Assembly (NCBI RefSeq): GCF_021556475.1
Contig: NZ_JAKGBZ010000009.1
Location: 1 to 64,000 of the forward strand
Direction of reading: 5' to 3'
DNA: 64,000 nucleotides
Source of the DNA: Acidiphilium iwatense
Lineage (GTDB): Bacteria; Pseudomonadota; Alphaproteobacteria; Acetobacterales; Acetobacteraceae
In this document: positions 1-64,000 of the stretch, one piece after another
Layout: each line of letters opens with the position of its first letter
How positions within the stretch are numbered: position 1 is the stretch's first letter
Notes under the pieces: model-generated
The model's input: only the letters and a program-made list of their open reading frames with translations
Database searches by the model: none
What the model was told of the DNA's origin: nothing
Program-made: the position numbers and the translations under genes

Positions 1-20
1 CGTCTATTCGACCGGCGGCC

Positions 21-2608
<2,588 letters not shown>

Positions 2609-2619
2609 GATGTCTCCTT

Positions 2620-2723
2620 TTCTGTGCAGATTCTGTGCAGATGGGGCGCGTAACCCCTTGATCTTCGATACCTGTGTAGGCCCTGTGCAGACGTTTTTAA
2701 AGTGAAAAAACGTTAAAAATCAA
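2620..2723 (-). promoter_or_regulatory. Integrase promoter with repeated CTGTGCAGA sites
   Basis: On the minus strand TTGATT (2718-2723), a 16-base spacer and TTTAAA (2696-2701) form a plausible sigma-70 promoter in an AT-rich patch unlike the surrounding DNA. Between it and the start codon lie three direct copies of CTGTGCAGA (2622-2630, 2633-2641, 2683-2691) and one degenerate copy (2672-2680). These could be arm-type integrase sites or operators; this role is inferred. Confidence 0.45.
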
Positions 2724-2945
2724 TATCTTATTTTAGTATAGTCATCACGTAGACGTATTGATAGCTGGGCATTAAAAAATATCCTGTCGGGCGATTGGGC
2801 TGGCCGGACGTATAGGAACACCGCCGCGCCGGAGCAACCGAGCGGGAATCCTCGCATCCATGCTTGGATCGGGGAATCGTCCTGGCTGGTTGGAAGCGAA
2901 CCATGGACGACGGCAAGCCCGCCGGGGCAAAAACGCCATCCGCGA

Positions 2946-3086
2946 ATGCGGCAGGAACCGGAGGCGCGGGCGCGTCAGGCCGAAATCGGCCGCGCCCTCG
3001 AAGCGATCAGGGCGTTGCGCCGCCGCGCCGGAACCATGACGACCGACGAACCGCTCGCCGCCAAACACGAGGGACGTTCAGGCTGA
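2946..3086 (+). pseudogene. Possible relic of a type II antitoxin
   Basis: A 46-codon open frame encodes a short helical peptide with the segment EIGRALEAIRALRRRAG and a tail TMTTDEPLAAKHEGR. The tail loosely resembles the C-terminus of Phd/VapB-type antitoxins (pattern T-x-D/E-E-x-x-A-x-x-E-G-R). No toxin frame follows; the downstream DNA runs into a dispersed short repeat. There is no clear ribosome binding site. It is most simply a decayed fragment next to the integrase. Identification is weak. Confidence 0.25.
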
Positions 3087-3156
3087 TTTCGATCAGCTCC
3101 GATCCGTCTCGCGCGAGCACGGCTCTGGCCGATGGCATCTTGGCCTGCCCCGAAGC

Positions 3157-3195
3157 CGTCATCGCGCGGAGCAAAGCGACAAAGCGATCCATCCA
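3157..3195. repeat. Short dispersed repeat (CGTCATTGCGAA family), degenerate copy
   Basis: GTCATCGCGCGGAGCAAAGC followed by a GCGATCCATC end. This is a diverged copy of the short repeat seen also near 7193, 17756, 21044, 27444, 28625 and 44344. Translations across it give the familiar peptide SKATKR, which is a sign of repeat DNA and not of a real gene. Confidence 0.5.
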
Positions 3196-3235
3196 TGAAC
3201 TCCATGGCATGAACTCCATAGATGGCTATCGTTGG

Positions 3236-3307
3236 CTAAATCACCCCGAGCAGCCACAGAATCAGCAGAATGATGATGATCGTGCCTAAACCGCCACCCC
3301 AATACAT
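3236..3307 (-). CDS. Tiny hydrophobic membrane peptide (23 aa)
   Basis: A 23-residue peptide, MYWGGGLGT followed by IIIILLILWLLGVI, is a single membrane-spanning stretch. The start codon at 3307 is preceded by GGAGAG with a spacing of about six bases, which supports translation despite the size. Gly-rich start plus poly-Ile/Leu core resembles the short DUF3309-like peptides common in alphaproteobacteria, whose function is unknown. It stands alone between the integrase and a metabolic operon. Family assignment is from memory of the pattern; the gene call rests on the ribosome binding site and the clean membrane segment. Confidence 0.6.
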   Translation of the reverse strand: MYWGGGLGTIIIILLILWLLGVI

Positions 3308-3731
3308 TGGGTCTCTCCAAATTGTGGGATCACGGATATGGGAGCGGCGCACGGCATAAGCAGGACCGGGTTCATTGAAACCGCGTCACCGGCCGGTAAC
3401 ACCCCGCAACCGGCCGCACACTCACATCACATTCACGTGATAGATCTCGAAACAAAGACATAATAGCTGCCATTTACTTCGGCACCGCACAACGGCTTTG
3501 CGCAATTTTATTTCGCGTCGACCCGCTCGCCGCCATCACCATAACACCATGCGCGGCTCTGTCCTGAAGCATTGGAAAATCCAGCCCGGATCGATCCAAT
3601 CTCCGGCCAGATTGTTGATTTTACTCGCAAATCCTCATCCATCGGCACATACTTGAGTCCAACGGAACACGCCGCCGGGCGTTGGAACAGGACGAACGCG
3701 CCGGGGCTCCGGCGCAGGGGAACGTAACTGA
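3308..3731. other. Intergenic DNA without a supported gene
   Basis: About 420 bases upstream of the indolepyruvate oxidoreductase gene. It is less GC-rich than the genes. I see short palindromes ACCGGCCGGT and TCACGTGA (near 3390 and 3435) but no convincing promoter or RNA. Frames running through it on either strand look like compositional noise. Confidence 0.5.
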
Positions 3732-6700
3732 ATGAAGACCGCCGAACTCGCTCGCGACGCGCGCTATACCGCAACCGGGGGGCGCATGATCCTCACCGGC
3801 ACCCAGGCGCTGATCCGCCTGCTGCTCACCCAGCGCCGGCGCGACCGCAATTCCGGCTTCAACACCGCCGGCTTTCTCTCGGGCTATCGCGGCTCGCCGC
3901 TCGGCGGGCTCGACATCCAGGCGTTCGCCGCCGCCAAAGCTCTCGAAGCCGAAAATATCGTCTTCAAACCCGGCCTCAACGAAGACCTCGCGATGACCGC
4001 CATCTGGGGCAGCCAGATGACCCCGCTGTTCCCCGGCGCGAAAAACGACGGCGTCTTCGCCATGTGGTACGGCAAGGGCCCCGGCGTCGATCGCTCGGGC
4101 GACGCGATGAAACACGCCAACTACGCCGGCACCACGCGCCTTGGAGGCGTTCTCGTCGTCACCGGCGACGATCATGCGGCGAAATCCTCCTCCATCGCCA
4201 ACCAGAGCGAGCAGGCGCTGATCGCCGCCGGGGTTCCGGTGTTCGCCCCCAGCTCGATCGCCGACATTCTCGAACTCGGCCTTTACGGCTGGGCCGCCTC
4301 GCGCCATTCCGGCCTCTATATCGGCTTCAAGACGGTCGAGGAGATCATCGACTGCACCGCCTCGATCGCCACCGACCCCGAAGCCCTGTCCATCGTCATG
4401 CCGGATATCGATTCATCCCTCGTCGCCATGCGGCTGCACGAAAAAATCCTCGACCAGGAAGCCCGCGTGCTGCGCGTCCGTTATCCGGCCCTGCTCGATT
4501 TCGTGCGCGCCAATCCGATCAACAGGATCATCGACGCCGCACCCGGTGCGCGGATCGGCATCGTCACCGCCGGCAAATCCTTCCTCGATGTCGAACAGGC
4601 GCGCGCCGACCTCGCGCTGGACGGCGCGCGCCTGCTCAAGCTCGGCATGACCTGGCCGCTCGAGCCCGAGATCATCCGCGACTTCGCGAACGGTCTCGAT
4701 GAAATCGTCGTCGTCGAGGAAAAGCAGCCAATCGTCGAAAACCAGATCAAATCCATCCTCTACGGTACCGCCAACGCGCCGCGCGTTCTCGGCAAAACCG
4801 ATGAGGCCGGCGCCACCCTGCTGAAACCGGAATCCGACCTCTCGGCCGCCGAAGTCACCCTGGCGCTCGGCGACCGCGTCGAGCGGATCATGCCGAGCGA
4901 AGCGCGAAGCAAGCTCCTCGCCAATCTGCGCGCCAACATTGCCGGCGCGAACACGCTCGATTTCGGCGCCCACCGCGTGCCGCATTTCTGCTCCGGCTGC
5001 CCGCACAGCACGTCCACCAAAGTGCCGGACGGCTCGCGCGCCATGGCCGGCATCGGCTGCCACTACATGGTCACCTGGATGGACCGCTCGACCGACGTGT
5101 TTTCCCACATGGGGGCCGAGGGTGTGGCCTGGATCGGCCAGTCGCCGTTCACCGAGGAAACCCATGTCTTCGCCAATCTCGGTGACGGCACCTACCACCA
5201 TTCCGGCATCCTCGCGATCCGCGCCGCCGTCGCCGCCGGCGTCAACATCACCTACCGCATCCTGTTCAACGACGCCGTGGCAATGACCGGCGGCCAGCAT
5301 ATCGACGGCCCGCTCACGGTGCCGCAGATCACCCGCCAGCTCGCCGCCGAGGGCGTCGTCCGCATCGACATCGTCACCGACGAGCCGGAAAAATATCACG
5401 GCGTGACCGATCTCGCGCCGGGGGTGACGATCCATCACCGCCGCGACCTCGACGCGGTGCAGCGCAGTGTGCGCGAAACCCCAGGCGTCACCGCGCTGGT
5501 CTACGACCAGACCTGTGCGACCGAAAAACGCCGCCGCCGCAAACGCGGCACCATGGCCGACCCGGCGAAGCGCGCCTTCATCAACCAGCGCGTCTGCGAA
5601 GGCTGCGGCGATTGCTCGAAAACCTCGAACTGCGTCTCCGTCGTGCCGGTCGAAACCGAATTCGGCCGCAAGCGCTCGATCGACCAGTCCTCCTGCAACA
5701 AGGATTTCTCCTGCGTCGAGGGCTTCTGCCCCAGCTTCGTCACCGTCCATGGCGGCGGCCTGAAAAAACCCGAGGCCACGCTGCACGCCGCCCCCGCCAA
5801 CCTGCCTGAACCCACACTCCCCGCGCTCGACCGCCCGTGGAACGTCGTCATCGCCGGCATCGGCGGCACCGGCGTCGTCACCATCGGCGCGCTGCTCGGC
5901 ATGGCCGCGCATCTCGACGGCGTGGCCGTCTCGGTGCTCGACGTTCTCGGCCTCGCCCAGAAGGGCGGCGCGGTGGTCTCGCATGTCCGCTTCGGCGGCG
6001 CCGCCGGCACCGGCCAGGCGCTGCGGGTTCCGCAAGGCCGCGCCGATCTCCTGCTCGGCTGCGACGCGCTGGTCTCCGGCGAGCACGAAACCCTCGACTG
6101 CCTGGGCGAGGCCACAACCAGCGTGGTCAATCTGCACGAAACCATCACCGGCGAATTCACCCGCGACCCCGATTTCTCGCTGCCGATGCGCCGCCTGCGC
6201 CAGACCATCGCCAAACGGGTCGGCGAGCCCAACCTCGCCAGCATCGACGCCACCGGCCTCGCCACCGCGCTGATGGGCGACGCGATCGCAACCAATCTGT
6301 TCGTTCTTGGCTATGCCTGGCAACTCGGCAAAGTGCCGGTCGCCCGCCAATCCATCGAGGAGGGCATTCGCCTCAACAATCAGGCGGTCGCGCTCAACCT
6401 CGCCGCCTTCGCCTGGGGCCGCGCCGCCGCGATCGATACCGATCAGGTCATCGCCAAACTCCCCGCCCGCGCCAACACGCGGAAACCGGAAACCCCCGAT
6501 CTTGACACCATGATCGCCAAATTCCGCGACGAACTGGTGGCCTATCAGAACGCCGCCTATGCCGGGCGCTACATGACCCTGCTCGCCGAGGTCCGCGCCG
6601 CCGAACAGAAACTTCGCACCGGCTCGGCCGCACTCACCGAAGCCGCCGCCCGCAATTTCTACAAGCTGATGGCCTATAAGGACGAATACGAGGTCGCCAG

Positions 6701-7181
6701 GCTCTATTCGGCACCCGAATTCCGCGACGGCCTCGCCGCCCAGTTCGCCGGCGACACCAAACTGCGTCTGCACCTCGCCCCGCCGCTGCTCGCCAAGCGC
6801 GATGCCCGCACCGGCCATCTGCAAAAGCGCGAATTCGGCCCCTGGATTCTCACCGCCTTCCGCGCGCTTGAAAAATTCAAGTTCCTGCGCGGCACCGCCC
6901 TCGATCCGTTCGGCTATACCGAGGAACGCCGCACCGAACGCGCGCTGATCGCCCGCTACGAGGCGTCGATCCGCGCCGCCCTCGCCGGTCTCGACGCAAC
7001 CAACCTCGCCAAAGCCGTCGAACTCGCCGGCCTGCCCGCCCAGATCCGCGGCTTCGGCCATGTGAAGGAGGCCAATCTGCGCGCGGTGGCACCGCTCTGG
7101 CAGGCGCTCGACGATCTCTTCGCCGCGCCGCCCACCCAGGCGACCTCCGACCCTGACCATTTCGGAATCGCAGCGGAATAG
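3732..7181 (+). CDS. Indolepyruvate ferredoxin oxidoreductase, fused form
   Basis: A 1149-residue cytoplasmic enzyme that oxidatively decarboxylates aryl pyruvates such as indolepyruvate to the acyl-CoA, passing electrons to ferredoxin. Alpha, beta and gamma parts are fused. Residues about 20-230 are the N-terminal 2-oxoacid oxidoreductase domain (GFLSGYRGSPLGG). The TPP-binding part has CSGCPH near 418 and GDGTYHHSG near 485. Near 621 is a Cys cluster CEGCGDCSKTSNC, with further Cys to FCPSF, likely an iron-sulfur site. The gamma domain starts near 705 (GIGGTGVVTIGALLG), followed by the long C-terminal region usual in this fused form. AGGGGA lies upstream of the chosen ATG; an internal ATG at 3786 is possible. 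The acyl-CoA synthetase gene follows on the same strand. Confidence 0.93.
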   Translation: MKTAELARDARYTATGGRMILTGTQALIRLLLTQRRRDRNSGFNTAGFLSGYRGSPLGGLDIQAFAAAKALEAENIVFKPGLNEDLAMTAIWGSQMTPLFPGAKNDGVFAMWYGKGPGVDRSGDAMKHANYAGTTRLGGVLVVTGDDHAAKSSSIANQSEQALIAAGVPVFAPSSIADILELGLYGWAASRHSGLYIGFKTVEEIIDCTASIATDPEALSIVMPDIDSSLVAMRLHEKILDQEARVLRVRYPALLDFVRANPINRIIDAAPGARIGIVTAGKSFLDVEQARADLALDGARLLKLGMTWPLEPEIIRDFANGLDEIVVVEEKQPIVENQIKSILYGTANAPRVLGKTDEAGATLLKPESDLSAAEVTLALGDRVERIMPSEARSKLLANLRANIAGANTLDFGAHRVPHFCSGCPHSTSTKVPDGSRAMAGIGCHYMVTWMDRSTDVFSHMGAEGVAWIGQSPFTEETHVFANLGDGTYHHSGILAIRAAVAAGVNITYRILFNDAVAMTGGQHIDGPLTVPQITRQLAAEGVVRIDIVTDEPEKYHGVTDLAPGVTIHHRRDLDAVQRSVRETPGVTALVYDQTCATEKRRRRKRGTMADPAKRAFINQRVCEGCGDCSKTSNCVSVVPVETEFGRKRSIDQSSCNKDFSCVEGFCPSFVTVHGGGLKKPEATLHAAPANLPEPTLPALDRPWNVVIAGIGGTGVVTIGALLGMAAHLDGVAVSVLDVLGLAQKGGAVVSHVRFGGAAGTGQALRVPQGRADLLLGCDALVSGEHETLDCLGEATTSVVNLHETITGEFTRDPDFSLPMRRLRQTIAKRVGEPNLASIDATGLATALMGDAIATNLFVLGYAWQLGKVPVARQSIEEGIRLNNQAVALNLAAFAWGRAAAIDTDQVIAKLPARANTRKPETPDLDTMIAKFRDELVAYQNAAYAGRYMTLLAEVRAAEQKLRTGSAALTEAAARNFYKLMAYKDEYEVARLYSAPEFRDGLAAQFAGDTKLRLHLAPPLLAKRDARTGHLQKREFGPWILTAFRALEKFKFLRGTALDPFGYTEERRTERALIARYEASIRAALAGLDATNLAKAVELAGLPAQIRGFGHVKEANLRAVAPLWQALDDLFAAPPTQATSDPDHFGIAAE

Positions 7182-7192
7182 GAGCGAATCCC

Positions 7193-7230
7193 CGTCATCG
7201 CGAACCGCGAAGCGGTGAAGCGATCCATCT
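7193..7230. repeat. Short dispersed repeat (CGTCATTGCGAA family)
   Basis: CGTCATCGCGAACCGCGAAG and an AGCGATCCATC end, between the oxidoreductase stop and the acyl-CoA synthetase start. It belongs to the same short family as the copies listed elsewhere. Confidence 0.55.
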
Positions 7231-7317
7231 CCGGGCGCCTTGTCGCCATCGGAGCCCGGAAACGCCACTTCCCCCTCGCAAAACCCTGGACTACCCTCCC
7301 CAAAAAGGGAGCGACAC

Positions 7318-8970
7318 ATGCCAGCGAGCTACGTCCAGGGCCTCAGCACTACCCCGCGCCTCGGCCTGACCATCGGCGCCGCCCTCGACCGCGCCGCGCG
7401 CGACCACGCCGGTCGCGACGCCCTGATCGTCCGCGCCCAGAACCTCCGCCTCACCTACGCCGAACTCAAAACCCGCGTCGATGCCTGCGCGGCCGGCCTG
7501 ATCGCGCTCGGCCTCGAACCCGGCGACCGCATCGGCATCTTCTCGCCCAACAACGCCGAATGGGCGATATTGCAATTCGCCTCCGCCAAGGCCGGGCTGA
7601 TCCTGGTCACCATCAACCCCGCCTACCGCATCTCGGAACTCGAATTCGTCCTGAACGAAGTCCAGTGCAAGGCCCTGGTGCTCGCCCGGCGCTTCAAATC
7701 CAGCGACTACATCGCGATGCTCGATCAACTGACACCGGAACAACTCCCGCATCTCGAACTGCGCGTCGCGATCGGCAACGATCCCGCACCCGCCGGCATG
7801 ATCCGCTTCGCCGACATCGCCGAAGCGGCAACCCCCGACTCCCGCGCCCGGCTCGAAACCCTCAGCAGCACCCTGCAATTCGACGACCCGATCAACATCC
7901 AGTTCACCTCCGGCACCACCGGCGCGCCCAAGGGCGCGACGCTCTCGCACAACAACATCCTCAACAACGGCTATTTCGTCGGCGAGGCCTGCAAACTTCG
8001 CGTCGGCGACCGCATCGGCATCCCGGTGCCGCTGTATCACTGCTTCGGCATGGTGATGGGCAATCTCGCCGCGATCACCCATGGCGCCGCCATGATCTAT
8101 CCCGCCGAGGGCTTCGACCCGCGCGCGACCCTCGAAGCCGTCGCCGCGGAGCGCTGCACCCATCTCTACGGTGTGCCCACCATGTTCATCGCCGAACTCG
8201 ACCACCCCGATTTCGCATCCTTCGACCTCTCATCGCTGCGCGGCGGCATCATGGCCGGCACCACCTGCCCGATCGAGGTGATGCGCAAGGTCATCGAGCG
8301 GATGCACATGAATCAACTGACCATCTGTTATGGCATGACCGAAACCTCGCCGGTCAGCTTCCAGTCCGCCACCGACGACACGCCCGAACGCCGGGTCGCC
8401 ACCGTGGGCCGCATCCATCCGCATCTCGAAGTCAAACTCATCGATACCGACGGTCGAATCGTCGAACGCGGCGAACGCGGCGAGATCTGCACGCGCGGCT
8501 ATTCGGTCATGCTCGGCTATTGGGGCCAGGAGGCGAAAACCCGCGAGGCGATCGACGAAGCCGGCTGGATGCACACCGGCGATCTCGGCGTGATCGACAA
8601 TGATGGCTATTGCACCATCGTCGGGCGCAGCAAGGACATCGTGATCCGCGGCGGCGAAAACATCTATCCGCGCGAGGTGGAAGAGTTCCTGTTCCGCCAT
8701 CCGAAAATCGCCTCCGCCTCGGTCTTCGCCGTCCCCGATGCGAAATACGGCGAAGTCCCCTGCGCCTGGATCAAGCCCGCCGCCGGCGAAACCCTCACCG
8801 AAGCCGAAATCCTGCTGTTCTGCGACGGCCAGATCGCCCACTACAAAATCCCCCGCTACATCAAAATCGTCGATGAGTTCCCGATGACGGTGACCGGCAA
8901 GATCCAGAAATTCATCATGCGCGACACCATGATCGCGGAATTGGGCTTGAACAAGGGAGAAGTCGGATGA
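7318..8970 (+). CDS. AMP-forming acyl-CoA synthetase
   Basis: A 550-residue ANL-superfamily ligase that activates a carboxylic acid through an acyl-adenylate and transfers it to CoA. The P-loop-like motif [11 protein letters not shown] is near residue 195, [11 protein letters not shown] near 337, the hinge and A8 region [14 protein letters not shown] near 443, and the catalytic Lys motif [10 protein letters not shown] near 521. It most resembles medium/long-chain fatty acyl or short aryl acyl-CoA ligases; the substrate cannot be read from sequence. The start at 7318 has AGGGAG upstream; an earlier in-frame ATG at 7240 lacks one and lies in repeat DNA. Placement behind an acyl-CoA-forming oxidoreductase suggests a shared aryl- or acyl-CoA pathway, an inference. 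Confidence 0.93.
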
Positions 8971-9125
8971 GCGATCTGGCGACCGCGCTGGAAACCGAGG
9001 TCATGGCCGCGCGCAAATCGGGCGATATTCCGGCCCTTCTCGCGGTGGCGCGCGCCGGATTTCGCCGCCCTGCGCGCCTATATGCAGCTCAAGCGGAAAT
9101 CCCGCCCCTGCCCCCTCAGCAATGA
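8967..9125 (+). CDS. Short hypothetical ORF, perhaps frameshifted
   Basis: A 52-codon frame whose ATG overlaps the stop of the acyl-CoA synthetase gene as ATGA, which suggests translational coupling. The first 30 residues ([19 protein letters not shown] and on) look like a helical N-terminus. Around 9059 the reading changes character; if one G in GCCGGATTTC is skipped the frame continues as [16 protein letters not shown] one-base insertion may have broken a slightly longer gene. The end overlaps the convergent lipoprotein gene. No family recognised. Confidence 0.35.
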
Positions 9126-9508
9126 TCGCCGCGCAGCGCGACCGATCGAACCACCCGATCCCTCACGGCGAAACCGATCCTGCACGTATCGTAATAGGTC
9201 CGGCCCGGAACGTTCGGAGTAATCCCGCCGAGAGACGGTCGCTGATCCACGAAAAGCGGCCCGCCGGTATATCCCGGCACATAGGTTCGCCAGATCCGGT
9301 CATAAATGAAATAGGTGGTGTCCCCGGCTTCGATCTTTTGCTTCGGCGGACCGAGACCGGCGATCAGGGCCGATTCCGGCCGTCCGACATAGGCAGACAT
9401 TTGTTTGGACAGATTCGGCCCAATCGCGCACCCCGCCAGCGCGAGAATCACCGGAAGCACCAGAACAGCCCGTTTATCGGCCCACGCCATAGCCGCCATA
9501 CGTTGCAT
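9116..9508 (-). CDS. Small outer-membrane-type lipoprotein
   Basis: The protein has a signal sequence ending in the lipobox LALAGC and then AIGPNLSKQMSAYVG, so it is a lipoprotein anchored after Cys modification. The body (PESALIAGLGPPKQKIEAG, then DTTYFIYDR) is like small periplasmic SmpA/OmlA-type lipoproteins that carry a G-x-P motif, but the match is only general. The start is uncertain: ATG 9508 is very close to a GGAG, ATG 9499 is better spaced. The longer frame to 9577 would spoil the signal peptide. It shares its strand with the GT32-like gene. Confidence 0.7.
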   Translation of the reverse strand: MQRMAAMAWADKRAVLVLPVILALAGCAIGPNLSKQMSAYVGRPESALIAGLGPPKQKIEAGDTTYFIYDRIWRTYVPGYTGGPLFVDQRPSLGGITPNVPGRTYYDTCRIGFAVRDRVVRSVALRGDHC

Positions 9509-9573
9509 CGCTCCGCGATTCAACGTCAAGCCATATTGATAGCCATATTGATCTGGCCCCGCCCGGCGGGCAG

Positions 9574-10266
9574 TCAAGCGCGGAACGCCGATTCCCGCTC
9601 CTGGCGCTGCGACCAGTGCAGCCCGCCTTCGTTATAGGAACCGCCGCGAATCTCGAACAGATGGTCCCATACCGATTGATGGTCGAGCATCCGGTACTTG
9701 CCGCGATCGGGCACCGCCCCGATCGCCTCCATCAGCACCGGAGACCCGGTGACGTAGAAGATCGAACCCGCCATCCGCCGGCGAACATTGCGGACGGCGC
9801 CGTCGAGTGCTGCGCTGATGCAGGGATGATACGGACGCGCGCCGATGAAGCTGTTGATCAGAAATCCGTTCGGCTCCTGCAGGTTGTCCTTCGGAAAATG
9901 CTCGGTGACGACGAGATCGTCGAAAATCAGCCGGTCCAGGAACGGCATCAGCGGATGCAGCTTGAGGTCGACCCAGAAGCCGCCATCCATTTCGAGCAGG
10001 AACAGGCGGGCGATATCGGCCTGCATCGCCGGAAACCGGCAGGCGGTGATGGCGGCGCACACATCGGCGCGATCCTGCAGGCGAGCCAGCCTCGCGACCT
10101 CGCCGAGCCGCCAGAGCTTGTAACCGAAATTCGGATGCAGCAGCCGCCACGCCAGGCAATTCGCCGCGACATCGGCCGGGAGTGCCGCCGGTTCCCGGTC
10201 GCCCAAATCCTTCCCGGCACGCGCATTCGGGTCGATCCAGAGCTGATGGATCGACGGTGGGATCAT
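9574..10266 (-). CDS. GT32-like glycosyltransferase
   Basis: A 230-residue protein with features of the GT32 (OCH1-like, DXD sugar-binding) family: IPPSIHQLWI at the N-terminus, W-rich KLWRLGEVARLARL, and RLFLLEMDGGFWVDLKLHP where other members have GG-x-Y-x-D-x-D. Here the metal-binding DxD reads D-L-K, so the second acid is missing, which may mean altered or lost activity. FLINSFIGARPYHP follows, as in active relatives. It would transfer a sugar in the cytoplasm to a capsule, LPS or lipid acceptor; none is encoded nearby. Confidence 0.7.
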   Translation of the reverse strand: MIPPSIHQLWIDPNARAGKDLGDREPAALPADVAANCLAWRLLHPNFGYKLWRLGEVARLARLQDRADVCAAITACRFPAMQADIARLFLLEMDGGFWVDLKLHPLMPFLDRLIFDDLVVTEHFPKDNLQEPNGFLINSFIGARPYHPCISAALDGAVRNVRRRMAGSIFYVTGSPVLMEAIGAVPDRGKYRMLDHQSVWDHLFEIRGGSYNEGGLHWSQRQERESAFRA

Positions 10267-10373
10267 CCAAAAAAATCCCAGAAATCGAGATTTTTCAATC
10301 TCATTTTCTGGAATTTAGATTTTACATCTATGTTTTCAACGTAAATGATTCAATTTTAATGCAACTCTAAATT

Positions 10374-10479
10374 TAGAGCGTGATCGGTTCAAGCCGATCA
10401 CGCTCTACTCATATTTTGGCGAGCAAATTGGCCGGTTTTGATCGAACCCTATGGTTCAATCAAAACCTACCTTGCTCTA
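10374..10479 (+). repeat. 106-bp double-hairpin element, copy 1 (subtype alpha)
   Basis: The element starts TAGAGC and ends GCTCTA. The first hairpin is AGAGCGTGATCGG / CCGATCACGCTCT with loop TTCAAG; the second half has GGTTTTGATCGAACC and GGTTCAATCAAAACC as inverted arms. It differs from the copy at 62851 by about three bases. It lies in an AT-rich gap between the GT32-like and Coq4 genes. Confidence 0.9.
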
Positions 10480-10496
10480 GAGATACGCGCTGCCGC

Positions 10497-11294
10497 TCAG
10501 TGCTGGGTGGTGACCAACTCCGACAGCGTGCTCACATCGCGCCCGGTGGCCGCGCGAATGCGGCGCATCAGCGCGTCGTAACGCGTCGGCGGCGCGATGC
10601 CGAGGCGGCGCCGCGCTTCGATCAGATCTTCGGTGAGCAAGGCTTCGAGATCCTCGCCGGGCAGCCAGGCGGCGGATTTGCCATGGCGATAGGCTTCGCG
10701 CACCGCCGCGATCGCACCCTCGCGCGGCAGCCCGGCGCGGCGCAGCATCTGCGTCGTGCGCAGCGCGCCGAGTGCCGCGATCACCGCGAAACTCCTGATC
10801 TTCTGCTGCGGATAGGAAAAGGCGAGAACGCACACCTCGCCGAGTTCGTCACGCCCATAGCCGGTAATGATGTGGCAAAGATCGTGCATGTCGCGCAGCC
10901 TGCGGGCGAACAGCTTGGCGCCGTCCTCGCGGTTGTTCAGACTATCCAGCGCGTCGCCGGAAATCGTTACCAGCCCTTCCGCGCTCAGCCCCTGCTCCTG
11001 CATGAAAGCGAGATATTCCCGCCCGACGCTGCCCTCCGGCAGGCGGGACAGTGCCGCATGATCGGACAAGGCGGTGAGCAGATGGCGCTGCTCGGCGATC
11101 GCCCGCGCCCCCACCGGGGAGGCGCGGAACCGCTGATAGGGTGCCACGCCGGATTTGCCGCGCAGCGCATCGGTCAGGCGGAACACCTGCCGCGTGTCCT
11201 GCGGATCGCGCAGCAGCCGGTACAGCGCGAGCGCCGCGTCGAACGGGCGGATTCGCGGCGATTTCGGTCTGACGGATGCGGTGATGTCGGACAT
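10497..11294 (-). CDS. Coq4-family ubiquinone biosynthesis protein
   Basis: A 265-residue Coq4-type protein. The family hallmark HDLCHIITGYGRDELGE (HDxxH plus a distal Glu, a metal site) is near residue 135. Coq4 organises the ubiquinone synthesis complex on the membrane and has been linked to C1 decarboxylation/hydroxylation of the quinone ring. The N-terminal IRPFDAALALYRLLRDPQDT is typical. The length fits bacterial members. The gene is monocistronic, divergent from the lipase-like gene. The exact catalytic role in bacteria is not settled; the family call is firm. Confidence 0.85.
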   Translation of the reverse strand: MSDITASVRPKSPRIRPFDAALALYRLLRDPQDTRQVFRLTDALRGKSGVAPYQRFRASPVGARAIAEQRHLLTALSDHAALSRLPEGSVGREYLAFMQEQGLSAEGLVTISGDALDSLNNREDGAKLFARRLRDMHDLCHIITGYGRDELGEVCVLAFSYPQQKIRSFAVIAALGALRTTQMLRRAGLPREGAIAAVREAYRHGKSAAWLPGEDLEALLTEDLIEARRRLGIAPPTRYDALMRRIRAATGRDVSTLSELVTTQH

Positions 11295-11323
11295 TGCCGG
11301 TCCCCTGATTTCCTGATTAATTG

Positions 11324-11349
11324 TTGACAGAAATGTTCGTTAAAGTCAA
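11324..11349. promoter_or_regulatory. Inverted repeat in divergent coq4 / hydrolase promoter region
   Basis: TTGAC and GTCAA arms flank 16 bases; the left arm TTGACA also serves as a -35-like hexamer for the rightward gene, though no good -10 lies at 17 bases. A candidate operator or promoter only. Confidence 0.25.
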
Positions 11350-11410
11350 TCTCAAAACCATGGGCGCGCGGCGCCGCCCCTGACGTCCAGGCACCAAAAA
11401 CGGAGAAACC

Positions 11411-12649
11411 ATGTCCGAATCCCTGTTTTCCCAAGCCGAAACCGCGCTGCTGAACACCGTGGTCGGCGCCGGAACCGCCCTGTCCGATGCGTTCGCCTTG
11501 CCGCCGGGCACGCTGCCCTTCCTGCCGACCGGAACCTTCGCCGCGATCTCCTCCGGCATCGACACGCTGGACAATCTCGCCAATGCGACCGGCCTTACCA
11601 CCCTCGCCAGCGACCTGCTCGGCGCGCCGGAGAGCCTGATTAATGGCACGGCAATCGGGGGCACCACTCTCGGGATTCCGCAATCGATGGGCTTCGTCGC
11701 CGGCGCGGAACCAGCCATCGTGCCCATCGAACCCTCCGCGGCCACGCCGACGGTCGCGCAATTTCTCGATGCCGCCAACGCGGAATACACGCTCGGCGGC
11801 ACGCCGCCCGGCATGCGCCCGTTCCTGGTCGATGGACGGCAGCTCGGCATCACCAACGAAATCACCGGCCTGTCCGCGAAAGTCTGGGTGACCGACCAGA
11901 ATCAGATCATCATCGCCTATCAGGGCACCACCGGCGGCGACAATCTCCTGGTCAACCCGCTGATCGCCCTCACCCAGGTCGCTACCGACGTGCAAATCTA
12001 CGCGAAAACCACGCCGCAGGCCGAAACCGGCGCGCTGGCCTTCGCCAGGGAGGTGATCGGCTATGCCGCGCAGCAGGGGATTTCGCCGGGCAGCGTGTTC
12101 GTCACCGGCCATTCGCTGGGCGGAATCGAGGCGGAATACGTCGCCCAGCAGACCGGGCTGGGCGGCATCGGCTTCGAGCCGACCGGAATCCCGAAATCGG
12201 CGACCGCGGCAGGCACCGGCGCCAATTTCGTCGATGTGGTGACCTATGGCGACCCGGTGGGCAATTACGCGTCGGACATCAAGGGCGAGCAGCCCTTCGC
12301 CCCCGCCTACGCGCCGGGACAATCGGGCAGTTTGCCGCATTACGGCCAGGTGGTGATGATCGGCACGCCGTCCGATCAGACGCAACTGACCCAGGCAGTC
12401 GCGAGCTGGAACAATCCGGGACTCAATCAGCTCACGGTGCCGGCAACGCTGGCCGTGCTGATGGCCGAATATCATTTGCCCGGCACCCAGGCGCACGATC
12501 TCGGTATCGCCCTGTCGCCGCTCGGCGTCTCCGATACGCTGGGCAGCATGAATGGCACCGTGTTCCCGGCCGGCGGCTACACCATCCCGCAATTCATCAA
12601 GGCGTATGATGCGGCGCACGGCATCGCCGCGAGCGCGCTGGCAGCCTGA
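11411..12649 (+). CDS. Lipase-like alpha/beta hydrolase
   Basis: A 412-residue protein with the nucleophile elbow GHSLGG at 233-238 (Ser235), a downstream VVTYGDPVGNY that can supply the Asp, and SLPHYG as a possible His. QIIIAYQGTTGGDN upstream resembles the oxyanion region of class 3 lipases. The first 110 residues are low-complexity, Ala/Gly/Thr-rich, with no cleavable signal peptide, so secretion by a type I-like route or a surface role is possible but unproven. GGAGAAACC precedes the start. Substrate unknown. Confidence 0.75.
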   Translation: MSESLFSQAETALLNTVVGAGTALSDAFALPPGTLPFLPTGTFAAISSGIDTLDNLANATGLTTLASDLLGAPESLINGTAIGGTTLGIPQSMGFVAGAEPAIVPIEPSAATPTVAQFLDAANAEYTLGGTPPGMRPFLVDGRQLGITNEITGLSAKVWVTDQNQIIIAYQGTTGGDNLLVNPLIALTQVATDVQIYAKTTPQAETGALAFAREVIGYAAQQGISPGSVFVTGHSLGGIEAEYVAQQTGLGGIGFEPTGIPKSATAAGTGANFVDVVTYGDPVGNYASDIKGEQPFAPAYAPGQSGSLPHYGQVVMIGTPSDQTQLTQAVASWNNPGLNQLTVPATLAVLMAEYHLPGTQAHDLGIALSPLGVSDTLGSMNGTVFPAGGYTIPQFIKAYDAAHGIAASALAA

Positions 12650-12671
12650 CCGGAGAGCGGCGGCCGTCCGA

Positions 12672-13745
12672 TCAGGCGACCGCCGCCAATACCGAGCGAT
12701 CGGTGAACGCATCGTAGCGGATATCGGCACGGCCGATCCCGGCTCCGTTCAGCACCGGAATCGCCGCGTCGATCATCGCCGGCGGCCCGCACAGATAGGC
12801 GTGGGACGATGCGAGCGCCACCGGCTCCATCGCGCCGAGATGAGCGTGAATGAAGCCCCGCGCCCCGGCCCAGCCGGAACCGTCCGGCTCGGCCGACAGG
12901 ACCGGGACGAAGCGGAACTGCGCGATCCAGCCGCGCGCGAGCGCCGCGATCGCATCCAGCGCATACAGATCCGCCTCGCTGCGCACGCCGAACATCAAGG
13001 TCGCGTCGCGCGACACCCGGTCCCGCCGCGCCTGTTCGAGCAGCGCGAGCACCGGGCCGAGCCCCGAGCCGCCGGCGATGGCGAGGATCGGTGCGGTCGA
13101 GGGGCGCAGGAAGAAATCCCCGAACGGCGCGCGCAGCGCAAGCCTATCGCCCGGCCGCGCCGCATCGAACAGCCACGAGGTGAGCTCCCCGCCCGGCACG
13201 CGGCGGATGAAGAAGCGCGCGCGGCGCGTCCCGCCCTCGTCGGGCGCGTCGATGAAGGAGAATTGCCGCGCCGGCTCGCTCCCGCGCGCGAGTTCGGCAT
13301 ATTGCCCGGCGGTGTAGGCGACCGGCTCTGCGAGATCGAGGGTGAGCCGCATGATATCGCCGGTCTGCCGGTCGAGTGCGGCGATGCGCGCTTCGGTCGC
13401 GACCACGTCGTGGCGCGGCCCGCCGGCGATCAGCCCGAAATTCTCGAGCACCAGATCGCCCTTGGGCACCGACTGGCAGGCGAGAATCACCCCTGCAGCC
13501 ATTTCCTCATCGCTCAGCAGGTAGGATTTGTCGGTCAGTTCGCGCACCTGGCCGGAGACCAGCCTGGTTTTGCAGGTCCCGCAGGAGCCGACCCGGCAAT
13601 TATGCGGATAGGCGTAACCCTGGTCGAGTGCGGCCTGCAGCACGGTCTGCTTCGGGCCGACCGCGAACCCGATATCGGCGGGCAGCACGCGGACCTGGGA
13701 AGGCGCTTGTGCTCCGCCGCCGAACAGCCGGGAGAACAGCGCCAT
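12672..13745 (-). CDS. Fused 2Fe-2S ferredoxin / FAD reductase of the hydroxylase
   Basis: A 357-residue NAD(P)H-dependent electron-transfer protein. Residues 15-95 are a plant-type ferredoxin with Cys50, Cys55, Cys58 (CRVGSCGTC) and Cys90. Then follow an FAD domain (ARQFSFID) and an NAD domain (IAGGSGLGPVLALLEQ, YLCGPPAMID). The architecture is that of XylA and related oxygenase reductases. Its ATG shares one base with the stop codon of the membrane hydroxylase gene (TAATG), so the two are translationally coupled and form one system. The longer upstream frame to 14327 is a shadow of the hydroxylase. Confidence 0.9.
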   Translation of the reverse strand: MALFSRLFGGGAQAPSQVRVLPADIGFAVGPKQTVLQAALDQGYAYPHNCRVGSCGTCKTRLVSGQVRELTDKSYLLSDEEMAAGVILACQSVPKGDLVLENFGLIAGGPRHDVVATEARIAALDRQTGDIMRLTLDLAEPVAYTAGQYAELARGSEPARQFSFIDAPDEGGTRRARFFIRRVPGGELTSWLFDAARPGDRLALRAPFGDFFLRPSTAPILAIAGGSGLGPVLALLEQARRDRVSRDATLMFGVRSEADLYALDAIAALARGWIAQFRFVPVLSAEPDGSGWAGARGFIHAHLGAMEPVALASSHAYLCGPPAMIDAAIPVLNGAGIGRADIRYDAFTDRSVLAAVA

Positions 13746-14953
13746 TATTCCGCCGCAACCAGCGGCGCGCCGCCGAGATGCGCGCGCGAGCCGATGAAAT
13801 TGGCATCCCGACTCGCCGCGTTCGCCGCCTCGATCAGGGGATATTCGGCGGGTGCGGCATAGCGGCGGTCCCAGTCGAGCACGGCGGGATCGACCACGCG
13901 GCGAAACCAGGACGGGATCAGCGCGATATAGATCATGGTGAGGTAGCCATAGGGCATCATCGGCGCGTCTGGGTAGGAGCGGAGTTCCCAATAGGGCTTG
14001 TCGCCCATCGCGTGGTGGTGGGAATGGCGCGTCAGGTTGAACAGCATCCAGGACGAGATCCGGTGGTTGCAGTTCCAGGAATGGCGCGGCTCGACCGCCG
14101 CCCCCGGCACCCGGACGATCCCGTAATGCTCGATGAAGTTCACCGCTTCGAGATAGCATTTGCCGAACAGCGAGGTGACGAAGAACACCGCGACCCCGGC
14201 CCAGCCGGCGAAGGCGTAGAAAATCGCCGCATAGACGAGCGACATCGCCCAGCCGGTGAACATCCGGTTGCGCAGGGACAGCACGCCGTGCCCGGTCCGC
14301 GCGAGCCGGCGCGCCTCGATATGCCACGCCCCTCTGATCTGGCCGAGCGTGGAGCGGACGATGAAATGATAGACGGTCTCGCCGCGATACGCGGTCGCCG
14401 GGTCGGACGGCGTGCCGAGATTGAGGTGGTGACCGTAGACATGCTCGATCGCGAAGCTCGCGTCGCAGGTCAGCGCGAGCAGCCAGCGCCCGACGATCAT
14501 CGCTGTCTTGCTCCAGGTCCGGTGGGTCAGCTCATGGCCGACCACGGTGCCGAACCCGGCCCAGATCGTGCCGAGGCAATAGGCGCCGACGATCAGTTCC
14601 GGCAGGTTGGTATGCGTCCGCACCGCCAGAAGATCGATGCCGGTGACATGCTGGAACGCCGCGCCGAGGCCGAGCGGATCGCCCGCCACCCCGAGATAGC
14701 CGCCGAGGAACCACGCATAGAACACCAGATAGACCACCATCAGCGGCAGAACCAGGTAGAGCTGAAGGTTCATCTGCCCCGGATGGCGATATTCCGGGTC
14801 TTCGGTCTCCATCCCGCTGACCAGATCGAGCCCGACGAAAACGCCGGTGATGATGATCGCGGCAAGATAATAGCGCCAGCCGCCCAGCGTCATCAGGACG
14901 GTGAAGGTGACGGCGATCGCGGTGATCGAAAGACTGCGTGCTGTAGCCTGCAT
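13745..14953 (-). CDS. AlkB/XylM-type membrane di-iron hydroxylase
   Basis: A 402-residue integral membrane monooxygenase with the conserved His boxes HELTH (about 140), HVYGHH (about 170), NFIEHYG (about 271) and HSHHH (about 308) that bind two irons. Six or so hydrophobic helices separate them. It hydroxylates unactivated methyl groups of alkanes, alkyl aromatics or fatty acids using electrons from the reductase encoded next. The fused-reductase partner is more like XylM/XylA than rubredoxin-dependent AlkB. The start at 14953 has AAGGGA seven bases upstream; the frame extends further up only through non-coding DNA. Substrate unknown. Confidence 0.9.
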   Translation of the reverse strand: MQATARSLSITAIAVTFTVLMTLGGWRYYLAAIIITGVFVGLDLVSGMETEDPEYRHPGQMNLQLYLVLPLMVVYLVFYAWFLGGYLGVAGDPLGLGAAFQHVTGIDLLAVRTHTNLPELIVGAYCLGTIWAGFGTVVGHELTHRTWSKTAMIVGRWLLALTCDASFAIEHVYGHHLNLGTPSDPATAYRGETVYHFIVRSTLGQIRGAWHIEARRLARTGHGVLSLRNRMFTGWAMSLVYAAIFYAFAGWAGVAVFFVTSLFGKCYLEAVNFIEHYGIVRVPGAAVEPRHSWNCNHRISSWMLFNLTRHSHHHAMGDKPYWELRSYPDAPMMPYGYLTMIYIALIPSWFRRVVDPAVLDWDRRYAAPAEYPLIEAANAASRDANFIGSRAHLGGAPLVAAE

Positions 14954-15076
14954 GGTACGGACGTCCCTTATTGCCTCGGGTGATTTCCGCCACACTAATG
15001 ACAAAATAGTCAATAGCGCAAGCGAAAAATGCAGCCGCCGGCTTTTCGTCGCCCGTCCCGATGTTATCCGGGGGTG

Positions 15077-15526
15077 ATGGCCGGCGAGAAACCCGCGGCG
15101 CGGATGACGGACCTGCACACCTGCCCGGAGAGCGACGGGCCGGTGCCGCATGTCGGCGGGCCGATCGTCACGGGGTCTCCGACCGTGCTGATCGGCGGTC
15201 TGCCGGCGGCAAGGGTGAGCGATCTGGTCACCTGCGTCGGACCGCCCGATACGATCGTGATGGGCTCGCCCACCGTGCTGATCAACGGGATGCCGGCGGC
15301 GCGGATGGGCGATCAGACCGCCCATGGCGGGGTGATCGTCGGCGGCCTGCCCACCGTGCTGATCGGGATGGGCGGAGCGCCGGCGCCAGCGGTCGTTCTG
15401 GCGGCGAATACGACCACGCCCCAGCATGCCCTCTTGACCCGTGAGCAGGTTTTCCGGCGCCTCCAGGATCACACGGCCAATTCAGCGCGAAAAATCGATG
15501 AAATGGGCGATCAAGCTTATACATAA
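15077..15526 (+). CDS. PAAR-domain protein, N-terminal part of a split effector
   Basis: 149 residues. The N-terminal 90 are a PAAR-type domain: MAGEKPAARMTDLHTCP, GSPTVLIGGLPAARVSDLV, GSPTVLINGMPAARMGDQT, all short beta hairpins that cap type VI secretion spikes. After a linker, LTREQVFRRLQDHTANSARK begins a second domain that is cut by TAA at 15524. The following frame at 15533 is in the same register, so the two pieces were probably one PAAR-toxin protein. GGGG lies just upstream of ATG 15077; the earlier start at 15029 lacks a site. No other type VI genes are in the window. Confidence 0.8.
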   Translation: MAGEKPAARMTDLHTCPESDGPVPHVGGPIVTGSPTVLIGGLPAARVSDLVTCVGPPDTIVMGSPTVLINGMPAARMGDQTAHGGVIVGGLPTVLIGMGGAPAPAVVLAANTTTPQHALLTREQVFRRLQDHTANSARKIDEMGDQAYT

Positions 15527-15532
15527 CGACAA

Positions 15533-15916
15533 TTGGACGCCATCAAAAACGACGAACGGGCAAGACCCCGGTTTCGCGGCTCCCAGATCGACAAGGAGGC
15601 ACGAAAGCAAGTTCAAAAAGATGATGATTTGAAGGAACGGGTCACCGGCAAGCCGAACAAGAGGCCGGACTTCATCGATAAGGAGACCGGCGACCAGTAC
15701 GACATGACCACCGAGGGCCAGTTGCCGGCACATCGGCTGAAATACGGCGATGACCTCATGCACCTGGACACCAGCGGCAAGACGATCGATCCGCAGCCGC
15801 CGATGCCGCCGCCCAGGATCGCTCCCGTGTCCCCGCAAGGGCCACCGCCGGACACCGCCATCTTGCCGGAACAGCCGGACCTGCCGATCATCGACGATAT
15901 TCTGCCATTGCCGTGA
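15533..15916 (+). pseudogene. C-terminal toxin part separated by an in-frame stop
   Basis: This frame continues the PAAR protein register directly after TAA 15524-15526 and has only a TTG as possible start, with no ribosome binding site. It reads RQLDAIKNDERARPRFRG, then SQIDKEARKQVQKD, then DFIDKETGDQYDMTTEGQL and HRLKYG. The D-x(8)-D-x-T-T pattern with a conserved H-x-x-KYG resembles restriction-fold nuclease toxins found behind PAAR domains; this is a pattern-level guess. The C-terminus is Pro-rich. Either stop readthrough, restart at TTG, or (most likely) inactivation. Confidence 0.65.
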
Positions 15917-16901
15917 GTCTCATGACCGATCTTTCACCCTCCCGCCCTCCCAAGCGCTATTCCCCGAAGCAGTTCACCGCGTGGCGCGAGCGCTGGACCG
16001 GGATCGAGCCGGACGAGGCGCTGCGAACCCAGCCCTTCGGCAAGACCGAGGACGGGCTGTTCGATCTACGCGGGCTTACGATATGCCCCCCACAGCCCGG
16101 CGAAAAATGCGATTGGACCATGCCGTGTTCAGGTCATGCGATTTCACCGCCGCTTCGCTCGCCGAGACGAACGCCGAACATTCCGTTTTTCAGGATTGCG
16201 TCTTCGACTATGTCGACATGAACAATTTTGGAGACTACGGCTCCACCTTCACCAATTGCCGGTTCTACCGAGGCGAATGGCAGGTCGGAGCGATCGGGTT
16301 CGATACCAGCGGCAGCGCCAGGGGCGAATATCAGTCCCGCTACGTCAACTGCCATTTCGAGAACGTGAAGCTGACGAAGACGGTCTTTGGCGATCCGCAT
16401 TTCATCAACTGTTCTTTCGTGTTCAAGAAGCTGAGCGGGGTGGATTTCGCGTGCAGCGGGTTCGTGAGCTGCCGGTTCGAGGGCGCGTTCCAGGACCTGA
16501 CGTTCCGGGGTGCCTACGATCCTGAAGACTGTGTGCGCAAGGGAAAGCCGGAATTTGCCGGGTTCACCGATGTCAGCTTCGAGAAGGCGGCATTGCAATG
16601 GATCGACGTGCGGGGTGGCTTGCCGTTCCGATCCGTCAAGATGCCGGCGGATGGCAGCGCCTTCACCGCCGATCTGCCGAAGATGTGCAAGGAGCGCGCT
16701 TCCATTCTCGACCAAACGGCGGATGGGCGGCCCCGAGAACTTATCGCCCGTTACCTTGAGATCACCTGTCGCTTCGCGCACGAACAGCCGGTGGATATCA
16801 TTTCACGCTACGACCTCATCGAGTCCGCCGGAAAGGGCGAGGAAGCGACCGCTGCCGCCATCTACGATACGCTCAGGCGCGGCTACGAAATCGCCGCGTG
16901 A
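15913..16901 (+). pseudogene. Putative immunity protein with pentapeptide-like repeats, frameshifted
   Basis: The first frame (GTG 15913 overlapping the toxin stop, or ATG 15922) encodes KRYSPKQFTAWRERWTG and FGKTEDGLFDLRGLT, then derails. From 16083 a different frame continues as RKMRLDHAVFRSCDFTAASL with FQDCVFDYVD, FTNCRFYRG, YVNCHFENVKL, FINCSFVFKKL, a beta-helix of degenerate A(D/N)LxX-type repeats, to a normal stop at 16901. Adding one C to the C6 run at 16086-16091 joins both halves smoothly. Position right behind a PAAR toxin suggests the cognate immunity protein. A one-base loss in a homopolymer could be real decay or a sequencing error. Confidence 0.65.
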
Positions 16902-17055
16902 TTTCGCAAACGCATCGTCCCCGCCGAAACCGCAAGATCAAGCCCGAATACGACGCAACCCTCCATCGCCGGCGGCACAAGATCGAAACCATGTCCGGCC
17001 GTCTCAACAACTGGCGCCGCATCGCAATGCGTCGAGGGTGTGCTACCCTCCCGGC

Positions 17056-17733
17056 ATGACCAGCCAGAACACGAAGGCATTCCTCTCGCTATGGATCGTC
17101 ATCGTCGTCATGGCGGCGCTGGTGTTCGTCCCGGCCTGGACATTCGATTACTGGCAGGCCTGGGTGTTCCTCGCGGTCTATTTCGCCTCGTCCTTCGCGA
17201 TCACCCTCTACGTGATGAAAACCGACCCGGCGCTTCTGGCGCGCCGGATACGCGGCGGCCCGTTCGCCGAAAGGGAGCCGGCGCAGAAAATCATCATGTC
17301 CCTCACCTCACTGGGATTTATCGGCCTCGTCGTCGTCCCCGCGCTCGATCATCGGTTCGGATGGTCCCGCGTGCCGCCCGCTCTCGCGCTCGCGGGAGAC
17401 TTGCTCGTCGTGCTCGGCTTTCTCGCCGTCCTGGCCGTGTTCCGGGAAAACAGCTTCACGTCCGCGACCATCGAGCTCGCCCCCGACCAGACAGTGATAT
17501 CGACCGGCCCCTACGCACTGGTCCGCCACCCGATGTACGCCGGAGCCCTCGTCATGCTTCTCGGCATCCCGATCGCACTCGGCTCGTGGTGGGGGCTGCT
17601 CGTCATCAGCGCGATGCTGCCCGCTCTGGTCTGGCGCCTGCTCGACGAGGAAAATTTCCTGGCCAAAAACCTGCCCGGCTATGCGGAGTATCGGAAGCAG
17701 GTCCGGTATCGCCTGTTGCCCCCGGTCTGGTAG
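17056..17733 (+). CDS. Isoprenylcysteine methyltransferase-like membrane protein
   Basis: A 225-residue protein with five or six membrane helices and the C-terminal ICMT/PEMT-type signature: GPYALVRHPMYAGALVMLLG, then LLDEENFLAKNLPGYAEYRKQV, which binds S-adenosylmethionine and ends at the membrane face. Bacterial members methylate lipids or unknown small molecules; the substrate is not known. The start is ATG 17056; the longer frame upstream overlaps the pentapeptide gene in another frame and is noise. No strong ribosome binding site. Stand-alone gene. Confidence 0.8.
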   Translation: MTSQNTKAFLSLWIVIVVMAALVFVPAWTFDYWQAWVFLAVYFASSFAITLYVMKTDPALLARRIRGGPFAEREPAQKIIMSLTSLGFIGLVVVPALDHRFGWSRVPPALALAGDLLVVLGFLAVLAVFRENSFTSATIELAPDQTVISTGPYALVRHPMYAGALVMLLGIPIALGSWWGLLVISAMLPALVWRLLDEENFLAKNLPGYAEYRKQVRYRLLPPVW

Positions 17734-17755
17734 CACCGGAACCCGCCCAACCGGC

Positions 17756-17790
17756 CTGTCATTGCGAACCGAAGGCGAAGCAATCCAGCG
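17756..17790. repeat. Short dispersed repeat providing a protein C-terminus
   Basis: TGTCATTGCGAACCGAAGGC and GAAGCAATCCAG: a clean copy of the short repeat family. Read on the minus strand it encodes the last residues LDCFAFGSQ and stop of the GGDEF-EAL protein, so the repeat has become part of that gene. Confidence 0.7.
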
Positions 17791-20098
17791 AAGGCGGCGC
17801 GGCGAGCCATTCCAGCATCTCGGCATCCCTCAGCGGCGGGCAAACCTTGAACCCCTGGGCATTGTCGAAGCCGAGCGCGCGCAGCAGGGCCATATGCTCC
17901 TCGGTCTCGGCCCCTTCGCCGGTCACCGCGAGGCCGATATCCTTCGCCAGCCGGACGATATTGCCCAGGATTTTCCGGCGGCGCGGATCGTTCGCGGCGT
18001 CGAGGAGCAAGGATCGGTCGATCTTGAGCGTGTCGAACTGGAAATAATACAGCGTCGCGACCGAGGAATAGCCCGAGCCGAAATCGTCGAGCCCGAGCCG
18101 GCAGCCGAGCGCCTTGATCTCGCGCAATATGGCGACGATGTGCGCACTCATGTCGAGCAGGGTGGTCTCGGTCAGCTCGAATTCGATCCGCTCCGGCCGC
18201 ACGCGGTTGCGCGCGAGCGCCGCCGCGATTTTCGCGATCAGCGCCGGATCGTGCAGCTGAACCGGGGACAGATTGACCGAAACCGCGACCGGCTCGGGCA
18301 GGGTCGCGGCAAAGGCGCAGGCCATGTCGATCGCCCGCGCACCGATCGGGATGATCGCGCCGCTCTGTTCGGCGATGGCGACGAACCGGTCCGGGCCGAG
18401 CACGCCGTAGCGCGGATGATTCCAGCGGATCAGCGCCTCGACCGAGGTGATCCGCCCGGTATCGAGTGCTGCGATCGGCTGATAGTCGAGCAGGAACGCC
18501 CGGTCGTCGAGCGCGTTGTTCATCTCGAAATTGAGTTCCTGCGCCAGTTCGGCGTGCTTGTCCCGCTCGGGGTCGAACAGGCGGTAGGTGGCGCGGCCTT
18601 CGGTCTTGGCCCGGTAGAGCGCGAGATCGGCTTCGTGGTGCACCTCGTCCGCCACGGCACCGGCGATACCGATCTCGGCGATGCCGACGCAGGCGCCGAT
18701 CCTGACGCTGATGCCGTTGCACTGGAACGGACTCGCGAGCCGCGCCACGATCCGTTCGGCGACCGCCATCGCCTCGCCGCGCTCGCTCGCCGGCAGGATC
18801 ACCGCGAATTCGTCGCCGCCGAGCCGGAACGCCAGATCGGCTGTCCTGATGCTGCCGGCGACGCGTTTCGCCACCGCGACCAGCAGGATATCCCCCATCT
18901 TATGGCCGAAGGAATCGTTCACCGTCTTGAAATGGTCGAGATCGAGGCAGAGCAGCGCTGCCCCCTTCGGCCCCGGATCGGCGCAGACCGTTTTCAGCGC
19001 ATCGTCGAAGCTCAGCCGGTTGGCGAACCCGGTCAGGCTGTCGTGGTTCGCGATGAAGGCGATCTTCTGCTCCGCCCGCCGATATTCGGTGACGTCGGAA
19101 CCCACGCCGCGATAGCCGGCGAACCGCCCGTCCGCGCCGAACACCGGCTTGCCGGTCAGCGACCACCAGCGCAGCTCGCCGCCGAGGCGGAGCGCCACCC
19201 TGCGGTCGCGAAACGGCTCGAACCGGCCGATCTGGCCGATCAGCGCATCGGCGGCCCCGTCATCGGGCGCGCTCCCGTGCTCGCGGAGAAAACCGGTCAG
19301 CGACATCGACGTCATCTGTTCGAGCGTCTTGCCCGCGACCTCGGCGAACCGGGCGGAGGGCCGCGCCACGCCGAGCGAGGCGTCGGTTTCCCACAGCCAA
19401 TCGCTGGAGCCTTCCTCGAAATCGCGCAGCAGCAGCCCGATCACCTCGCTCTGAAGCTGCGCCTCGATCCGCTTGAGTTCACGGTCGATCGTGTCGCGGT
19501 TTACCGACAGGATCGAGGTGAAGGTGAGAAAAGCGTAGCTGAACAATCCGACCAGGCTCGGCACCGGCGGCGTCGGGCTGTCGACCAGCAAAGCGATCAG
19601 CGAACCGACGGTGATCGGAATCCACAGCGCCAGCGCATAGACCGCCGGGCCGGTGAACGCCGGCGCCGACATCAGCCCGACCGCCAGCGCGTAGAGGGTG
19701 CTGGTCTGCACCAGATCGGCGTGACCCAGCCCCTCGATCAGGACCAGCGACCAGGAAATCCCGATCAAGGCGGGAATGCAGCAGAATACAAGCTGAAACA
19801 GCCCGAACCGCTGAATCCTGTTTTGCTCCAGCCACCAGAGCCTCGTGGTCAGGATCAAGGTAAAATAGCTCGCGAAAACGCCACCGAAGGCGATGCGCAT
19901 CAGCGGCGAATCTCCGTGATTCCAGAAACTCCAGGACAATGCCAGGGCGACGACAGCGCCGGTAACCGCCATGCGGGGCGCAAGCCGGGCCCGCAAATCC
20001 ATTTGCGCCATGGCAATTTGCCGCCGGATATCCGCAGGCATTTCCTTGCGTTTTATGGACGGTATCCCAAGATTTGCGATGAAATCGAAAAGTTGCAT
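17759..20098 (-). CDS. Membrane GGDEF-EAL cyclic-di-GMP enzyme with PAS domain
   Basis: A 779-residue regulator. Residues about 40-200 hold six to seven membrane helices, about 225-340 a PAS-like domain (GSSDWLWETDASLGVARPSA), 350-510 a GGDEF domain with intact RLGGDEFAVI, and 530-770 an EAL domain with SVEALIRWNHP, ELTETTLLD, LDDFGSGYSS, KIDR and GEGAETEEH. Both catalytic centres look intact, so it could make and degrade cyclic di-GMP in response to a membrane or PAS signal. Its C-terminal nine residues come from a dispersed repeat. The start at 20098 is set by the N-terminal helix; the upstream gap is AT-rich. Divergent from the FeeM-like gene. Confidence 0.93.
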   Translation of the reverse strand: MQLFDFIANLGIPSIKRKEMPADIRRQIAMAQMDLRARLAPRMAVTGAVVALALSWSFWNHGDSPLMRIAFGGVFASYFTLILTTRLWWLEQNRIQRFGLFQLVFCCIPALIGISWSLVLIEGLGHADLVQTSTLYALAVGLMSAPAFTGPAVYALALWIPITVGSLIALLVDSPTPPVPSLVGLFSYAFLTFTSILSVNRDTIDRELKRIEAQLQSEVIGLLLRDFEEGSSDWLWETDASLGVARPSARFAEVAGKTLEQMTSMSLTGFLREHGSAPDDGAADALIGQIGRFEPFRDRRVALRLGGELRWWSLTGKPVFGADGRFAGYRGVGSDVTEYRRAEQKIAFIANHDSLTGFANRLSFDDALKTVCADPGPKGAALLCLDLDHFKTVNDSFGHKMGDILLVAVAKRVAGSIRTADLAFRLGGDEFAVILPASERGEAMAVAERIVARLASPFQCNGISVRIGACVGIAEIGIAGAVADEVHHEADLALYRAKTEGRATYRLFDPERDKHAELAQELNFEMNNALDDRAFLLDYQPIAALDTGRITSVEALIRWNHPRYGVLGPDRFVAIAEQSGAIIPIGARAIDMACAFAATLPEPVAVSVNLSPVQLHDPALIAKIAAALARNRVRPERIEFELTETTLLDMSAHIVAILREIKALGCRLGLDDFGSGYSSVATLYYFQFDTLKIDRSLLLDAANDPRRRKILGNIVRLAKDIGLAVTGEGAETEEHMALLRALGFDNAQGFKVCPPLRDAEMLEWLAAPPSLDCFAFGSQ

Positions 20099-20223
20099 CG
20101 GTTGTTAGTCCAACCACTCTTCCTGTTTTGGAACAATACAAATTAAGATACGCTATATTTCTGTTCTTCTATACAATTCAGATTATCATACCGCCATCGT
20201 GCAACCGGCGGTGGAGCGAGTCA

Positions 20224-21012
20224 ATGGATGGTTACAATTTCGTGGCACATCCCCAGCGGGGAATCAGCGTCAAGAATTTCAGGCCTGACGCCGATGTTCT
20301 CGAAGCGCAACTCGCTCTTGGCCAACGTCTCTCCAACATCGCCTATCAGCTCCGCTACGAGGGCTATCGGTCCTATGACTATATTGGCGATCGTCCGGGC
20401 GGATCATATTCCGATTCCTATGACGCCCAGGCCAATAACCGAACCGCGATCGTCTTTAAACAGGGCATTCCCGCCGCCACGGTCAGGATCACGGTGCACG
20501 ATCCGGCCAGCGCCGATTCCGGTGACCGCAAACTGCCGGCGATGGAAATTTTCAGCGACGAGATTAAGGCGACGATGGCCGCCCTGCGGCCGAACGGCAG
20601 AAGGCCGCGCGCCGCAGAAATCGGCAGGCTGGTCCGTTCGCCGGCCTACGCCAAGGATTTCGCCATCGTCTTCGCCCTGTTCAGAATAGCGGGCTACCTG
20701 ATCCTCCACGCCGACGCCGATGTCGTATTCAACGCGGTGCGAACCCATCATATGCCGATGTATCGACGGTTCGGCTTTCAGCAATTGGAAGCACCGCGCC
20801 AATATCCCGGCCTCGCGTTCGAGACAGGCCTGATGGCATGTTTCCGGCCGAATTTCGCCGATGCCCGCGACAATCTGCCGTTCCTCCAGGGGATTTCGAC
20901 CGAGGATGCCTGTTATGCCGGCCTGATCGCCGGCGAGCGGGTCAGGCTGTTCGGCGACGCCCCGAACCGCGCCGCGCGGCGCGAACCGGCCGGCATGAAG
21001 ACCACGCCATAA
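20224..21012 (+). CDS. FeeM-like N-acyl amino acid synthase (GNAT fold)
   Basis: A 262-residue protein. ANNRTAIVFKQGIPAATVRI, AAEIGRLVRSPAYAKD and THHMPMYRRFGFQQLEAPRQ match the acyltransferase core of FeeM-type N-acyl amino acid synthases, GNAT-superfamily enzymes that join acyl-ACP to an amino acid. These products can act as lipids or signals. GGAG lies eight bases before ATG 20224; the longer frame is untranslated leader. Divergence from a cyclic-di-GMP gene hints at, but does not prove, shared control. Substrate unknown. Confidence 0.75.
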   Translation: MDGYNFVAHPQRGISVKNFRPDADVLEAQLALGQRLSNIAYQLRYEGYRSYDYIGDRPGGSYSDSYDAQANNRTAIVFKQGIPAATVRITVHDPASADSGDRKLPAMEIFSDEIKATMAALRPNGRRPRAAEIGRLVRSPAYAKDFAIVFALFRIAGYLILHADADVVFNAVRTHHMPMYRRFGFQQLEAPRQYPGLAFETGLMACFRPNFADARDNLPFLQGISTEDACYAGLIAGERVRLFGDAPNRAARREPAGMKTTP

Positions 21013-21043
21013 CAGACAAACCGTTGCAAATAATAATAAAATT

Positions 21044-21074
21044 CGTCATTGCGCGCCGAAGGCGAAGCAACCAA
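21044..21074. repeat. Short dispersed repeat (CGTCATTGCGAA family)
   Basis: CGTCATTGCGCGCCGAAGGC followed by GAAGCAACCAA, between the FeeM-like gene and the convergent hemJ gene. Confidence 0.6.
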
Positions 21075-21098
21075 TCGGCCGGAAGGTCCCGATCGCTC

Positions 21099-21548
21099 CT
21101 ACGGCTTCACCACCACCATGATCACGATGATAACCATGAGAACGGTCGGAATCTCGTTGGCGATCCGGTAGAAGCGTTCCGATCTCACGTTCCGGTCGGA
21201 CGCGAAATCCCGCCGCCATTTCGACAGCGCGCCATGAAACCCGCTCATCAGGATGACCGCGCCGAATTTCACCAGCCACCACGGCGCCGACCAGGAAATC
21301 GCCCCCGGCGTCAGGATCAGCAGAATGCCGAACCCCCAGGCGCCGATCATCGCCGGCAGGGCGATCTGCTTGAGCAGGCGCCGCTCCATCACCTTGAACC
21401 GCGCCGACTCCACCGATCCGGGTGCCACCTGGCAGTGATACACATACAGGCGCGGCAGATAGAACAACGCCGCCATCCAGGCGATCACCGAGATCACGTG
21501 GAACGCCAGCTCCCAGCGATAGAACGGCGCGAGGGCGGCAATGGTCAT
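21099..21548 (-). CDS. hemJ: Protoporphyrinogen IX oxidase HemJ
   Basis: A 149-residue protein with four membrane helices that oxidises protoporphyrinogen IX to protoporphyrin IX. The family pattern is clear: FHVISVIAWMAALFYLPRLY with the conserved His, then LPAMIGAWGFGILLILTPG and WWLVKFGAVILMSGFHGAL, then RFYRIANEIPTVLMVIIVI. It is the last gene of hemE-hemH-HAD-hemJ; its ATG overlaps the HAD stop (ATGA, 21545-21548). Position in a haem operon strengthens the call. Confidence 0.92.
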   Translation of the reverse strand: MTIAALAPFYRWELAFHVISVIAWMAALFYLPRLYVYHCQVAPGSVESARFKVMERRLLKQIALPAMIGAWGFGILLILTPGAISWSAPWWLVKFGAVILMSGFHGALSKWRRDFASDRNVRSERFYRIANEIPTVLMVIIVIMVVVKP

Positions 21549-22228
21549 GCCCCGACCCGCTCCGGCGCCACCAGTGCCGCAAGATCATCGAGCCTGCGCA
21601 GAATCCGCGCGGCCCCCGCCGCGAGCAGCGCGGCGCCATCGCCATGGGGCAAAAACCCGTAGCAGGTCATGCCGGCCGCTACCGCCCCGGTCACTCCGGT
21701 CACGCTGTCCTCGATCACCAGGCAGCGTCCGGGGGCCACGCCCTCGGCCCGCGCCGCGTCGAGAAACACGTCCGGCGCCGGCTTCGGTCTGCCGCCCGTG
21801 GCGAACAGGCGCGGCGCGCTGTGAGTTCGGCCGCGCACCAGCACGGTAAAGCCGGTGCGGGCGAATTTCGCGTCCATCTCGGCATCGGCCGAATTGGACG
21901 CGATGCGCCAGGGAATCCCCAGCGCATCCAGCCGCTCCAGAATCGCCCGCGCGCCGGGAATTTCGGTCACCTCGCGCGCCATCGCCGTGGCGATCTTCGC
22001 CACCATCCGCTCGCCCCAGCCCGAAGGCAGTTCAGCCCCGCGCTCGGCTTCGATGATCGGCTTCATGGTCCGCAGCGAGACGCCGGCGAACCGCGCCATC
22101 GCCTGCTCCGGCGTGGTGGGAATGCCGTGCTCGGTCATGTCCTCGGCCACCACGCGGGCGGAGACGATCTCGCTGTCCATCAGCACGCCGTCGCAGTCGA
22201 AAACGATCAGGTCGAACGGTCGTATCAT
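21545..22228 (-). CDS. HAD-superfamily phosphatase
   Basis: A 227-residue haloacid dehalogenase-like hydrolase. Motif I FDCDGVLMDSE near residue 10 gives the nucleophilic Asp, motif II is in RIASNSADAEMDAK, motif III KPAPDVFLDAA, motif IV VIEDSVTGVTGA. It resembles beta-phosphoglucomutase/phosphoglycolate phosphatase-like members; substrate open. It is sandwiched in the haem operon with 4-base overlaps on both sides, so it is co-translated with hemH and hemJ, though a role in haem synthesis is not known. Confidence 0.88.
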   Translation of the reverse strand: MIRPFDLIVFDCDGVLMDSEIVSARVVAEDMTEHGIPTTPEQAMARFAGVSLRTMKPIIEAERGAELPSGWGERMVAKIATAMAREVTEIPGARAILERLDALGIPWRIASNSADAEMDAKFARTGFTVLVRGRTHSAPRLFATGGRPKPAPDVFLDAARAEGVAPGRCLVIEDSVTGVTGAVAAGMTCYGFLPHGDGAALLAAGAARILRRLDDLAALVAPERVGA

Positions 22229-23310
22229 GCGGCGTTAACTGCCCGATAGCGGGTCCAGGGGCAATCGCCGTGGCGCGCATCGCAGGCCCGCCCGCCGCGA
22301 TGCGAACACAGCCCGTCGCCCTGCGCCAGCGCCCGCCGCGCGATTCCGGCGAGCGCCGCGATGAACGAAGCGTCGTCGTTCGGCGCGGGCACCCGGTAAT
22401 AGCCTTGCAGATGCAGCGTCTCCGCGACCTCGCGATAATCGACATCGAGCTCGACCAGGGTTTCGATATGCTCGGAGACGAAGGCGATCGGCACCACCAC
22501 GGCCACCACCCCGTCCGCGGCGGCCCGCGCGAGCGCCTGCTCGGTCGAGGGCTCGATCCAGCGCTGTGGCGTCGCGCGCGACTGGTAGCAGACCTGATGA
22601 TCGATCGCCTCACCCAGCGACCGGCCCAGCGCCGCCATCACCGCGGCGACGCTCCGCTCCACATGGTCCTGATACGGATCGCCCGCGCGAACGATGTTCT
22701 CCGGCAGCCCATGCGCCGAAAACAGCAGCCGGATTTTTGCTCCTGGCCGTTCGGCACGCGCCGTTGCCAAGGTTCCGGCAACCAGCGCCGCGATCGAAGC
22801 CGCATAACCGGCATCGTCATGCCAGCAGCACAGCGTGGTGGTCGGCGCCACCAGGCCGGCGCGCGCAGCCGCCTCGTGCCAGTCGGCGAGCGAACTCCCG
22901 GTCGTGGTGGTGGAAAATTGCGGATAGAGCGGCAGCAGCAGAATCCGCTGCGGTTCCCAGGCCTTGACCTGTTCGGCCGCCTCGCGCGCGAACGGATGCC
23001 AGTAGCGCATCGCGACGAAGCATTTTGCCCCCGGCAGCCCTGCCTCCAGCGCATCCGCCTGACGCCGGGTCAGCTCCAGCAGCGGCGATTTGCCGCCCAT
23101 CAGCGCATAACCCTGCTCGGCCTTCTGCTGCGCCGCGGCGGCGATCCGCCGCGCCAGCCAGAACCGGATGAACCAAGGCGCCCGGATGATCGCCGGATCA
23201 GAGAACAGGTTGACCCGGAACGGCTTGATCGCCTCCGGGCCATCCGGCCCGCCCAGGTTGAACAGAACGATCGCGATGCGCCGGTCCGAAGCCGGCCCGG
23301 CACCGCTCAT
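22225..23310 (-). CDS. hemH: Ferrochelatase
   Basis: A 361-residue enzyme that inserts ferrous iron into protoporphyrin IX. Family motifs: IAIVLFNLGGPDGPEAIKPF at the N-terminus, RYWHPFAREAAEQVK, LLPLYPQFSTTTTGSSL, LFSAHGLPENIVRAGDPYQ with the metal-site His, and VVPIAFVSEHIETLVELD with the catalytic His/Glu. The C-terminus is Cys-containing (GLCSHRGGRACDARHGDCPW), which recalls the 2Fe-2S-type extensions of some ferrochelatases. The ATG overlaps the hemE stop as ATGA. The longer open frame reaching 24414 is a shadow of hemE. Confidence 0.95.
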   Translation of the reverse strand: MSGAGPASDRRIAIVLFNLGGPDGPEAIKPFRVNLFSDPAIIRAPWFIRFWLARRIAAAAQQKAEQGYALMGGKSPLLELTRRQADALEAGLPGAKCFVAMRYWHPFAREAAEQVKAWEPQRILLLPLYPQFSTTTTGSSLADWHEAAARAGLVAPTTTLCCWHDDAGYAASIAALVAGTLATARAERPGAKIRLLFSAHGLPENIVRAGDPYQDHVERSVAAVMAALGRSLGEAIDHQVCYQSRATPQRWIEPSTEQALARAAADGVVAVVVPIAFVSEHIETLVELDVDYREVAETLHLQGYYRVPAPNDDASFIAALAGIARRALAQGDGLCSHRGGRACDARHGDCPWTRYRAVNAA

Positions 23311-24407
23311 GACACCGAACTGGCGGCGAGCCGCGATTCCTCCAGCGCGGATGCCCCGCCTTGCGGTCTCTCGAGGGTCCGGATGCGCTCGACCAGCGCC
23401 GCGACATGCTCCGGCGGGGTATCGGGCAGGATGCCATGGCCCAGATTGAAAATATGCGGCATTCCGGCAAGCTCGCCGGCGATCCGCGCGGCGGCGTGGT
23501 CGAGCGAAACCCCGCCGGCGCGCAGCAGCAGCGGGTCGAGATTGCCCTGAAGGGCGACCTTGCGCGGCAGCAATCGAACAAGGCCCGGCGCGTCGGTCGC
23601 GGTATCCATCCCGAACCCGGAAACCATGGTCTCCTCGATATAGGGCAGCGCCATCAGCCCGGCGAGGCGGGGAAACCCGATGATCCGTGCCCCCGGATGC
23701 CGGTAGCGCACCGCCTCGACGATCCGCGCGGTCGGATGGATCACATGGGCGCGGAACAGGTCGGGCGGCAGCATCCCGGCCCAAGAATCGAACAGCATGA
23801 CGCAATCCGCCCCGGCCTCGATCTGCCAGCACAGATAATCGACCGTGGCGGTGGTGACGATTTCGATCACCGAGGCGAGCAGCGCCGGATCGGTATAGGC
23901 GAGCGAGCGGGTGCGCGAAAAATCCCCGCCGCGCCCGTCCAGCATATAACAGGCAACGGTGAACGGTGCCCCCGCAAACCCGATCAGCGCGGTTTCGCCG
24001 GGCAGTTCGGCGCGCACCCGCGCCACCGTCTCCGTCACCGGCTCGGTACCCGGCTTGAGCCGGTCGAGCTTGAGCACCTCGACATCGGCGAGACTCTCGA
24101 TCCGCCCGAGCACCGGCCCCTCGCCCTCGGCGAAGCGCAGCTTCTGGCCGAGCGCCCAGGGCAGGATCAGGATATCGCTGAACAGGATCGCCGCATCGAG
24201 CCCGAACCGCCGCACCGGCTGCAGCGTCGCCTCGGTGGCCAGACCGGGCGTGGTACACAAGGCGATGAAATTTCCCGCCGAGGCCCGCAGCTTGCGATAT
24301 TCCGGCAGATAGCGCCCGGCCTGGCGCATCAGCCATACCGGCGGCGGCCACACTGCTTCGCCATCGAGCACCCGAAGCACCGCGCGGTCCGTCGTTTTCC
24401 CCGTCAT
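23307..24407 (-). CDS. hemE: Uroporphyrinogen III decarboxylase
   Basis: A 366-residue enzyme that turns uroporphyrinogen III into coproporphyrinogen III. Signatures: PVWLMRQAGRYLPEYRKLR near residue 24, ALIGFAGAPFTVACYMLDG, DCVMLFDSWAGMLPPDLF, and FNLGHGILPDTPPEHV at the end. First gene of the haem operon; it reads leftward away from the origin region at 24408-24687. This hemE-origin neighbourhood is the arrangement known from Caulobacter and Rickettsia. Confidence 0.96.
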   Translation of the reverse strand: MTGKTTDRAVLRVLDGEAVWPPPVWLMRQAGRYLPEYRKLRASAGNFIALCTTPGLATEATLQPVRRFGLDAAILFSDILILPWALGQKLRFAEGEGPVLGRIESLADVEVLKLDRLKPGTEPVTETVARVRAELPGETALIGFAGAPFTVACYMLDGRGGDFSRTRSLAYTDPALLASVIEIVTTATVDYLCWQIEAGADCVMLFDSWAGMLPPDLFRAHVIHPTARIVEAVRYRHPGARIIGFPRLAGLMALPYIEETMVSGFGMDTATDAPGLVRLLPRKVALQGNLDPLLLRAGGVSLDHAAARIAGELAGMPHIFNLGHGILPDTPPEHVAALVERIRTLERPQGGASALEESRLAASSVS

Positions 24408-24687
24408 GCCCCATGCCTAGCTTTAAATCGTTCTAGAGAAAAGAATGGTGAAGCTGTCTGGCCCTGTGGATTATGGGGATCCATGCCGCTCCACCATCAA
24501 TTCACAAACTTATCCACACGAAATTCCCTGGAACAATCTACTGATTCTACGTCAAACCGGGAGTTTTTCCACAATTGGCGACGCACCCCGGCAATTCCAT
24601 CCACAGCGATCGGGCATGTTCGGGTTATCCCCGCGATTCACACCGGCGGCTTCCGGCGGCGCGGTTATCCCCGCTATAGAGACGGCG
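24408..24687. other. Candidate chromosomal replication origin (oriC)
   Basis: A 280-base gap between divergent hemE and ppsR. It contains a perfect DnaA box TTATCCACA (24510-24518), near matches TGTGGATTA (24465-24473, reverse), TTTTCCACA (24565-24573), CCATCCACA (24597-24605) and two TTATCCCCG (24625-24633, 24665-24673), plus an AT-richer stretch at 24420-24450 and 24500-24560. In Caulobacter and Rickettsia the origin lies beside hemE with the RP001/DUF299 homologue on the other side, the same order as here. Partition genes and parS lie 34 kb away. Direct proof (skew, marker frequency) is not possible from this window. Confidence 0.8.
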
Positions 24688-25545
24688 ATGACCGGCAAGC
24701 GGCTCAATCTCCACCTGATCTCCGATGCCACCGGCGATACGCTGAACGCGGTCGCGCGCGCCGCCATCGCGCAGTTCGAGGGGGCGGAGATTCACCTGCA
24801 CCGCTGGAGCCTGATCCGCTCGCGGCTGCAATTGCACCGGGTGCTGGAAGGGATCGAGGCGGAACGCGGCCCGGTGCTCTCGACCCTGGTTGACCGGGCG
24901 CTGCGTGGCGAACTGGAACAGGCGTGCCAGCGCCTGGGGCTGCAGGTGCTGCACATGCTCGACCCGGTGTTCGACCTGCTGCAGCAGGAATTCGGCGCGC
25001 CCACCCGCCCGACGCCGGGCCGGCAATACGTGCTCGACGCCGATTATTTCCGCCGGATCGACGCGATGCACTACGTCATCTCGCATGATGACGGTCAGGC
25101 GATCCGAGGCCTCGCCGAGGCGGATGTAATCCTGGTCGGCGTGTCCCGCTCCTCGAAAACCCCGACCTCGTTCTACCTCGCCAATCGCGGGATCAAGGCG
25201 GCGAACGTGCCCCTGGTGCCCGGCCTCGCCCTGCCGCCCGAGTTGAACGACCCGCCCTGTCCGGTGGTCGGGCTGTTCATCGAAGCCGCCCCGCTGATCG
25301 AAATCCGCCGCCACCGGCTCAGCCTGCTCGGCGCGGCATCCGGGCCGGCGGCGGCGTTCCAGCGCGACGATGCCGCCTATATCGACGAGGAGGCGGTCGG
25401 CCAGGAACTGCTCTGGGCGCGCCGGCTCTGCTCCTCGCGCTTCTGGCCGACGGTCAACGTCACCCGCCGCTCGATCGAGGAAACCGCGGCGGCGGTCCTG
25501 AAAATGATGGAAACCTGGCACGAGCGCCGGGCGCGCCGGGGTTGA
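24688..25545 (+). CDS. ppsR: PPDK regulatory protein (DUF299 kinase-phosphorylase)
   Basis: A 285-residue bifunctional regulator that adds and removes the inactivating phosphate on pyruvate phosphate dikinase or PEP synthase. The N-terminus [20 protein letters not shown] and the P-loop [20 protein letters not shown] near residue 150, followed by NVPLVPG, are diagnostic. It is the homologue of RP001, the conserved neighbour of alphaproteobacterial origins. The ATG at 24688 follows the last DnaA-box-like site; a longer frame from 24445 runs through the origin and is rejected. No target enzyme is encoded here. Confidence 0.93.
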
Positions 25546-25586
25546 CTTCAGTGACTCAGCTTCTAGCCTCAATCGAGGACCGCTCC

Positions 25587-26045
25587 GTGCCCCATATCTC
25601 GATCCATCATCCGGCGTTCGGCGATATTCTGCTCCGCGAGGCTGGCGGCGCGATCGTGTCGCTCGACTGGGAAAGCGGCGCGGACGATGCGCCGACCCCC
25701 CTGCTCCGCCGCGCCGCCGAGGCGCTGCAAGCCTATTTCAGGAGCGGTGTCCTGCCGGCCGATTTGCCGCTCGCCCCGGCGGGCACCGCGTATCAGCGCC
25801 GTGTCTGGGCCTGTCTCCGCCGGATTCCGCGCGGCGAGATCCGAACCTATGGCGCGGTCGCGTCCGAAGCCGGCGGCAGCGCCCGCGCGGTAGGCGGGGC
25901 GAACCGCGCCAACCCGATTCCCATCCTGATCCCGTGTCACCGCGTCTGTGCGGCGAACGGGCTCGGCGGCTACGCCGGCAGCGACCGGGACGGCTGGGGC
26001 CTGGACATGAAACGCCGGCTCCTCGAACTCGAAGGCGCGGTGTAA
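25587..26045 (+). CDS. ogt: Methylated-DNA-protein cysteine methyltransferase
   Basis: A 152-residue DNA repair protein that takes the methyl group off O6-methylguanine onto its own Cys. The active-site motif is IPCHRV, preceded by GGANRANPIP, and the helix-turn-helix region is FQRRVW-like (YQRRVWACLRRIPRGEIRTYG). GAGG lies about eight bases before GTG 25587; earlier starts at 25551 (GTG) or 25542 (TTG, overlapping the ppsR stop) are possible. Suicide enzyme, cytoplasmic. Confidence 0.92.
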   Translation: MPHISIHHPAFGDILLREAGGAIVSLDWESGADDAPTPLLRRAAEALQAYFRSGVLPADLPLAPAGTAYQRRVWACLRRIPRGEIRTYGAVASEAGGSARAVGGANRANPIPILIPCHRVCAANGLGGYAGSDRDGWGLDMKRRLLELEGAV

Positions 26046-26067
26046 GCGTCGCATAGTGGAGACAAAC

Positions 26068-27045
26068 ATGAGCACCAAGGCGATTCGCATTCACGCCCAT
26101 GGCGGGCCCGAGGTTTTGCGCTGGGAGGACATGCCGACGCCCGAGCCCGGACCGGGCGAGGCGCTGGTCCACCATGAGGCGGTTGGGCTGAACTATATCG
26201 ACATTTATTTTCGTGCCGGCCTCTACAAAATCCCGCATCTGCCGGCGATCCTCGGGCTCGAGGGCGCCGGCGTGGTGCGCGCGGTGGGCGAAGGCGTTAC
26301 CGAAGTCGCGGTGGGCGATCGCGTCGCCTATGCCGGCGGCCCGATCGGCGCCTATGCGACCGAGCGGGTGATCGCCGCCGACCGGCTGGTCAAGCTGCCG
26401 GATTCGATCGACTTCGCGACCGGTGCGGCGATGATGCTTCAGGGCATGACCGCGCAATATCTGATCCGCCGGACCTACCGGGTGCAAAGCGGCGAAACCG
26501 TGCTGGTCCACGCCGCCGCCGGCGGCGTCGGGCTCATTCTCTGCCAATGGGCGAAGCATCTCGGCGTCCGGGTGATCGGCGTGGTCTCCACCGAGGCGAA
26601 GGCGGAACTCGCCCGCGCGCATGGGGCGGATCACGTGGTGGTCGGCCATCAGAATCTCGCCGCCGAGGTCAGGCGCATCACCGACGGCGCGATGGTGCCG
26701 GTGGTCTATGACGGCGTCGGCAAGGATACGTTCCTGCCGAGCCTCGACTGCCTCGCGCCACTCGGCCTGATGGTGAGCTACGGCAATGCCTCGGGCCCGG
26801 TGCCGCCGGTCGAGGTCGGGATGCTGGCCGCCAAGGGCAGCCTGTTCCTCACCCGCCCCACCCTCGCGACCTATACCGCCCGCCGCGAGGATCTGGTCGC
26901 GGTGGCCAACGATTTGTTCGCCGTGGTGGCGAGCGGGGCGGTGAATATCAGGGTGAACCAGACTTTTCCGCTCGCCGAGGCCGCCGCCGCGCAGGAAGCG
27001 CTGGAAGCGCGCCGCACCACCGGCAGCACGGTGCTGATTCCGTAA
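26068..27045 (+). CDS. Zinc-free quinone oxidoreductase (MDR family)
   Basis: A 325-residue NADPH-dependent reductase of the medium-chain family, quinone oxidoreductase type. The N-terminal GroES-like part has GLNYIDIYFRAGLYK, the cofactor domain HAAAGGVGLILCQWAKHLG. Structural zinc Cys are absent, as in Qor. It probably reduces quinones or enals in the cytosol. GTGGAGA precedes ATG 26068. It sits 22 bases after ogt and may be co-transcribed. Confidence 0.9.
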   Translation: MSTKAIRIHAHGGPEVLRWEDMPTPEPGPGEALVHHEAVGLNYIDIYFRAGLYKIPHLPAILGLEGAGVVRAVGEGVTEVAVGDRVAYAGGPIGAYATERVIAADRLVKLPDSIDFATGAAMMLQGMTAQYLIRRTYRVQSGETVLVHAAAGGVGLILCQWAKHLGVRVIGVVSTEAKAELARAHGADHVVVGHQNLAAEVRRITDGAMVPVVYDGVGKDTFLPSLDCLAPLGLMVSYGNASGPVPPVEVGMLAAKGSLFLTRPTLATYTARREDLVAVANDLFAVVASGAVNIRVNQTFPLAEAAAAQEALEARRTTGSTVLIP

Positions 27046-27126
27046 ATCACAACTTCGTGACGATCACGACAGCGCCATGTTTCGGTGCTTAAACTCCCCA
27101 TCACCAGCAACAACAGGAGCAACACA

Positions 27127-27417
27127 ATGACCGAGGACCGGAAATTCGATGGCCGCCGCGCGCTGCTGAAAAAAGCCGCCGGCATCTCCGCCGCCCTCGC
27201 CGCCGCCGGCATGGTGGCCGCCCGCACCGCCGAGGCCGCCGGGATGACGAAAGCCTCGGTGAAATATCAGGACAAGCCGAAGGGCGGCCATCAATGCGAC
27301 GGCTGCGCACTGTTCGTCCCCGGTTCGTCGGCGACCGCGAACGGCACCTGCAAGGCGGTGGCCGGCTCGATCAGCCCGAAAGGCTGGTGCACGCTCTGGA
27401 CCCCGAAAGCCGCCTGA
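27127..27417 (+). CDS. High-potential iron-sulfur protein (HiPIP) precursor
   Basis: A 96-residue periplasmic electron carrier. The N-terminus has a twin-arginine signal (RRALLKKAAGISAALAAAG, cut after AEA), needed to export a folded 4Fe-4S protein. The mature part has four Cys: HQCDGCALF, GTCKAV and GWCTLW, in the HiPIP spacing. AGGAG lies upstream of ATG 27127. HiPIPs carry electrons to oxidases or photosynthetic centres and are frequent in acidophilic iron- or sulfur-metabolising alphaproteobacteria. No partner is nearby. Confidence 0.9.
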   Translation: MTEDRKFDGRRALLKKAAGISAALAAAGMVAARTAEAAGMTKASVKYQDKPKGGHQCDGCALFVPGSSATANGTCKAVAGSISPKGWCTLWTPKAA

Positions 27418-27443
27418 ACCCGGCCGATTCAAGTTCGAGAGAT

Positions 27444-27495
27444 CGTCATTGCGAAGCCGCGCCCCGCGCAAGCGGGACGCGGCTGAAGCAACCCA
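27444..27495. repeat. Short dispersed repeat with extra hairpin
   Basis: CGTCATTGCGAAGCCGCG, a CCCCGCGCAAGCGGGA hairpin and GCTGAAGCAACCCAG. An enlarged variant of the short repeat family between the convergent HiPIP and CHRD genes, where the hairpin could also stop transcription. Confidence 0.5.
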
Positions 27496-27513
27496 GGACT
27501 CAAAAAGACCGAA

Positions 27514-27942
27514 TCACTTCCCTTCCATCACCTGGCCGCGGATCTCGCCGGCCGGAACCTTCACGGTATGGACGTTCACATAGGACATGCCGCCGAGAAT
27601 GGTCTTCGCCTCGGCTGACGTGATTTTCGCCTTGCCGTTGATCGGGCTGGCGTGCGGGCCGCTGATCGGCACCAGCACCGGACCATTGGCGCCCGGTTTC
27701 GCCGGGCCGTGGAAATGCGCCGCCGTCACCTTGCTGGACAGATGGCTGTAGGTGACGTGCCAGTAGAGCATATGCGTCTTCGAGTTGTAGCGGCCGGTCA
27801 TCGTGCCGGTGCCCTTGGATGTCACGCCCGCGGCCGGTTTCAGCTTGGCATGAAGCGGGGTCACCTTGGCCATGGCGACGCCGGTGAAGGCCAAGAACGC
27901 GAGCGCGGTCATCGGCAGCAGCTTGTGCGTGGAAAGGCGCAT
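27514..27942 (-). CDS. Secreted CHRD-domain protein
   Basis: A 142-residue protein with a signal peptide (MRLSTHKLLPMTALAFLAFT, cut near AMA) and one CHRD domain: THMLYWHVTYSHLSSKVTAA, then AHFHGPAKPG and GEIRGQV at the end. CHRD domains occur in chordin and in many secreted bacterial proteins; in bacteria the role is unknown. GGGGGA precedes ATG 27942. The longer frame reaching 28107 is rejected because it breaks the signal peptide. Confidence 0.88.
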   Translation of the reverse strand: MRLSTHKLLPMTALAFLAFTGVAMAKVTPLHAKLKPAAGVTSKGTGTMTGRYNSKTHMLYWHVTYSHLSSKVTAAHFHGPAKPGANGPVLVPISGPHASPINGKAKITSAEAKTILGGMSYVNVHTVKVPAGEIRGQVMEGK

Positions 27943-28073
27943 GGAGAAATTCCCCCTATGATGATGGCGGCGGATCGCCGCCGTTCGCATATAGGGCGTC
28001 CCGTGTGGCGGCAAAGTGGCAAATCCGCGTCGGAATACTTGCGCCGGAACCGATTGCGGCGCAGAGGCGGCCC

Positions 28074-28484
28074 ATGATGGAAACCGCCCGTCTCGCCGAT
28101 GCGGCATTGTCGCGCCGCCGTATGTTCGTCCGCGACCTGGTCATGGAGGCGCGGATCGGCGTTCACGCGCACGAGCACGGCCGCACCCAGCGCATCCGGG
28201 TCAATCTCGACCTCGCGGTCGACGATGACGGCGCGCGCCCGCTCTCGCGCCAGGCGGTCGGGCGCGACGTTCTGACCAGGGTGGTCGATTACGAACATCT
28301 GGTGAACGCGGCGCGCGAGCTGATCGTCGCCGGCCATGTGCAGCTGGTGGAAACCCTGGCCGAGCGGCTCGCCGAACTCTGCCTCGCCGATCGCCGCGTC
28401 GCCCTCGTCCGCGTGCGGGTCGAAAAACTCGACGTCTTCCCCGACGCCGAAGCGGTCGGCGTGGAAATCGAACGGCGCCGTTAG
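28074..28484 (+). CDS. folB: Dihydroneopterin aldolase
   Basis: A 136-residue folate-pathway enzyme that cleaves dihydroneopterin to hydroxymethyl-dihydropterin. FVRDLVMEARIGVHAHEHG gives the substrate Glu region, VDYEHLVNAARELI and VQLVETLAERLAELCL follow, and the late VEKLDVFPDAEAVGVEIER contains the conserved Lys. GAGGCGG precedes ATG 28074. Its stop codon TAG is the first three bases of the 106-bp repeat element that follows. Confidence 0.9.
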   Translation: MMETARLADAALSRRRMFVRDLVMEARIGVHAHEHGRTQRIRVNLDLAVDDDGARPLSRQAVGRDVLTRVVDYEHLVNAARELIVAGHVQLVETLAERLAELCLADRRVALVRVRVEKLDVFPDAEAVGVEIERRR

Positions 28485-28588
28485 AGCAATATGGCCTTAA
28501 GTGGAATCGCGCGGCGATCCACAAAGCCATGAAATTGCTCGCCCAAACAAAGAGTAGAGCGTGATCGACTGAAAGTCATCACGCTCTA
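28482..28588 (-). repeat. 106-bp double-hairpin element, copy 3 (subtype beta)
   Basis: Bounded by TAGAGC and GCTCTA, in reverse orientation to copies 1 and 2. The AGAGCGTGATC / GATCACGCTCT hairpin is at the right end; the other half (GCAATATGGCCTTAAGTGGA, then CCACAAAGCCATGAAATTGC) matches the copy at 44391 and not the alpha copies. Its first TAG is the folB stop codon. Confidence 0.85.
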
Positions 28589-28624
28589 GATTACGCCACG
28601 CCTCGGTCACAACCCGCCTTCCGA

Positions 28625-28669
28625 ACGTCATTACGACGCCGAACGCAGTGAGGCGGAAGCAATCCAGCA
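28625..28669. repeat. Short dispersed repeat (CGTCATTGCGAA family)
   Basis: ACGTCATTACGACGCCGAAC and GGCGGAAGCAATCCAGC. A further copy, lying just beyond the beta element and before the secreted protein gene. Confidence 0.5.
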
Positions 28670-28727
28670 TGGTCGGAGACCGCAATGACTGGCACACCGG
28701 AGCGGCCGGTTTCAAGGAAATCCAGCA

Positions 28728-29105
28728 TTACTTGGCGTTGAACCTGATCCCGAACGACACGATCGGCGGCGGCCCGGCGAATACCGGCGGCGGTCCGGCA
28801 AAAAGCGGCGGCGGCGCCAGTTCCGCTTGGGGTCCGCCGTTGTCGGATGACGCGCTGTAATAGCTCGGCACCGGCCCGGTCACATGATTGAGCGACAAGG
28901 CCGGGCCGAGATACCACCAGCCATGGCGCTGCAGATAGAAGCGGCTCGGGTTCGCGCTTTTCCTTGCATGGACTTGCCCGGTCACGGCGGGCTGGCCGGC
29001 GGCCGGCGGCGCGGCCGGCGCCGGTTGCGCAAAGCTGGCCGGCATCGTGGCGAACGTCGCGACGGCGAAGCAAAGGGCGATCATCGAAAAACGGGCGCGT
29101 TGCAT
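28728..29105 (-). CDS. Small secreted Pro-rich protein
   Basis: 125 residues with a signal peptide (MQRARFSMIALCFAVATFAT, cut near SFA) and a mature part rich in Ala/Pro. HGWWYLGPALSLNHVTGPV and the last segment SFGIRFNAK have the look of a small outer-membrane or periplasmic protein; the C-terminal aromatic/beta pattern is suggestive only. FAGPPPVFAGPPP is a short internal repeat. A good GGA-type site (AAAGGAT) precedes the start. Not recognised. Confidence 0.65.
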   Translation of the reverse strand: MQRARFSMIALCFAVATFATMPASFAQPAPAAPPAAGQPAVTGQVHARKSANPSRFYLQRHGWWYLGPALSLNHVTGPVPSYYSASSDNGGPQAELAPPPLFAGPPPVFAGPPPIVSFGIRFNAK

Positions 29106-29192
29106 GATTCATATCCTTTCCGGTGAATCAGCGGCCGCTTTACATATATGCGGTATTTCCGGCAGTTAAACCCTGCCCGGCGGGCTGCCCCG

Positions 29193-30062
29193 TCAATCGC
29201 CGAGAACGGTGAGACCGATCCGGCCGAGCCGTTCGGGATCGGCGATCGCTTCGATCCTGGCGATCCGGTCGCCCCGGATCGTCATGCGGAGCAGGACGCG
29301 CAGCCACCCGCCGGGAGCGACGAGGAGCCCGACGGCGCCGTCCACCAGAATCGGCCGGGCGCCCTGCGCGCGCCTCTTGAACGTCTTGGCGACGGCCTCG
29401 GCGCCGTGAATTTCCGGCGCCCCGCCCATCCGCACCGCCACAGGGTCGGCCCGGAACGCGACATCGGGATCGAGCACGGCAAGCAGCGCCGCGAAATCGC
29501 CGGCGCGCGCGGCGGCCAGGAAGGCATCGACGATCGCGCGCTGCCGGGCGCGGTCGACATCTTCGGCCGCTTGCGCCCCACGCACGCGCCGGCGCGCCCG
29601 GCTGGCGAGCTGCCGCGCCGCCTCGGGTGACCGTCCGACGATGGCGGCGATCTGGTCGAACGGCAGGTCGAACATGTCGTGCAGCACGAAGGCGACCCGC
29701 TCGGCGGGAGCGAGCCTGCCGAGCACCACCAGCAGGGCGACGCCGACCGAGTCGGCCAGAAGCAGATCGTGGTCGGGGTCGTCCCGCCTTTCGGTCACCG
29801 GTTCGGGCACGCGCGCATCCATCGGCTCCTCGCGCCGCGACTTGCGCGCGCGCAGCATGTCGAGGCAGACGCGGGCGATCACCGTGGTCAGCCAGCCCCC
29901 CGGATTTTCCACGCCGCCCGGACCGGCGCGGTTCAGGCGCAACCAGGTCTCCTGGACCGCATCCTCGGCGTCGCCCGCCGAACCGAGCATCCGGTAGGCG
30001 ACCGCGAGCAGGCGGCTTCCATGGGTCTCGAACAGTTCGGCCGGCCAATTCTTCTCACCCAC
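29193..30062 (-). CDS. ECF41-type sigma factor with C-terminal SnoaL-like domain
   Basis: A 289-residue extracytoplasmic-function sigma factor. Region 2 is FETHGSRLLAVAYRMLGS and DAEDAVQETWLRLNRA; region 4 is APAERVAFVLHDMFDLPFDQ plus IAAIVGRSPEAARQLASRAR. The C-terminal ~100 residues (AFLAAARAGDFAALLAVLDP, RGDRIARIEAIADPERL) form the SnoaL/NTF2-like domain that is typical of the ECF41 group and controls activity in place of an anti-sigma factor. ECF41 genes sit beside carboxymuconolactone decarboxylase-type genes; here such a gene lies divergently at 30178. Confidence 0.93.
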   Translation of the reverse strand: MGEKNWPAELFETHGSRLLAVAYRMLGSAGDAEDAVQETWLRLNRAGPGGVENPGGWLTTVIARVCLDMLRARKSRREEPMDARVPEPVTERRDDPDHDLLLADSVGVALLVVLGRLAPAERVAFVLHDMFDLPFDQIAAIVGRSPEAARQLASRARRRVRGAQAAEDVDRARQRAIVDAFLAAARAGDFAALLAVLDPDVAFRADPVAVRMGGAPEIHGAEAVAKTFKRRAQGARPILVDGAVGLLVAPGGWLRVLLRMTIRGDRIARIEAIADPERLGRIGLTVLGD

Positions 30063-30083
30063 CGGTCACATTCCCCCTTCATG

Positions 30084-30105
30084 GTCCGTCATGGCGATGA
30101 CGGAC
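30084..30105. promoter_or_regulatory. Perfect 22-base palindrome upstream of the sigma gene
   Basis: GTCCGTCAT, a four-base loop, ATGACGGAC, all within the intergenic region between the sigma factor and the AhpD-like gene. Could be an operator. A TGTGACA (30119-30125) and CGTC (30145-30148) downstream loosely resemble the TGTCACA / CGTC elements of ECF41 promoters for the AhpD-like gene, but the 19-base spacing is long. Confidence 0.35.
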
Positions 30106-30177
30106 GAAACCCAGCCGATGTGACAGGCCGGCCGGGAAAGATGTCGTCGATTTTGCGGTTTTGAAAGGACACAGACC

Positions 30178-30642
30178 ATGCAGGAACGAATGAAAAACCC
30201 GGCGATCGTCATTCCCGAGGCGATGGAGGGCATCAAGGTGCTGCTCGCCGCCGTGGGCAAGACCGGCGTGCCGGGGACGACGCTCCATCTCGTCCATCTT
30301 CGGGCCAGCCAGATCAACGGCTGCAGCTACTGCGTCGCCGGCGGCGCCGGCCACGCGAAGCAGGCCGGCGAATCCGACGAGCGGCTGTTCGCGGTCGCCG
30401 CCTGGCGGGATACGCCCTATTTCACCGAGGCCGAGCGCGCCGCGCTGGCGCTCGCCGAGGCGGTCACCAGGCTCGCCGACCGGGCCGACCCGGTGCCCGA
30501 CGAGATCTGGAACGAGGCCGCGACCCACTATGACGAGCGGCAGCTCGCGGGCCTGCTCCTCTGGATCGCGACCACCAACGTCTTCAATCGCCTCAATGTT
30601 TCCACCAGGCTGGTGGCCGGCACCAAAATGCCCTGGGGCTGA
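30178..30642 (+). CDS. AhpD-like carboxymuconolactone decarboxylase-family protein
   Basis: A 154-residue protein with the AhpD-type redox motif NGCSYCVAGGAGHAKQAG: two Cys separated by two residues, with a His seven residues after the second. Members reduce hydroperoxides or act in stress defence. The all-helical body and length fit. AAAGGAC precedes the start. As a classic partner of ECF41 sigma factors, it is probably the target gene of the divergent sigma gene. Confidence 0.9.
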   Translation: MQERMKNPAIVIPEAMEGIKVLLAAVGKTGVPGTTLHLVHLRASQINGCSYCVAGGAGHAKQAGESDERLFAVAAWRDTPYFTEAERAALALAEAVTRLADRADPVPDEIWNEAATHYDERQLAGLLLWIATTNVFNRLNVSTRLVAGTKMPWG

Positions 30643-30646
30643 CCTT

Positions 30647-30683
30647 CGCGCGGTCGTCGCAAGCCGCGTGCGGCGACCGCGCG
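30647..30683. terminator. Bidirectional terminator hairpin
   Basis: Arms CGCGCGGTCGTCGCA and TGCGGCGACCGCGCG (15 bases, one G-T pair) with a 7-base loop, located between the stop of the AhpD-like gene and the convergent stop of the sulfotransferase gene. No long T-run follows on either strand, so Rho-independence is uncertain. Confidence 0.55.
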
Positions 30684-30690
30684 GCTCGCC

Positions 30691-31968
30691 TCAAATCGCC
30701 GCGGTGTTGCCCTTCGCGCGCGGCTTAACCCCGAAATACTCCATATACGGCGCGAATTTCGGCCGCAGCCGCTCGGGATTGATCCCGAAATCGGCTAGCC
30801 GGTAGCGGTTGCGGCCATAGCCGCCGCGCGGCCTTGCGGCGAGGAAACCGCGCATCGCCGCCTCGGCCTCCGGCGACAGCACCGCGCCGAAACGGCGGTA
30901 CAGTGTGGCGATCGCCGCCATCGGGTCGGCGGTCAGTTCGTCGTAATGGATATGCAGCTTGCGCGCGGGCGCGATATCGGCGCGCCGGTCGAATCCGACC
31001 AGCCGCCGCGCGCCGTCGATCCAGCGCGCCGTCACCTGCGCGCCGATCTCCGCCGGGTCGGTCTCGCGCAGGAACGGCCGGCGCAGCACCTCGGTCAGAT
31101 GCGCGACCGAGGCGAACACATGCACCGGATCGCGATGCACGATCACGAACCGCGCATCGGGATAGACCCGCAGGATCGCATCCATCGAGAAGGTATGGTC
31201 CGGGCATTTCAGCGCCCAGAATTTCGCGCCGACCCCATATTGCATCGCCTGCAGGAACCGCTTGTGGAAGGCGAATGCATCGTCATGGCCGAACTCGTCC
31301 AGCCAGGCGAGGTAGGACGGCACCCGGAACGTCGTGTCGAACCGCAGCGACTGGAACACATGCGCGGTGATCTCGCTGCATTCCTGCGGGCTGTCGGCAT
31401 GGATCGGATGCACCAGCGGAAACTCGGGCGCCAGCCCCGCGAAGGTGGCGAGCTGCCGGTCCGTCCGCCGTGCCGCCGCGCTCCGCCTCGGGTCGAAATC
31501 GCGCGGTCGCGGCGCGGGATACAAAGTCTGCCAGTTGCGCGGCACCATCACGTCCGGGTCATGGGCGAGCAGCGTGTGCAGAAACGTGGTGCCCGAACGC
31601 GGCAGGCCGAGAATGAACAAGGGTGATGCCACGGCCGCCGCGCCGATCGCGGCGTTTTCCGCGTGCATAAGCTCGATCGTTGCCCGGTTGCGCGCCAGCC
31701 GCGTCAGATCGTAGCGCACCGAAATCCGCCCGAACAAGGAAAGCCGCGTCTCGCGCGCCAGCGCCTCGATCAGCCGCGCCAGCCCCTCGCGCGCCGCCCC
31801 CTCGACCGCGACGCCCGCTTTCGCCTCCACTGCCCGCACCGACAAACCCGGCCAGTCGCGCGGAAGCACCGCCTCCGCCGCGCCGAATCCGGCCGACAGC
31901 GCGCGATACCGCAGCGCCATGCGCGGCTTGCGCTCGGGGATCGGCGGAACCGGGTCGGGGCGAGTCAT
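30691..31968 (-). CDS. Sulfotransferase-family protein
   Basis: A 425-residue PAPS-binding sulfotransferase-like protein. The 5'-phosphosulfate loop FILGLPRSGTTFLHTLL and the 3'-phosphate motif RFVIVHRDPVHVFASVAH are both present, with KCPDHTFSMDAILRVYPDA before the latter. It would sulfate a lipid or small molecule; bacterial relatives of this length are mostly uncharacterised. ATG 31968 lies two bases after the gloA stop, so it is the last gene of the lpxI-gloA-sulfotransferase unit. The TTG-started extension to 31974 is rejected. Confidence 0.85.
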   Translation of the reverse strand: MTRPDPVPPIPERKPRMALRYRALSAGFGAAEAVLPRDWPGLSVRAVEAKAGVAVEGAAREGLARLIEALARETRLSLFGRISVRYDLTRLARNRATIELMHAENAAIGAAAVASPLFILGLPRSGTTFLHTLLAHDPDVMVPRNWQTLYPAPRPRDFDPRRSAAARRTDRQLATFAGLAPEFPLVHPIHADSPQECSEITAHVFQSLRFDTTFRVPSYLAWLDEFGHDDAFAFHKRFLQAMQYGVGAKFWALKCPDHTFSMDAILRVYPDARFVIVHRDPVHVFASVAHLTEVLRRPFLRETDPAEIGAQVTARWIDGARRLVGFDRRADIAPARKLHIHYDELTADPMAAIATLYRRFGAVLSPEAEAAMRGFLAARPRGGYGRNRYRLADFGINPERLRPKFAPYMEYFGVKPRAKGNTAAI

Positions 31969-31970
31969 TG

Positions 31971-32366
31971 TCAATGCCGCTCGATCAGTTCGATTTTGTA
32001 ACCGTTCGGGTCCTCGATGAAGGCGATCACCGTGGTGCCGAACTTCACCGGGCCGGGCTCGCGGGCGATTTTCACGCCGCCCGCCCGCAACTTTTCCACC
32101 GTCGTCTTGATATCCGGCACGCCGAGCGCGAGATGGCCGAACGCATTGCCCTGGTCGTAGCGATCGGTGCCGTAATTATAGGTCAGCTCCAGAACGGTGT
32201 TCGATTTCTCGTCGCCGTAGCCGACGAACGCCAGGGTATATTTGCCGTCCGGCACGTCGTTCCGGCGCAATTCCTTCATCCCCAGCATCCTGGTGTAGAA
32301 ATCCACGCTCTCCTCCAGGTCGTTCACCCGGATCATGGTGTGAAGATACTGAAACTCGCTGCTCAT
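31971..32366 (-). CDS. gloA: Lactoylglutathione lyase (glyoxalase I)
   Basis: A 131-residue metal enzyme that converts the methylglyoxal-glutathione hemithioacetal to S-lactoylglutathione. [42 protein letters not shown] and [16 protein letters not shown] cover both vicinal-oxygen-chelate repeats with metal-binding His and Glu. GGGAGA precedes ATG 32366; the upstream frame is a shadow of lpxI. It lies 11 bases after the lpxI stop in the same operon, an unexpected place for gloA. Confidence 0.95.
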
Positions 32367-32377
32367 TCCGGTCTCCC

Positions 32378-33220
32378 TCATTCCCAATCCGGCGCCGCGG
32401 GGTCGATCCCCAGCAGAAACACCCCGGCCGCCTCCGCCGCCTCGATCATCGGCACACGTTCGAGCAATATGGTCCCTTGCGCCTCGAATGCCACGCCGCG
32501 CAATCCTGCATCCCGCGCCCCCGCGATCGTCGCCGGCCCCAGCGTCGGCAGATCGGCCCGGCGGTCCTGCCCCGGCTTGACCAGCTTGACCAGAACTCCG
32601 CCCGGACCCGGCCGCGCCAACCCGCGTGCCCGCGCCAGCATCGCATCGGTGCCCTCGACCGCCTCGACCGCCAGCACGATCCCCTGCTGCACCACGCAAG
32701 CCTGGCCGACATCCGCAACCCCCAGGGCCCGCACCACCGCAACCCCTCGCGCGATATCCGCCATCGCCGTCGCGTCCGGCGCCGCGCGCGTCAGCAACCC
32801 CTCCGGCGCCAGCGCCTCGCGCAACACCTCGTGCGCGCCCAGAACCCGAAACCCCTCCTCGCCCAGAACCCGCACGATCGCCGCGAGAAACCCGTCATCC
32901 CCGGAAAACGCCGCCCGCCCGATCCGCGCCAGCAGCTTCGCCCCGACCGCGTCCGGCCGCAAATCCAGCAGCGAGGGCCGCTTCACCGGCCCGGCCAGCA
33001 CGATCTCCGCGCACCCGGCACGCCGCAACGCGGCGATCGCCGCCCCCACCGCCCCCAGCCGCACCACCTCATGCGGAAACCCGCCGATCACCTGAGGCTC
33101 GGCATACCCCTCCAGCGCCACCACGAACACCTCCCGCCCCGCCGCAAGCGCCGCCAACCCCACCCGCCCCGGCAACGGACCACCCCCCGCGACAATGCCG
33201 AGCGGCCCCGATCCGGTCAT
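32378..33220 (-). CDS. lpxI: UDP-2,3-diacylglucosamine pyrophosphatase LpxI
   Basis: A 280-residue enzyme that hydrolyses UDP-2,3-diacylglucosamine to lipid X in lipid A synthesis; LpxI replaces LpxH in alphaproteobacteria. [20 protein letters not shown] at the N-terminus, [21 protein letters not shown] and [20 protein letters not shown], then [20 protein letters not shown] with the DRRxDLPT signature, are diagnostic. The start could be ATG 33220 or 33235; both lie close to a palindrome. The block of palindromes at 33236 separates it from lpxA. Confidence 0.94.
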
Positions 33221-33235
33221 GGGGCGCTGCCCCAT

Positions 33236-33461
33236 ACCCCGCCAGGAGGCTCCGCCTCCTGGACCTCCGCTAAGGGCTTAGCCCTTAGAACCAGGAATTT
33301 GGGATTTCCGCGCATGGGGGCTCGTGCTCTCGTCGCAGTCTCGTGCCCCCATGCGCGGAAATCCCACTCTAGGATTCCAAAGGCTCTGCCTTTGGTGGGG
33401 TTCCAAGGGACAAAGCCCCTTGGTCGGGTGCGGGACAAAGCCCCGCGATCTGACACGGTGG
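33236..33461. repeat. Cluster of nested palindromes between lpxA and lpxI
   Basis: At least six inverted repeats follow each other: CCAGGAGGC/GCCTCCTGG (33241-33261), CTAAGGGC/GCCCTTAG (about 33269-33287), GGGATTTCCGCGCATGGGGG with its exact complement about 23 bases later (about 33300-33370), CCAAAGGC/GCCTTTGG (about 33378-33397), CCAAGGGACAAAGCCCCTTGG (about 33402-33422) and GTGCGGGACAAAGCCCCGC (about 33428-33446). They interrupt an otherwise tight operon and probably form structured RNA or stop transcription. Similar GC hairpin clusters are familiar in Acetobacteraceae, from memory. Confidence 0.8.
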
Positions 33462-34268
33462 TCACGTCTCGGGGTCGTCGGCGTGGCGGGTGGTGTGGCG
33501 GATGAGGCCGCGTTTGCTGGGTGCGTCGATGAAGGCGAGGATGGTGGCGATGTAGGGGTCGTCGCCGGCGGCGCTGCGGACCTGTTCGACCCGGTCGGCG
33601 AAATTTCCGTCGGACTGGAACAGGATGCGGTAGGCGGTGCGCAGCCGGTGCTGGGCGGTTTTGTCGAGGCCGCGCCGCCGCAGGCCGATGATGTTGAGGC
33701 CGTGCAGCCGCGCGCGATTGCCGATGACCGAGCCGTAGGGGATGACGTCGGCTTCGACGCCGGAGGCGCCGCCGACCATGGCGCCGGTGCCGATGCGCGC
33801 GAACTGGTGGATCGCGGTCGAGCCGCCGATGATCGCCTGATCGGCGATCTCGACATGGCCGCCCATGACGACGTTGTTGGCGATGACCACGTTGTCGCCG
33901 ATCGCGCAGTCATGGGCGACGTGGACCACCGCCATGAGCAGGCAGCCGGCGCCGAGCCGGGTGATCCCGCTGCCGGTGACGGTGCCGCGATGGATGGTGC
34001 AATGTTCGCGGATCGTGCAGCGCGGGCCGATTTCGGTCGCGGTGTCCTCGCCCTGGTATTTGAGGTCCTGCGGCGCCAGCCCGATGGTGGCGAAGGGGTA
34101 GATTTTCGTTCCCGCGCCGATCCGGGTGCGCCCGTCGACGACCACGTGCGAGACGAGATCGACGCCGTCTTCCAGCACGGCGTCGGGCCCGATCGTGCAG
34201 AACGGCCCGACGCGAACCCCGGCGCCGAGCCTGGCACCGGGGGCGATCACCGAGGATGGGTGGATCAT
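33462..34268 (-). CDS. lpxA: Acyl-ACP--UDP-N-acetylglucosamine O-acyltransferase
   Basis: A 268-residue left-handed beta-helix enzyme, first step of lipid A synthesis. Hexapeptide repeats run from IHPSSVIAPGARLGAGVRVG to IVGQAIIGGSTAIHQF-like coils; the C-terminal helical part is RAYRILFQSDGNFADRVEQV. The conserved MAVVHVAHDCAIGDNVVIAN includes the catalytic His. Start ATG overlaps the fabZ stop (ATGA, 34265-34268). Length agrees with E. coli LpxA (262). Confidence 0.96.
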   Translation of the reverse strand: MIHPSSVIAPGARLGAGVRVGPFCTIGPDAVLEDGVDLVSHVVVDGRTRIGAGTKIYPFATIGLAPQDLKYQGEDTATEIGPRCTIREHCTIHRGTVTGSGITRLGAGCLLMAVVHVAHDCAIGDNVVIANNVVMGGHVEIADQAIIGGSTAIHQFARIGTGAMVGGASGVEADVIPYGSVIGNRARLHGLNIIGLRRRGLDKTAQHRLRTAYRILFQSDGNFADRVEQVRSAAGDDPYIATILAFIDAPSKRGLIRHTTRHADDPET

Positions 34269-34765
34269 GGGGCTTCGGCTCGCCGGTCCATGATCATCGC
34301 GGCATAGGTCGCCTCGGCGACGGCGCTGCCGTCGACCCGCGCGATCGCGTGGAATTTCCAGACATTGCCGCGATTGCGCTCCTTGACGACATGGATGCGC
34401 AGACTGTCGCCCGGCACCACCGGGCGGCGGAATTTCGCCCCTTCGACCGACATGAAATAGACGACCTTGCCGGCTTCTTTCGGCCCCAATGTTTCCACCA
34501 CCAGCACGGCTGCGGTCTGCGCCATGCTTTCGATGATCAGCACGCCCGGCATCACCGGGTGGCCGGGAAAATGGCCCTGAAAGAAATGTTCGTTGACCGA
34601 GAGATGCTTGACCCCGACCGCCGAGACGTTGGGGATCAGCTCGACCACCCGGTCGATCAGCAGGAACGGGTAGCGGTGCGGAATCGCGTGCATGATGCCG
34701 GCGATATCGACCGTCCGTCCCGTTTCGGTGTCTTGCGCCACGCTGTCGGTGCTGCTGCCGTCCAT
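34265..34765 (-). CDS. fabZ: 3-hydroxyacyl-ACP dehydratase FabZ
   Basis: A 166-residue hot-dog-fold dehydratase of fatty acid synthesis. HAIPHRYPFLLIDRVVEL, NEHFFQGHFPGHPVMPGVLI with the catalytic His and Glu downstream, and MSVEGAKFRRPVVPGD are diagnostic. ATG 34765 was chosen because the segment encoded upstream to 34858 overlaps lpxD; 16 bases separate it from lpxD. Supplies hydroxyacyl chains that LpxA and LpxD also use, explaining its place in the cluster. Confidence 0.95.
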   Translation of the reverse strand: MDGSSTDSVAQDTETGRTVDIAGIMHAIPHRYPFLLIDRVVELIPNVSAVGVKHLSVNEHFFQGHFPGHPVMPGVLIIESMAQTAAVLVVETLGPKEAGKVVYFMSVEGAKFRRPVVPGDSLRIHVVKERNRGNVWKFHAIARVDGSAVAEATYAAMIMDRRAEAP

Positions 34766-34781
34766 CGCCGAGGTCCGCCGT

Positions 34782-35882
34782 TTATTGATCGTCCGGGTCG
34801 CGTTCCGCCGCTTGATCGGCGGCGGCGCCAGAATGGCGCATTCCGCCGCGCCGTGCAAAGCGCCGGAGTGCGGCGATCTCGCGAAAAAACGCCTTGGCCG
34901 GCTGGGCCGGGCTGCCGAGCATTTCCGCCCCGGCGGGAATGTTGCTCATCACCCCGGCCTGCGGGCCGATGCGGGCACCCTTGCCGATGGTGAGATGGCC
35001 GGAAAACCCGGCCTGCCCGGCGATCACCACGAAATCCTCCAGCACCGTCGAGCCGGAAATCCCGACCTGCGCGACGATCACGCAGTTGCGGCCGGTCCGC
35101 ACGTTGTGGGCGATCTGCACCTGATTATCGATCCGCGTACCGGCGCCGATCACGGTATCCTGCGCCGAGCCGCGATCGATCGTGGTATTGGCGCCGATAT
35201 CGACATCGTCGCCCAGGATCACCCGGCCGAGCTGCGCGACGGAAACGAACCCGTCCGGCGAGGGCGCGAAGCCGAACCCGTCCTGGCCGATCCGCACGCC
35301 GGGATGGATCGTCACCCGGTCGCCGATCAGCGCGAAACCGATGGTCACCTGTGCCGCGATCCGGCAATCCGCGCCGATCACCACGCTCGGGCCGATCACG
35401 CTATGCGCCCCGATCGCGCTGCGCGGCCCGATTTCGGCGCGCGGGCCGATCACCGCATAGGGGCCGATTTCGGCGGAGGGATCGACGCGCGCCGAAGAAT
35501 CGACGATCGCGGTGGAATGCCGGCCCGGCAGCGCCGCTTGCGGCGGATGGAACAGCCCGCCCGCCCGTGCCCAGGCGAGATAGGGCTGAGCGACCGGCAG
35601 GGCAATGCACTCCGCGGGCAGCCTGTCCGCGAATTCGGCGAGCAGGATCACCGCCCCCGCGCGCGTCGCGGCAAGCAGCGGCGCGTAGCGCTTGTTGTCG
35701 AGAAAGCTGATCTCGTCCGGCCCGGCGCTCTGCAGCGGCGCGATGCCGCGAAACCGCCGCGCGGCACCGGACTCGGGCACCGGCGCGCCGATCGCCCGCG
35801 CGATCTCGGCCAGGGCGAACGGGCCGAGCCGGGGAAAGAAGCGCGGATCGCCTGGTCGTCCCGCGCCGTCCGCGTCAGTCAC
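34782..35882 (-). CDS. lpxD: UDP-3-O-acylglucosamine N-acyltransferase
   Basis: A 366-residue left-handed beta-helix enzyme, third step of lipid A synthesis. The uridine-binding N-terminal domain ([17 protein letters not shown]) is followed by about ten hexapeptide coils ([40 protein letters not shown] with the catalytic His) and a C-terminal helix. It lies 11 bases after ompH in the usual bamA-ompH-lpxD-fabZ-lpxA order. Confidence 0.96.
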
Positions 35883-35893
35883 GACGCCCAGCC

Positions 35894-36670
35894 TTACGGC
35901 TTTTTGGGCGCCGGCGCATTCGCCAGTTTCGGCACGACCGAGGGCGGCACCGCGACCGAGGGCAGGATCTTGTTGAGGTGGCTCGCGACTTCCTTGGAAA
36001 TGTCGAAGCCCTTGACGTTGAGCGCGACCTGCGAGCGGTGCAGCACGAGGTTCATGCCATGCGCCTGCGCGACCTGCCGGATCACCGCGATCAGCGTCGC
36101 CTCGATCTTGCCGAGCGCCTTACGGGCGGAAAGCTCGATCGCGATGTTGCGGTTATGGAAATCGACCTGGGCTTTCTCGATCTCCTTCTGCAGCACCTTT
36201 TCCTTGGTGGCGAGCGCGGGTTTCGAGAGTTTGGTCTTCTCGGCGTTGATCGCCTTCTGCTCGGCTTCCCATTTCTTCTGGTCGGCCTGCGCGGCTTTGC
36301 CGAGCGCCTGGCGCCGCGCCAGGATGATCTTCTCGACCCCCTGCGCCGCACTCGATTCCTGCATGATCTGGGGCACCGAGAGCACGCCCATCACCGCCGC
36401 CGGCGGGGCGGCTTCCTTCGGCAGCGCGGGCAGTTGCGGAATCGGCGGCAGTTTCTGCTGCGGCACGGCGGGGCCGGCCTGTACGCCTTGCGGCGCCGGC
36501 GCTGGCGCCGGCGCCGCGGCGCGCTCGGGTGCCGGGTGCGGCACCGCGGCGGGCTTCGGATGCGGGATGAAATAGCCGGGGCCGCCGCTATTCTGCGCCT
36601 GGGCAACACTCAGTCCGAGCGCCAGCGCGGGAAGGGCCAGAAGGAGCCGTGTGGAAGCGAAGCGTGTCAC
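35894..36670 (-). CDS. OmpH/Skp-family periplasmic chaperone with Pro-rich insert
   Basis: 258 residues. Signal peptide [20 protein letters not shown] cut at AQA, then about 75 residues of Ala/Pro-rich linker, then the Skp domain: [20 protein letters not shown], a helical arm with [19 protein letters not shown], and [20 protein letters not shown]. Skp holds unfolded outer-membrane proteins for BamA. The Pro-rich insert between signal peptide and chaperone is longer than in E. coli Skp. Two bases separate it from bamA. Confidence 0.9.
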
Positions 36671-36672
36671 TG

Positions 36673-39018
36673 TTAGAACCTCGTACCGAAGGAAACGCGG
36701 AATTGCTCGACCTGATCGTATTTATATTTCTTGATCGGCTGGGCAAAGGAAAGATCGATCAGGCCGAACGGCGTGTTCCACGCGACCCCGACGCCCACCG
36801 AAATGCGCGGCGCCGGATTGTCGTAGATGCCGAGGGTCTGGCCGTTGACGGTGATCGGGCGGACGCCGGACAGGCTGCCGATATCGGTGAAGGCGAAGCC
36901 GGACACGCCGAGATCGGGGCTGACAGGCAGCGGGAAGTGCAGCACCGTGTCCTGGGTCCAGATGAACTTGCCGCCGAGGCTGTCGCCGAACGTGGTGTCG
37001 TGCGGGCCGGCGCCGCCGGTCTGGAAGCCGAGCAGGCTGTCGCCGCCGAGGAAGAACCGGTCGGCGATCAGCGAATGATAGCCGAACAGGTCGATCAGGT
37101 CGCCGACATGGCCGTCGAATTCGAGCACCCACGCCTTGCTGCCGAGATAGCGGCGCAGCGGAATGTAATAGGCGCCGCGCGCCTGCAGGCGGAGGAACTT
37201 CGCGGTGCCGCCGAGCCCCGCATAATCGCCGGACAGTGCGAGCAGCCCGCCGCTCGACGGATCGAGCCGGTTGTTGCGATAGTCGAAGGTGAGGGTGGTG
37301 CCGAGCTGCGACAGGCTGGACGAGCCCTGCTCGTTCAGGATGTAGAGGCTGGCGCCGGAAATGACGTTGTAGATGCTGCGGGTCGAGACGGTATAGGTGA
37401 AGGCCTGGCTGATATGGTGGTTGTAGCGGAAGCCGAGCCGCACGTCGCCGCCGATCGACCGTTCGCTGAACACGTAGGCCGTGGTGTTGTAGGTGTCGGT
37501 GCGGAACAGATCGACGCCGGCGATCAGATTGCGCCCGAGGAAATACGGGTTGGTCACGCCGAGGTTGAACTGGGTGCCCCTCTGCGCGAGCAGCGCGCTG
37601 ATCGAGGCGTTGATTCCGGTGCCGAGGAAGTTGTTCTGCGACAGGCCGATATTGGCGAGCGCGCCGAGATCGGTCGAATAGCCGCCGCCGAGCGAGAATT
37701 CGCCGGTCGCCTCCTCATGCACGCCGACATCGAGATTGACCTCGTCGGGCGAGCCGGTCGGGGTCGGCTTGATCGTGATGTCCTTCTTCTTGAAGAAGCC
37801 CAGGTTTTCAAGATTCTGCCTGGATTCCTTGACCGCCTGCTCGTTGAACGCATCGCCCGGCGCCAGCTCGACCTCGCGGCGGATCACCTGGTCCTCGGTG
37901 CGGGTATTGCCGGTGATCGACACGTCGCGGACATAGACGCGCGGCCCCTCGATCACCCGGAAGGTGAGCGCGATCGTATGAGTCTTGTGGTTCTCCTTCA
38001 CGTCCGGCTCGACCTGGGCGAAAGCGAAGCCCCGGTTCTGCACGTCGTCGGAGATCTGCTTGACCGCGGTGCGCAGCGCGTCACCGTCGAAAATATCGCC
38101 CTTCTCGATCGGCACCAGCGGCAGCAGCGATTTGCCGGGCAGGTTGCGCAGCGCGGAGACGACCTTGACCGCGGAAACCCGGTAGCGCGGCCCCTCGTCG
38201 ATCACGAAGGTCAGGTAGAAGGATTTGCGGTCCGGCGCCAGTTGCGCGGTCGCGCTGACGATGCGGAAATCGGCATAGCCGTGATGGTAGTAGAACCGGC
38301 GGAGCAGTTCCTCGTCGTATTTGACCCGCTCGGGATTGTATTCGTCGGAGCTGGACAGGAAGCGGAACCAGGCATTCTGCCGGCTGGAAATCACCTCGCG
38401 CAGCTTGCCGGGGCCGTAGCGGTGGTTGCCGATGAAGTTGATCCGGCTGATCAGCGTCTGCGCGCCGTCATGGCACTTGAACACCACGTTGACCCGGTTT
38501 TCCGGCAACTTGACGATTTCCGGCGAAACCGTCGCGCTGTAATGGCCACGCTTGGCGTAGAGGGCGAGAATCGCCTTGGTATCCGCCGCCGCCGCCGCCG
38601 GGGTGAACACCGCACCCGGCTTGAGCGACACCGCGCCCCGCATCGCCTTGTCCTTGACGACCGAATTGCCCTGGAAAAAGACCTGGTTGACGACCGGATT
38701 TTCCTTCACCTGCACCATCAGGGTATCGCCCTGGCGGGTGATCGAGACCGTCTTGAACAGGCCGGTGGCATAGAGCGTCTTGAGGCTGAGATTGATCCGG
38801 CGCTGGCTGAACGGGTCGCCCGGCCGGAGCAGGATGTAGGAGCGGATGGTGCTGGGATCGATCCGCTGGTTGCCGCTCACCTGGATCGCAGCGATCCGCC
38901 CGCCGGCTTGCGCTTCGGCCGCCGCGGGCGCCGCCGCGCGCGCCTGGAGCGCGGCTGGCGCGATCAGCGCCGCGCCGAGGCATGCCGTGGTCATCAGAGC
39001 CAACCGCAGTTGCCGCAA
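36673..39018 (-). CDS. bamA: Outer-membrane assembly factor BamA
   Basis: 781 residues. After the signal peptide (RQLRLALMTTACLGAALIAP) there are five POTRA domains (first IAAIQVSGNQRIDPSTIRSY) and a C-terminal 16-strand barrel ending FRVSFGTRF. LADRFFLGGDSLLGFQTGG-like segment holds the conserved L6 region (here R-F-F-L-G-G). BamA folds other barrels into the outer membrane. I chose TTG 39018 because GGGAG lies eight bases upstream and it gives a proper charged n-region; the open frame extends to 39078 but without a site, and ATG 38994 would lose the charges. Confidence 0.94.
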   Translation of the reverse strand: MRQLRLALMTTACLGAALIAPAALQARAAAPAAAEAQAGGRIAAIQVSGNQRIDPSTIRSYILLRPGDPFSQRRINLSLKTLYATGLFKTVSITRQGDTLMVQVKENPVVNQVFFQGNSVVKDKAMRGAVSLKPGAVFTPAAAAADTKAILALYAKRGHYSATVSPEIVKLPENRVNVVFKCHDGAQTLISRINFIGNHRYGPGKLREVISSRQNAWFRFLSSSDEYNPERVKYDEELLRRFYYHHGYADFRIVSATAQLAPDRKSFYLTFVIDEGPRYRVSAVKVVSALRNLPGKSLLPLVPIEKGDIFDGDALRTAVKQISDDVQNRGFAFAQVEPDVKENHKTHTIALTFRVIEGPRVYVRDVSITGNTRTEDQVIRREVELAPGDAFNEQAVKESRQNLENLGFFKKKDITIKPTPTGSPDEVNLDVGVHEEATGEFSLGGGYSTDLGALANIGLSQNNFLGTGINASISALLAQRGTQFNLGVTNPYFLGRNLIAGVDLFRTDTYNTTAYVFSERSIGGDVRLGFRYNHHISQAFTYTVSTRSIYNVISGASLYILNEQGSSSLSQLGTTLTFDYRNNRLDPSSGGLLALSGDYAGLGGTAKFLRLQARGAYYIPLRRYLGSKAWVLEFDGHVGDLIDLFGYHSLIADRFFLGGDSLLGFQTGGAGPHDTTFGDSLGGKFIWTQDTVLHFPLPVSPDLGVSGFAFTDIGSLSGVRPITVNGQTLGIYDNPAPRISVGVGVAWNTPFGLIDLSFAQPIKKYKYDQVEQFRVSFGTRF

Positions 39019-39253
39019 GGATAATCTCCCAAACGCCTCAAGGTCACGATGCCGGCCGCATGAACCTTGCCCACGCACCGCACCGAGATGCGCCTAGCGG
39101 CAACCGCCGCCGCCCGCAAGGGCATCGCCGCCCGGCCCGGTCACAAAGTTTTTCAGCAATCCCGCAACGATCGGCGCCGCGCCGCCATCTTGCCCCGCCC
39201 CGCCCGGCGCGCGATGCATAGGGTGTGCACCCAGTGGCGACAAGGAGAAACCG

Positions 39254-39826
39254 ATGCCGAACGCCATCAGCCGCTTTCCGGTGCCCGAACTCGCCGGCCT
39301 GCCGGACGACATCCGCGAAAAAATCCTCGCGGTGCAGGAAAAAGCCGGCTTCGTTCCGAATGTTTTTCTTGTGCTGGCCCACCGGCCGGACGAATTCCGC
39401 GCCTTTTTCGCCTATCACGACGCGCTGATGCTGCGCGATAGCGGCCTCACCAAGGCAGAGCGCGAAATGATCGTGGTCGCGACGTCGGGGGCGAATCACT
39501 GCCTCTATTGCGTCATCGCCCATGGCGCGATCCTGCGCCTCTACGCGAAAGACCCGGAACTCGCCGACCGGCTCGCGGTCAACCCGGACCGCGCCGGTCT
39601 CGCGCCCCGTCAGGCCGCGATGCTCGGCTATGCGATGAAGGTGGCGACCGCCTCGCACGCGGTCGCCGAGGCCGATTTCGCCGCGCTGCGCGTCCATGGC
39701 TTCGACGCCGACGCCATCTGGGATATCGGCGCCATCGCCGCCTTTTTCGCGATGTCCAACCGCCTCGCCAACATGACCGCGATGCGCCCCAACCCGGAAT
39801 TCTTCACCCTGGGCCGCATACCATGA
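39254..39826 (+). CDS. Peroxidase-related enzyme, AhpD-like
   Basis: A 190-residue carboxymuconolactone decarboxylase-fold protein of the uncharacterised peroxidase-related type. SGANHCLYCVIAHGAILR has the CxxC...H redox centre. The N-terminal GLPDDIREKILAVQEKAGFV and C-terminal NRLANMTAMRPNPEF are typical of the family. AAGGAGAAACC precedes the start. Probably hydroperoxide defence in the cytosol. Stand-alone gene opposite to bamA. Confidence 0.88.
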   Translation: MPNAISRFPVPELAGLPDDIREKILAVQEKAGFVPNVFLVLAHRPDEFRAFFAYHDALMLRDSGLTKAEREMIVVATSGANHCLYCVIAHGAILRLYAKDPELADRLAVNPDRAGLAPRQAAMLGYAMKVATASHAVAEADFAALRVHGFDADAIWDIGAIAAFFAMSNRLANMTAMRPNPEFFTLGRIP

Positions 39827-39844
39827 GCAAGGGTGGCGATCGCC

Positions 39845-40360
39845 CTATTTCTGCTTGAGCTTGGCCATATAGGCATAGAGCGCCATCAGGTTCTGCCGCG
39901 CCGCCGCGTTGCCCTGCTCGCCCGAGAGCCGGTACCAATAAATCGCCTTCGCATAATCCTGCGGCACGCCGTGCCCGAGTTCGTACAACTGGCCGAGATT
40001 GTTCTGCGCATTGGCATTGCCCTGATGCGCCGCCTGCCGGTACCAATAGGCCGCCAGAACGTCGTTCCGGGGCACGCCCCGTCCCGCCTGATACAGCAGC
40101 CCGAGATCGGTCTGCGCCACGGCGTCGCCCTGGCGCGCCGCCTGGCCGTACCAATAGGCTGCCGTCGCGGCGTTCTGCGGCACGCCTTGCCCCTCCAGAT
40201 AGAGCGAGCCGAGATAGGTTTCCGCGCCGACATTGCCCTGCCGCGCCGCACTGATGACCGGCCCGACCGATGCCGCCTCCGCCGGCTGGCAAACTCCGGC
40301 GGCGACCAGAACGGCAAGGCCGAAGCCCAGAAGCCGATGGTTCGAACGGACACCCTGCAT
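39845..40360 (-). CDS. Secreted Sel1-repeat protein
   Basis: 171 residues with a signal peptide ([20 protein letters not shown], cut near AEA) and about three Sel1-like repeats: [60 protein letters not shown]. Each forms a two-helix hairpin for protein contacts, in the periplasm or on the surface. GGAGGGG precedes ATG 40360; the earlier in-frame ATG at 40375 has no site. Partner unknown. Confidence 0.88.
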
Positions 40361-40607
40361 GACGATCCCCTCCATGCTCCCAAATCCGAGACAATATGGA
40401 GCGCCCGTCCGCTCATGTCACGCCGGCTGGGTCAAAGATCACGCTTCCCGGCCCGCGAAACCGGATTTTTGGGCCCGGCCGGCGATGCCGCGAACACCGG
40501 CGAACCCGGTTCGGCCCGGACGCTTGGCTCATACCCCCAGAGTACCATGGAGAGCTGAAAGGCGTTGCCCGCTTGATCCGCCGCATCGCTCCGGGCAGTC
40601 TCCGCCG

Positions 40608-41327
40608 ATGACCGCCACTGCCCACACCCAGGCCCTGGTGCTGTTCTCCGGCGGGCAGGACAGCGCCACCTGCCTCGCCTATGCGCTCGACCGCTACGAC
40701 CGGGTCGAAACCATCGGCTTCTTCTACGGCCAGCGCCACGCGGTGGAACTCGACTGCCGCGCCCCGCTGCGCGACGCGATCGTCGCACTCCGCCCCTGGC
40801 GCGCGACGCTCGGGCCCGATCACATGCTCGATATCGAAGCCGGCCTCGCCGCACTCGGCGCCACCGCGATGACCGCCGATATCGCGATCGAAACGACCGA
40901 GGCAGGCCTGCCCAACACCTTCGTCCCCGGCCGCAACCTGCTGTTCCTGACTTACGCCGCCGCATTGGCCTACCGGCGCGGCCTCGGCGTCCTGGTCGGC
41001 GGCATGTGCGAGACCGACTATTCCGGCTACCCGGATTGCCGGAGCGCCACCATGGCGGCGATGCAAGCCGCCCTCCGCCTCGGGCTCGACCGCGACATCG
41101 CCATCGACACCCCGTTGATGCGGCGCGACAAGGCGGATACTTGGCGCCTCGCCGCCAGCCTCGGCGGCGAACCTCTCATCGAAATCCTGCGGGTGCAAAG
41201 CCATAGCTGCTACCGGGGCGAGCGCGGAGCGCTGCACGACTGGGGCTATGGCTGCGGCGACTGCCCGGCCTGCGATCTGCGCGCCGGCGGCTGGCGGCGC
41301 TTCCGCGCCACCACCCCGGCCGGCTGA
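40608..41327 (+). CDS. queC: 7-cyano-7-deazaguanine synthase
   Basis: A 239-residue ATP-dependent enzyme that makes preQ0 from carboxy-deazaguanine for queuosine tRNA modification. The PP-loop [15 protein letters not shown] is at the N-terminus, then [13 protein letters not shown] and [20 protein letters not shown]. The zinc site is at the C-terminus (CYRGERG, then [12 protein letters not shown]). ATG 40608 is preceded by no strong site. I found no preQ1 riboswitch upstream. No other queuosine genes are in the window. Confidence 0.95.
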
Positions 41328-41440
41328 TCCGCGAACCCGGCCCCGATCACCGCCTTCGGCACGTTTCGATTCGCTTGCGGATCGCTCGGCCCTGGAGAAT
41401 ACTCGGTCGCACGCAACAGGGGTTTCCACGCGAGGAAACG

Positions 41441-42658
41441 ATGGCCGGACTCTGCGTCTTGTTGACCAACTCGCTCCTCAGCGAGCGCACCGGCTCCGAG
41501 GTCACGACGGAACAGCTCGCCGATGGCCTGCGCCGGGCCGGCCATCTGCCGATCGTCTATGTATCGCGGATCGGGCCGCAGGGCGAAGCGATGCGCGCGC
41601 GCGGCCATGCCGTCGTCGATCGCCTCTCGGCGCTGCCGGACCGCCCGGAGGTGATCCACGGAACCCATAACATGATGACGATGATGGCGCTCGCCGCCCT
41701 GCAAGGCGTGCCGGCGCTGTTCGTCTGCCACGATGCAACGGCGATGCACGACGCCGCACCGCTGCACCCGCGAATTCGCCGCTATTACGGGGTCAGCGAG
41801 GTCGCTCGGCGCCGGCTTGTCATCGACGGCGCGTCGCCGGAGCTGTGCGGGGTGCTGCCGAACCCGGTCGATCCGCTCCTGTTCCGGCCGCGGCCGCCCT
41901 TGCCGCCCCGCCCAGGTCGCGCGCTCGCCATCTGCAAGCCCGCGCCTCCTCGGGCGGCGATCCGCGCCGCCTGCGCCGCCGCCGGGCTCGCGCTCGACGA
42001 AGTCGGGACCGGGGCAGGCCGGGTGAGCGAGCGGATTCACGAGGAATTGACGCGCTACGATCTGGTTTTCGCGTCCGGGCGCGGCGCCCTCGAAGCCGGG
42101 TTTACCGGCTGCGCGGTCGTCATCTGCGAATCGCGCGGCTTCGGCGGCCTGCTGACCAGCGCGGCGCCGGAGCTGTGGCGGCGCGGCAATTGCGGCGCCG
42201 GAACCCTGACCCGGCCGGTCGACGCCGCTGCGATCGCTGAAGCGATCGCAGCGTATGACGCGGACGACGCCCTGGCGGTCAGCCTCGCGATGCGCGAAGC
42301 CCTCTCGCTCGATGCCCATGTCGAACGTCTCGTGCCGGTCTATCATGACATGATCCGCGAAACCGGGGATGTGTCCGCAGAAGCCGAGGCGTCCGCGATG
42401 GCGCGATTTCTCGAGGATTTCCTGCCATCGCATGCACCCGCCCGGCCCTGGCGCGCGCTGGTCCGCGACATAACCGGGATCGCGCCCGACGATTTGCCGC
42501 CGCCCGTCGCCGGCACCATCCCGAGCGTCGAGCACCGGGACGGCGCCGCCACCGAAACCGTTGTGCCGGAGCCGAGGCCCGAGTCGGCGTTTCGCCGCCT
42601 GTGGCGTAACCTGCCGGTGCTGCGCCCCCGCCGCACCGGCATCGGCGATTTGCAATAA
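41441..42658 (+). CDS. Glycosyltransferase-like protein (GT4-type)
   Basis: A 405-residue protein with a two-Rossmann GT-B look: LTNSLLSERTGSEVTTEQLA and RAGHLPIVYVSRIGPQGEAM at the N-terminus, YGVSEVARRRLVIDGASPEL and LPNPVDPLLFRPR in the middle, typical of GT4-like transferases (N-P-V/I-D). The second half lacks the usual E-x7-E signature, so activity is uncertain. GAGGAAA lies just before ATG 41441. It may modify a surface polymer; sugar and acceptor unknown. Confidence 0.7.
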   Translation: MAGLCVLLTNSLLSERTGSEVTTEQLADGLRRAGHLPIVYVSRIGPQGEAMRARGHAVVDRLSALPDRPEVIHGTHNMMTMMALAALQGVPALFVCHDATAMHDAAPLHPRIRRYYGVSEVARRRLVIDGASPELCGVLPNPVDPLLFRPRPPLPPRPGRALAICKPAPPRAAIRAACAAAGLALDEVGTGAGRVSERIHEELTRYDLVFASGRGALEAGFTGCAVVICESRGFGGLLTSAAPELWRRGNCGAGTLTRPVDAAAIAEAIAAYDADDALAVSLAMREALSLDAHVERLVPVYHDMIRETGDVSAEAEASAMARFLEDFLPSHAPARPWRALVRDITGIAPDDLPPPVAGTIPSVEHRDGAATETVVPEPRPESAFRRLWRNLPVLRPRRTGIGDLQ

Positions 42659-42912
42659 AATCGCGGATTCCCCTGCCGCCCCGGTATCTCGCGCCTTTAT
42701 TCCATGCTATGGATGCGCTTTGAAGCATGGGAGTCGGCTTCGTGCAGGCTTTCCCAACCGCATCACGCTGGTGATCGCGCCGCGACGAGAGCGCGACGCC
42801 GGGCTCCGGGCGTGACCAGAGATGTGCGCCCCATGCGACGAGTTGATGCGCTTGAAACGATGCTGAACCCCCCGCGAACGTCGCGCCACGCGATGAACAG
42901 GTTGCCAGGACG

Positions 42913-44325
42913 ATGAAGACGATCAATGCGATCCGCATGGGCGGATCAGACATCCTCCCGCTGGTTGAGGGCGGCAAGGGCGTGGCCGTATCGAACGGGC
43001 GCACCGCCGGGCAATGGGCGGCATCGGGCGGCATCGGCACGTTCAGCGCCGTCAATGCAGACAGCTACGACGAGCAGGGCCGGCTGATTCCGCAACTCTA
43101 TCACGGCCGTACCCGCCGCGAGCGCCACGAGGAGCTGGTCGCCTACGCGATCGAAGGCGGTCTCGCCCAGGCGCGCCGCGCGCACGAGGAATCCAATGGC
43201 CAGGGCCGCATCCACGCCAACATATTGTGGGAAATGGGCGCCGCCGAGCGGGTGATCACCGGCATTCTCGAAGGCGCCAAGGGGCTGATCAACGGCATCA
43301 CCTGCGGCGCCGGAATGCCCTACAAACTCTCGGAAATCGCCGCGAAATTCAACGTCCACTACTACCCGATCGTCTCCTCGGCACGCGCCTTCAACGCGCT
43401 GTGGCGCCGCGCCTATCACAAGGTCGCCGATCTGATGGGCGGCGTAGTCTATGAAGACCCCTGGCTCGCCGGCGGCCATAACGGACTGTCGAATTCCGAG
43501 GACCCGACCAAACCGGAAAGCCCGCTGCCGCGCGTCATCGCACTGCGCCGCCAGATGCGCGAATTCGGCCTGGACGCGACGCCGATCATCATGGCCGGCG
43601 GCGTCTGGTGGCTGGAGGAGTGGGAGGACTGGATCGACAACCCCGATATCGGCCCGATCGCCTTTCAGTTCGGCACCCGCCCCCTGCTGACCCGCGAAAG
43701 CCCGATCAGCGAAGCGTGGAAGCAGAAGCTGCTCACGCTGAAGGACGGTGACGTGTTCCTCAACCGCTTCTCGCCGACCGGGTTCTATTCCAGCGCGGTG
43801 AACAACGACTTCATCAAGGGGCTGCGCGCGCGCAACGAGCGGCAGGTGGCCTACACCACCGAGCCGGTCGGCGCCCATTCCGCCGAATACGGCGTCGGCC
43901 CGCGCAAGCGCGTGGTCTGGCTCACCCCGGCCGATCTCAAGCGGGTGCTCGGCTGGGAGCGGGAGGGTTACACCGAGGCCCTGCGCACCCCGGATTCCAC
44001 CCTGGTGTTCGAAACCCCGGAGGCCGCGACGGAAATCCGGCTCGATCAGGTCAACTGCATGGGCTGCCTGTCGCATTGCCGGTTTTCCAACTGGGCGCAG
44101 GAGGAACCGGACTACAGCACCGGCAAGAAGGCCGATCCGCGCAGCTTCTGCATCCAGAAAACCCTGCAGGATATCGCCCATGACGGCGAGCACCCGGATT
44201 CGGTCGACCGCAACCTGATGTTCAGCGGCCATAACGGCTATCGCTTCGCGTCCGACCCTTTCTATTCCAACGGCTTCATCCCGACGGTGAAGCAGCTCGT
44301 CGACCGCATCCTCACCGGACGATGA
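42913..44325 (+). CDS. Nitronate monooxygenase-like flavoprotein
   Basis: A 470-residue protein of the 2-nitropropane dioxygenase/IMPDH-related TIM-barrel class: VSNGRTAGQWAASGGIGTFS, GLINGITCGAGMPYKLSEIA, PIVSSARAFNALWRRAYHK, IIMAGGVWWLEEWEDWI and GPIAFQFGTRPLLT (FMN phosphate region). The C-terminal part has CMGCLSHCRFSNWAQ, a Cys cluster not usual for short nitronate monooxygenases, which hints at a metal or iron-sulfur site. Length is about 120 residues above the classical enzyme. Substrate unknown. Confidence 0.8.
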   Translation: MKTINAIRMGGSDILPLVEGGKGVAVSNGRTAGQWAASGGIGTFSAVNADSYDEQGRLIPQLYHGRTRRERHEELVAYAIEGGLAQARRAHEESNGQGRIHANILWEMGAAERVITGILEGAKGLINGITCGAGMPYKLSEIAAKFNVHYYPIVSSARAFNALWRRAYHKVADLMGGVVYEDPWLAGGHNGLSNSEDPTKPESPLPRVIALRRQMREFGLDATPIIMAGGVWWLEEWEDWIDNPDIGPIAFQFGTRPLLTRESPISEAWKQKLLTLKDGDVFLNRFSPTGFYSSAVNNDFIKGLRARNERQVAYTTEPVGAHSAEYGVGPRKRVVWLTPADLKRVLGWEREGYTEALRTPDSTLVFETPEAATEIRLDQVNCMGCLSHCRFSNWAQEEPDYSTGKKADPRSFCIQKTLQDIAHDGEHPDSVDRNLMFSGHNGYRFASDPFYSNGFIPTVKQLVDRILTGR

Positions 44326-44343
44326 GAGCGGCGCGCCGTTCGC

Positions 44344-44378
44344 GGCGGTCATCGCGACGCGTCGAGGCGATCCATCCG
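44344..44378. repeat. Short dispersed repeat, degenerate copy
   Basis: CGGTCATCGCGACGCGTCGA and GGCGATCCATCCG, just before the 106-bp beta element. A weak member of the short family. Confidence 0.35.
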
Positions 44379-44390
44379 CGCCAAGCCCAG

Positions 44391-44496
44391 TAGAGCGTGA
44401 CGACTTTAAGTCGATCACGCTCTACTCTTGGTTTGGGCGAGCAATTTCATGGCTATGCGGATCGCTTCGCGATTCCGCGTAAAGCCATATTGCTCT
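44391..44496 (+). repeat. 106-bp double-hairpin element, copy 4 (subtype beta)
   Basis: Starts TAGAGCGTGACGACTTTAAG and has the same first hairpin and GCGAGCAATTTCATGGCT core as the reverse copy at 28482; the end is GCTCTG instead of GCTCTA. GCGGATCGC..GCGATTCCGC forms the second hairpin. The stretch from here to 44693 is the leader of the FadL-type gene. Confidence 0.85.
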
Positions 44497-44507
44497 GGCA
44501 GGCGAAT

Positions 44508-44522
44508 GACAAAAATATTGTC
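44508..44522. promoter_or_regulatory. Small AT palindrome upstream of the FadL-type gene
   Basis: GACAAAAATATTGTC has 5-base arms GACAA/TTGTC. It lies 170 bases before the porin start in an AT-rich zone. A possible operator or part of a promoter; nothing stronger was seen in this leader. Confidence 0.25.
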
Positions 44523-44693
44523 TTAACGAAAACCTCTTGCCCATTAGGTTAAGCGTCGCTACAAGCGAACCCAATCGGGACGTCCAAAATAGCGTGCGTC
44601 GTCGCAAGGAAATGCGTTCCCGATCATATTGTGGAATTTCGACAAATCCCGGAATTCCATAGGGCGGTCGCATCGAATAGAGGGAGGATAACC

Positions 44694-46010
44694 ATGGGTT
44701 TTCGAATTAAACGGACGGCAATCGCATTCGCCGCCGGCACCGCGCTCGCCACGTCCATGGGCGCCGCCCACGCCGCCGGCCTCGGCCTGATCGCGCAGAG
44801 CACAGGCGCGCTCGCCCATGCGTTCGGCGGCGTCACCGTCAACGCGACCCCCTCCACCGCCTATTACAACCCGGCCGGCATGGTGCTGATCAGCGGCAAC
44901 CAGTTCGAGGGCGATCTCAACTATTACGACATCAACTCCAGCTTCACCGGCAGCAGCACCGTGCTCGGCTCCGGCACCGGCAAGAATTTCGTCGAATCCA
45001 CCCTGGTTCCCGGCAATTTCGGCGTCATCAGCCTGCCGCACGGGGTCAAGCTCGGTTTCTCGATCACCACGCCGATCGGCGGGCGGATTAAATACGCCCC
45101 CGATTTCGTCGGCCAGTTTCAGGGCAACGAGGCGCTGATCACCTCGGTCCAGATCGGGCTCGACGTCGCGATCCCGATCACCCGGAAACTCTCGATCGGC
45201 TTCGGTCCGGAAATTAACTATTTCCAGAACATCCTCGGCCTCAACCAGAATTTGGCGCCCTTCCCGGCAGCGGAAGGCCAGTTCAAGGGCCAGAGCTACG
45301 CCTTCGGCTACAATATCGGCGCGATGTACCAGTTCAGCCCGTCCACCCGGATCGGCATCGACTACCGCTCCAAGATCGGCCAGACCGTGAAAGGGCCGGA
45401 ATCGGTCCATCTCGACCCGTCGCTCTACAACCTTCTGTCGGCTTTCAATGCCGCGCCACCAATCGCCTCCAACGCGTTCGACCGCTGGACCTTCCCGCAG
45501 CAGATCTCCTTCGGCATCTACCAGCAGGTCACGCCGCGGCTCTCGCTGATGGCAAGTGCGCAATGGACCAACTGGGCGCAGCAGCAGGCCCTGGTCATCA
45601 CCGATCCGTCCACCATCGGCTTCACCCTCGGCTCGATCTACACCCCGTTCAAATACCGCAATACCTGGACGGTCGGACTCGGCGCGAACTATGTCGCCGC
45701 CCCCGGCCTCACCCTGATGGGCGGGGTGGGCTACGACGAAAGCCCGGTCACCGCCGCCACCCGCCAGGATCTGCTGCCGGATGCCAACCGCGTGCTGCTC
45801 GGCGCCGGCCTGACCTATCAGATCATGCCGATGGCGACGCTGCAGCTCGGCTATCAGCATATTTTCGTCGCCAGCGCGCCGATCAACCAGACCCGCTCCG
45901 GCCTCAACGCCGACAATTCGCTGAATACAGCCGGCGCGGCCGGCACGCTCACCGGCACCTACAATCTCAGCGCCAACGTGTTCTCCACCGGCGTCATTCT
46001 GAAATTCTGA
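44694..46010 (+). CDS. FadL-type outer-membrane channel
   Basis: A 438-residue beta-barrel protein that lets long-chain fatty acids or hydrophobic aromatics cross the outer membrane. Signal peptide MGFRIKRTAIAFAAGTALAT cut at AHA, then the N-terminal plug GLGLIAQSTGALAHAFGGVT and NPAGM, as in FadL/OmpP1/TodX, and a barrel ending in ILKF with a terminal Phe. GAGGGAGGATAACC sits before the start, a strong site. Its likely role fits the hydroxylase and acyl-CoA ligase genes elsewhere in the window, but they are not adjacent. A strong terminator follows. Confidence 0.93.
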   Translation: MGFRIKRTAIAFAAGTALATSMGAAHAAGLGLIAQSTGALAHAFGGVTVNATPSTAYYNPAGMVLISGNQFEGDLNYYDINSSFTGSSTVLGSGTGKNFVESTLVPGNFGVISLPHGVKLGFSITTPIGGRIKYAPDFVGQFQGNEALITSVQIGLDVAIPITRKLSIGFGPEINYFQNILGLNQNLAPFPAAEGQFKGQSYAFGYNIGAMYQFSPSTRIGIDYRSKIGQTVKGPESVHLDPSLYNLLSAFNAAPPIASNAFDRWTFPQQISFGIYQQVTPRLSLMASAQWTNWAQQQALVITDPSTIGFTLGSIYTPFKYRNTWTVGLGANYVAAPGLTLMGGVGYDESPVTAATRQDLLPDANRVLLGAGLTYQIMPMATLQLGYQHIFVASAPINQTRSGLNADNSLNTAGAAGTLTGTYNLSANVFSTGVILKF

Positions 46011-46027
46011 TCCACACCCGGCTGACG

Positions 46028-46063
46028 AACGCCGCGGAGCCTCGCTCCGCGGCGTTTACTTTT
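46028..46063. terminator. Strong bidirectional terminator
   Basis: Arms AACGCCGCGGAGC and GCTCCGCGGCGTT (13 perfect pairs, loop CTC) followed by TACTTTT. It lies between the convergent stops of the FadL-type gene (46010) and the Hint gene (46068); the A-rich base of the left arm gives a short U-tract on the minus strand too. Confidence 0.85.
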
Positions 46064-46067
46064 GCGC

Positions 46068-48260
46068 CTACCGCCGTGCCGTCACCCGCCGGCGCTCCCT
46101 GACCACCGGATAGAGCGGCGCGCTCGCGAGGCGGATGGTCAGGCTCCGCGCGCCCTTGAGCAGCGCGGCCGGAATCACCGCGTCGCCGCGTGTCCACCGA
46201 TGCCCGTCCTCGGCCCGATGCCACCCCGCCGTCAGGCGCGCATCGCCGAGATCGATCCGCCCGGCTTCGGTTTCCAGCGCCGCCACATCGAGCCCGAGCA
46301 CCCGCCGGTCCTCCGACCCGGCATCCAGATGCGCCGGCACCAAAGTCCGGCTCGTCAGCCGCACATCGCCGGATGTCGGCACAGCCACCCGCCAGCACGC
46401 CGCACCCACCCGAGTCACCGCGACCGTCCGCGCCCCGATCGTCGCGACGATGCCGGGATCGCCGGTCGTCTCGACCGCTCCCGCCCGCGCGACAATCTTC
46501 CGGCGCAGCGCCGTCACCGCCGCGCCCGCCTCGGCGAACGGCGCATAGCCCTCCCGCTCGCGCAGGGTCTGCGCGAAATCCGGGTGCAGCACCCGCGCCT
46601 GCCCGGCCTCGCCAGAGAAAAACCCCCGGTTGCCGGTCTCCAGATAGGTCTCCGCCGGCAATCCCTCGGCGAACACCACGTCGTGCCGGTCCAATTCCAG
46701 ATGGAAATAATCGACATGCCGCCGCTCGACCTGCGCGATCGTCGTGCCATTCACCAGCGCCTTCGCCGGCACCAGCAACCCGTCCAGATACAGCGCATGG
46801 TCCGGCGAGACATAAAGGTCGCGCGCCGGCACCCCGTCGGCGATCGCCCCGGCCTCGATGCGGACCGGCCAGATCAGTTCCGGGCGCGGATGCCGCCGCG
46901 CATCCAGCTTCCGCCGCCCGATCCATTGGATCGGCGCGCACCGCCCGCCATGGGCGATCACCCGATCCCCCACCGCCAAATCCTCGACCGCGACCGGGCC
47001 CGTTTCGGTCAGAATCCGCGTGCCGGCCGCGAAACACACGGCCTGCGCCGTCACCAGCCCGGCCGAAACGACGAATGTATCGCCCGCGAAACTCTGCGCG
47101 GGGTCGAGCTGCACCTGATAGCTCACCGAGCCGTCGGTGACGCTCAGCACGTTGTTCGTCCCCAGCGTCGCCGTCCCCGCGCCCGCCCCGGCCGCCCCGG
47201 CGAGCAGGATCGCGTCGTCCTCGCCCACGCCGGCCGCATCGAACCCGCTGATCACGTTGCTCAGCGTGGTCACACCCTGCAGCACCAGGGTCGCGCCCGC
47301 GCCGGTGAAATCGATCGGCCCGGTGATCGTCGCCCCGGCCTCGATCACCATGCCGCCATTCACCCCCAGGGTCGTCCCGGTCGCGGTCCCGCCCGACGAG
47401 ACATACTCGATCCCGCCATTCTCCGCCGTGGTGGCGGAGGCCACGCCGCCATGGAACACGGTCTGGCTGCCACCATCGAGCAGCGTGGTGATCGCCGTGC
47501 CGCCCGCCGAATTGACCGACCCGCCGACATACCCGACAAGCTGCGTTCCCCCGGCATTGATCGTGTTGCCGGTCGCGGTGCCGCCGCTCAGCACGAGCTG
47601 AACGCCACCGGAATTGACCACATTGCCGCTGGCCGAACCACCGCTCGTTATGGACTGCGCGCCGCCATTGTTGACGGTGGTGCCGCTCGCCGCGCCGCCG
47701 CTCAGCACGTTCTCATGCCCGCTGACATTCAGCGTCACGCCCACCGCCCTGCCGCCGCCGGTGAGTTCGAGCTGGCCGGTATCCACGATGCTCGCCGAGG
47801 CGACGCCGCCGGACGTTACCGTCAGCGCGCCGCCCGAGGTCACATTGTTGCTGGTCACGACCCCGCCACTGGAAACCAGCAACGTGCCGCCGTCGATATT
47901 GGTGACCGACATCGCCCCGCCGGTATAAGTAGTCAGACCGATCTTGTAGCCGTCGGCGATCTCGCCACCCGAGGCGATCGTCGTGCCGGTCATCTGCACG
48001 CCACTGGCCACGATGCCGATACCTGAAACCGTCAGCCCGCTCACCGTGCCTTCGAACAGTCCGATCCCGCCGGAGAGCACCACCCCGCCATCGGCGACGC
48101 CGCCGGGCAGCACGCCCTCGATACCGCCGCTGCTCACCGTGATCGCCGACACCGTCCCGCCCGACGCCACCTCCAGCTTGCCGCCGCTGGTCACCGTCGC
48201 GCCGCTGACCGTCTGGCCCGAGGAAACAACCGTTGTGCCGCTGATCGTGGTTCCACTCAT
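46068..48260 (-). CDS. AIDA-type repeat passenger fused to a Hint domain
   Basis: 730 residues in three parts. Residues about 1-330 are tandem AIDA-like strand-loop-strand repeats (SGTTVVSSGQTVSGATVTSG, SGGVVTSNNVTSGG, NNGGAQSITSGGSASGNVVN), the kind that heptosyltransferases glycosylate. Residues about 407-560 are a Hint (hedgehog/intein) domain: VCFAAGTRILTETGPVAVED with the likely nucleophile Cys, DLYVSPDHALYLDG with the B-block His. Residues 560-730 are a tail without known domain and without a beta-barrel. No signal peptide is seen. The gene overlaps the heptosyltransferase stop by ATGA. Hint domains cleave or splice the chain autocatalytically, so the passenger may be released or anchored by self-processing. 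Confidence 0.9.
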   Translation of the reverse strand: MSGTTISGTTVVSSGQTVSGATVTSGGKLEVASGGTVSAITVSSGGIEGVLPGGVADGGVVLSGGIGLFEGTVSGLTVSGIGIVASGVQMTGTTIASGGEIADGYKIGLTTYTGGAMSVTNIDGGTLLVSSGGVVTSNNVTSGGALTVTSGGVASASIVDTGQLELTGGGRAVGVTLNVSGHENVLSGGAASGTTVNNGGAQSITSGGSASGNVVNSGGVQLVLSGGTATGNTINAGGTQLVGYVGGSVNSAGGTAITTLLDGGSQTVFHGGVASATTAENGGIEYVSSGGTATGTTLGVNGGMVIEAGATITGPIDFTGAGATLVLQGVTTLSNVISGFDAAGVGEDDAILLAGAAGAGAGTATLGTNNVLSVTDGSVSYQVQLDPAQSFAGDTFVVSAGLVTAQAVCFAAGTRILTETGPVAVEDLAVGDRVIAHGGRCAPIQWIGRRKLDARRHPRPELIWPVRIEAGAIADGVPARDLYVSPDHALYLDGLLVPAKALVNGTTIAQVERRHVDYFHLELDRHDVVFAEGLPAETYLETGNRGFFSGEAGQARVLHPDFAQTLREREGYAPFAEAGAAVTALRRKIVARAGAVETTGDPGIVATIGARTVAVTRVGAACWRVAVPTSGDVRLTSRTLVPAHLDAGSEDRRVLGLDVAALETEAGRIDLGDARLTAGWHRAEDGHRWTRGDAVIPAALLKGARSLTIRLASAPLYPVVRERRRVTARR

Positions 48261-49516
48261 CGCGTCGATCCCTTTTTCTCTTGCCTGGATGTTGTCGTGT
48301 CATGGCGTGCGAAGCCCGGAATCCGGGCAATCGCGCCGGTCACCTGTCCGGCGGTGATCAGCCTGGTGCATTCGAACTGCCGCTCGGTGCCGGCCTGGCG
48401 CGGGCACCACAGGAAATCCTTGTGGTCGAACCGCGCGCGCGGGTCGTTCCAGCAGGAATTGCAGGCGTGGTAGTTGATCACCCGGTGCGGGGTAAAAAAT
48501 TCGTTGGTCGGATGGGTGAATCCCGAAATCATCACCACCGGCGTCCCGACCGCCCAGGCCAGCCAGGCGAGCCCGCTGGACAGGCCGACGAAAAACGCCG
48601 CGTGGCGCAGCAGATGCGCCCGTTCGAGCAGCGGAACGTCGCCGGTCCTGTCCTCCGCGCCATGCGGAATATGGGTCCAGACCAGCCCCGACCCGCCCAC
48701 CCGCTTCTGGTCGATGCAGACCACCCGGTATCCCGCATCTTGCAGGAAGCGCACCACCGCGTGCCAGCCCTCGGGATTGCTCCAGATCTTGGCCTGCGCC
48801 GAGCTTTGCACCGCGATGCACACGTAAGGCTCGGCGATCGGCCGCTTTTCATCGGTCGCCGCGATGCGCGGCGGCGCTTCGGTGGGATCGACACCGAGAA
48901 TATAGCCGGCGGTGCGGTGCAGCCCGACCAGCCGGAAATCGCAAGGCTGCCAGTGCCGGTTCTCGTCGTCGAAAAACAGCCCGAGATGATAGGTCGCATA
49001 GAACCGCCCGGTCTCGACCGCGTCCTGGGTGACGAAGGCGATATGCGGATAGGCATCGGCGAACAGCGGAATCAGATTCGCCGCCATCGAACAGGTCAGC
49101 CGGCAGCCCCGCTCGGCCTGAAACCGCGCGGCATAGGGCAGCCAGCCGATCACGTCGCCCAGGGTGCCGACCGGAAACGCGATATGCACCTCCCGGTCCC
49201 GGCAATCGAGGTCATGGGCGAAAACCTGCGCGCCGTTCTGCGCCACCTCGATGCGGAACGGCACGAAATACCGCTTCGAGCTGACCACGAAACCCTGCTC
49301 CAGCCTTGTCTCGAACAGGATATTGCCGGTCGCGGTGTCGCGCAGCACGACATGCCATTCGCCCTCGCCGCGCGGCAGCGCGATCCGGCAGCCCTCGTTG
49401 AAATCGAATCGCAGCCCGAACGGCCCTTGCTGCGTCGGCACCGGCGCGGGCGCCGGATAGGCGCGCGGCGGCGCCTGGATCGTCGGTGTTCGGGGGAGAG
49501 CGGGCAGGCTATCCAT
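48257..49516 (-). CDS. Autotransporter heptosyltransferase (BAHT type)
   Basis: A 419-residue glycosyltransferase of the bacterial autotransporter heptosyltransferase group (AAH, TibC), which adds heptose to Ser/Thr of AIDA-type repeats in the cytoplasm. VHIAFPVGTLGDVIGWLPYA starts the GT-B core; the C-terminal part has AAFFVGLSSGLAWLAWAVGT and NEFFTPHRVINYHACNSCWN. HACNSCWN, WCPRQ and FECTRL supply four Cys, like the ferric-iron site of TibC. The N-terminal ~45 residues are Pro-rich. It is the first gene of the pair with the repeat-Hint gene, which is its obvious substrate. No Shine-Dalgarno site is seen near ATG 49516. Confidence 0.88.
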   Translation of the reverse strand: MDSLPALPRTPTIQAPPRAYPAPAPVPTQQGPFGLRFDFNEGCRIALPRGEGEWHVVLRDTATGNILFETRLEQGFVVSSKRYFVPFRIEVAQNGAQVFAHDLDCRDREVHIAFPVGTLGDVIGWLPYAARFQAERGCRLTCSMAANLIPLFADAYPHIAFVTQDAVETGRFYATYHLGLFFDDENRHWQPCDFRLVGLHRTAGYILGVDPTEAPPRIAATDEKRPIAEPYVCIAVQSSAQAKIWSNPEGWHAVVRFLQDAGYRVVCIDQKRVGGSGLVWTHIPHGAEDRTGDVPLLERAHLLRHAAFFVGLSSGLAWLAWAVGTPVVMISGFTHPTNEFFTPHRVINYHACNSCWNDPRARFDHKDFLWCPRQAGTERQFECTRLITAGQVTGAIARIPGFARHDTTTSRQEKKGSTR

Positions 49517-49701
49517 AAATTTACGCGGTCACCACAATAGGAGGACAGAGCTAAAACGGAACCGTAATTTGAGACGATAGCTGGATGGAGAGATTAAGAA
49601 TAGATTAATGCGACATGTAACGCAAAAAATATAAATCACTCCGAACATTCCGCGCGCCGAACCCTGGCCGCGCCCGCCAAGCTGGGCTATCGCGTGTTCC
49701 C

Positions 49702-51216
49702 ATGAACGGCCCGGCACCGGACCAGTTGCGCGATCCCCGCTCCCAGACAGCTCCGCGCCGCGCGGTGGTCGATCTGGGGTCCAATTCGGTCCGCCTCGTG
49801 GTGTTCGAGGGCCAGTCCCGCAATCCGGTGCAGATTTTCAACGAAAAAGCGGTCCTCCGCCTCGCGCGCGGCCTGATCCGCACCGGCAGGCTGGACGAGG
49901 CGGCGATGGACGAGGCCGCCACGGTGATCCGCCGCTACGGCGCGATCGCCCGCGCCATGGGCGCGCATCCGTTCGAGGCACTGGCCACCTCGGCGGTGCG
50001 CGACGCCGAAAACGGCCCGGATTTCGTCGCCCGGCTCGAAGCCGCGACACCCGGCCTCAAGGTCGTGGTGCTGTCCGGCGAGCAGGAGGCGCATCTCTCG
50101 GCCGAGGGCGTGCTCTGCGGCATTCCTGGCGCCGACGGCATTCTCGCCGATCTCGGCGGCGGCTCGCTCGAAGCCGTGCGCCTCTCGGCGGGCACAATCG
50201 GCGATGCCGCGACCATGCCGATCGGCGTGATCCGCCTCGCCGAACGCGCGGCCGGAGACCCCATCCGCGCGAAAGCCATCGTCGCCGGGGAATTGGCCGA
50301 GCTGCCCTTTCTGTCCGACGGCGCGGGCGGCGACCTCTATGTCTCCGGCGGCGCGTTCCGCGCGCTCGCGCGCATCCATATCGCCCAGACCGGCTATCCG
50401 CTCGCCATGGTCCACCACTACACGATCGGGCGCGAGGAGGCGCGCGACCTCTCGGCGGTGATCGGCGAGGCCAGCCGGAAACTGATCGAGCGGATGCCGG
50501 GGGCCGCGCGCAAGCGCATCGAGGATCTGCCCTTCGCCGCGATCATTCTCCGCCGCCTGCTGCGCGCGACCGGCGCCGCCCGCGTGGTGTTCAGCGCCAA
50601 CGGGCTGCGCGAGGGCTGGTTCCTGCGCCAGCTCCCGCCCGCGATGCGCGAGCAGGACCCGCTGGTCGCCGCCGGGCGCGACCTCACCATCGGCCTGCTG
50701 CGCGACCCCAATTTGCCGGACGCGCTGATCGGCTGGACCGCGCCGCTGTTTCCCGCCGAAACCCACGCCCAGCACCGGCTGCGCGAGGCCGCCTGCTGGT
50801 TTTCCGATATCGGCAATCACGAACACCCGGAATACCGCGCCGAACAGGCGTTTTTGCGCGTCCTGCGCCAGACCGGAGTCGGGCTCGACCACCATGCCCG
50901 CGCCTTTCTCGCCCTCACCCTGGCGCTGCGCTACGAAGCCCCGATCGAAAGCCCGTTTCTCGCCCCTGCGCGCGCTTTGCTCGACATGGCCGCCGCCCGC
51001 CGCGCCGAAACCCTCGGCGTCGCACTGCGCCTCGCCTATACGCTCTCCGCCGGCACGCCCGCTCTGCTCGCCGCCACCAGCCTGATCCCGCGGGATGGCC
51101 GCCTCGTCCTCACCCTCGATGCGGCGAGCGGCGTGTTCGCCGGCGACCCGATCGAGCGCCGCCTTGCCCGCCTCGCCTCGATGGTCGGGCTCGATCCCGA
51201 AACCCGCCTGATCTGA
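49702..51216 (+). CDS. ppx: Exopolyphosphatase / GppA-family phosphatase
   Basis: A 504-residue ASKHA-fold phosphatase that degrades polyphosphate or pppGpp. VVDLGSNSVRLVVFEGQSR gives phosphate loop 1, ATSAVRDAENGPDFVARLEA and VLSGEQEAHLSAEGVL follow, ILADLGGGSLEAVRLS gives loop 2. The C-terminal half is the HD-like domain (HHARAFLALTLALRYEA). Start ATG 49702 is upstream of the conserved Asp by 24 residues. Ppx and GppA cannot be told apart by eye. Confidence 0.92.
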   Translation: MNGPAPDQLRDPRSQTAPRRAVVDLGSNSVRLVVFEGQSRNPVQIFNEKAVLRLARGLIRTGRLDEAAMDEAATVIRRYGAIARAMGAHPFEALATSAVRDAENGPDFVARLEAATPGLKVVVLSGEQEAHLSAEGVLCGIPGADGILADLGGGSLEAVRLSAGTIGDAATMPIGVIRLAERAAGDPIRAKAIVAGELAELPFLSDGAGGDLYVSGGAFRALARIHIAQTGYPLAMVHHYTIGREEARDLSAVIGEASRKLIERMPGAARKRIEDLPFAAIILRRLLRATGAARVVFSANGLREGWFLRQLPPAMREQDPLVAAGRDLTIGLLRDPNLPDALIGWTAPLFPAETHAQHRLREAACWFSDIGNHEHPEYRAEQAFLRVLRQTGVGLDHHARAFLALTLALRYEAPIESPFLAPARALLDMAAARRAETLGVALRLAYTLSAGTPALLAATSLIPRDGRLVLTLDAASGVFAGDPIERRLARLASMVGLDPETRLI

Positions 51217-51295
51217 GCGCCCCGAGTGTGGTCTTTCAGGAGGTTGTCCATCCGGTCCTGAGCGAGGAAGCTGAACTTGTCGCCGCCGCGTCCCG

Positions 51296-51739
51296 TCACC
51301 CCGCCGCCTTCACCCAGCCGTGCTCGCCCTGCTGCCAATAGGTCAAGGTGTGACCTGCTTCCTTCGCGACGCGCCACCGCTCCCGCGCCGCCGCGACCGC
51401 ATCCGCGTCATTGCCGTCGAACATATCGAAAACCCGGTCGAACCGGGAAAAATCCGCCGCCGCGTCATCCACCAGGAACAAAAATCGCGCGCCATTCGGC
51501 ACGTCGCCGCCCTCGGTCAGCCAGATCGGCTGATCCGCGCCGAACCCCATCGAAGCCGTGCCGTGCGGCAGCCAGTCGGGGTTCGCGCTCAGCCATAGCG
51601 ACGCATCCAGCGCCGCGATCCGCGCCGCATCGCCCCGCACCACCGCGCGCTGTCCCGCCGCCAGTGTCCGCCCCAGCAGCGGCGCCAGCGCCTCCGCGAC
51701 GCTCATCCGGGTCAGATGATAGAACCCGATCTCCGTCAC
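51296..51739 (-). CDS. holC: DNA polymerase III chi subunit
   Basis: 147 residues, starting at GTG 51739: TEIGFYHLTRMSVAEALAPL, VRGDAARIAALDASLW, FLPHGTAS-like LPHGTASMGFGADQPIWLT and ADFSRFDRVFDMFDGNDADA are the HolC pattern. Chi links the clamp loader to SSB. It begins four bases after the mrp stop and belongs to the same operon; the longer frame to 51961 is a shadow of mrp. Ends convergent with ppx. Confidence 0.9.
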   Translation of the reverse strand: MTEIGFYHLTRMSVAEALAPLLGRTLAAGQRAVVRGDAARIAALDASLWLSANPDWLPHGTASMGFGADQPIWLTEGGDVPNGARFLFLVDDAAADFSRFDRVFDMFDGNDADAVAAARERWRVAKEAGHTLTYWQQGEHGWVKAAG

Positions 51740-51743
51740 GGCG

Positions 51744-52811
51744 CTATTCAATGACGATGCGCGGCCCGGTCCGGCGCTCGCCGCCCAACTGCCCGGACAC
51801 CGCTTCCGCCAGCGCCATGAACGCGCGCGCCGCTTCGCCGTCCGGTGCGCTCGCCGCGATCGGCGCGCCCGCATCCGATGTCTCGCGAATCGCCGGCAGG
51901 AGAGGAATTTCGCCGAGAAACGGCACGCCGATCCGCGCCGCTTCCGCCCGCGCCCCGCCATGGCCGAAAATATCGGTCCGCGTGCCGCAATTCGGGCAGC
52001 AGAAAAAGCTCATATTTTCGACGATCCCGAGCACCGGCACCCGCACCTGCCGGAACATCGAGACGCCGCGCCGCGCGTCCAGCAGCGCGATATCCTGCGG
52101 CGTCGACACCACCACCGCCCCGCTCAGCCGCACCCGCTGCGACAGCGTGAGCTGAATATCTCCGGTACCCGGCGGCAGGTCGATCACCATCACATCCAGC
52201 GCCGGCCACTCCACCTGGGTCATCAACTGGGTCAGCGCATTGAGCACCATCGGCCCGCGCCAGACCATCGCGGTCTCCTCGTCCACCACGTGGCCGATGG
52301 AAATCGCCTTCAGCCCCCAGGCATCGACCGGGATCAGCTTGTTGCCCGCCATCTCGGGCTTGCCTTTGGTGCCCAGCATGCGAGGCAGGGAGGGTCCGTA
52401 TATATCGGCATCCAGCAAACCCACGCTCATGCCCAGCGCCGCCAGCGACACCGCGAGATTGACCGCGACCGTCGATTTCCCGACCCCGCCCTTGCCCGAC
52501 GCCACCGCGACGATCGACCGCGCATTGGCGAGCAATGACGGTGCCTGGGCCGGCGTTTCGGCCGCCGCCGCGCGCGGCCCGGTGAACATCACGGTCGCGT
52601 TGCGCACGCCCTCCATCGCCGCCAGGTCGGCCTCGACCGCCCGGCGCAGCGGCTCCAGCTTCGCCGCGTCGGCCTTCGCCACGGTCAGCGCCACCTGGAC
52701 CATGCCGTCGCGCACCGCGACGCTGTCGATCATGGCGGGCGGCACAGTTCTCTTGTCGGCGGGCGCCCGAAACGCCGCGATCCGCGCCCGAATACTGGTC
52801 TCGTCGATCAT
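51744..52811 (-). CDS. mrp: Mrp/ApbC-type iron-sulfur cluster carrier ATPase
   Basis: A 355-residue P-loop ATPase that delivers iron-sulfur clusters. The N-terminal 80 residues are a DUF59-like domain, then the deviant Walker A AVASGKGGVGKSTVAVNLAV near residue 100, DADIYGPSLPRMLG, MVIDLPPGTGDIQLTL, and the cluster-binding Cys pair in ENMSFFCCPNCGTRTDIFG. ATG 52811 was chosen because it begins the DUF59 part; the open frame to 53816 is a shadow of the DUF255 gene. Confidence 0.95.
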   Translation of the reverse strand: MIDETSIRARIAAFRAPADKRTVPPAMIDSVAVRDGMVQVALTVAKADAAKLEPLRRAVEADLAAMEGVRNATVMFTGPRAAAAETPAQAPSLLANARSIVAVASGKGGVGKSTVAVNLAVSLAALGMSVGLLDADIYGPSLPRMLGTKGKPEMAGNKLIPVDAWGLKAISIGHVVDEETAMVWRGPMVLNALTQLMTQVEWPALDVMVIDLPPGTGDIQLTLSQRVRLSGAVVVSTPQDIALLDARRGVSMFRQVRVPVLGIVENMSFFCCPNCGTRTDIFGHGGARAEAARIGVPFLGEIPLLPAIRETSDAGAPIAASAPDGEAARAFMALAEAVSGQLGGERRTGPRIVIE

Positions 52812-52846
52812 GGTCAGAGTATCTCTCAATTTCGTTAAGATATGGT

Positions 52847-54889
52847 TTACATCGCGTCGCGGCGGGACGAAACCTGGGCCCTGAGCGCATCCGCCGTGTG
52901 CACCGGCAGCGAACACACATTGCCCCCGCAGACGAAGGCCGCGGGCGTACCGCTCGCCTTGCCATGAGCCGGATGCGACACCGGCAGGCCGCTCGCATCG
53001 CCCACCGGCAGCACCACGACCGTCGGATCGAACCCCGCCAGCGCGGCCCGATGCAGCGACGCGAACCGCGCATCGCCCCGATCGCCGACGATCACCACGC
53101 TGGTCGCCGCATCCAGCAGCGCCGCCGCGGCGAGCAGGGTCGGATAGGCGGCCAAAGCCCGCCGCTCGCCGGCATGGGCAGCGATCAGCGCTTCCGCGCG
53201 CGAGCGATAGTCCGCTCCGCCCGTCAGATGATACAGACATGCATAGCCTTCCGCCATCAGCCCGGCTCCGGCGGGTGTCGGCCCGTCGAACCCGCCGCGC
53301 GGCCGCATCCCGCAAGGCAGATCGCCCGAATCGTCGGCGGTGAGGAAAAACCCGCCGGCGCCGTCGCCGAATTTTTGCTCCGTTGCCGCCGCCAACGCCT
53401 CGGCCCGCGCCAGATACGCCGCTTCGCCGGTCGCCTGATACAGCGCCAAGGCCGCGCGCAGCATCGCCGCCTGATCGTCCAGCAGTCCAGCCGCCGAAAT
53501 CCTGCCCCGCCGATACGCATGATCGACCCGGCCATCCGCCCGCCCCAGCAACGCCATCACCGCCCGGAACGCCGAAACCGCCGTTTCCAGCCAATCCGTC
53601 CGCCCGAACACCGCACTCGCCCGCACCAGCGCGGCGATCGCCAGCCCGTTCCAGTCGGCCAGTATCTTGTCGTCCCGGCCCGGCCGCACCCGCCGGTCCC
53701 GCACCACGCGCAACCGCGCGCGCAATTCCGCCAGCTTGCGCTCCGTCGCCGCATCCTCGGGATGCGTCGCGCGGGTCAGAATGATCTTCCCCTCCCAGTT
53801 GCCCTGTGCCGGACACGGATAATGCGCCTCGAAGGTTGAAAAATCGTTACCGAGAGCGTCGATCAGCTCCTGCCGGGTCCAGACATAGAATTTCCCTTCC
53901 TCGCCCTCGGAATCGGCATCCTCGGAGGCGGCGAACGCCACCGCCCCGCTCGGCGCCGGATCTTCCGAAGCCGGCATGTCGCGCAACAGCCATTCGACCG
54001 TCTCGGCGGCGCGCGCATGGAGCAAAAAATCCGGCTCGGCGGCATAGGCCAGCGCCAGCAGATCGAGCAGCAGCGCATTGTCGTAGAGCATTTTCTCGAA
54101 ATGCGGCACAAGCCATTCCGCGTCGGTCGAATACCGCGAAAACCCGCCGCCGAGGTGGTCATAAATCCCGCCCTGGCCCATCCGCGCCAGCATCAGCGCG
54201 ACCGCCGCTCCGGCCTCGTGCCGGCCGGTGCGGGCGTATTCGCCCCAGAGAAACCGGAAAATTGGCGGATTCGGGAATTTCGGCGCGCCTTTCAGCCCGC
54301 CATCCGTCCAATCGACCATGCCGATGAACCGCTCCGCCACCGCATCCAGATCGCCCGGCGTCAGCGGTCCGGCCGGTGCCGGCGCCGCCTGCGCCACGAT
54401 CCGCCGCATCAGCGACTCCCCGCTCTGCTCCAGCCTGGCCCGGTCCTTCGCCCACGCATCGGCGACGCCCCTCAGCACCTGGCGGAACGACGGCCGGCCC
54501 CAGCGCGGCTCGGGCGGAAAATACGTCCCGCCATAGATCGGCGCGCCCTCCGGCGTCAGCACCATGGTCAGCGGCCAGCCGCCCTGCTCGCCCATCGCCT
54601 GCAGCGCCGCCATATAGATATGGTCGATATCCGGCCGTTCCTCGCGATCCACCTTGATGCTCACGTAATGCGCATTCATCAGCGCCGCTGTCTCGGCATC
54701 CTCGAAACTCTCATGCGCCATCACGTGGCACCAATGGCAGGCGGCGTAGCCGATCGAGAGCAAAATCGGCTTCTGCTCCGCCGCCGCGCGCGCCAGGGTT
54801 TCGGGTGTCCACATCCGCCAATCCACCGGATTGTCGGCGTGCTGCAGCAGATAGGGCGAGGTTGCGGCGGCGAGGGCGTTTCCGGTCAT
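52847..54889 (-). CDS. DUF255 thioredoxin-domain protein (YyaL family)
   Basis: A 680-residue protein. The N-terminal thioredoxin-like domain has [20 protein letters not shown] (CxxC in the redox position) with [15 protein letters not shown] upstream and [20 protein letters not shown] downstream. The rest is an alpha/alpha six-barrel of the N-acylglucosamine epimerase fold ([35 protein letters not shown]). The family includes human SPATA20; the reaction is unknown. Cytosolic. Likely operon with mrp and holC. Confidence 0.93.
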
Positions 54890-54962
54890 CGGGTCTGTGC
54901 GCTTCCAGGATCATGGTTCCATCGGTAGATAGCAGCCGACAGCAAAAGCGCGAGACCCCCGG

Positions 54963-55304
54963 ATGACCGATCAGCCACCCTATTTCACCAACCACGTCTT
55001 CGTCTGCGGCAATCGCCGCCCGGACGACCACCCGCGCGGCTCCTGTGCTGCGAAAGGCTCGGAAAAACTGCGCGATTACATGAAAGCCCGCGCCAAGGAA
55101 CTCGGCCTTGCCGGGGTTCGGATCAACGCCGCCGGCTGCCTCGACCGCTGCGAGCACGGCCCAACCATGGTCATCTATCCGCGCGGCACCTGGTATCGCA
55201 TCCCCGATCGTGATGCGGTCGATCGCGTGCTGATCGAGGATATCCGCGACGGCAACCCCATCGCGGAGCTGATGCTGCCCGCCGAAATAGCCCAAGCCAA
55301 ATGA
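54963..55304 (+). CDS. Thioredoxin-like 2Fe-2S ferredoxin
   Basis: A 113-residue protein of the small thioredoxin-like ferredoxin type: FVCGNRRPDDHPRGSCAAKG has Cys at the first two positions and AAGCLDRCEHGPTMVIYPRG the last two. It would carry one 2Fe-2S cluster and shuttle electrons. ATGA overlap with mnmE (55301-55304) makes it the first gene of the mnmE-mnmG-rsmG-parA-parB run. Role unknown; perhaps linked to tRNA modification redox. Confidence 0.9.
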   Translation: MTDQPPYFTNHVFVCGNRRPDDHPRGSCAAKGSEKLRDYMKARAKELGLAGVRINAAGCLDRCEHGPTMVIYPRGTWYRIPDRDAVDRVLIEDIRDGNPIAELMLPAEIAQAK

Positions 55305-56590
55305 TCGGCATCATTTTTGCTCCCGCCAGCGGGATCGGTGGGGCGATTTCGCTCATCCGCATCAGCGGCGCGGGCACCGACGCGCTGATCGCGGCCCTCG
55401 CCGGCACTTTGCCGAAGCCGCGCCGCGCCGCGCTGCGCGATTTTCGCGCTCCCGACGGCACGGTACTCGATCGCGGGATTCTGCTCCGGTTTCCGGCGCC
55501 GAATTCCTATACCGGCGAGGATTACGCGGAACTCCATGTCCATGGCGGACGTGCCGTGCGGTCCGCCATCGCCAATGCGCTGGTCGCTCTCGGCGCGCGC
55601 CCCGCCGAAGCCGGCGAATTTTCCCGCCGCGCCTTCGGCAACGGCAAACTCGACCTGCTGGAAGCCGAGGGCATCGCCGATCTGATTGACGCCGAAACCG
55701 AGGCCCAGCGCCGTCTGGCGCTCGATCAGGCGGGCGGGGCGATGAGCCGCGCGATCGGCGCATGGCGCGAGGCGCTGGTCGGGCTGATGGCGCGCCAGGC
55801 TGCCCTGATCGACTTTTCCGACGAAGACCTGCCGTCCGAGGTCGAAGCCGCGATGCTCGCTGCCATCGCGACGCTGCGCGACGAGATCGTCGCTGCTCTG
55901 GGTGCCGGCACTGCCGCCGAACGGCTGCGCGAAGGCATCGACATCGTGGTGCTCGGCGCGCCCAACGTCGGCAAATCCACTCTGGTCAACGCGATCGCGG
56001 GCGAAGAGGTCGCCATCGTCTCGGAAACCCCCGGCACCACGCGCGATGCGATCGGCGTGCGCATCGATCTCGGCGGCGTGCCCGTGCGCCTTATCGATAC
56101 CGCCGGGCTGCGCGAGTCCACCGACGCCATCGAGGCCGAAGGCGTGCGCCGCGCGCGCGCTCATGGCGCCCGCGCCGATTTTTTGCTTCTCATTTCTGCT
56201 CCGCCGGATTTTATGGCACCTGAAGCGCCGCCTGGTATCGAAACCTTGCTGGTCGCGACCAAATCCGATCTTCCTTTTGCGCCGCCTGACAATGCTTTGG
56301 CGGTCAGCGCGAAAACCGGCGCCGGCATGGCCACGCTGATCGAAATTCTGAAGGCGCGGGTTATGGATTTGACCGATCGCGGCGCCGGTCCGGCCTTGCC
56401 ACGACCCCGGCAGATGACCTGTCTGCGCGACATGGTTGCGGCGCTCGATCGGGCGATGGCGGTCTCGGCGCCGGAACTGCGCGCCGAGGAATTGCAACTC
56501 GCCGCCAATGCCGTCGCTCGCCTGACCGGGGTGATTGGCGTGGAAGACGTGCTCGATCAGGTGTTTTCCAGCTTCTGCATCGGCAAATAA
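55301..56590 (+). CDS. mnmE: tRNA modification GTPase MnmE
   Basis: A 429-residue enzyme that with MnmG builds the cmnm5 group on U34 of tRNA. The tetrahydrofolate domain is at the N-terminus ([20 protein letters not shown]). The G domain shows GAPNVGKS (G1), PGTTRD (G2), DTAGLRE (G3) and ATKSD at the G4 position, where NKxD is usual: Thr replaces Asn. The C-terminus CIGK is the conserved catalytic Cys motif. Within a run of near-origin genes. The G4 change may lower nucleotide selectivity. Confidence 0.95.
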
Positions 56591-56606
56591 TGCTATAGGC
56601 GGCGCC

Positions 56607-58325
56607 ATGAGCGAGACGGAGCAAAACTTCGATGTGGTGGTGATCGGCGGCGGCCACGCCGGAACCGAGGCGGCGGCCGCGTCGGCGCGGATCGGCGCGC
56701 GCACCCTGCTACTGACCCACCGTCTCGACCGGATCGGCGAAATGTCGTGCAATCCGGCGATCGGCGGGATCGGCAAGGGCCATCTGGTGCGCGAGATCGA
56801 CGCGCTGGATGGCATCATGGGCCGCGCCGCCGATGCCGCCTGCATCCATTTCAAGATGCTCAACCGCGCCAAGGGCCCGGCGGTGCGCGGCCCGCGCGCG
56901 CAGGCGGATCGGGCGCTGTATCGGGAAGCGGTTCAGGCGAGGCTGCGCGATCAACCCAATCTTTCGCTCCGCGAAGGCGAGGCGGCGGACCTGGAACTTG
57001 CCGCGGACGGATCGCTCGCGGCGGTGCTCACCGCCGATGGCGCACGAATCGCGTGCAGGACGGCGGTTCTGACCACGGGGACGTTCCTGCGCGGTCTTCT
57101 GCATTTCGGCGATCGCACCGAAGCCGGCGGCCGGGTGGGCGATGCGGCGTCGAACGCGCTGGCCGCGCGCTTGCTCGGGCTCGGATTGGCGCTGGGCCGG
57201 CTGAAAACCGGCACGCCGGCGCGATTGGACAAAAAATCGATCGACTGGGACTCGCTGCCCGAGGACAAGGGCGAGCACCCGCCGACGCCGTTCAGCCTGC
57301 TGACCGAGTGGATCGAAAACCGGCAGATTTCGTGCCGGATCACCGAAACCACCGCCGCGACCCACGCGATCATCCAGGCAAACCTGCACCGCTCGGCGGT
57401 GTATGGCGGCAGGATCGCAGGGATCGGGCCGCGCTATTGCCCCTCCATCGAGGACAAGGTGGTTCGCTTCGCCGACAAGTCCCGTCATCAGGTGTTCCTG
57501 GAGCCGGAGGGGTTGGACGACGACACGGTCTATCCGAACGGGATTTCGACAAGTTTGCCGGTCGAGGTGCAGGAAGCGTTCATCCGCACCATGCCGGGCC
57601 TGTCGCGCGCGGTGTTGCTCCGTCCCGGCTATGCGGTGGAATATGATTATATCGACCCGCGCGAACTGACCCATGATCTGGCGCTGAAGCGCGTGGCCGG
57701 CCTGTTTCTCGCCGGACAGATCAACGGCACCACCGGCTATGAGGAAGCCGGCGCGCAGGGGATCGTCGCCGGGATCAATGCCGCGCGGCGCGCGGGAGGC
57801 TCGGCACCGGTCACGGTCGGGCGGGCCGAAGGCTATATCGGCGTGCTGATCGACGATCTGGTGACGCGCGGCGTGACCGAACCATATCGGATGTTCACCT
57901 CGCGCGCCGAGCACCGGCTGAGTCTGCGGGCGGATAATGCCGATATCAGGCTGACGCCGCGCGGGATCGCTTGGGGCTGCGTCGGTCCGGCGCGGCGCAA
58001 GGCGTTCGAAGGCTTGCGGGCGGATATTGCGAGTGGCGCGGCAGGGGTGCGGGCGCGCGACATCGTCGAGGCGGACCGGCTCTATGCCGGGTATGTCGCG
58101 CGGCAGGCGGCGGAAATCCGCGCGCGCGAGAAGGATGATGCGGTGCTGATTCCGGGTGATTTCGATTATCGCGCGGTGGGCGGTTTGTCGACGGAGCTGC
58201 TGGCGCGGCTGGAGCGATTCCGACCCGCCTCGCTGGGGGTTGCGGGGCGGCTGGAGGGAATGACACCGGCGGCTTTGGGCGCGCTATTCGCGGCGCTGCG
58301 CAAGCCGCGCGCGCTCGCCGCGTGA
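56607..58325 (+). CDS. mnmG: tRNA uridine modification protein MnmG (GidA)
   Basis: A 572-residue FAD enzyme, partner of Mnm[21 protein letters not shown] (FAD site), [39 protein letters not shown] and [19 protein letters not shown] are all there; the C-terminus ends [20 protein letters not shown]. It is about 55 residues shorter than E. coli MnmG (629). The gap is located between the CVGPARR segment and ADRLYAGY, where relatives have a helical segment with RSAFDLL. FAD and insertion domains look intact. ATG 56607 lies 16 bases after mnmE; earlier starts are in another gene. Confidence 0.94.
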
Positions 58326-58951
58326 TGGCGATCGAGGCCGAAAAAAAGGTCCGGTTTGGTTCCTTTGTTTCACGTGAAACAAAGGAACCACTTCGATACT
58401 ATTCGATATCGATCAAAAAATGGACCGAGCGGATCAACCTGATCGCCCGGAAGGATGCCAATGATGAGGCGATCTGGCAGCGGCATATCCTTGATTCTCT
58501 TCAGCTTTTGCCGCTGATTCCCAGTGACGTGGACTGCGCGGCCGATCTCGGTTCCGGGGCCGGGTTGCCGGGGCTGGTGCTCGCGATCGAACGGCCGGAC
58601 ATCCATGTGACGCTGATCGAGGCGGATCGGCGCAAGGCGGCGTTTCTGCAGACCATGGTGGCGGAACTGGGATTGAACGCTGCTGTGATCGCCGAGCGTA
58701 TCGAAAAAGCGACGGTGGCGCCGGTAAAATTGGTCACGGCGCGGGCGCTGGCGCCGCTGCCGGCGTTGCTGGAGTATGCCCACCCGTTGCTTGCCGAAGG
58801 CGGGGTATGCCTGTTCCCGAAAGGGCGCGGGATGGAGACCGAATTGACCGCGGCGGTGCTGCAATGGCACATGAGGGTCGAGCGGTTTCCGAGTCAAACG
58901 GACGCGGACGCCACGATCCTCCGTATCAGTGAGTTGCGCCGTGCAGCCTAG
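58325..58951 (+). CDS. rsmG: 16S rRNA m7G527 methyltransferase RsmG (GidB)
   Basis: 208 residues. AADLGSGAGLPGLVLAIERP is the SAM-binding motif, followed by VTLIEADRRKAAFLQTMVAE and TARALAPLPALLEYAHPLL. It methylates G527 of 16S rRNA; loss gives low-level streptomycin resistance. ATG shares a base with the mnmG stop (TGATG); GTG 58322 is an alternative. Its N-terminal codons (FGSFVSRETKEPL) are encoded by a 32-bp parS palindrome. The stop codon TAG lies inside the first palindromic element. Confidence 0.95.
   Translation: MAIEAEKKVRFGSFVSRETKEPLRYYSISIKKWTERINLIARKDANDEAIWQRHILDSLQLLPLIPSDVDCAADLGSGAGLPGLVLAIERPDIHVTLIEADRRKAAFLQTMVAELGLNAAVIAERIEKATVAPVKLVTARALAPLPALLEYAHPLLAEGGVCLFPKGRGMETELTAAVLQWHMRVERFPSQTDADATILRISELRRAA
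58358..58389. promoter_or_regulatory. parS centromere site inside rsmG
   Basis: The core TGTTTCACGTGAAACA (58366-58381) is the perfect 16-bp parS consensus. It sits in a perfect 32-bp palindrome (halves GGTTCCTTTGTTTCAC and its complement). ParB loads and spreads here; parA and parB lie within 2.5 kb. In Caulobacter and other bacteria parS sites lie near this same gene cluster. Codons for Phe-Val-Ser-Arg-Glu-Thr-Lys-Glu of RsmG are read through it. Confidence 0.95.
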
Positions 58952-59020
58952 TGTGGTTCTGAAATTCCTGCGGATGTGCGGCCGCGATTTTAGGAACTTC
59001 AGAACAAAAAACCACACTAG
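58948..59020. repeat. Palindromic element 1 between rsmG and parA
   Basis: About 73 bp bounded by CTAGTGTGGTT and AACCACACTAG, with further imperfect pairing (CTGAAATTCCT against AGGAACTTCAG). Its first TAG is the rsmG stop. It probably folds into a long hairpin. Confidence 0.8.
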
Positions 59021-59033
59021 AATCATAGGATTA

Positions 59034-59108
59034 CTAGTGTCCTCTCGATTTGGAAGTTCGTAACGTGACGGGTATTGGTGGTAACGAACTTCCAAATCGG
59101 AACACTAG
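59034..59108. repeat. Palindromic element 2, spanning the parA start
   Basis: About 75 bp bounded by CTAGTGT and ACACTAG, with arms CGATTTGGAAGTTCGT and ACGAACTTCCAAATCG. It starts 13 bases after element 1 and shares its CTAGTGT ends. The parA start codons (GTG 59065 or TTG 59050) and the first ParA residues lie in it, including the GGAAG that would serve as ribosome binding site. Confidence 0.8.
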
Positions 59109-59882
59109 GGTTATTGCGATTGCCAACCAGAAAGGCGGCGTCGGCAAGACGACGACCGCGATCAATCTCGCGACCGCCCTGGCCGCGACCGGCGAGCGGG
59201 TGTTGGTGATCGATATGGACCCGCAGGGCAACGCCAGTACTGGGTTCGGCATCGGCGCGGATGAGCGCGGGATGGGCAGCTACGCGCTGATGACCGGCGA
59301 GGCGGCGGCGGCATCGCTGGTTTTGCCGACCGAAGTGCCGGGCTTGCTGATCATTCCGGCGACCGAGGATCTGATCGGCGCGGATATCGAGTTTTCTCAG
59401 GTGGATTCGCGGGAACGGCTGGTCGAGCGCGCGCTGGCGGAGCCGGGGCTGGCCGGCCAGTTCGGCTATGTGTTTGTCGATTGCCCACCTGGCCTCGGGC
59501 TGCTTACACTGAATGCTCTGGTTGCGGCGTCTTCGGTGCTGATTCCGCTGCAATGCGAGTTTTTCGCGCTGGAAGGGATCAGCCAGTTGACCCGCACGAT
59601 CGAGCTGGTGCGGCGCACGCTGAATCCGCGCCTTGCGCTGGAAGGGGTGGTGCTGACGATGTTCGACCGGCGAAACAATCTGGCGCAGGCGGTGGCGGAG
59701 GATGTGCGGGATTATTTCAAGCAGAGCGTGTTCGAGACCGCGATTCCGCGCAATATCCGGGTGACCGAATCGCCGAGCCACGGCAAGCCGGTGCTGCTGT
59801 ATGATTTTCGCTCGCCGGGGGCGCAGGCTTATGTCAGCCTCGCGGCGGAATTTTTGCGCCGCCAGAACCAAGAGACAAAAGT

Positions 59883-59886
<4 letters not shown>
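59065..59886 (+). CDS. parA: Chromosome partitioning ATPase ParA
   Basis: A 273-residue Walker-type ATPase that moves ParB-parS complexes. RVIAIANQKGGVGKTTTAIN is the deviant Walker A, VIDMDPQGNASTGFGI the A' motif, VDCPPGLGLLTLNAL Walker B. GTG 59065 has GGAAG eight bases upstream; TTG 59050 is the longest option. The first ~14 residues (MTGIGGNELPNRNT) come from a palindromic element and have no counterpart in standard ParA. Overlaps parB by 4 bases. Confidence 0.95.
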
Positions 59887-60761
<875 letters not shown>

Positions 60762-60769
60762 GCGCGGGT

Positions 60770-61258
60770 TCAGGTTTTGTCAGCAATCGGCTTCATCATT
60801 TCCAGTCCATGTGGCGCGAAGCCAGCATCGGCATAAAAACGTTGGGCGTTGGGATTCTCCGCCAATACGTACAGCATAAGACGGTGAACGCCCCGAGCCG
60901 CGGCAATACGCTCCGCCTCGACCATAAGAGCTTTTCCGACCCCGGAACCACGCATGGCTTCCTGGATGAATAGGCTGGAAATATAACCATACGATCGCAC
61001 GTCATCTCGGATAAAAACATCGTCTTCTTCGAATAGGAGGAAGAGATGACCGACGACTCGTCCATCGAGTTCCACAACCAGCGCGCTGCCGCCCTTTGCG
61101 GCAATATTTCTCCAGGCGCCCTCCAAAGACTCCAATGCGCCCTGATGATCAGACCGTCGATCGTCCGAGATCGCGTGTTCATATCGATTCAAACCCAGAA
61201 ACTGCGACAACAGGGCATCATGATCGTCTGGAGCGGCGGGGCGAATGAGGAGGGACAT
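60770..61258 (-). CDS. GNAT-family N-acetyltransferase
   Basis: A 162-residue acetyltransferase: VVELDGRVVGHLFLLFEED, YGYISSLFIQEAMRGSGVGK with the acetyl-CoA motif RGSGVGKALM, LMLYVLAENPNAQRFYADAG. It transfers an acetyl group to an amine on a small molecule or protein; the target is unknown. Convergent with parB. The base composition is a little lower in GC than its neighbours, so transfer is possible. Confidence 0.88.
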   Translation of the reverse strand: MSLLIRPAAPDDHDALLSQFLGLNRYEHAISDDRRSDHQGALESLEGAWRNIAAKGGSALVVELDGRVVGHLFLLFEEDDVFIRDDVRSYGYISSLFIQEAMRGSGVGKALMVEAERIAAARGVHRLMLYVLAENPNAQRFYADAGFAPHGLEMMKPIADKT

Positions 61259-61283
61259 GGCTTCAAATAAGATGACAGACGGT

Positions 61284-61391
61284 TCAGGCCGAGGGTATGA
61301 GCGTTACGTTGGCGCGGAGCCAGTCGGCCAATCGCCCGAACTCGAACGTGTCGGCCTGATAAAGACCGATGATGAATGCATTGTCCGTCAT
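61284..61391 (-). CDS. Tiny hypothetical protein, second of a coupled pair
   Basis: 35 residues: MTDNAFIIGLYQADTFEFGR then LADWLRANVTLIPSA. Its ATG overlaps the stop of the preceding small gene as ATGA. Not recognised. The overlap with its neighbour and its place behind cbpM suggest a co-translated pair, perhaps a shortened remnant of a toxin or an accessory peptide. No independent proof of expression. Confidence 0.35.
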   Translation of the reverse strand: MTDNAFIIGLYQADTFEFGRLADWLRANVTLIPSA

Positions 61392-61513
61392 TCGGTCAAT
61401 TTCTTGTAAAGCGGCCCGAATTTTCCGTGGCTCGCCTGATAAGCGGCCATGATATCGGCGCGGGGTCTACCCTGCTTGCGCTTTTCGATCAGATCGCGGG
61501 TTTGGGATGTCAC
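61388..61513 (-). CDS. Tiny hypothetical protein downstream of cbpM
   Basis: 41 residues from GTG 61513: TSQTRDLIEKRKQGRPRADI, then MAAYQASHGKFGPLYKKLTE. Basic and helical. It starts five bases after the cbpM stop and overlaps the next tiny gene by four. The layout of two overlapping tiny genes looks like a toxin-antitoxin pair but neither protein matches one I know. Confidence 0.4.
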   Translation of the reverse strand: MTSQTRDLIEKRKQGRPRADIMAAYQASHGKFGPLYKKLTE

Positions 61514-61518
61514 GGGGG

Positions 61519-61842
61519 TCAGAGTTTGGCGAGGTGGTCGGCGAGGGTTCGGCGAAGGTCGTCCGGTGCGGTGCGGGCGATGGCGTCGCCGAGTTCGGCG
61601 ATGCGGCGGCGCAGATCATAGAGCTGGTCGAGCAGCGAGAGAACGACGGGGAGCGCGTCCTCGTTGACCTGAAGATCGTCGCGCAATTCACGGATCAGGC
61701 GGACCCGCGCGACATCGATGTCGCGGAAGACGTAGTGCCCGGCATCGCGGTCGGGCCGGACCCATTGATTGCCGATCCAGCGTTCGATGTCCTGCCGGTG
61801 CAGGCCGGGAAGCCGGGTGATGAGAACCTCGATGGTGATCAT
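61519..61842 (-). CDS. cbpM: Chaperone modulator CbpM
   Basis: A 107-residue MerR-like regulator that binds the J-domain of CbpA and blocks it. LPGLHRQDIERWIGNQWVRP and YVFRDIDVARVRLIRELRDD plus a C-terminal coiled coil (VVLSLLDQLYDLRRRIAELG) are typical. Start overlaps the cbpA stop by four bases (61839-61842). Partner gene adjacent. Confidence 0.93.
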   Translation of the reverse strand: MITIEVLITRLPGLHRQDIERWIGNQWVRPDRDAGHYVFRDIDVARVRLIRELRDDLQVNEDALPVVLSLLDQLYDLRRRIAELGDAIARTAPDDLRRTLADHLAKL

Positions 61843-62765
61843 GGGCCTGGCTCCATCGCCGCGCGCGGATTGGCGGGGTGTTCGGGCTTCCAGTCGCGCA
61901 GAAAGGCTTCGAGCGCGGCGTCGGGCTGGCCCACGACGACGCGCAGCGTGGCGTAGAGATCGCCCTCGCTTTGGCCGGCATGGGCGGGAACGCCACGGCC
62001 GCGCAGGCGAAGCTCGGTGCCGGTATCCGAATGGGGCGGCACGCGCATCCGCACCTTGCCGCCGGGGGTGGGGATTTCGACCGGACCGCCGAGCACGGCT
62101 TCGGCGAGAGTGACCGGCAGGTCGAGCCGGATATCGTTGCCGTCGCGCCGGAAGATCGGGTGCGGGGCGATGTGGATTTCGATCAGCGCGTCGCCCGAGG
62201 GACCGCCGTTCCAGCCGGCGGTACCCTGGCCGCGCAGGCGAAGGATCTGGCCGTCCTCGGTGCCGGGCGGGATGCGGACGTCGAGGGTGCGGCCATCCGG
62301 CAGGGTGAGGCGGGTGGTGGCGCCGTTGACCGCATCGAGAAAGCCGGTGGGCAGGGTGTAGCGCTCGTCCTGGCCGCGAAGAGGACTATCGGTGCGAGGC
62401 CGGGCGCCGGCGCCGAACATGGTGCCGAAGATGGATTCGATGTCTTCGGCGCTCCAGGCGGTTTGTTGCGGGCCGGACGGGCCGTAGCGGCGGCCGGGTT
62501 CGGCCTCGGCGTAGTCGCGGTATGAGGGATGCTGAGGACGTTCCTGGCCCTGGGCGTCGATTTCGCCACGATCGAAGCGGGCGCGCTTTTCGGGATCGGA
62601 GAGGATTTCGTTGGCGGCGGTGACGGCTTTGAACCGGGCCTCGGCCTGGGCGTTGCCGGGGTTGAGGTCGGGGTGGTGCGCCTTGGCGAGCTTGCGGAAG
62701 GCACGGCGGATATCGTCCTGGCTGGCATCGCGCGCGACGCCGAGAGTTTGGTAGGGATCGTCCAC
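61839..62765 (-). CDS. cbpA: DnaJ-like co-chaperone CbpA
   Basis: A 308-residue class B J-protein. J-domain at 3-65 with HPD (FRKLAKAHHPDLNPGNAQAE), then a Gly-poor linker and two C-terminal substrate-binding domains (GFLDAVNGATTRLTLPDGRT, GGPVEIPTPGGKVRMRVPPH). No zinc-finger Cys. It recruits DnaK and binds DNA in E. coli. GGAGCAACC precedes the start. In an operon with cbpM and two tiny genes. Confidence 0.94.
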   Translation of the reverse strand: MDDPYQTLGVARDASQDDIRRAFRKLAKAHHPDLNPGNAQAEARFKAVTAANEILSDPEKRARFDRGEIDAQGQERPQHPSYRDYAEAEPGRRYGPSGPQQTAWSAEDIESIFGTMFGAGARPRTDSPLRGQDERYTLPTGFLDAVNGATTRLTLPDGRTLDVRIPPGTEDGQILRLRGQGTAGWNGGPSGDALIEIHIAPHPIFRRDGNDIRLDLPVTLAEAVLGGPVEIPTPGGKVRMRVPPHSDTGTELRLRGRGVPAHAGQSEGDLYATLRVVVGQPDAALEAFLRDWKPEHPANPRAAMEPGP

Positions 62766-62850
62766 GGTTGCTCCTCATCGGTTCGCGACGCGCCGATGGA
62801 TGTAATCATGGCTAAGCGGTGGTGTCACGGGGTGGAGCTGGTGATTGATT

Positions 62851-62956
62851 TAGAGCGTGATCGGTTCAAGCCGATCACGCTCTACTCATATTTTGGCGAG
62901 CAAGTTGGCCGGTTTTGATCGAACCCCATGGTTCAATCAAAACCTACCCTGCTCTA
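62851..62956 (+). repeat. 106-bp double-hairpin element, copy 2 (subtype alpha)
   Basis: Same boundaries (TAGAGC ... GCTCTA) and hairpins as the copy at 10374; only about three bases differ. It lies in the gap between cbpA and the MarR gene. Confidence 0.9.
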
Positions 62957-63020
62957 GCCGCGGCGCGTGCCTTCGATCGCTCCGGTGCGGTGACCGTGGA
63001 CGTGTGGACGCCATGATTAT

Positions 63021-63030
63021 ATATGCATAT
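63021..63030. promoter_or_regulatory. ATATGCATAT palindrome before the MarR gene
   Basis: A 10-bp perfect palindrome overlapping the leader of the MarR gene, 14 bases before the start codon. AGCTG and CAGCT arms around CATATA occur again at about 63605-63619, upstream of the next gene. Likely operator(s) for the MarR protein. Confidence 0.4.
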
Positions 63031-63043
63031 GCAGGGAGACGCG

Positions 63044-63565
63044 ATGATCGTCAGCGATTCCGATGATGCGCCGTGGGTGTCGATTCCCGCCTCGGATAGG
63101 CGGATGATCGGCGGGGTGGATATCCGCGATGTCGCTGGATGCACCTGTTTGCGGCTGCGCCGCGCGGGCCGAATGGCGACACAGATTTTCGACGCCCATC
63201 TTCAGCCGGTTGGGCTGACGGTCGGCCAGTTCGGCGTCATGGCGCAGGTTTACGGCTGTTCGCTGTGGCGCCCGCCGATGACCATGAAGGAGCTGTCGAC
63301 CATCGTCGGCATGGACCCGACAACCCTCAACCGAACGTTGAAGCCGCTTGAGGCCCAGGACCTTGTCCGCATCGAGCCGGATCGCCGCGACCGTCGCGCA
63401 CGGTGTATCCGCTTGACGATGTCCGGGCGAGACCGTCTTGCCCAGGCCATGCCGTTATGGCGAGCGGCCGATGACGAGCTGCACCGGACGGTGGGCGCCG
63501 AGGCCACTCTGGCGCTGAGCGGCCTGCTCAGTCTGGCGGGCGAAAAGCTGCGCAAGCCCGAATAA
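63044..63565 (+). CDS. MarR-family transcriptional regulator
   Basis: A 173-residue winged-helix repressor: LRLRRAGRMATQIFDAHLQP, LTVGQFGVMAQVYG, MTMKELSTIVGMDPTTLNRT (recognition helix) and VRIEPDRRDRRARCIRLTMS (wing with DxRxR). It probably senses a small phenolic or oxidant. AGGGAG lies five bases before ATG 63044; the earlier in-frame ATGs at 63023 and 63029 are part of the palindrome. The membrane protein gene at 63741 may be its target. Confidence 0.92.
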   Translation: MIVSDSDDAPWVSIPASDRRMIGGVDIRDVAGCTCLRLRRAGRMATQIFDAHLQPVGLTVGQFGVMAQVYGCSLWRPPMTMKELSTIVGMDPTTLNRTLKPLEAQDLVRIEPDRRDRRARCIRLTMSGRDRLAQAMPLWRAADDELHRTVGAEATLALSGLLSLAGEKLRKPE

Positions 63566-63603
63566 AATAATAGTTCTGGACGGGGGAACTGGCCCAGGCT
63601 ATT

Positions 63604-63619
63604 AGCTGCATATACAGCT
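63604..63619. promoter_or_regulatory. Inverted repeat upstream of the membrane protein gene
   Basis: AGCTG and CAGCT arms around CATATA, sharing GCATAT with the palindrome before the MarR start. A second candidate MarR operator, 122 bases before ATG 63741. Confidence 0.4.
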
Positions 63620-63740
63620 TTTTAGGGGCTGCATGCCGTCTGGCTGAATCAGCCATCGGTACTGGCTCCGGCGGATCAACGCGCAACGAGAGACGGATGC
63701 CGGGTGGCCCAGGCGTTCGCCGCGGGCAAGGAGGGCGGGC

Positions 63741-64000
63741 ATGCTGGTGAAAAACATCTTCCTGATCGACATGGCGCTGGGCTATCTCGCCTGGGCGTTG
63801 TGCATCGCGACTTACGTCTGGCCGCGGCTGCGGGCGATGGATCGGGTCGAGGCGCAGCGCGCTATCGCCACGCTGCACAGTTTCCGTTTCTTCGGCCTGG
63901 TCTTTCTGCTGCCCGGATTCGTCGGGCCGAACCTGCCGGCGGCCTTCGCGACGCCGGCGGCTTACGGCGATTTCGCCACCGCGCTGCTCGCAATCCTCGC
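63741..64000 (+). CDS. Membrane protein, cut by the window end
   Basis: Partial: 86 codons. Two to three hydrophobic helices (IFLIDMALGYLAWALCIATY, FRFFGLVFLLPGFVGPNLPA) around a basic loop. AAGGAGGG just before ATG 63741 is an excellent ribosome binding site. Not recognised by me; the pattern is that of small four-helix conserved membrane proteins. Probably controlled by the MarR protein encoded upstream. Confidence 0.7.
   Translation, partial: MLVKNIFLIDMALGYLAWALCIATYVWPRLRAMDRVEAQRAIATLHSFRFFGLVFLLPGFVGPNLPAAFATPAAYGDFATALLAIL

Follow-up and report, generated by a model that had tools for sequence, protein, structure and literature searches.

A heptosyltransferase gene overlapping the gene for a barrel-less AIDA-repeat protein with a Hint domain in Acidiphilium iwatense

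Organization of the gene pair

The window analyzed here, a 64,000-nucleotide stretch of Acidiphilium iwatense DNA, carries two overlapping genes on the minus strand. The first encodes a BAHT O-heptosyltransferase and the second a protein in which AIDA-type repeats are followed by a Hint domain and a tail domain. Both open reading frames lie where a preliminary description had placed them, and the ATGA overlap it noted can be read directly at the junction (...ACG CGA TGA / ATG AGT GGA), with a ribosome-binding-like AAGGGA upstream. The features of the pair, in window coordinates, are as follows.

48257..49516 (-): BAHT O-heptosyltransferase, 419 aa (TIGR04414 hepto_Aah_TibC, 625 bits against a cut-off of 200; TibC, PDB 4RAP, E 1.6e-138)
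49235..49426 (-): TibC N-terminal domain, residues 31-94 (PF21129)
48506..48865 (-): Glyco_transf_9 catalytic part, residues 218-337 (PF01075)
48368..48463 (-): iron-finger cysteines C352, C355, C371 and C383 (alignment A1 and alignment with TibC)
48269..48274 (-): AAGGGA, ribosome-binding-like stretch for the second gene (read from the sequence)
48257..48260 (-): ATGA stop/start overlap (read from the sequence)
46068..48260 (-): AIDA-repeat/Hint protein, 730 aa (open reading frame, Pfam, NCBIfam)
47289..48245 (-): AIDA / strand-loop-strand repeat region, about residues 6-324, outer limits approximate (PF16168, TIGR04415, NF033176)
47040..47375 (-): cap-like domain before the Hint domain, about residues 296-407 (profile-profile match)
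46635..47039 (-): Hint_2 domain, residues 408-542 (PF13403, E 6e-50; AF2 model matches)
47034..47036 (-): Cys409, with predicted cleavage before it (conserved Cys)
46485..46634 (-): helical linker after the Hint domain, residues 543-592 (two helices in the AF2 model, residues 166-176 and 186-199 of that model)
46071..46484 (-): beta-rich tail domain with an RWT.GdA motif, residues 593-730 (AF2 pLDDT 85 when modeled alone)

A Pfam scan of the transferase returned only TibC_1st and Glyco_transf_9. Alignment equates K243, R299 and W318 with K230, R286 and W305 of TibC, and D121, which lies N-terminal to the Glyco_transf_9 part, with TibC D110; Ser239 stands where TibC has Thr226. The four iron-finger cysteines correspond to C339, C342, C358 and C370 of TibC and are invariant across the 14 rows of alignment A1. 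The preliminary description of a BAHT-type transferase with four cysteines was right as to family, as evident by the TIGR04414 score; the protein has more than four cysteines in all, of which the iron-finger residues are the conserved set. The same genome carries an HldE-type ADP-heptose gene, scoring marginally above its cut-off (347.7 against 345 bits).

In the 730-residue protein, PF16168 matches six stretches and TIGR04415 strand-loop-strand repeats match eight, and together with PF13403 these profiles confirm the order of repeats, Hint domain and tail that had been proposed. The suspected lack of a C-terminal barrel held in a Pfam search, which gave no PF03797 match at E<=1; the same source gave no match to RTX repeats. 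One PF03797 protein is encoded in this genome, on a different contig. The N-terminus, MSGTTISGTTVVSSG, is repeat-like from the start, and no signal peptide is visible by eye. The reading frame extends just 13 codons above the ATG (743 versus 730 aa), leaving no room there for a signal peptide, and an alternative upstream start was rejected on this ground. A hydropathy scan, which separates the partner classes poorly, reached 2.0 or more in 4/16 barrel, 1/34 Hint, 0/18 ‘neither’ and 0/26 cut partners.

The convergent neighbor on the opposite strand, a FadL-type barrel gene (PF03349, 44631-46010), was rejected, there being no evidence that it is a partner. No HlyB-HlyD exporter genes occur among the open reading frames around the pair.

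Recurrence of the pairing and relatives that lack a Hint domain

A neighborhood survey found the two families together elsewhere, with a Hint partner within 1.5 kb of 34 of the 166 distinct BAHTs examined. For the family set alone, the figure is 26 of 82, with no barrel seen and six partners cut off. AIDA-like repeats are present in 20/32 Hint proteins that adjoin a BAHT gene versus 3/46 others (p 1e-7, relatedness not corrected); the remaining 12 of the 32 gave no AIDA-like match, and 72 of the 166 BAHTs have no recognized neighboring substrate. This co-occurrence may reflect shared ancestry. On a BAHT tree, the partner class requires five changes, as counted on the 67 of 167 rows kept after BAHTs classed as ‘cut’, ‘neither’ or ‘none’ were left out unless linked to a type I secretion system (T1SS), with one long row (L221) unsure.

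HlyB and HlyD homologues stand beside BAHT in 14 of 80 named loci, where six partners are complete, six are cut and two were not recognized. None of the six complete partners carries PF03797 (Pfam) or a Hint domain, and at the two T1SS-linked loci tested HlyB scores >1000 bits to TIGR01846. RTX repeats are found on one BAHT partner (L132). Among the comparison proteins, PF03797 was detected by Pfam in L060, L099 and L108. Because the local barrel profile had missed two of these barrels (L099 and L108), all 18 partners classed as ‘neither’ were checked by Pfam over the last 400 residues or the whole protein, which left 16. An ABC gene at L129 was rejected as a T1SS gene, there being no HlyD beside it on reading the locus. 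At L147, a Hint gene lies beside HlyD and a C39-type ABC gene, with an open reading frame that looks transposase-like by eye between the Hint gene and the BAHT pair; this locus is suggestive and was left out of the counts.

The region before the Hint domain resembles the ends of these barrel-less partners, as evident by an hhalign match of 98.6% (E 9e-16) to a profile of seven of their C-termini, five of them T1SS-linked. Shuffled controls were negative in all four cases, as was the barrel. Six further control windows were taken from the internal repeats, and one of them scored 95.9%; therefore, we regard the match as good though not beyond doubt. The likeness is seen in profile-profile comparison only, as a search with a plain sequence profile built on the class II C-terminus left the window protein unmatched at 1e-3. 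One profile member, L105, is directly followed by an open reading frame with a tail-like domain, and so is possibly not a true Hint-less partner.

The Bradyrhizobium, Reyranella and Enhydrobacter proteins encoded beside HlyB-HlyD thus share with the window pair the transferase, AIDA-like repeats and a cap-like C-terminal profile, and differ in having linked exporter genes and neither Hint nor tail. The proposal that the Hint domain replaces the barrel finds no support in that form, because barrel-less partners exist that lack a Hint domain and lie beside T1SS genes, and a profile of such C-termini matches the domain before the Hint. From these sequence relationships, the substitute for the barrel is likely another exporter, and the Hint domain would be an added processing module.

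Export and processing of the predicted adhesin

Across 52 Hint sequences, Cys409, His488, His520 and Glu537 are kept in every one and His526 in 50. Of the 397 genomes of the family, 298 have a Hint domain; the local Hint thresholds were built on eight seeds from the A. iwatense genome. The AF2 model of the domain matches BIL domains and mini-inteins (best E 6e-6). It shares with BIL domains and the Hedgehog Hog domain this modeled fold, the N-terminal Cys and a block-B-like His; in contrast to them, it sits behind a repeat stalk, is encoded next to a BAHT gene, is followed by a different C-terminal domain and shows, in the Hint alignments, no C-terminal His-Asn as used for splicing by A-type BIL domains and inteins.

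The reading we favor, though at about even odds, is that the two-gene unit encodes an O-heptosylated, barrel-less repeat adhesin that is exported by a type I-like route and cut by its Hint domain at Cys409. BAHT would be translated first and coupled to the second gene through the ATGA overlap, and would act in the cytoplasm, transferring heptose from ADP-heptose onto Ser/Thr residues of the AIDA repeats. The adhesin would then leave through a type I-like exporter encoded elsewhere in the genome, for which a HlyB-HlyD pair (G000 C113) is the candidate; the Hint-less relatives beside T1SS genes are probably exported by a type I route. The Hint domain is predicted to form a thioester at Cys409 and to cut there, at a stage we can only infer, separating the repeat stalk and cap from the Hint domain and tail.

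The distribution of exporters bears on this route from both sides. The candidate HlyB falls below the TIGR01846 cut-off (508 versus 725 bits), and glycosyltransferases occur within the HlyB-HlyD cluster. Among the 397 genomes, HlyB of this type (E<1e-200) and Hint are both present in 231, Hint alone in 67, HlyB alone in 16 and neither in 83; at 1e-120, HlyB is found in 115 of 118 BAHT genomes. In genus g1, HlyB is present in 10/10 genomes with Hint and absent in 3/3 without it. A strong orthologue is thus missing from 67 of the 298 Hint genomes, and 40 lack one even at 1e-120. Sixteen Hint-positive genomes chosen for weak or missing HlyB include four without HlyD at E<=1e-40 (G713, G716, G742 and G388), the first two of which are BAHT-positive, and HlyD is present in 8/14 Hint-negative genomes. 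HlyB of this type lies near Hint in only one (L257) of 18 Hint regions from other genomes, 20 having been taken and two set aside (L255, without Hint; L259, a 100-base filler). There is no HlyD match in the ten Hint regions of the A. iwatense genome, and a Hint or AIDA-like open reading frame occurs in only 2/20 HlyB regions (L273, L277).

Those four genomes and the want of an adjoining exporter at most of the Hint genes examined would suit export by a two-partner, lipoprotein-like or lysis route, in which case the HlyB cluster would handle other substrates. However, the cap resembles the ends of T1SS-linked relatives, and HlyB and Hint co-occur both across the 397 genomes and in the g1 pattern, and we think such a route improbable.

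The tail domain occurs in 11 copies in the A. iwatense genome, one of them outside Hint proteins, and a GT2-like protein of this genome ends in the tail-1 domain (Glycos_transf_2, 21.8 bits, just under the cut-off of 23.3). A second tail type is found on another of its Hint genes and on the GT4 gene that immediately follows (L138), as well as in L072. In L164 and L195, a single open frame runs from Hint through tail-2 to GT4. Sixteen of 78 Hint open reading frames have a short tail only, at least one of them (L215) frameshifted-looking. The tail gave no clear PDB fold (Foldseek best E 0.26, best Z 5.0) and could be assigned to no family; PDB sequences yielded no match, and NCBIfam none over cut-off.

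Since the tail is found on a glycosyltransferase-like protein and in single frames with Hint and GT4, we retain a Hedgehog-like attachment to glycans as a reading, albeit an unlikely one. Here, the Cys409 thioester would be resolved by a glycan or lipid hydroxyl held by the tail, so that the heptosylated, barrel-less adhesin is moved onto a tail-recognized surface glycan or glycolipid and anchored by its C-terminus. A passage of one account of Hog (PMC7765530) places the sterol-recognition region after its Hint, the position that the tail occupies here, and the lack of a visible His-Asn end for splicing also fits. However, the short-tailed Hint frames and the indistinct tail fold speak against it, no nucleophile is known, and the tail may merely dock a glycosyltransferase.

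This last point could apply to the whole Hint-tail segment, which would then serve glycosyltransferases as a docking site or as a module acting in cis, and cleavage would do no more than detach the adhesin from the machinery that glycosylates it, ahead of export. The fusions, the tail-2-bearing GT4 neighbor and the glycosyltransferases of the HlyB-HlyD cluster favor such a role, to which we assign a small chance, but the AIDA-class enzyme is BAHT, for which Pfam shows only its two transferase domains. That the gene is a decaying fusion of a repeat protein with a mobile Hint domain, lacking working processing or export, is very improbable: the literature searched yielded no experimental data on PF13403, and no test of cleavage or glycosylation of such a protein, but the catalytic residues are invariant, the frames are open and the arrangement recurs family-wide.

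Relation to known systems and significance

With the AAH-AIDA-I and TibC-TibA systems the pair shares the transferase family, the residues D121, K243, R299 and W318, the four cysteines and the AIDA repeats; unlike AIDA-I and TibA, the window protein has no PF03797 barrel and no visible signal peptide, and it ends in Hint and tail. FrpC-type RTX proteins process themselves by cutting with an Asp-Pro module. The parallel with our model is a type I protein that cleaves itself; the difference is that FrpC involves neither Hint nor BAHT. As far as our searches show, BAHT glycosylation has been reported for autotransporters, and the literature searched contained no system with the present layout, in keeping with the preliminary description.

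The enzyme-repeat pair has at least three C-terminal solutions, namely a barrel, a T1SS-linked cap, and a cap with Hint and tail. Together with the five changes of partner class on the BAHT tree, these make a modular glyco-adhesin kit a testable idea. The arrangement also hints at what the Hint_2 family may do, a family that has received little study and whose profile PF13403 is named in two papers of the literature searched. It prompts one to ask, too, if bacterial proteins are anchored to glycans through Hint chemistry.

The overlapping gene pair and its two products

The genes for a 419-residue TibC/AAH-type O-heptosyltransferase (BAHT) and for a 730-residue protein with AIDA repeats and an intein-like Hint domain (Hint_2, PF13403) are found together on contig C146, in a draft assembly of 4.16 Mb. 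They are joined by an ATGA overlap, an AAGGGA stretch can be read in the sequence before the start of the second gene, and together they apparently form one unit, flanked on both sides by genes of the opposite strand:

48257-49516, minus strand: BAHT (419 residues)
46068-48260, minus strand: AIDA-repeat/Hint protein (730 residues)
49702-51216, plus strand: Ppx/GppA gene
44631-46010, plus strand: FadL-type outer-membrane barrel gene, convergent with the Hint gene

The transferase scores 625 bits against TIGR04414 (hepto_Aah_TibC; cut-off 200), and among proteins of known structure its sequence is closest to TibC (4RAP; E = 1.6e-138). On alignment to TibC residues taken from an eLife 2014 paper (PMC4358343), D121, K243, R299 and W318 match residues named there and the iron-finger cysteines are 352, 355, 371 and 383, whereas Thr226 of TibC is replaced by Ser239. 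This is the only BAHT of the genome, which also carries an HldE-type ADP-heptose gene scoring just above its cut-off. Glycosylation of the partner is predicted as likely.

The partner has six stretches matching PF16168 (AIDA), eight matching TIGR04415, and Hint_2 at residues 408-542. Its sequence is repeat-like from the very start, and the reading frame extends just 13 codons further upstream. In the preliminary description a barrel had seemed absent, and a profile search of the 730 residues indeed found none. An AF2 model of residues 395-730 (pLDDT 78) matches bacterial intein-like (BIL) domains and mini-inteins (best E = 6e-6). Cys409, His488, His520 and Glu537 never vary across 52 distinct Hint sequences, of which 50 also keep His526, and no alignment shows the His-Asn end typical of inteins and A-type BIL domains (BIL types as given in PMC7765530). 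PF13403 itself turned up in two papers of the literature searched, in one of them as a table entry. From the chemistry this implies, N-terminal cleavage rather than splicing would be expected, and Hint cleavage of the partner is likely.

Hint_2 occurs in 298 of 397 sampled Acetobacteraceae genomes. The A. iwatense genome has 12 matches, one a fragment. Ten other complete Hint proteins share the order N-terminal part, Hint, tail; by eye, no signal peptide is visible at their starts, and none has an AIDA-like match. At one fetched locus (L242), four Hint-protein genes follow one another on one strand.

Heptosyltransferase partners across genomes

We searched for partners within 1.5 kb of each BAHT, on either strand, in 80 loci from named records (the best 80 of 528 confirmed) and 78 regions of Acetobacteraceae genomes chosen among the BAHT matches listed, which together hold 166 distinct BAHTs (84 named, 82 from the family). 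By partner, the BAHTs were first sorted into 34 with Hint, 16 with a barrel, 18 beside a repeat protein that has neither of these ('neither'), 26 beside a repeat protein truncated by the end of the sequence ('cut') and 72 with none recognised. Pfam searches moved two loci (L099 and L108) from 'neither' to barrel and found no barrel in the remaining 16, so the final counts are 18 and 16. The 34 Hint cases correspond to 32 Hint ORFs because two of these have two BAHTs each.

All 18 barrel cases are Burkholderiaceae loci. The family set comprises 26 Hint, three 'neither', six cut and 47 without a recognised partner, and no barrel was seen there (six partners being cut); the named set, restricted to the best 80 of 528 loci, has eight Hint partners. 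The co-occurrence of BAHT and Hint on which the preliminary description depended is thus found elsewhere, and the layout is real and recurrent. Hint is present in 116 of 118 BAHT genomes of the family sample. Of the 32 Hint proteins adjacent to a BAHT, 20 have AIDA-like repeats, versus three of 46 others (Fisher p = 1e-7, kinship ignored), and two of those three (L103, L164) also lie within BAHT loci.

In a quickly built tree of 67 BAHT rows, partner class needs five changes, where two is the minimum possible. In it the window BAHT and those of its two genus mates form a group (100*), which two barrel-type rows from Burkholderiaceae join with lower confidence (88). Neighbouring BAHT gene pairs with no recognised substrate within 1.5 kb were seen at nine loci (L154, L158, L165, L172, L181, L186, L188, L197 and L223).

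A candidate type I export route

HlyB and HlyD genes lie near the BAHT (fetched 10 kb) in 14 of the 80 named loci (best 80 of 528), from Bradyrhizobium (8), Reyranella (2), Enhydrobacter (2) and Xanthobacteraceae (2); both pairs tested score above the TIGR01846 and TIGR01843 cut-offs. The partners there are complete in six cases, cut in six and not recognised in two, and none of the six complete ones has PF03797 or Hint, the ends of the cut ones lying beyond view. A profile built from the C-terminal 115 residues of seven partners without a barrel, of which five are linked to type I secretion (T1SS) genes and two (L061, L105) are not, matched the region directly before Hint (98.6%, E = 9e-16, one comparison), and the parts that precede Hint in 35 other ORFs of this kind reached 95.3%. 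Four of four shuffles and the barrel, tail and Hint controls were negative; among six internal repeat windows, five scored low and one reached 95.9%. Given this likeness, the predicted cut before Cys409 would end the protein about where those relatives end.

Other arrangements were also observed. Right behind the L105 member of that profile, a barrel-less, Hint-less BAHT partner, lies an ORF that bears a tail-like domain (L105:16925-17233), a BAHT-linked repeat protein of a Methylococcaceae MAG carries RTX repeats (L132:7545-9425), and in a genus mate a Hint gene is followed by HlyD and C39-peptidase-type ABC genes, with a BAHT-Hint pair close by (L147:3495-8432).

The A. iwatense genome has a single HlyD above cut-off, accompanied by an HlyB-like ABC protein whose score of 508 bits falls short of its cut-off (725), in the candidate exporter cluster:

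L239:5121-15793 (contig C113): HlyB, HlyD, Sel1, GT2/GT4 fusion, ChW protein, GT4 (domain names from this cluster itself)

This order is complete in 18 of 20 family HlyB regions (the contig ends first in L263 and L270), and two of the 20 (L273, L277) have a Hint or AIDA-like ORF close by. The cluster appears to be a locus dedicated to the export of glycoproteins. Across 397 genomes, Hint and HlyB (E < 1e-200) are both present in 231, Hint only in 67, HlyB only in 16 and neither in 83 (odds ratio 18, kinship ignored). Within one genus, Hint and HlyB occur together in ten genomes and are both missing from three, which also lack HlyD. Counting against the link, HlyD is present in eight of 14 Hint-negative genomes, and at E <= 1e-40 it is absent from four (G713, G716, G742, G388) of the 16 Hint-positive genomes that were selected because their HlyB was weak or missing. 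G713 still retains a match to the cluster's glycosyltransferase (38% identity). Type I export is a probable candidate route for the window partner.

The tail domain and the nature of the system

The 78 distinct Hint ORFs divide into 54 with a tail of the window's type, seven with a second type (tail-2), 16 with a short tail and one with another; at least one counted as short (L215) seems frameshifted, with the rest of its tail in the ORF that follows. The window's tail has 11 copies in its genome, ten in Hint proteins and one ending a GT2-like protein (Pfam score 21.8, just below the 23.3 cut-off). On contig C122 of this genome (L138:1681-4800), the gene immediately behind a Hint gene with tail-2 is a GT4 gene that itself starts with tail-2, and a GT4 gene in L072 also carries this domain. 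Hint, two tail-2 domains and GT4 form one open frame in L164:1326-4808 and L195:7158-19901, preceded by PF16168 repeats and an AIDA-like match, respectively. A short repeat protein with tail-2 but no Hint match adjoins GT4 and BAHT genes at L072:13574-14368.

Structure comparison found no clear fold relative of the tail. Its position after Hint recalls the sterol-recognition region of Hedgehog, and by this analogy Hint might transfer the adhesin from Cys409 onto a glycan or glycolipid hydroxyl recognised by the tail, a reading we consider unlikely.

The preliminary description knew of no described system with this layout, and our search of mainly open-access literature, at the level of titles and abstract starts, likewise brought up no account of a Hint-bearing BAHT partner. 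Within the literature searched, the layout is an undescribed variant, new in delivery and processing, of glyco-adhesins already known.
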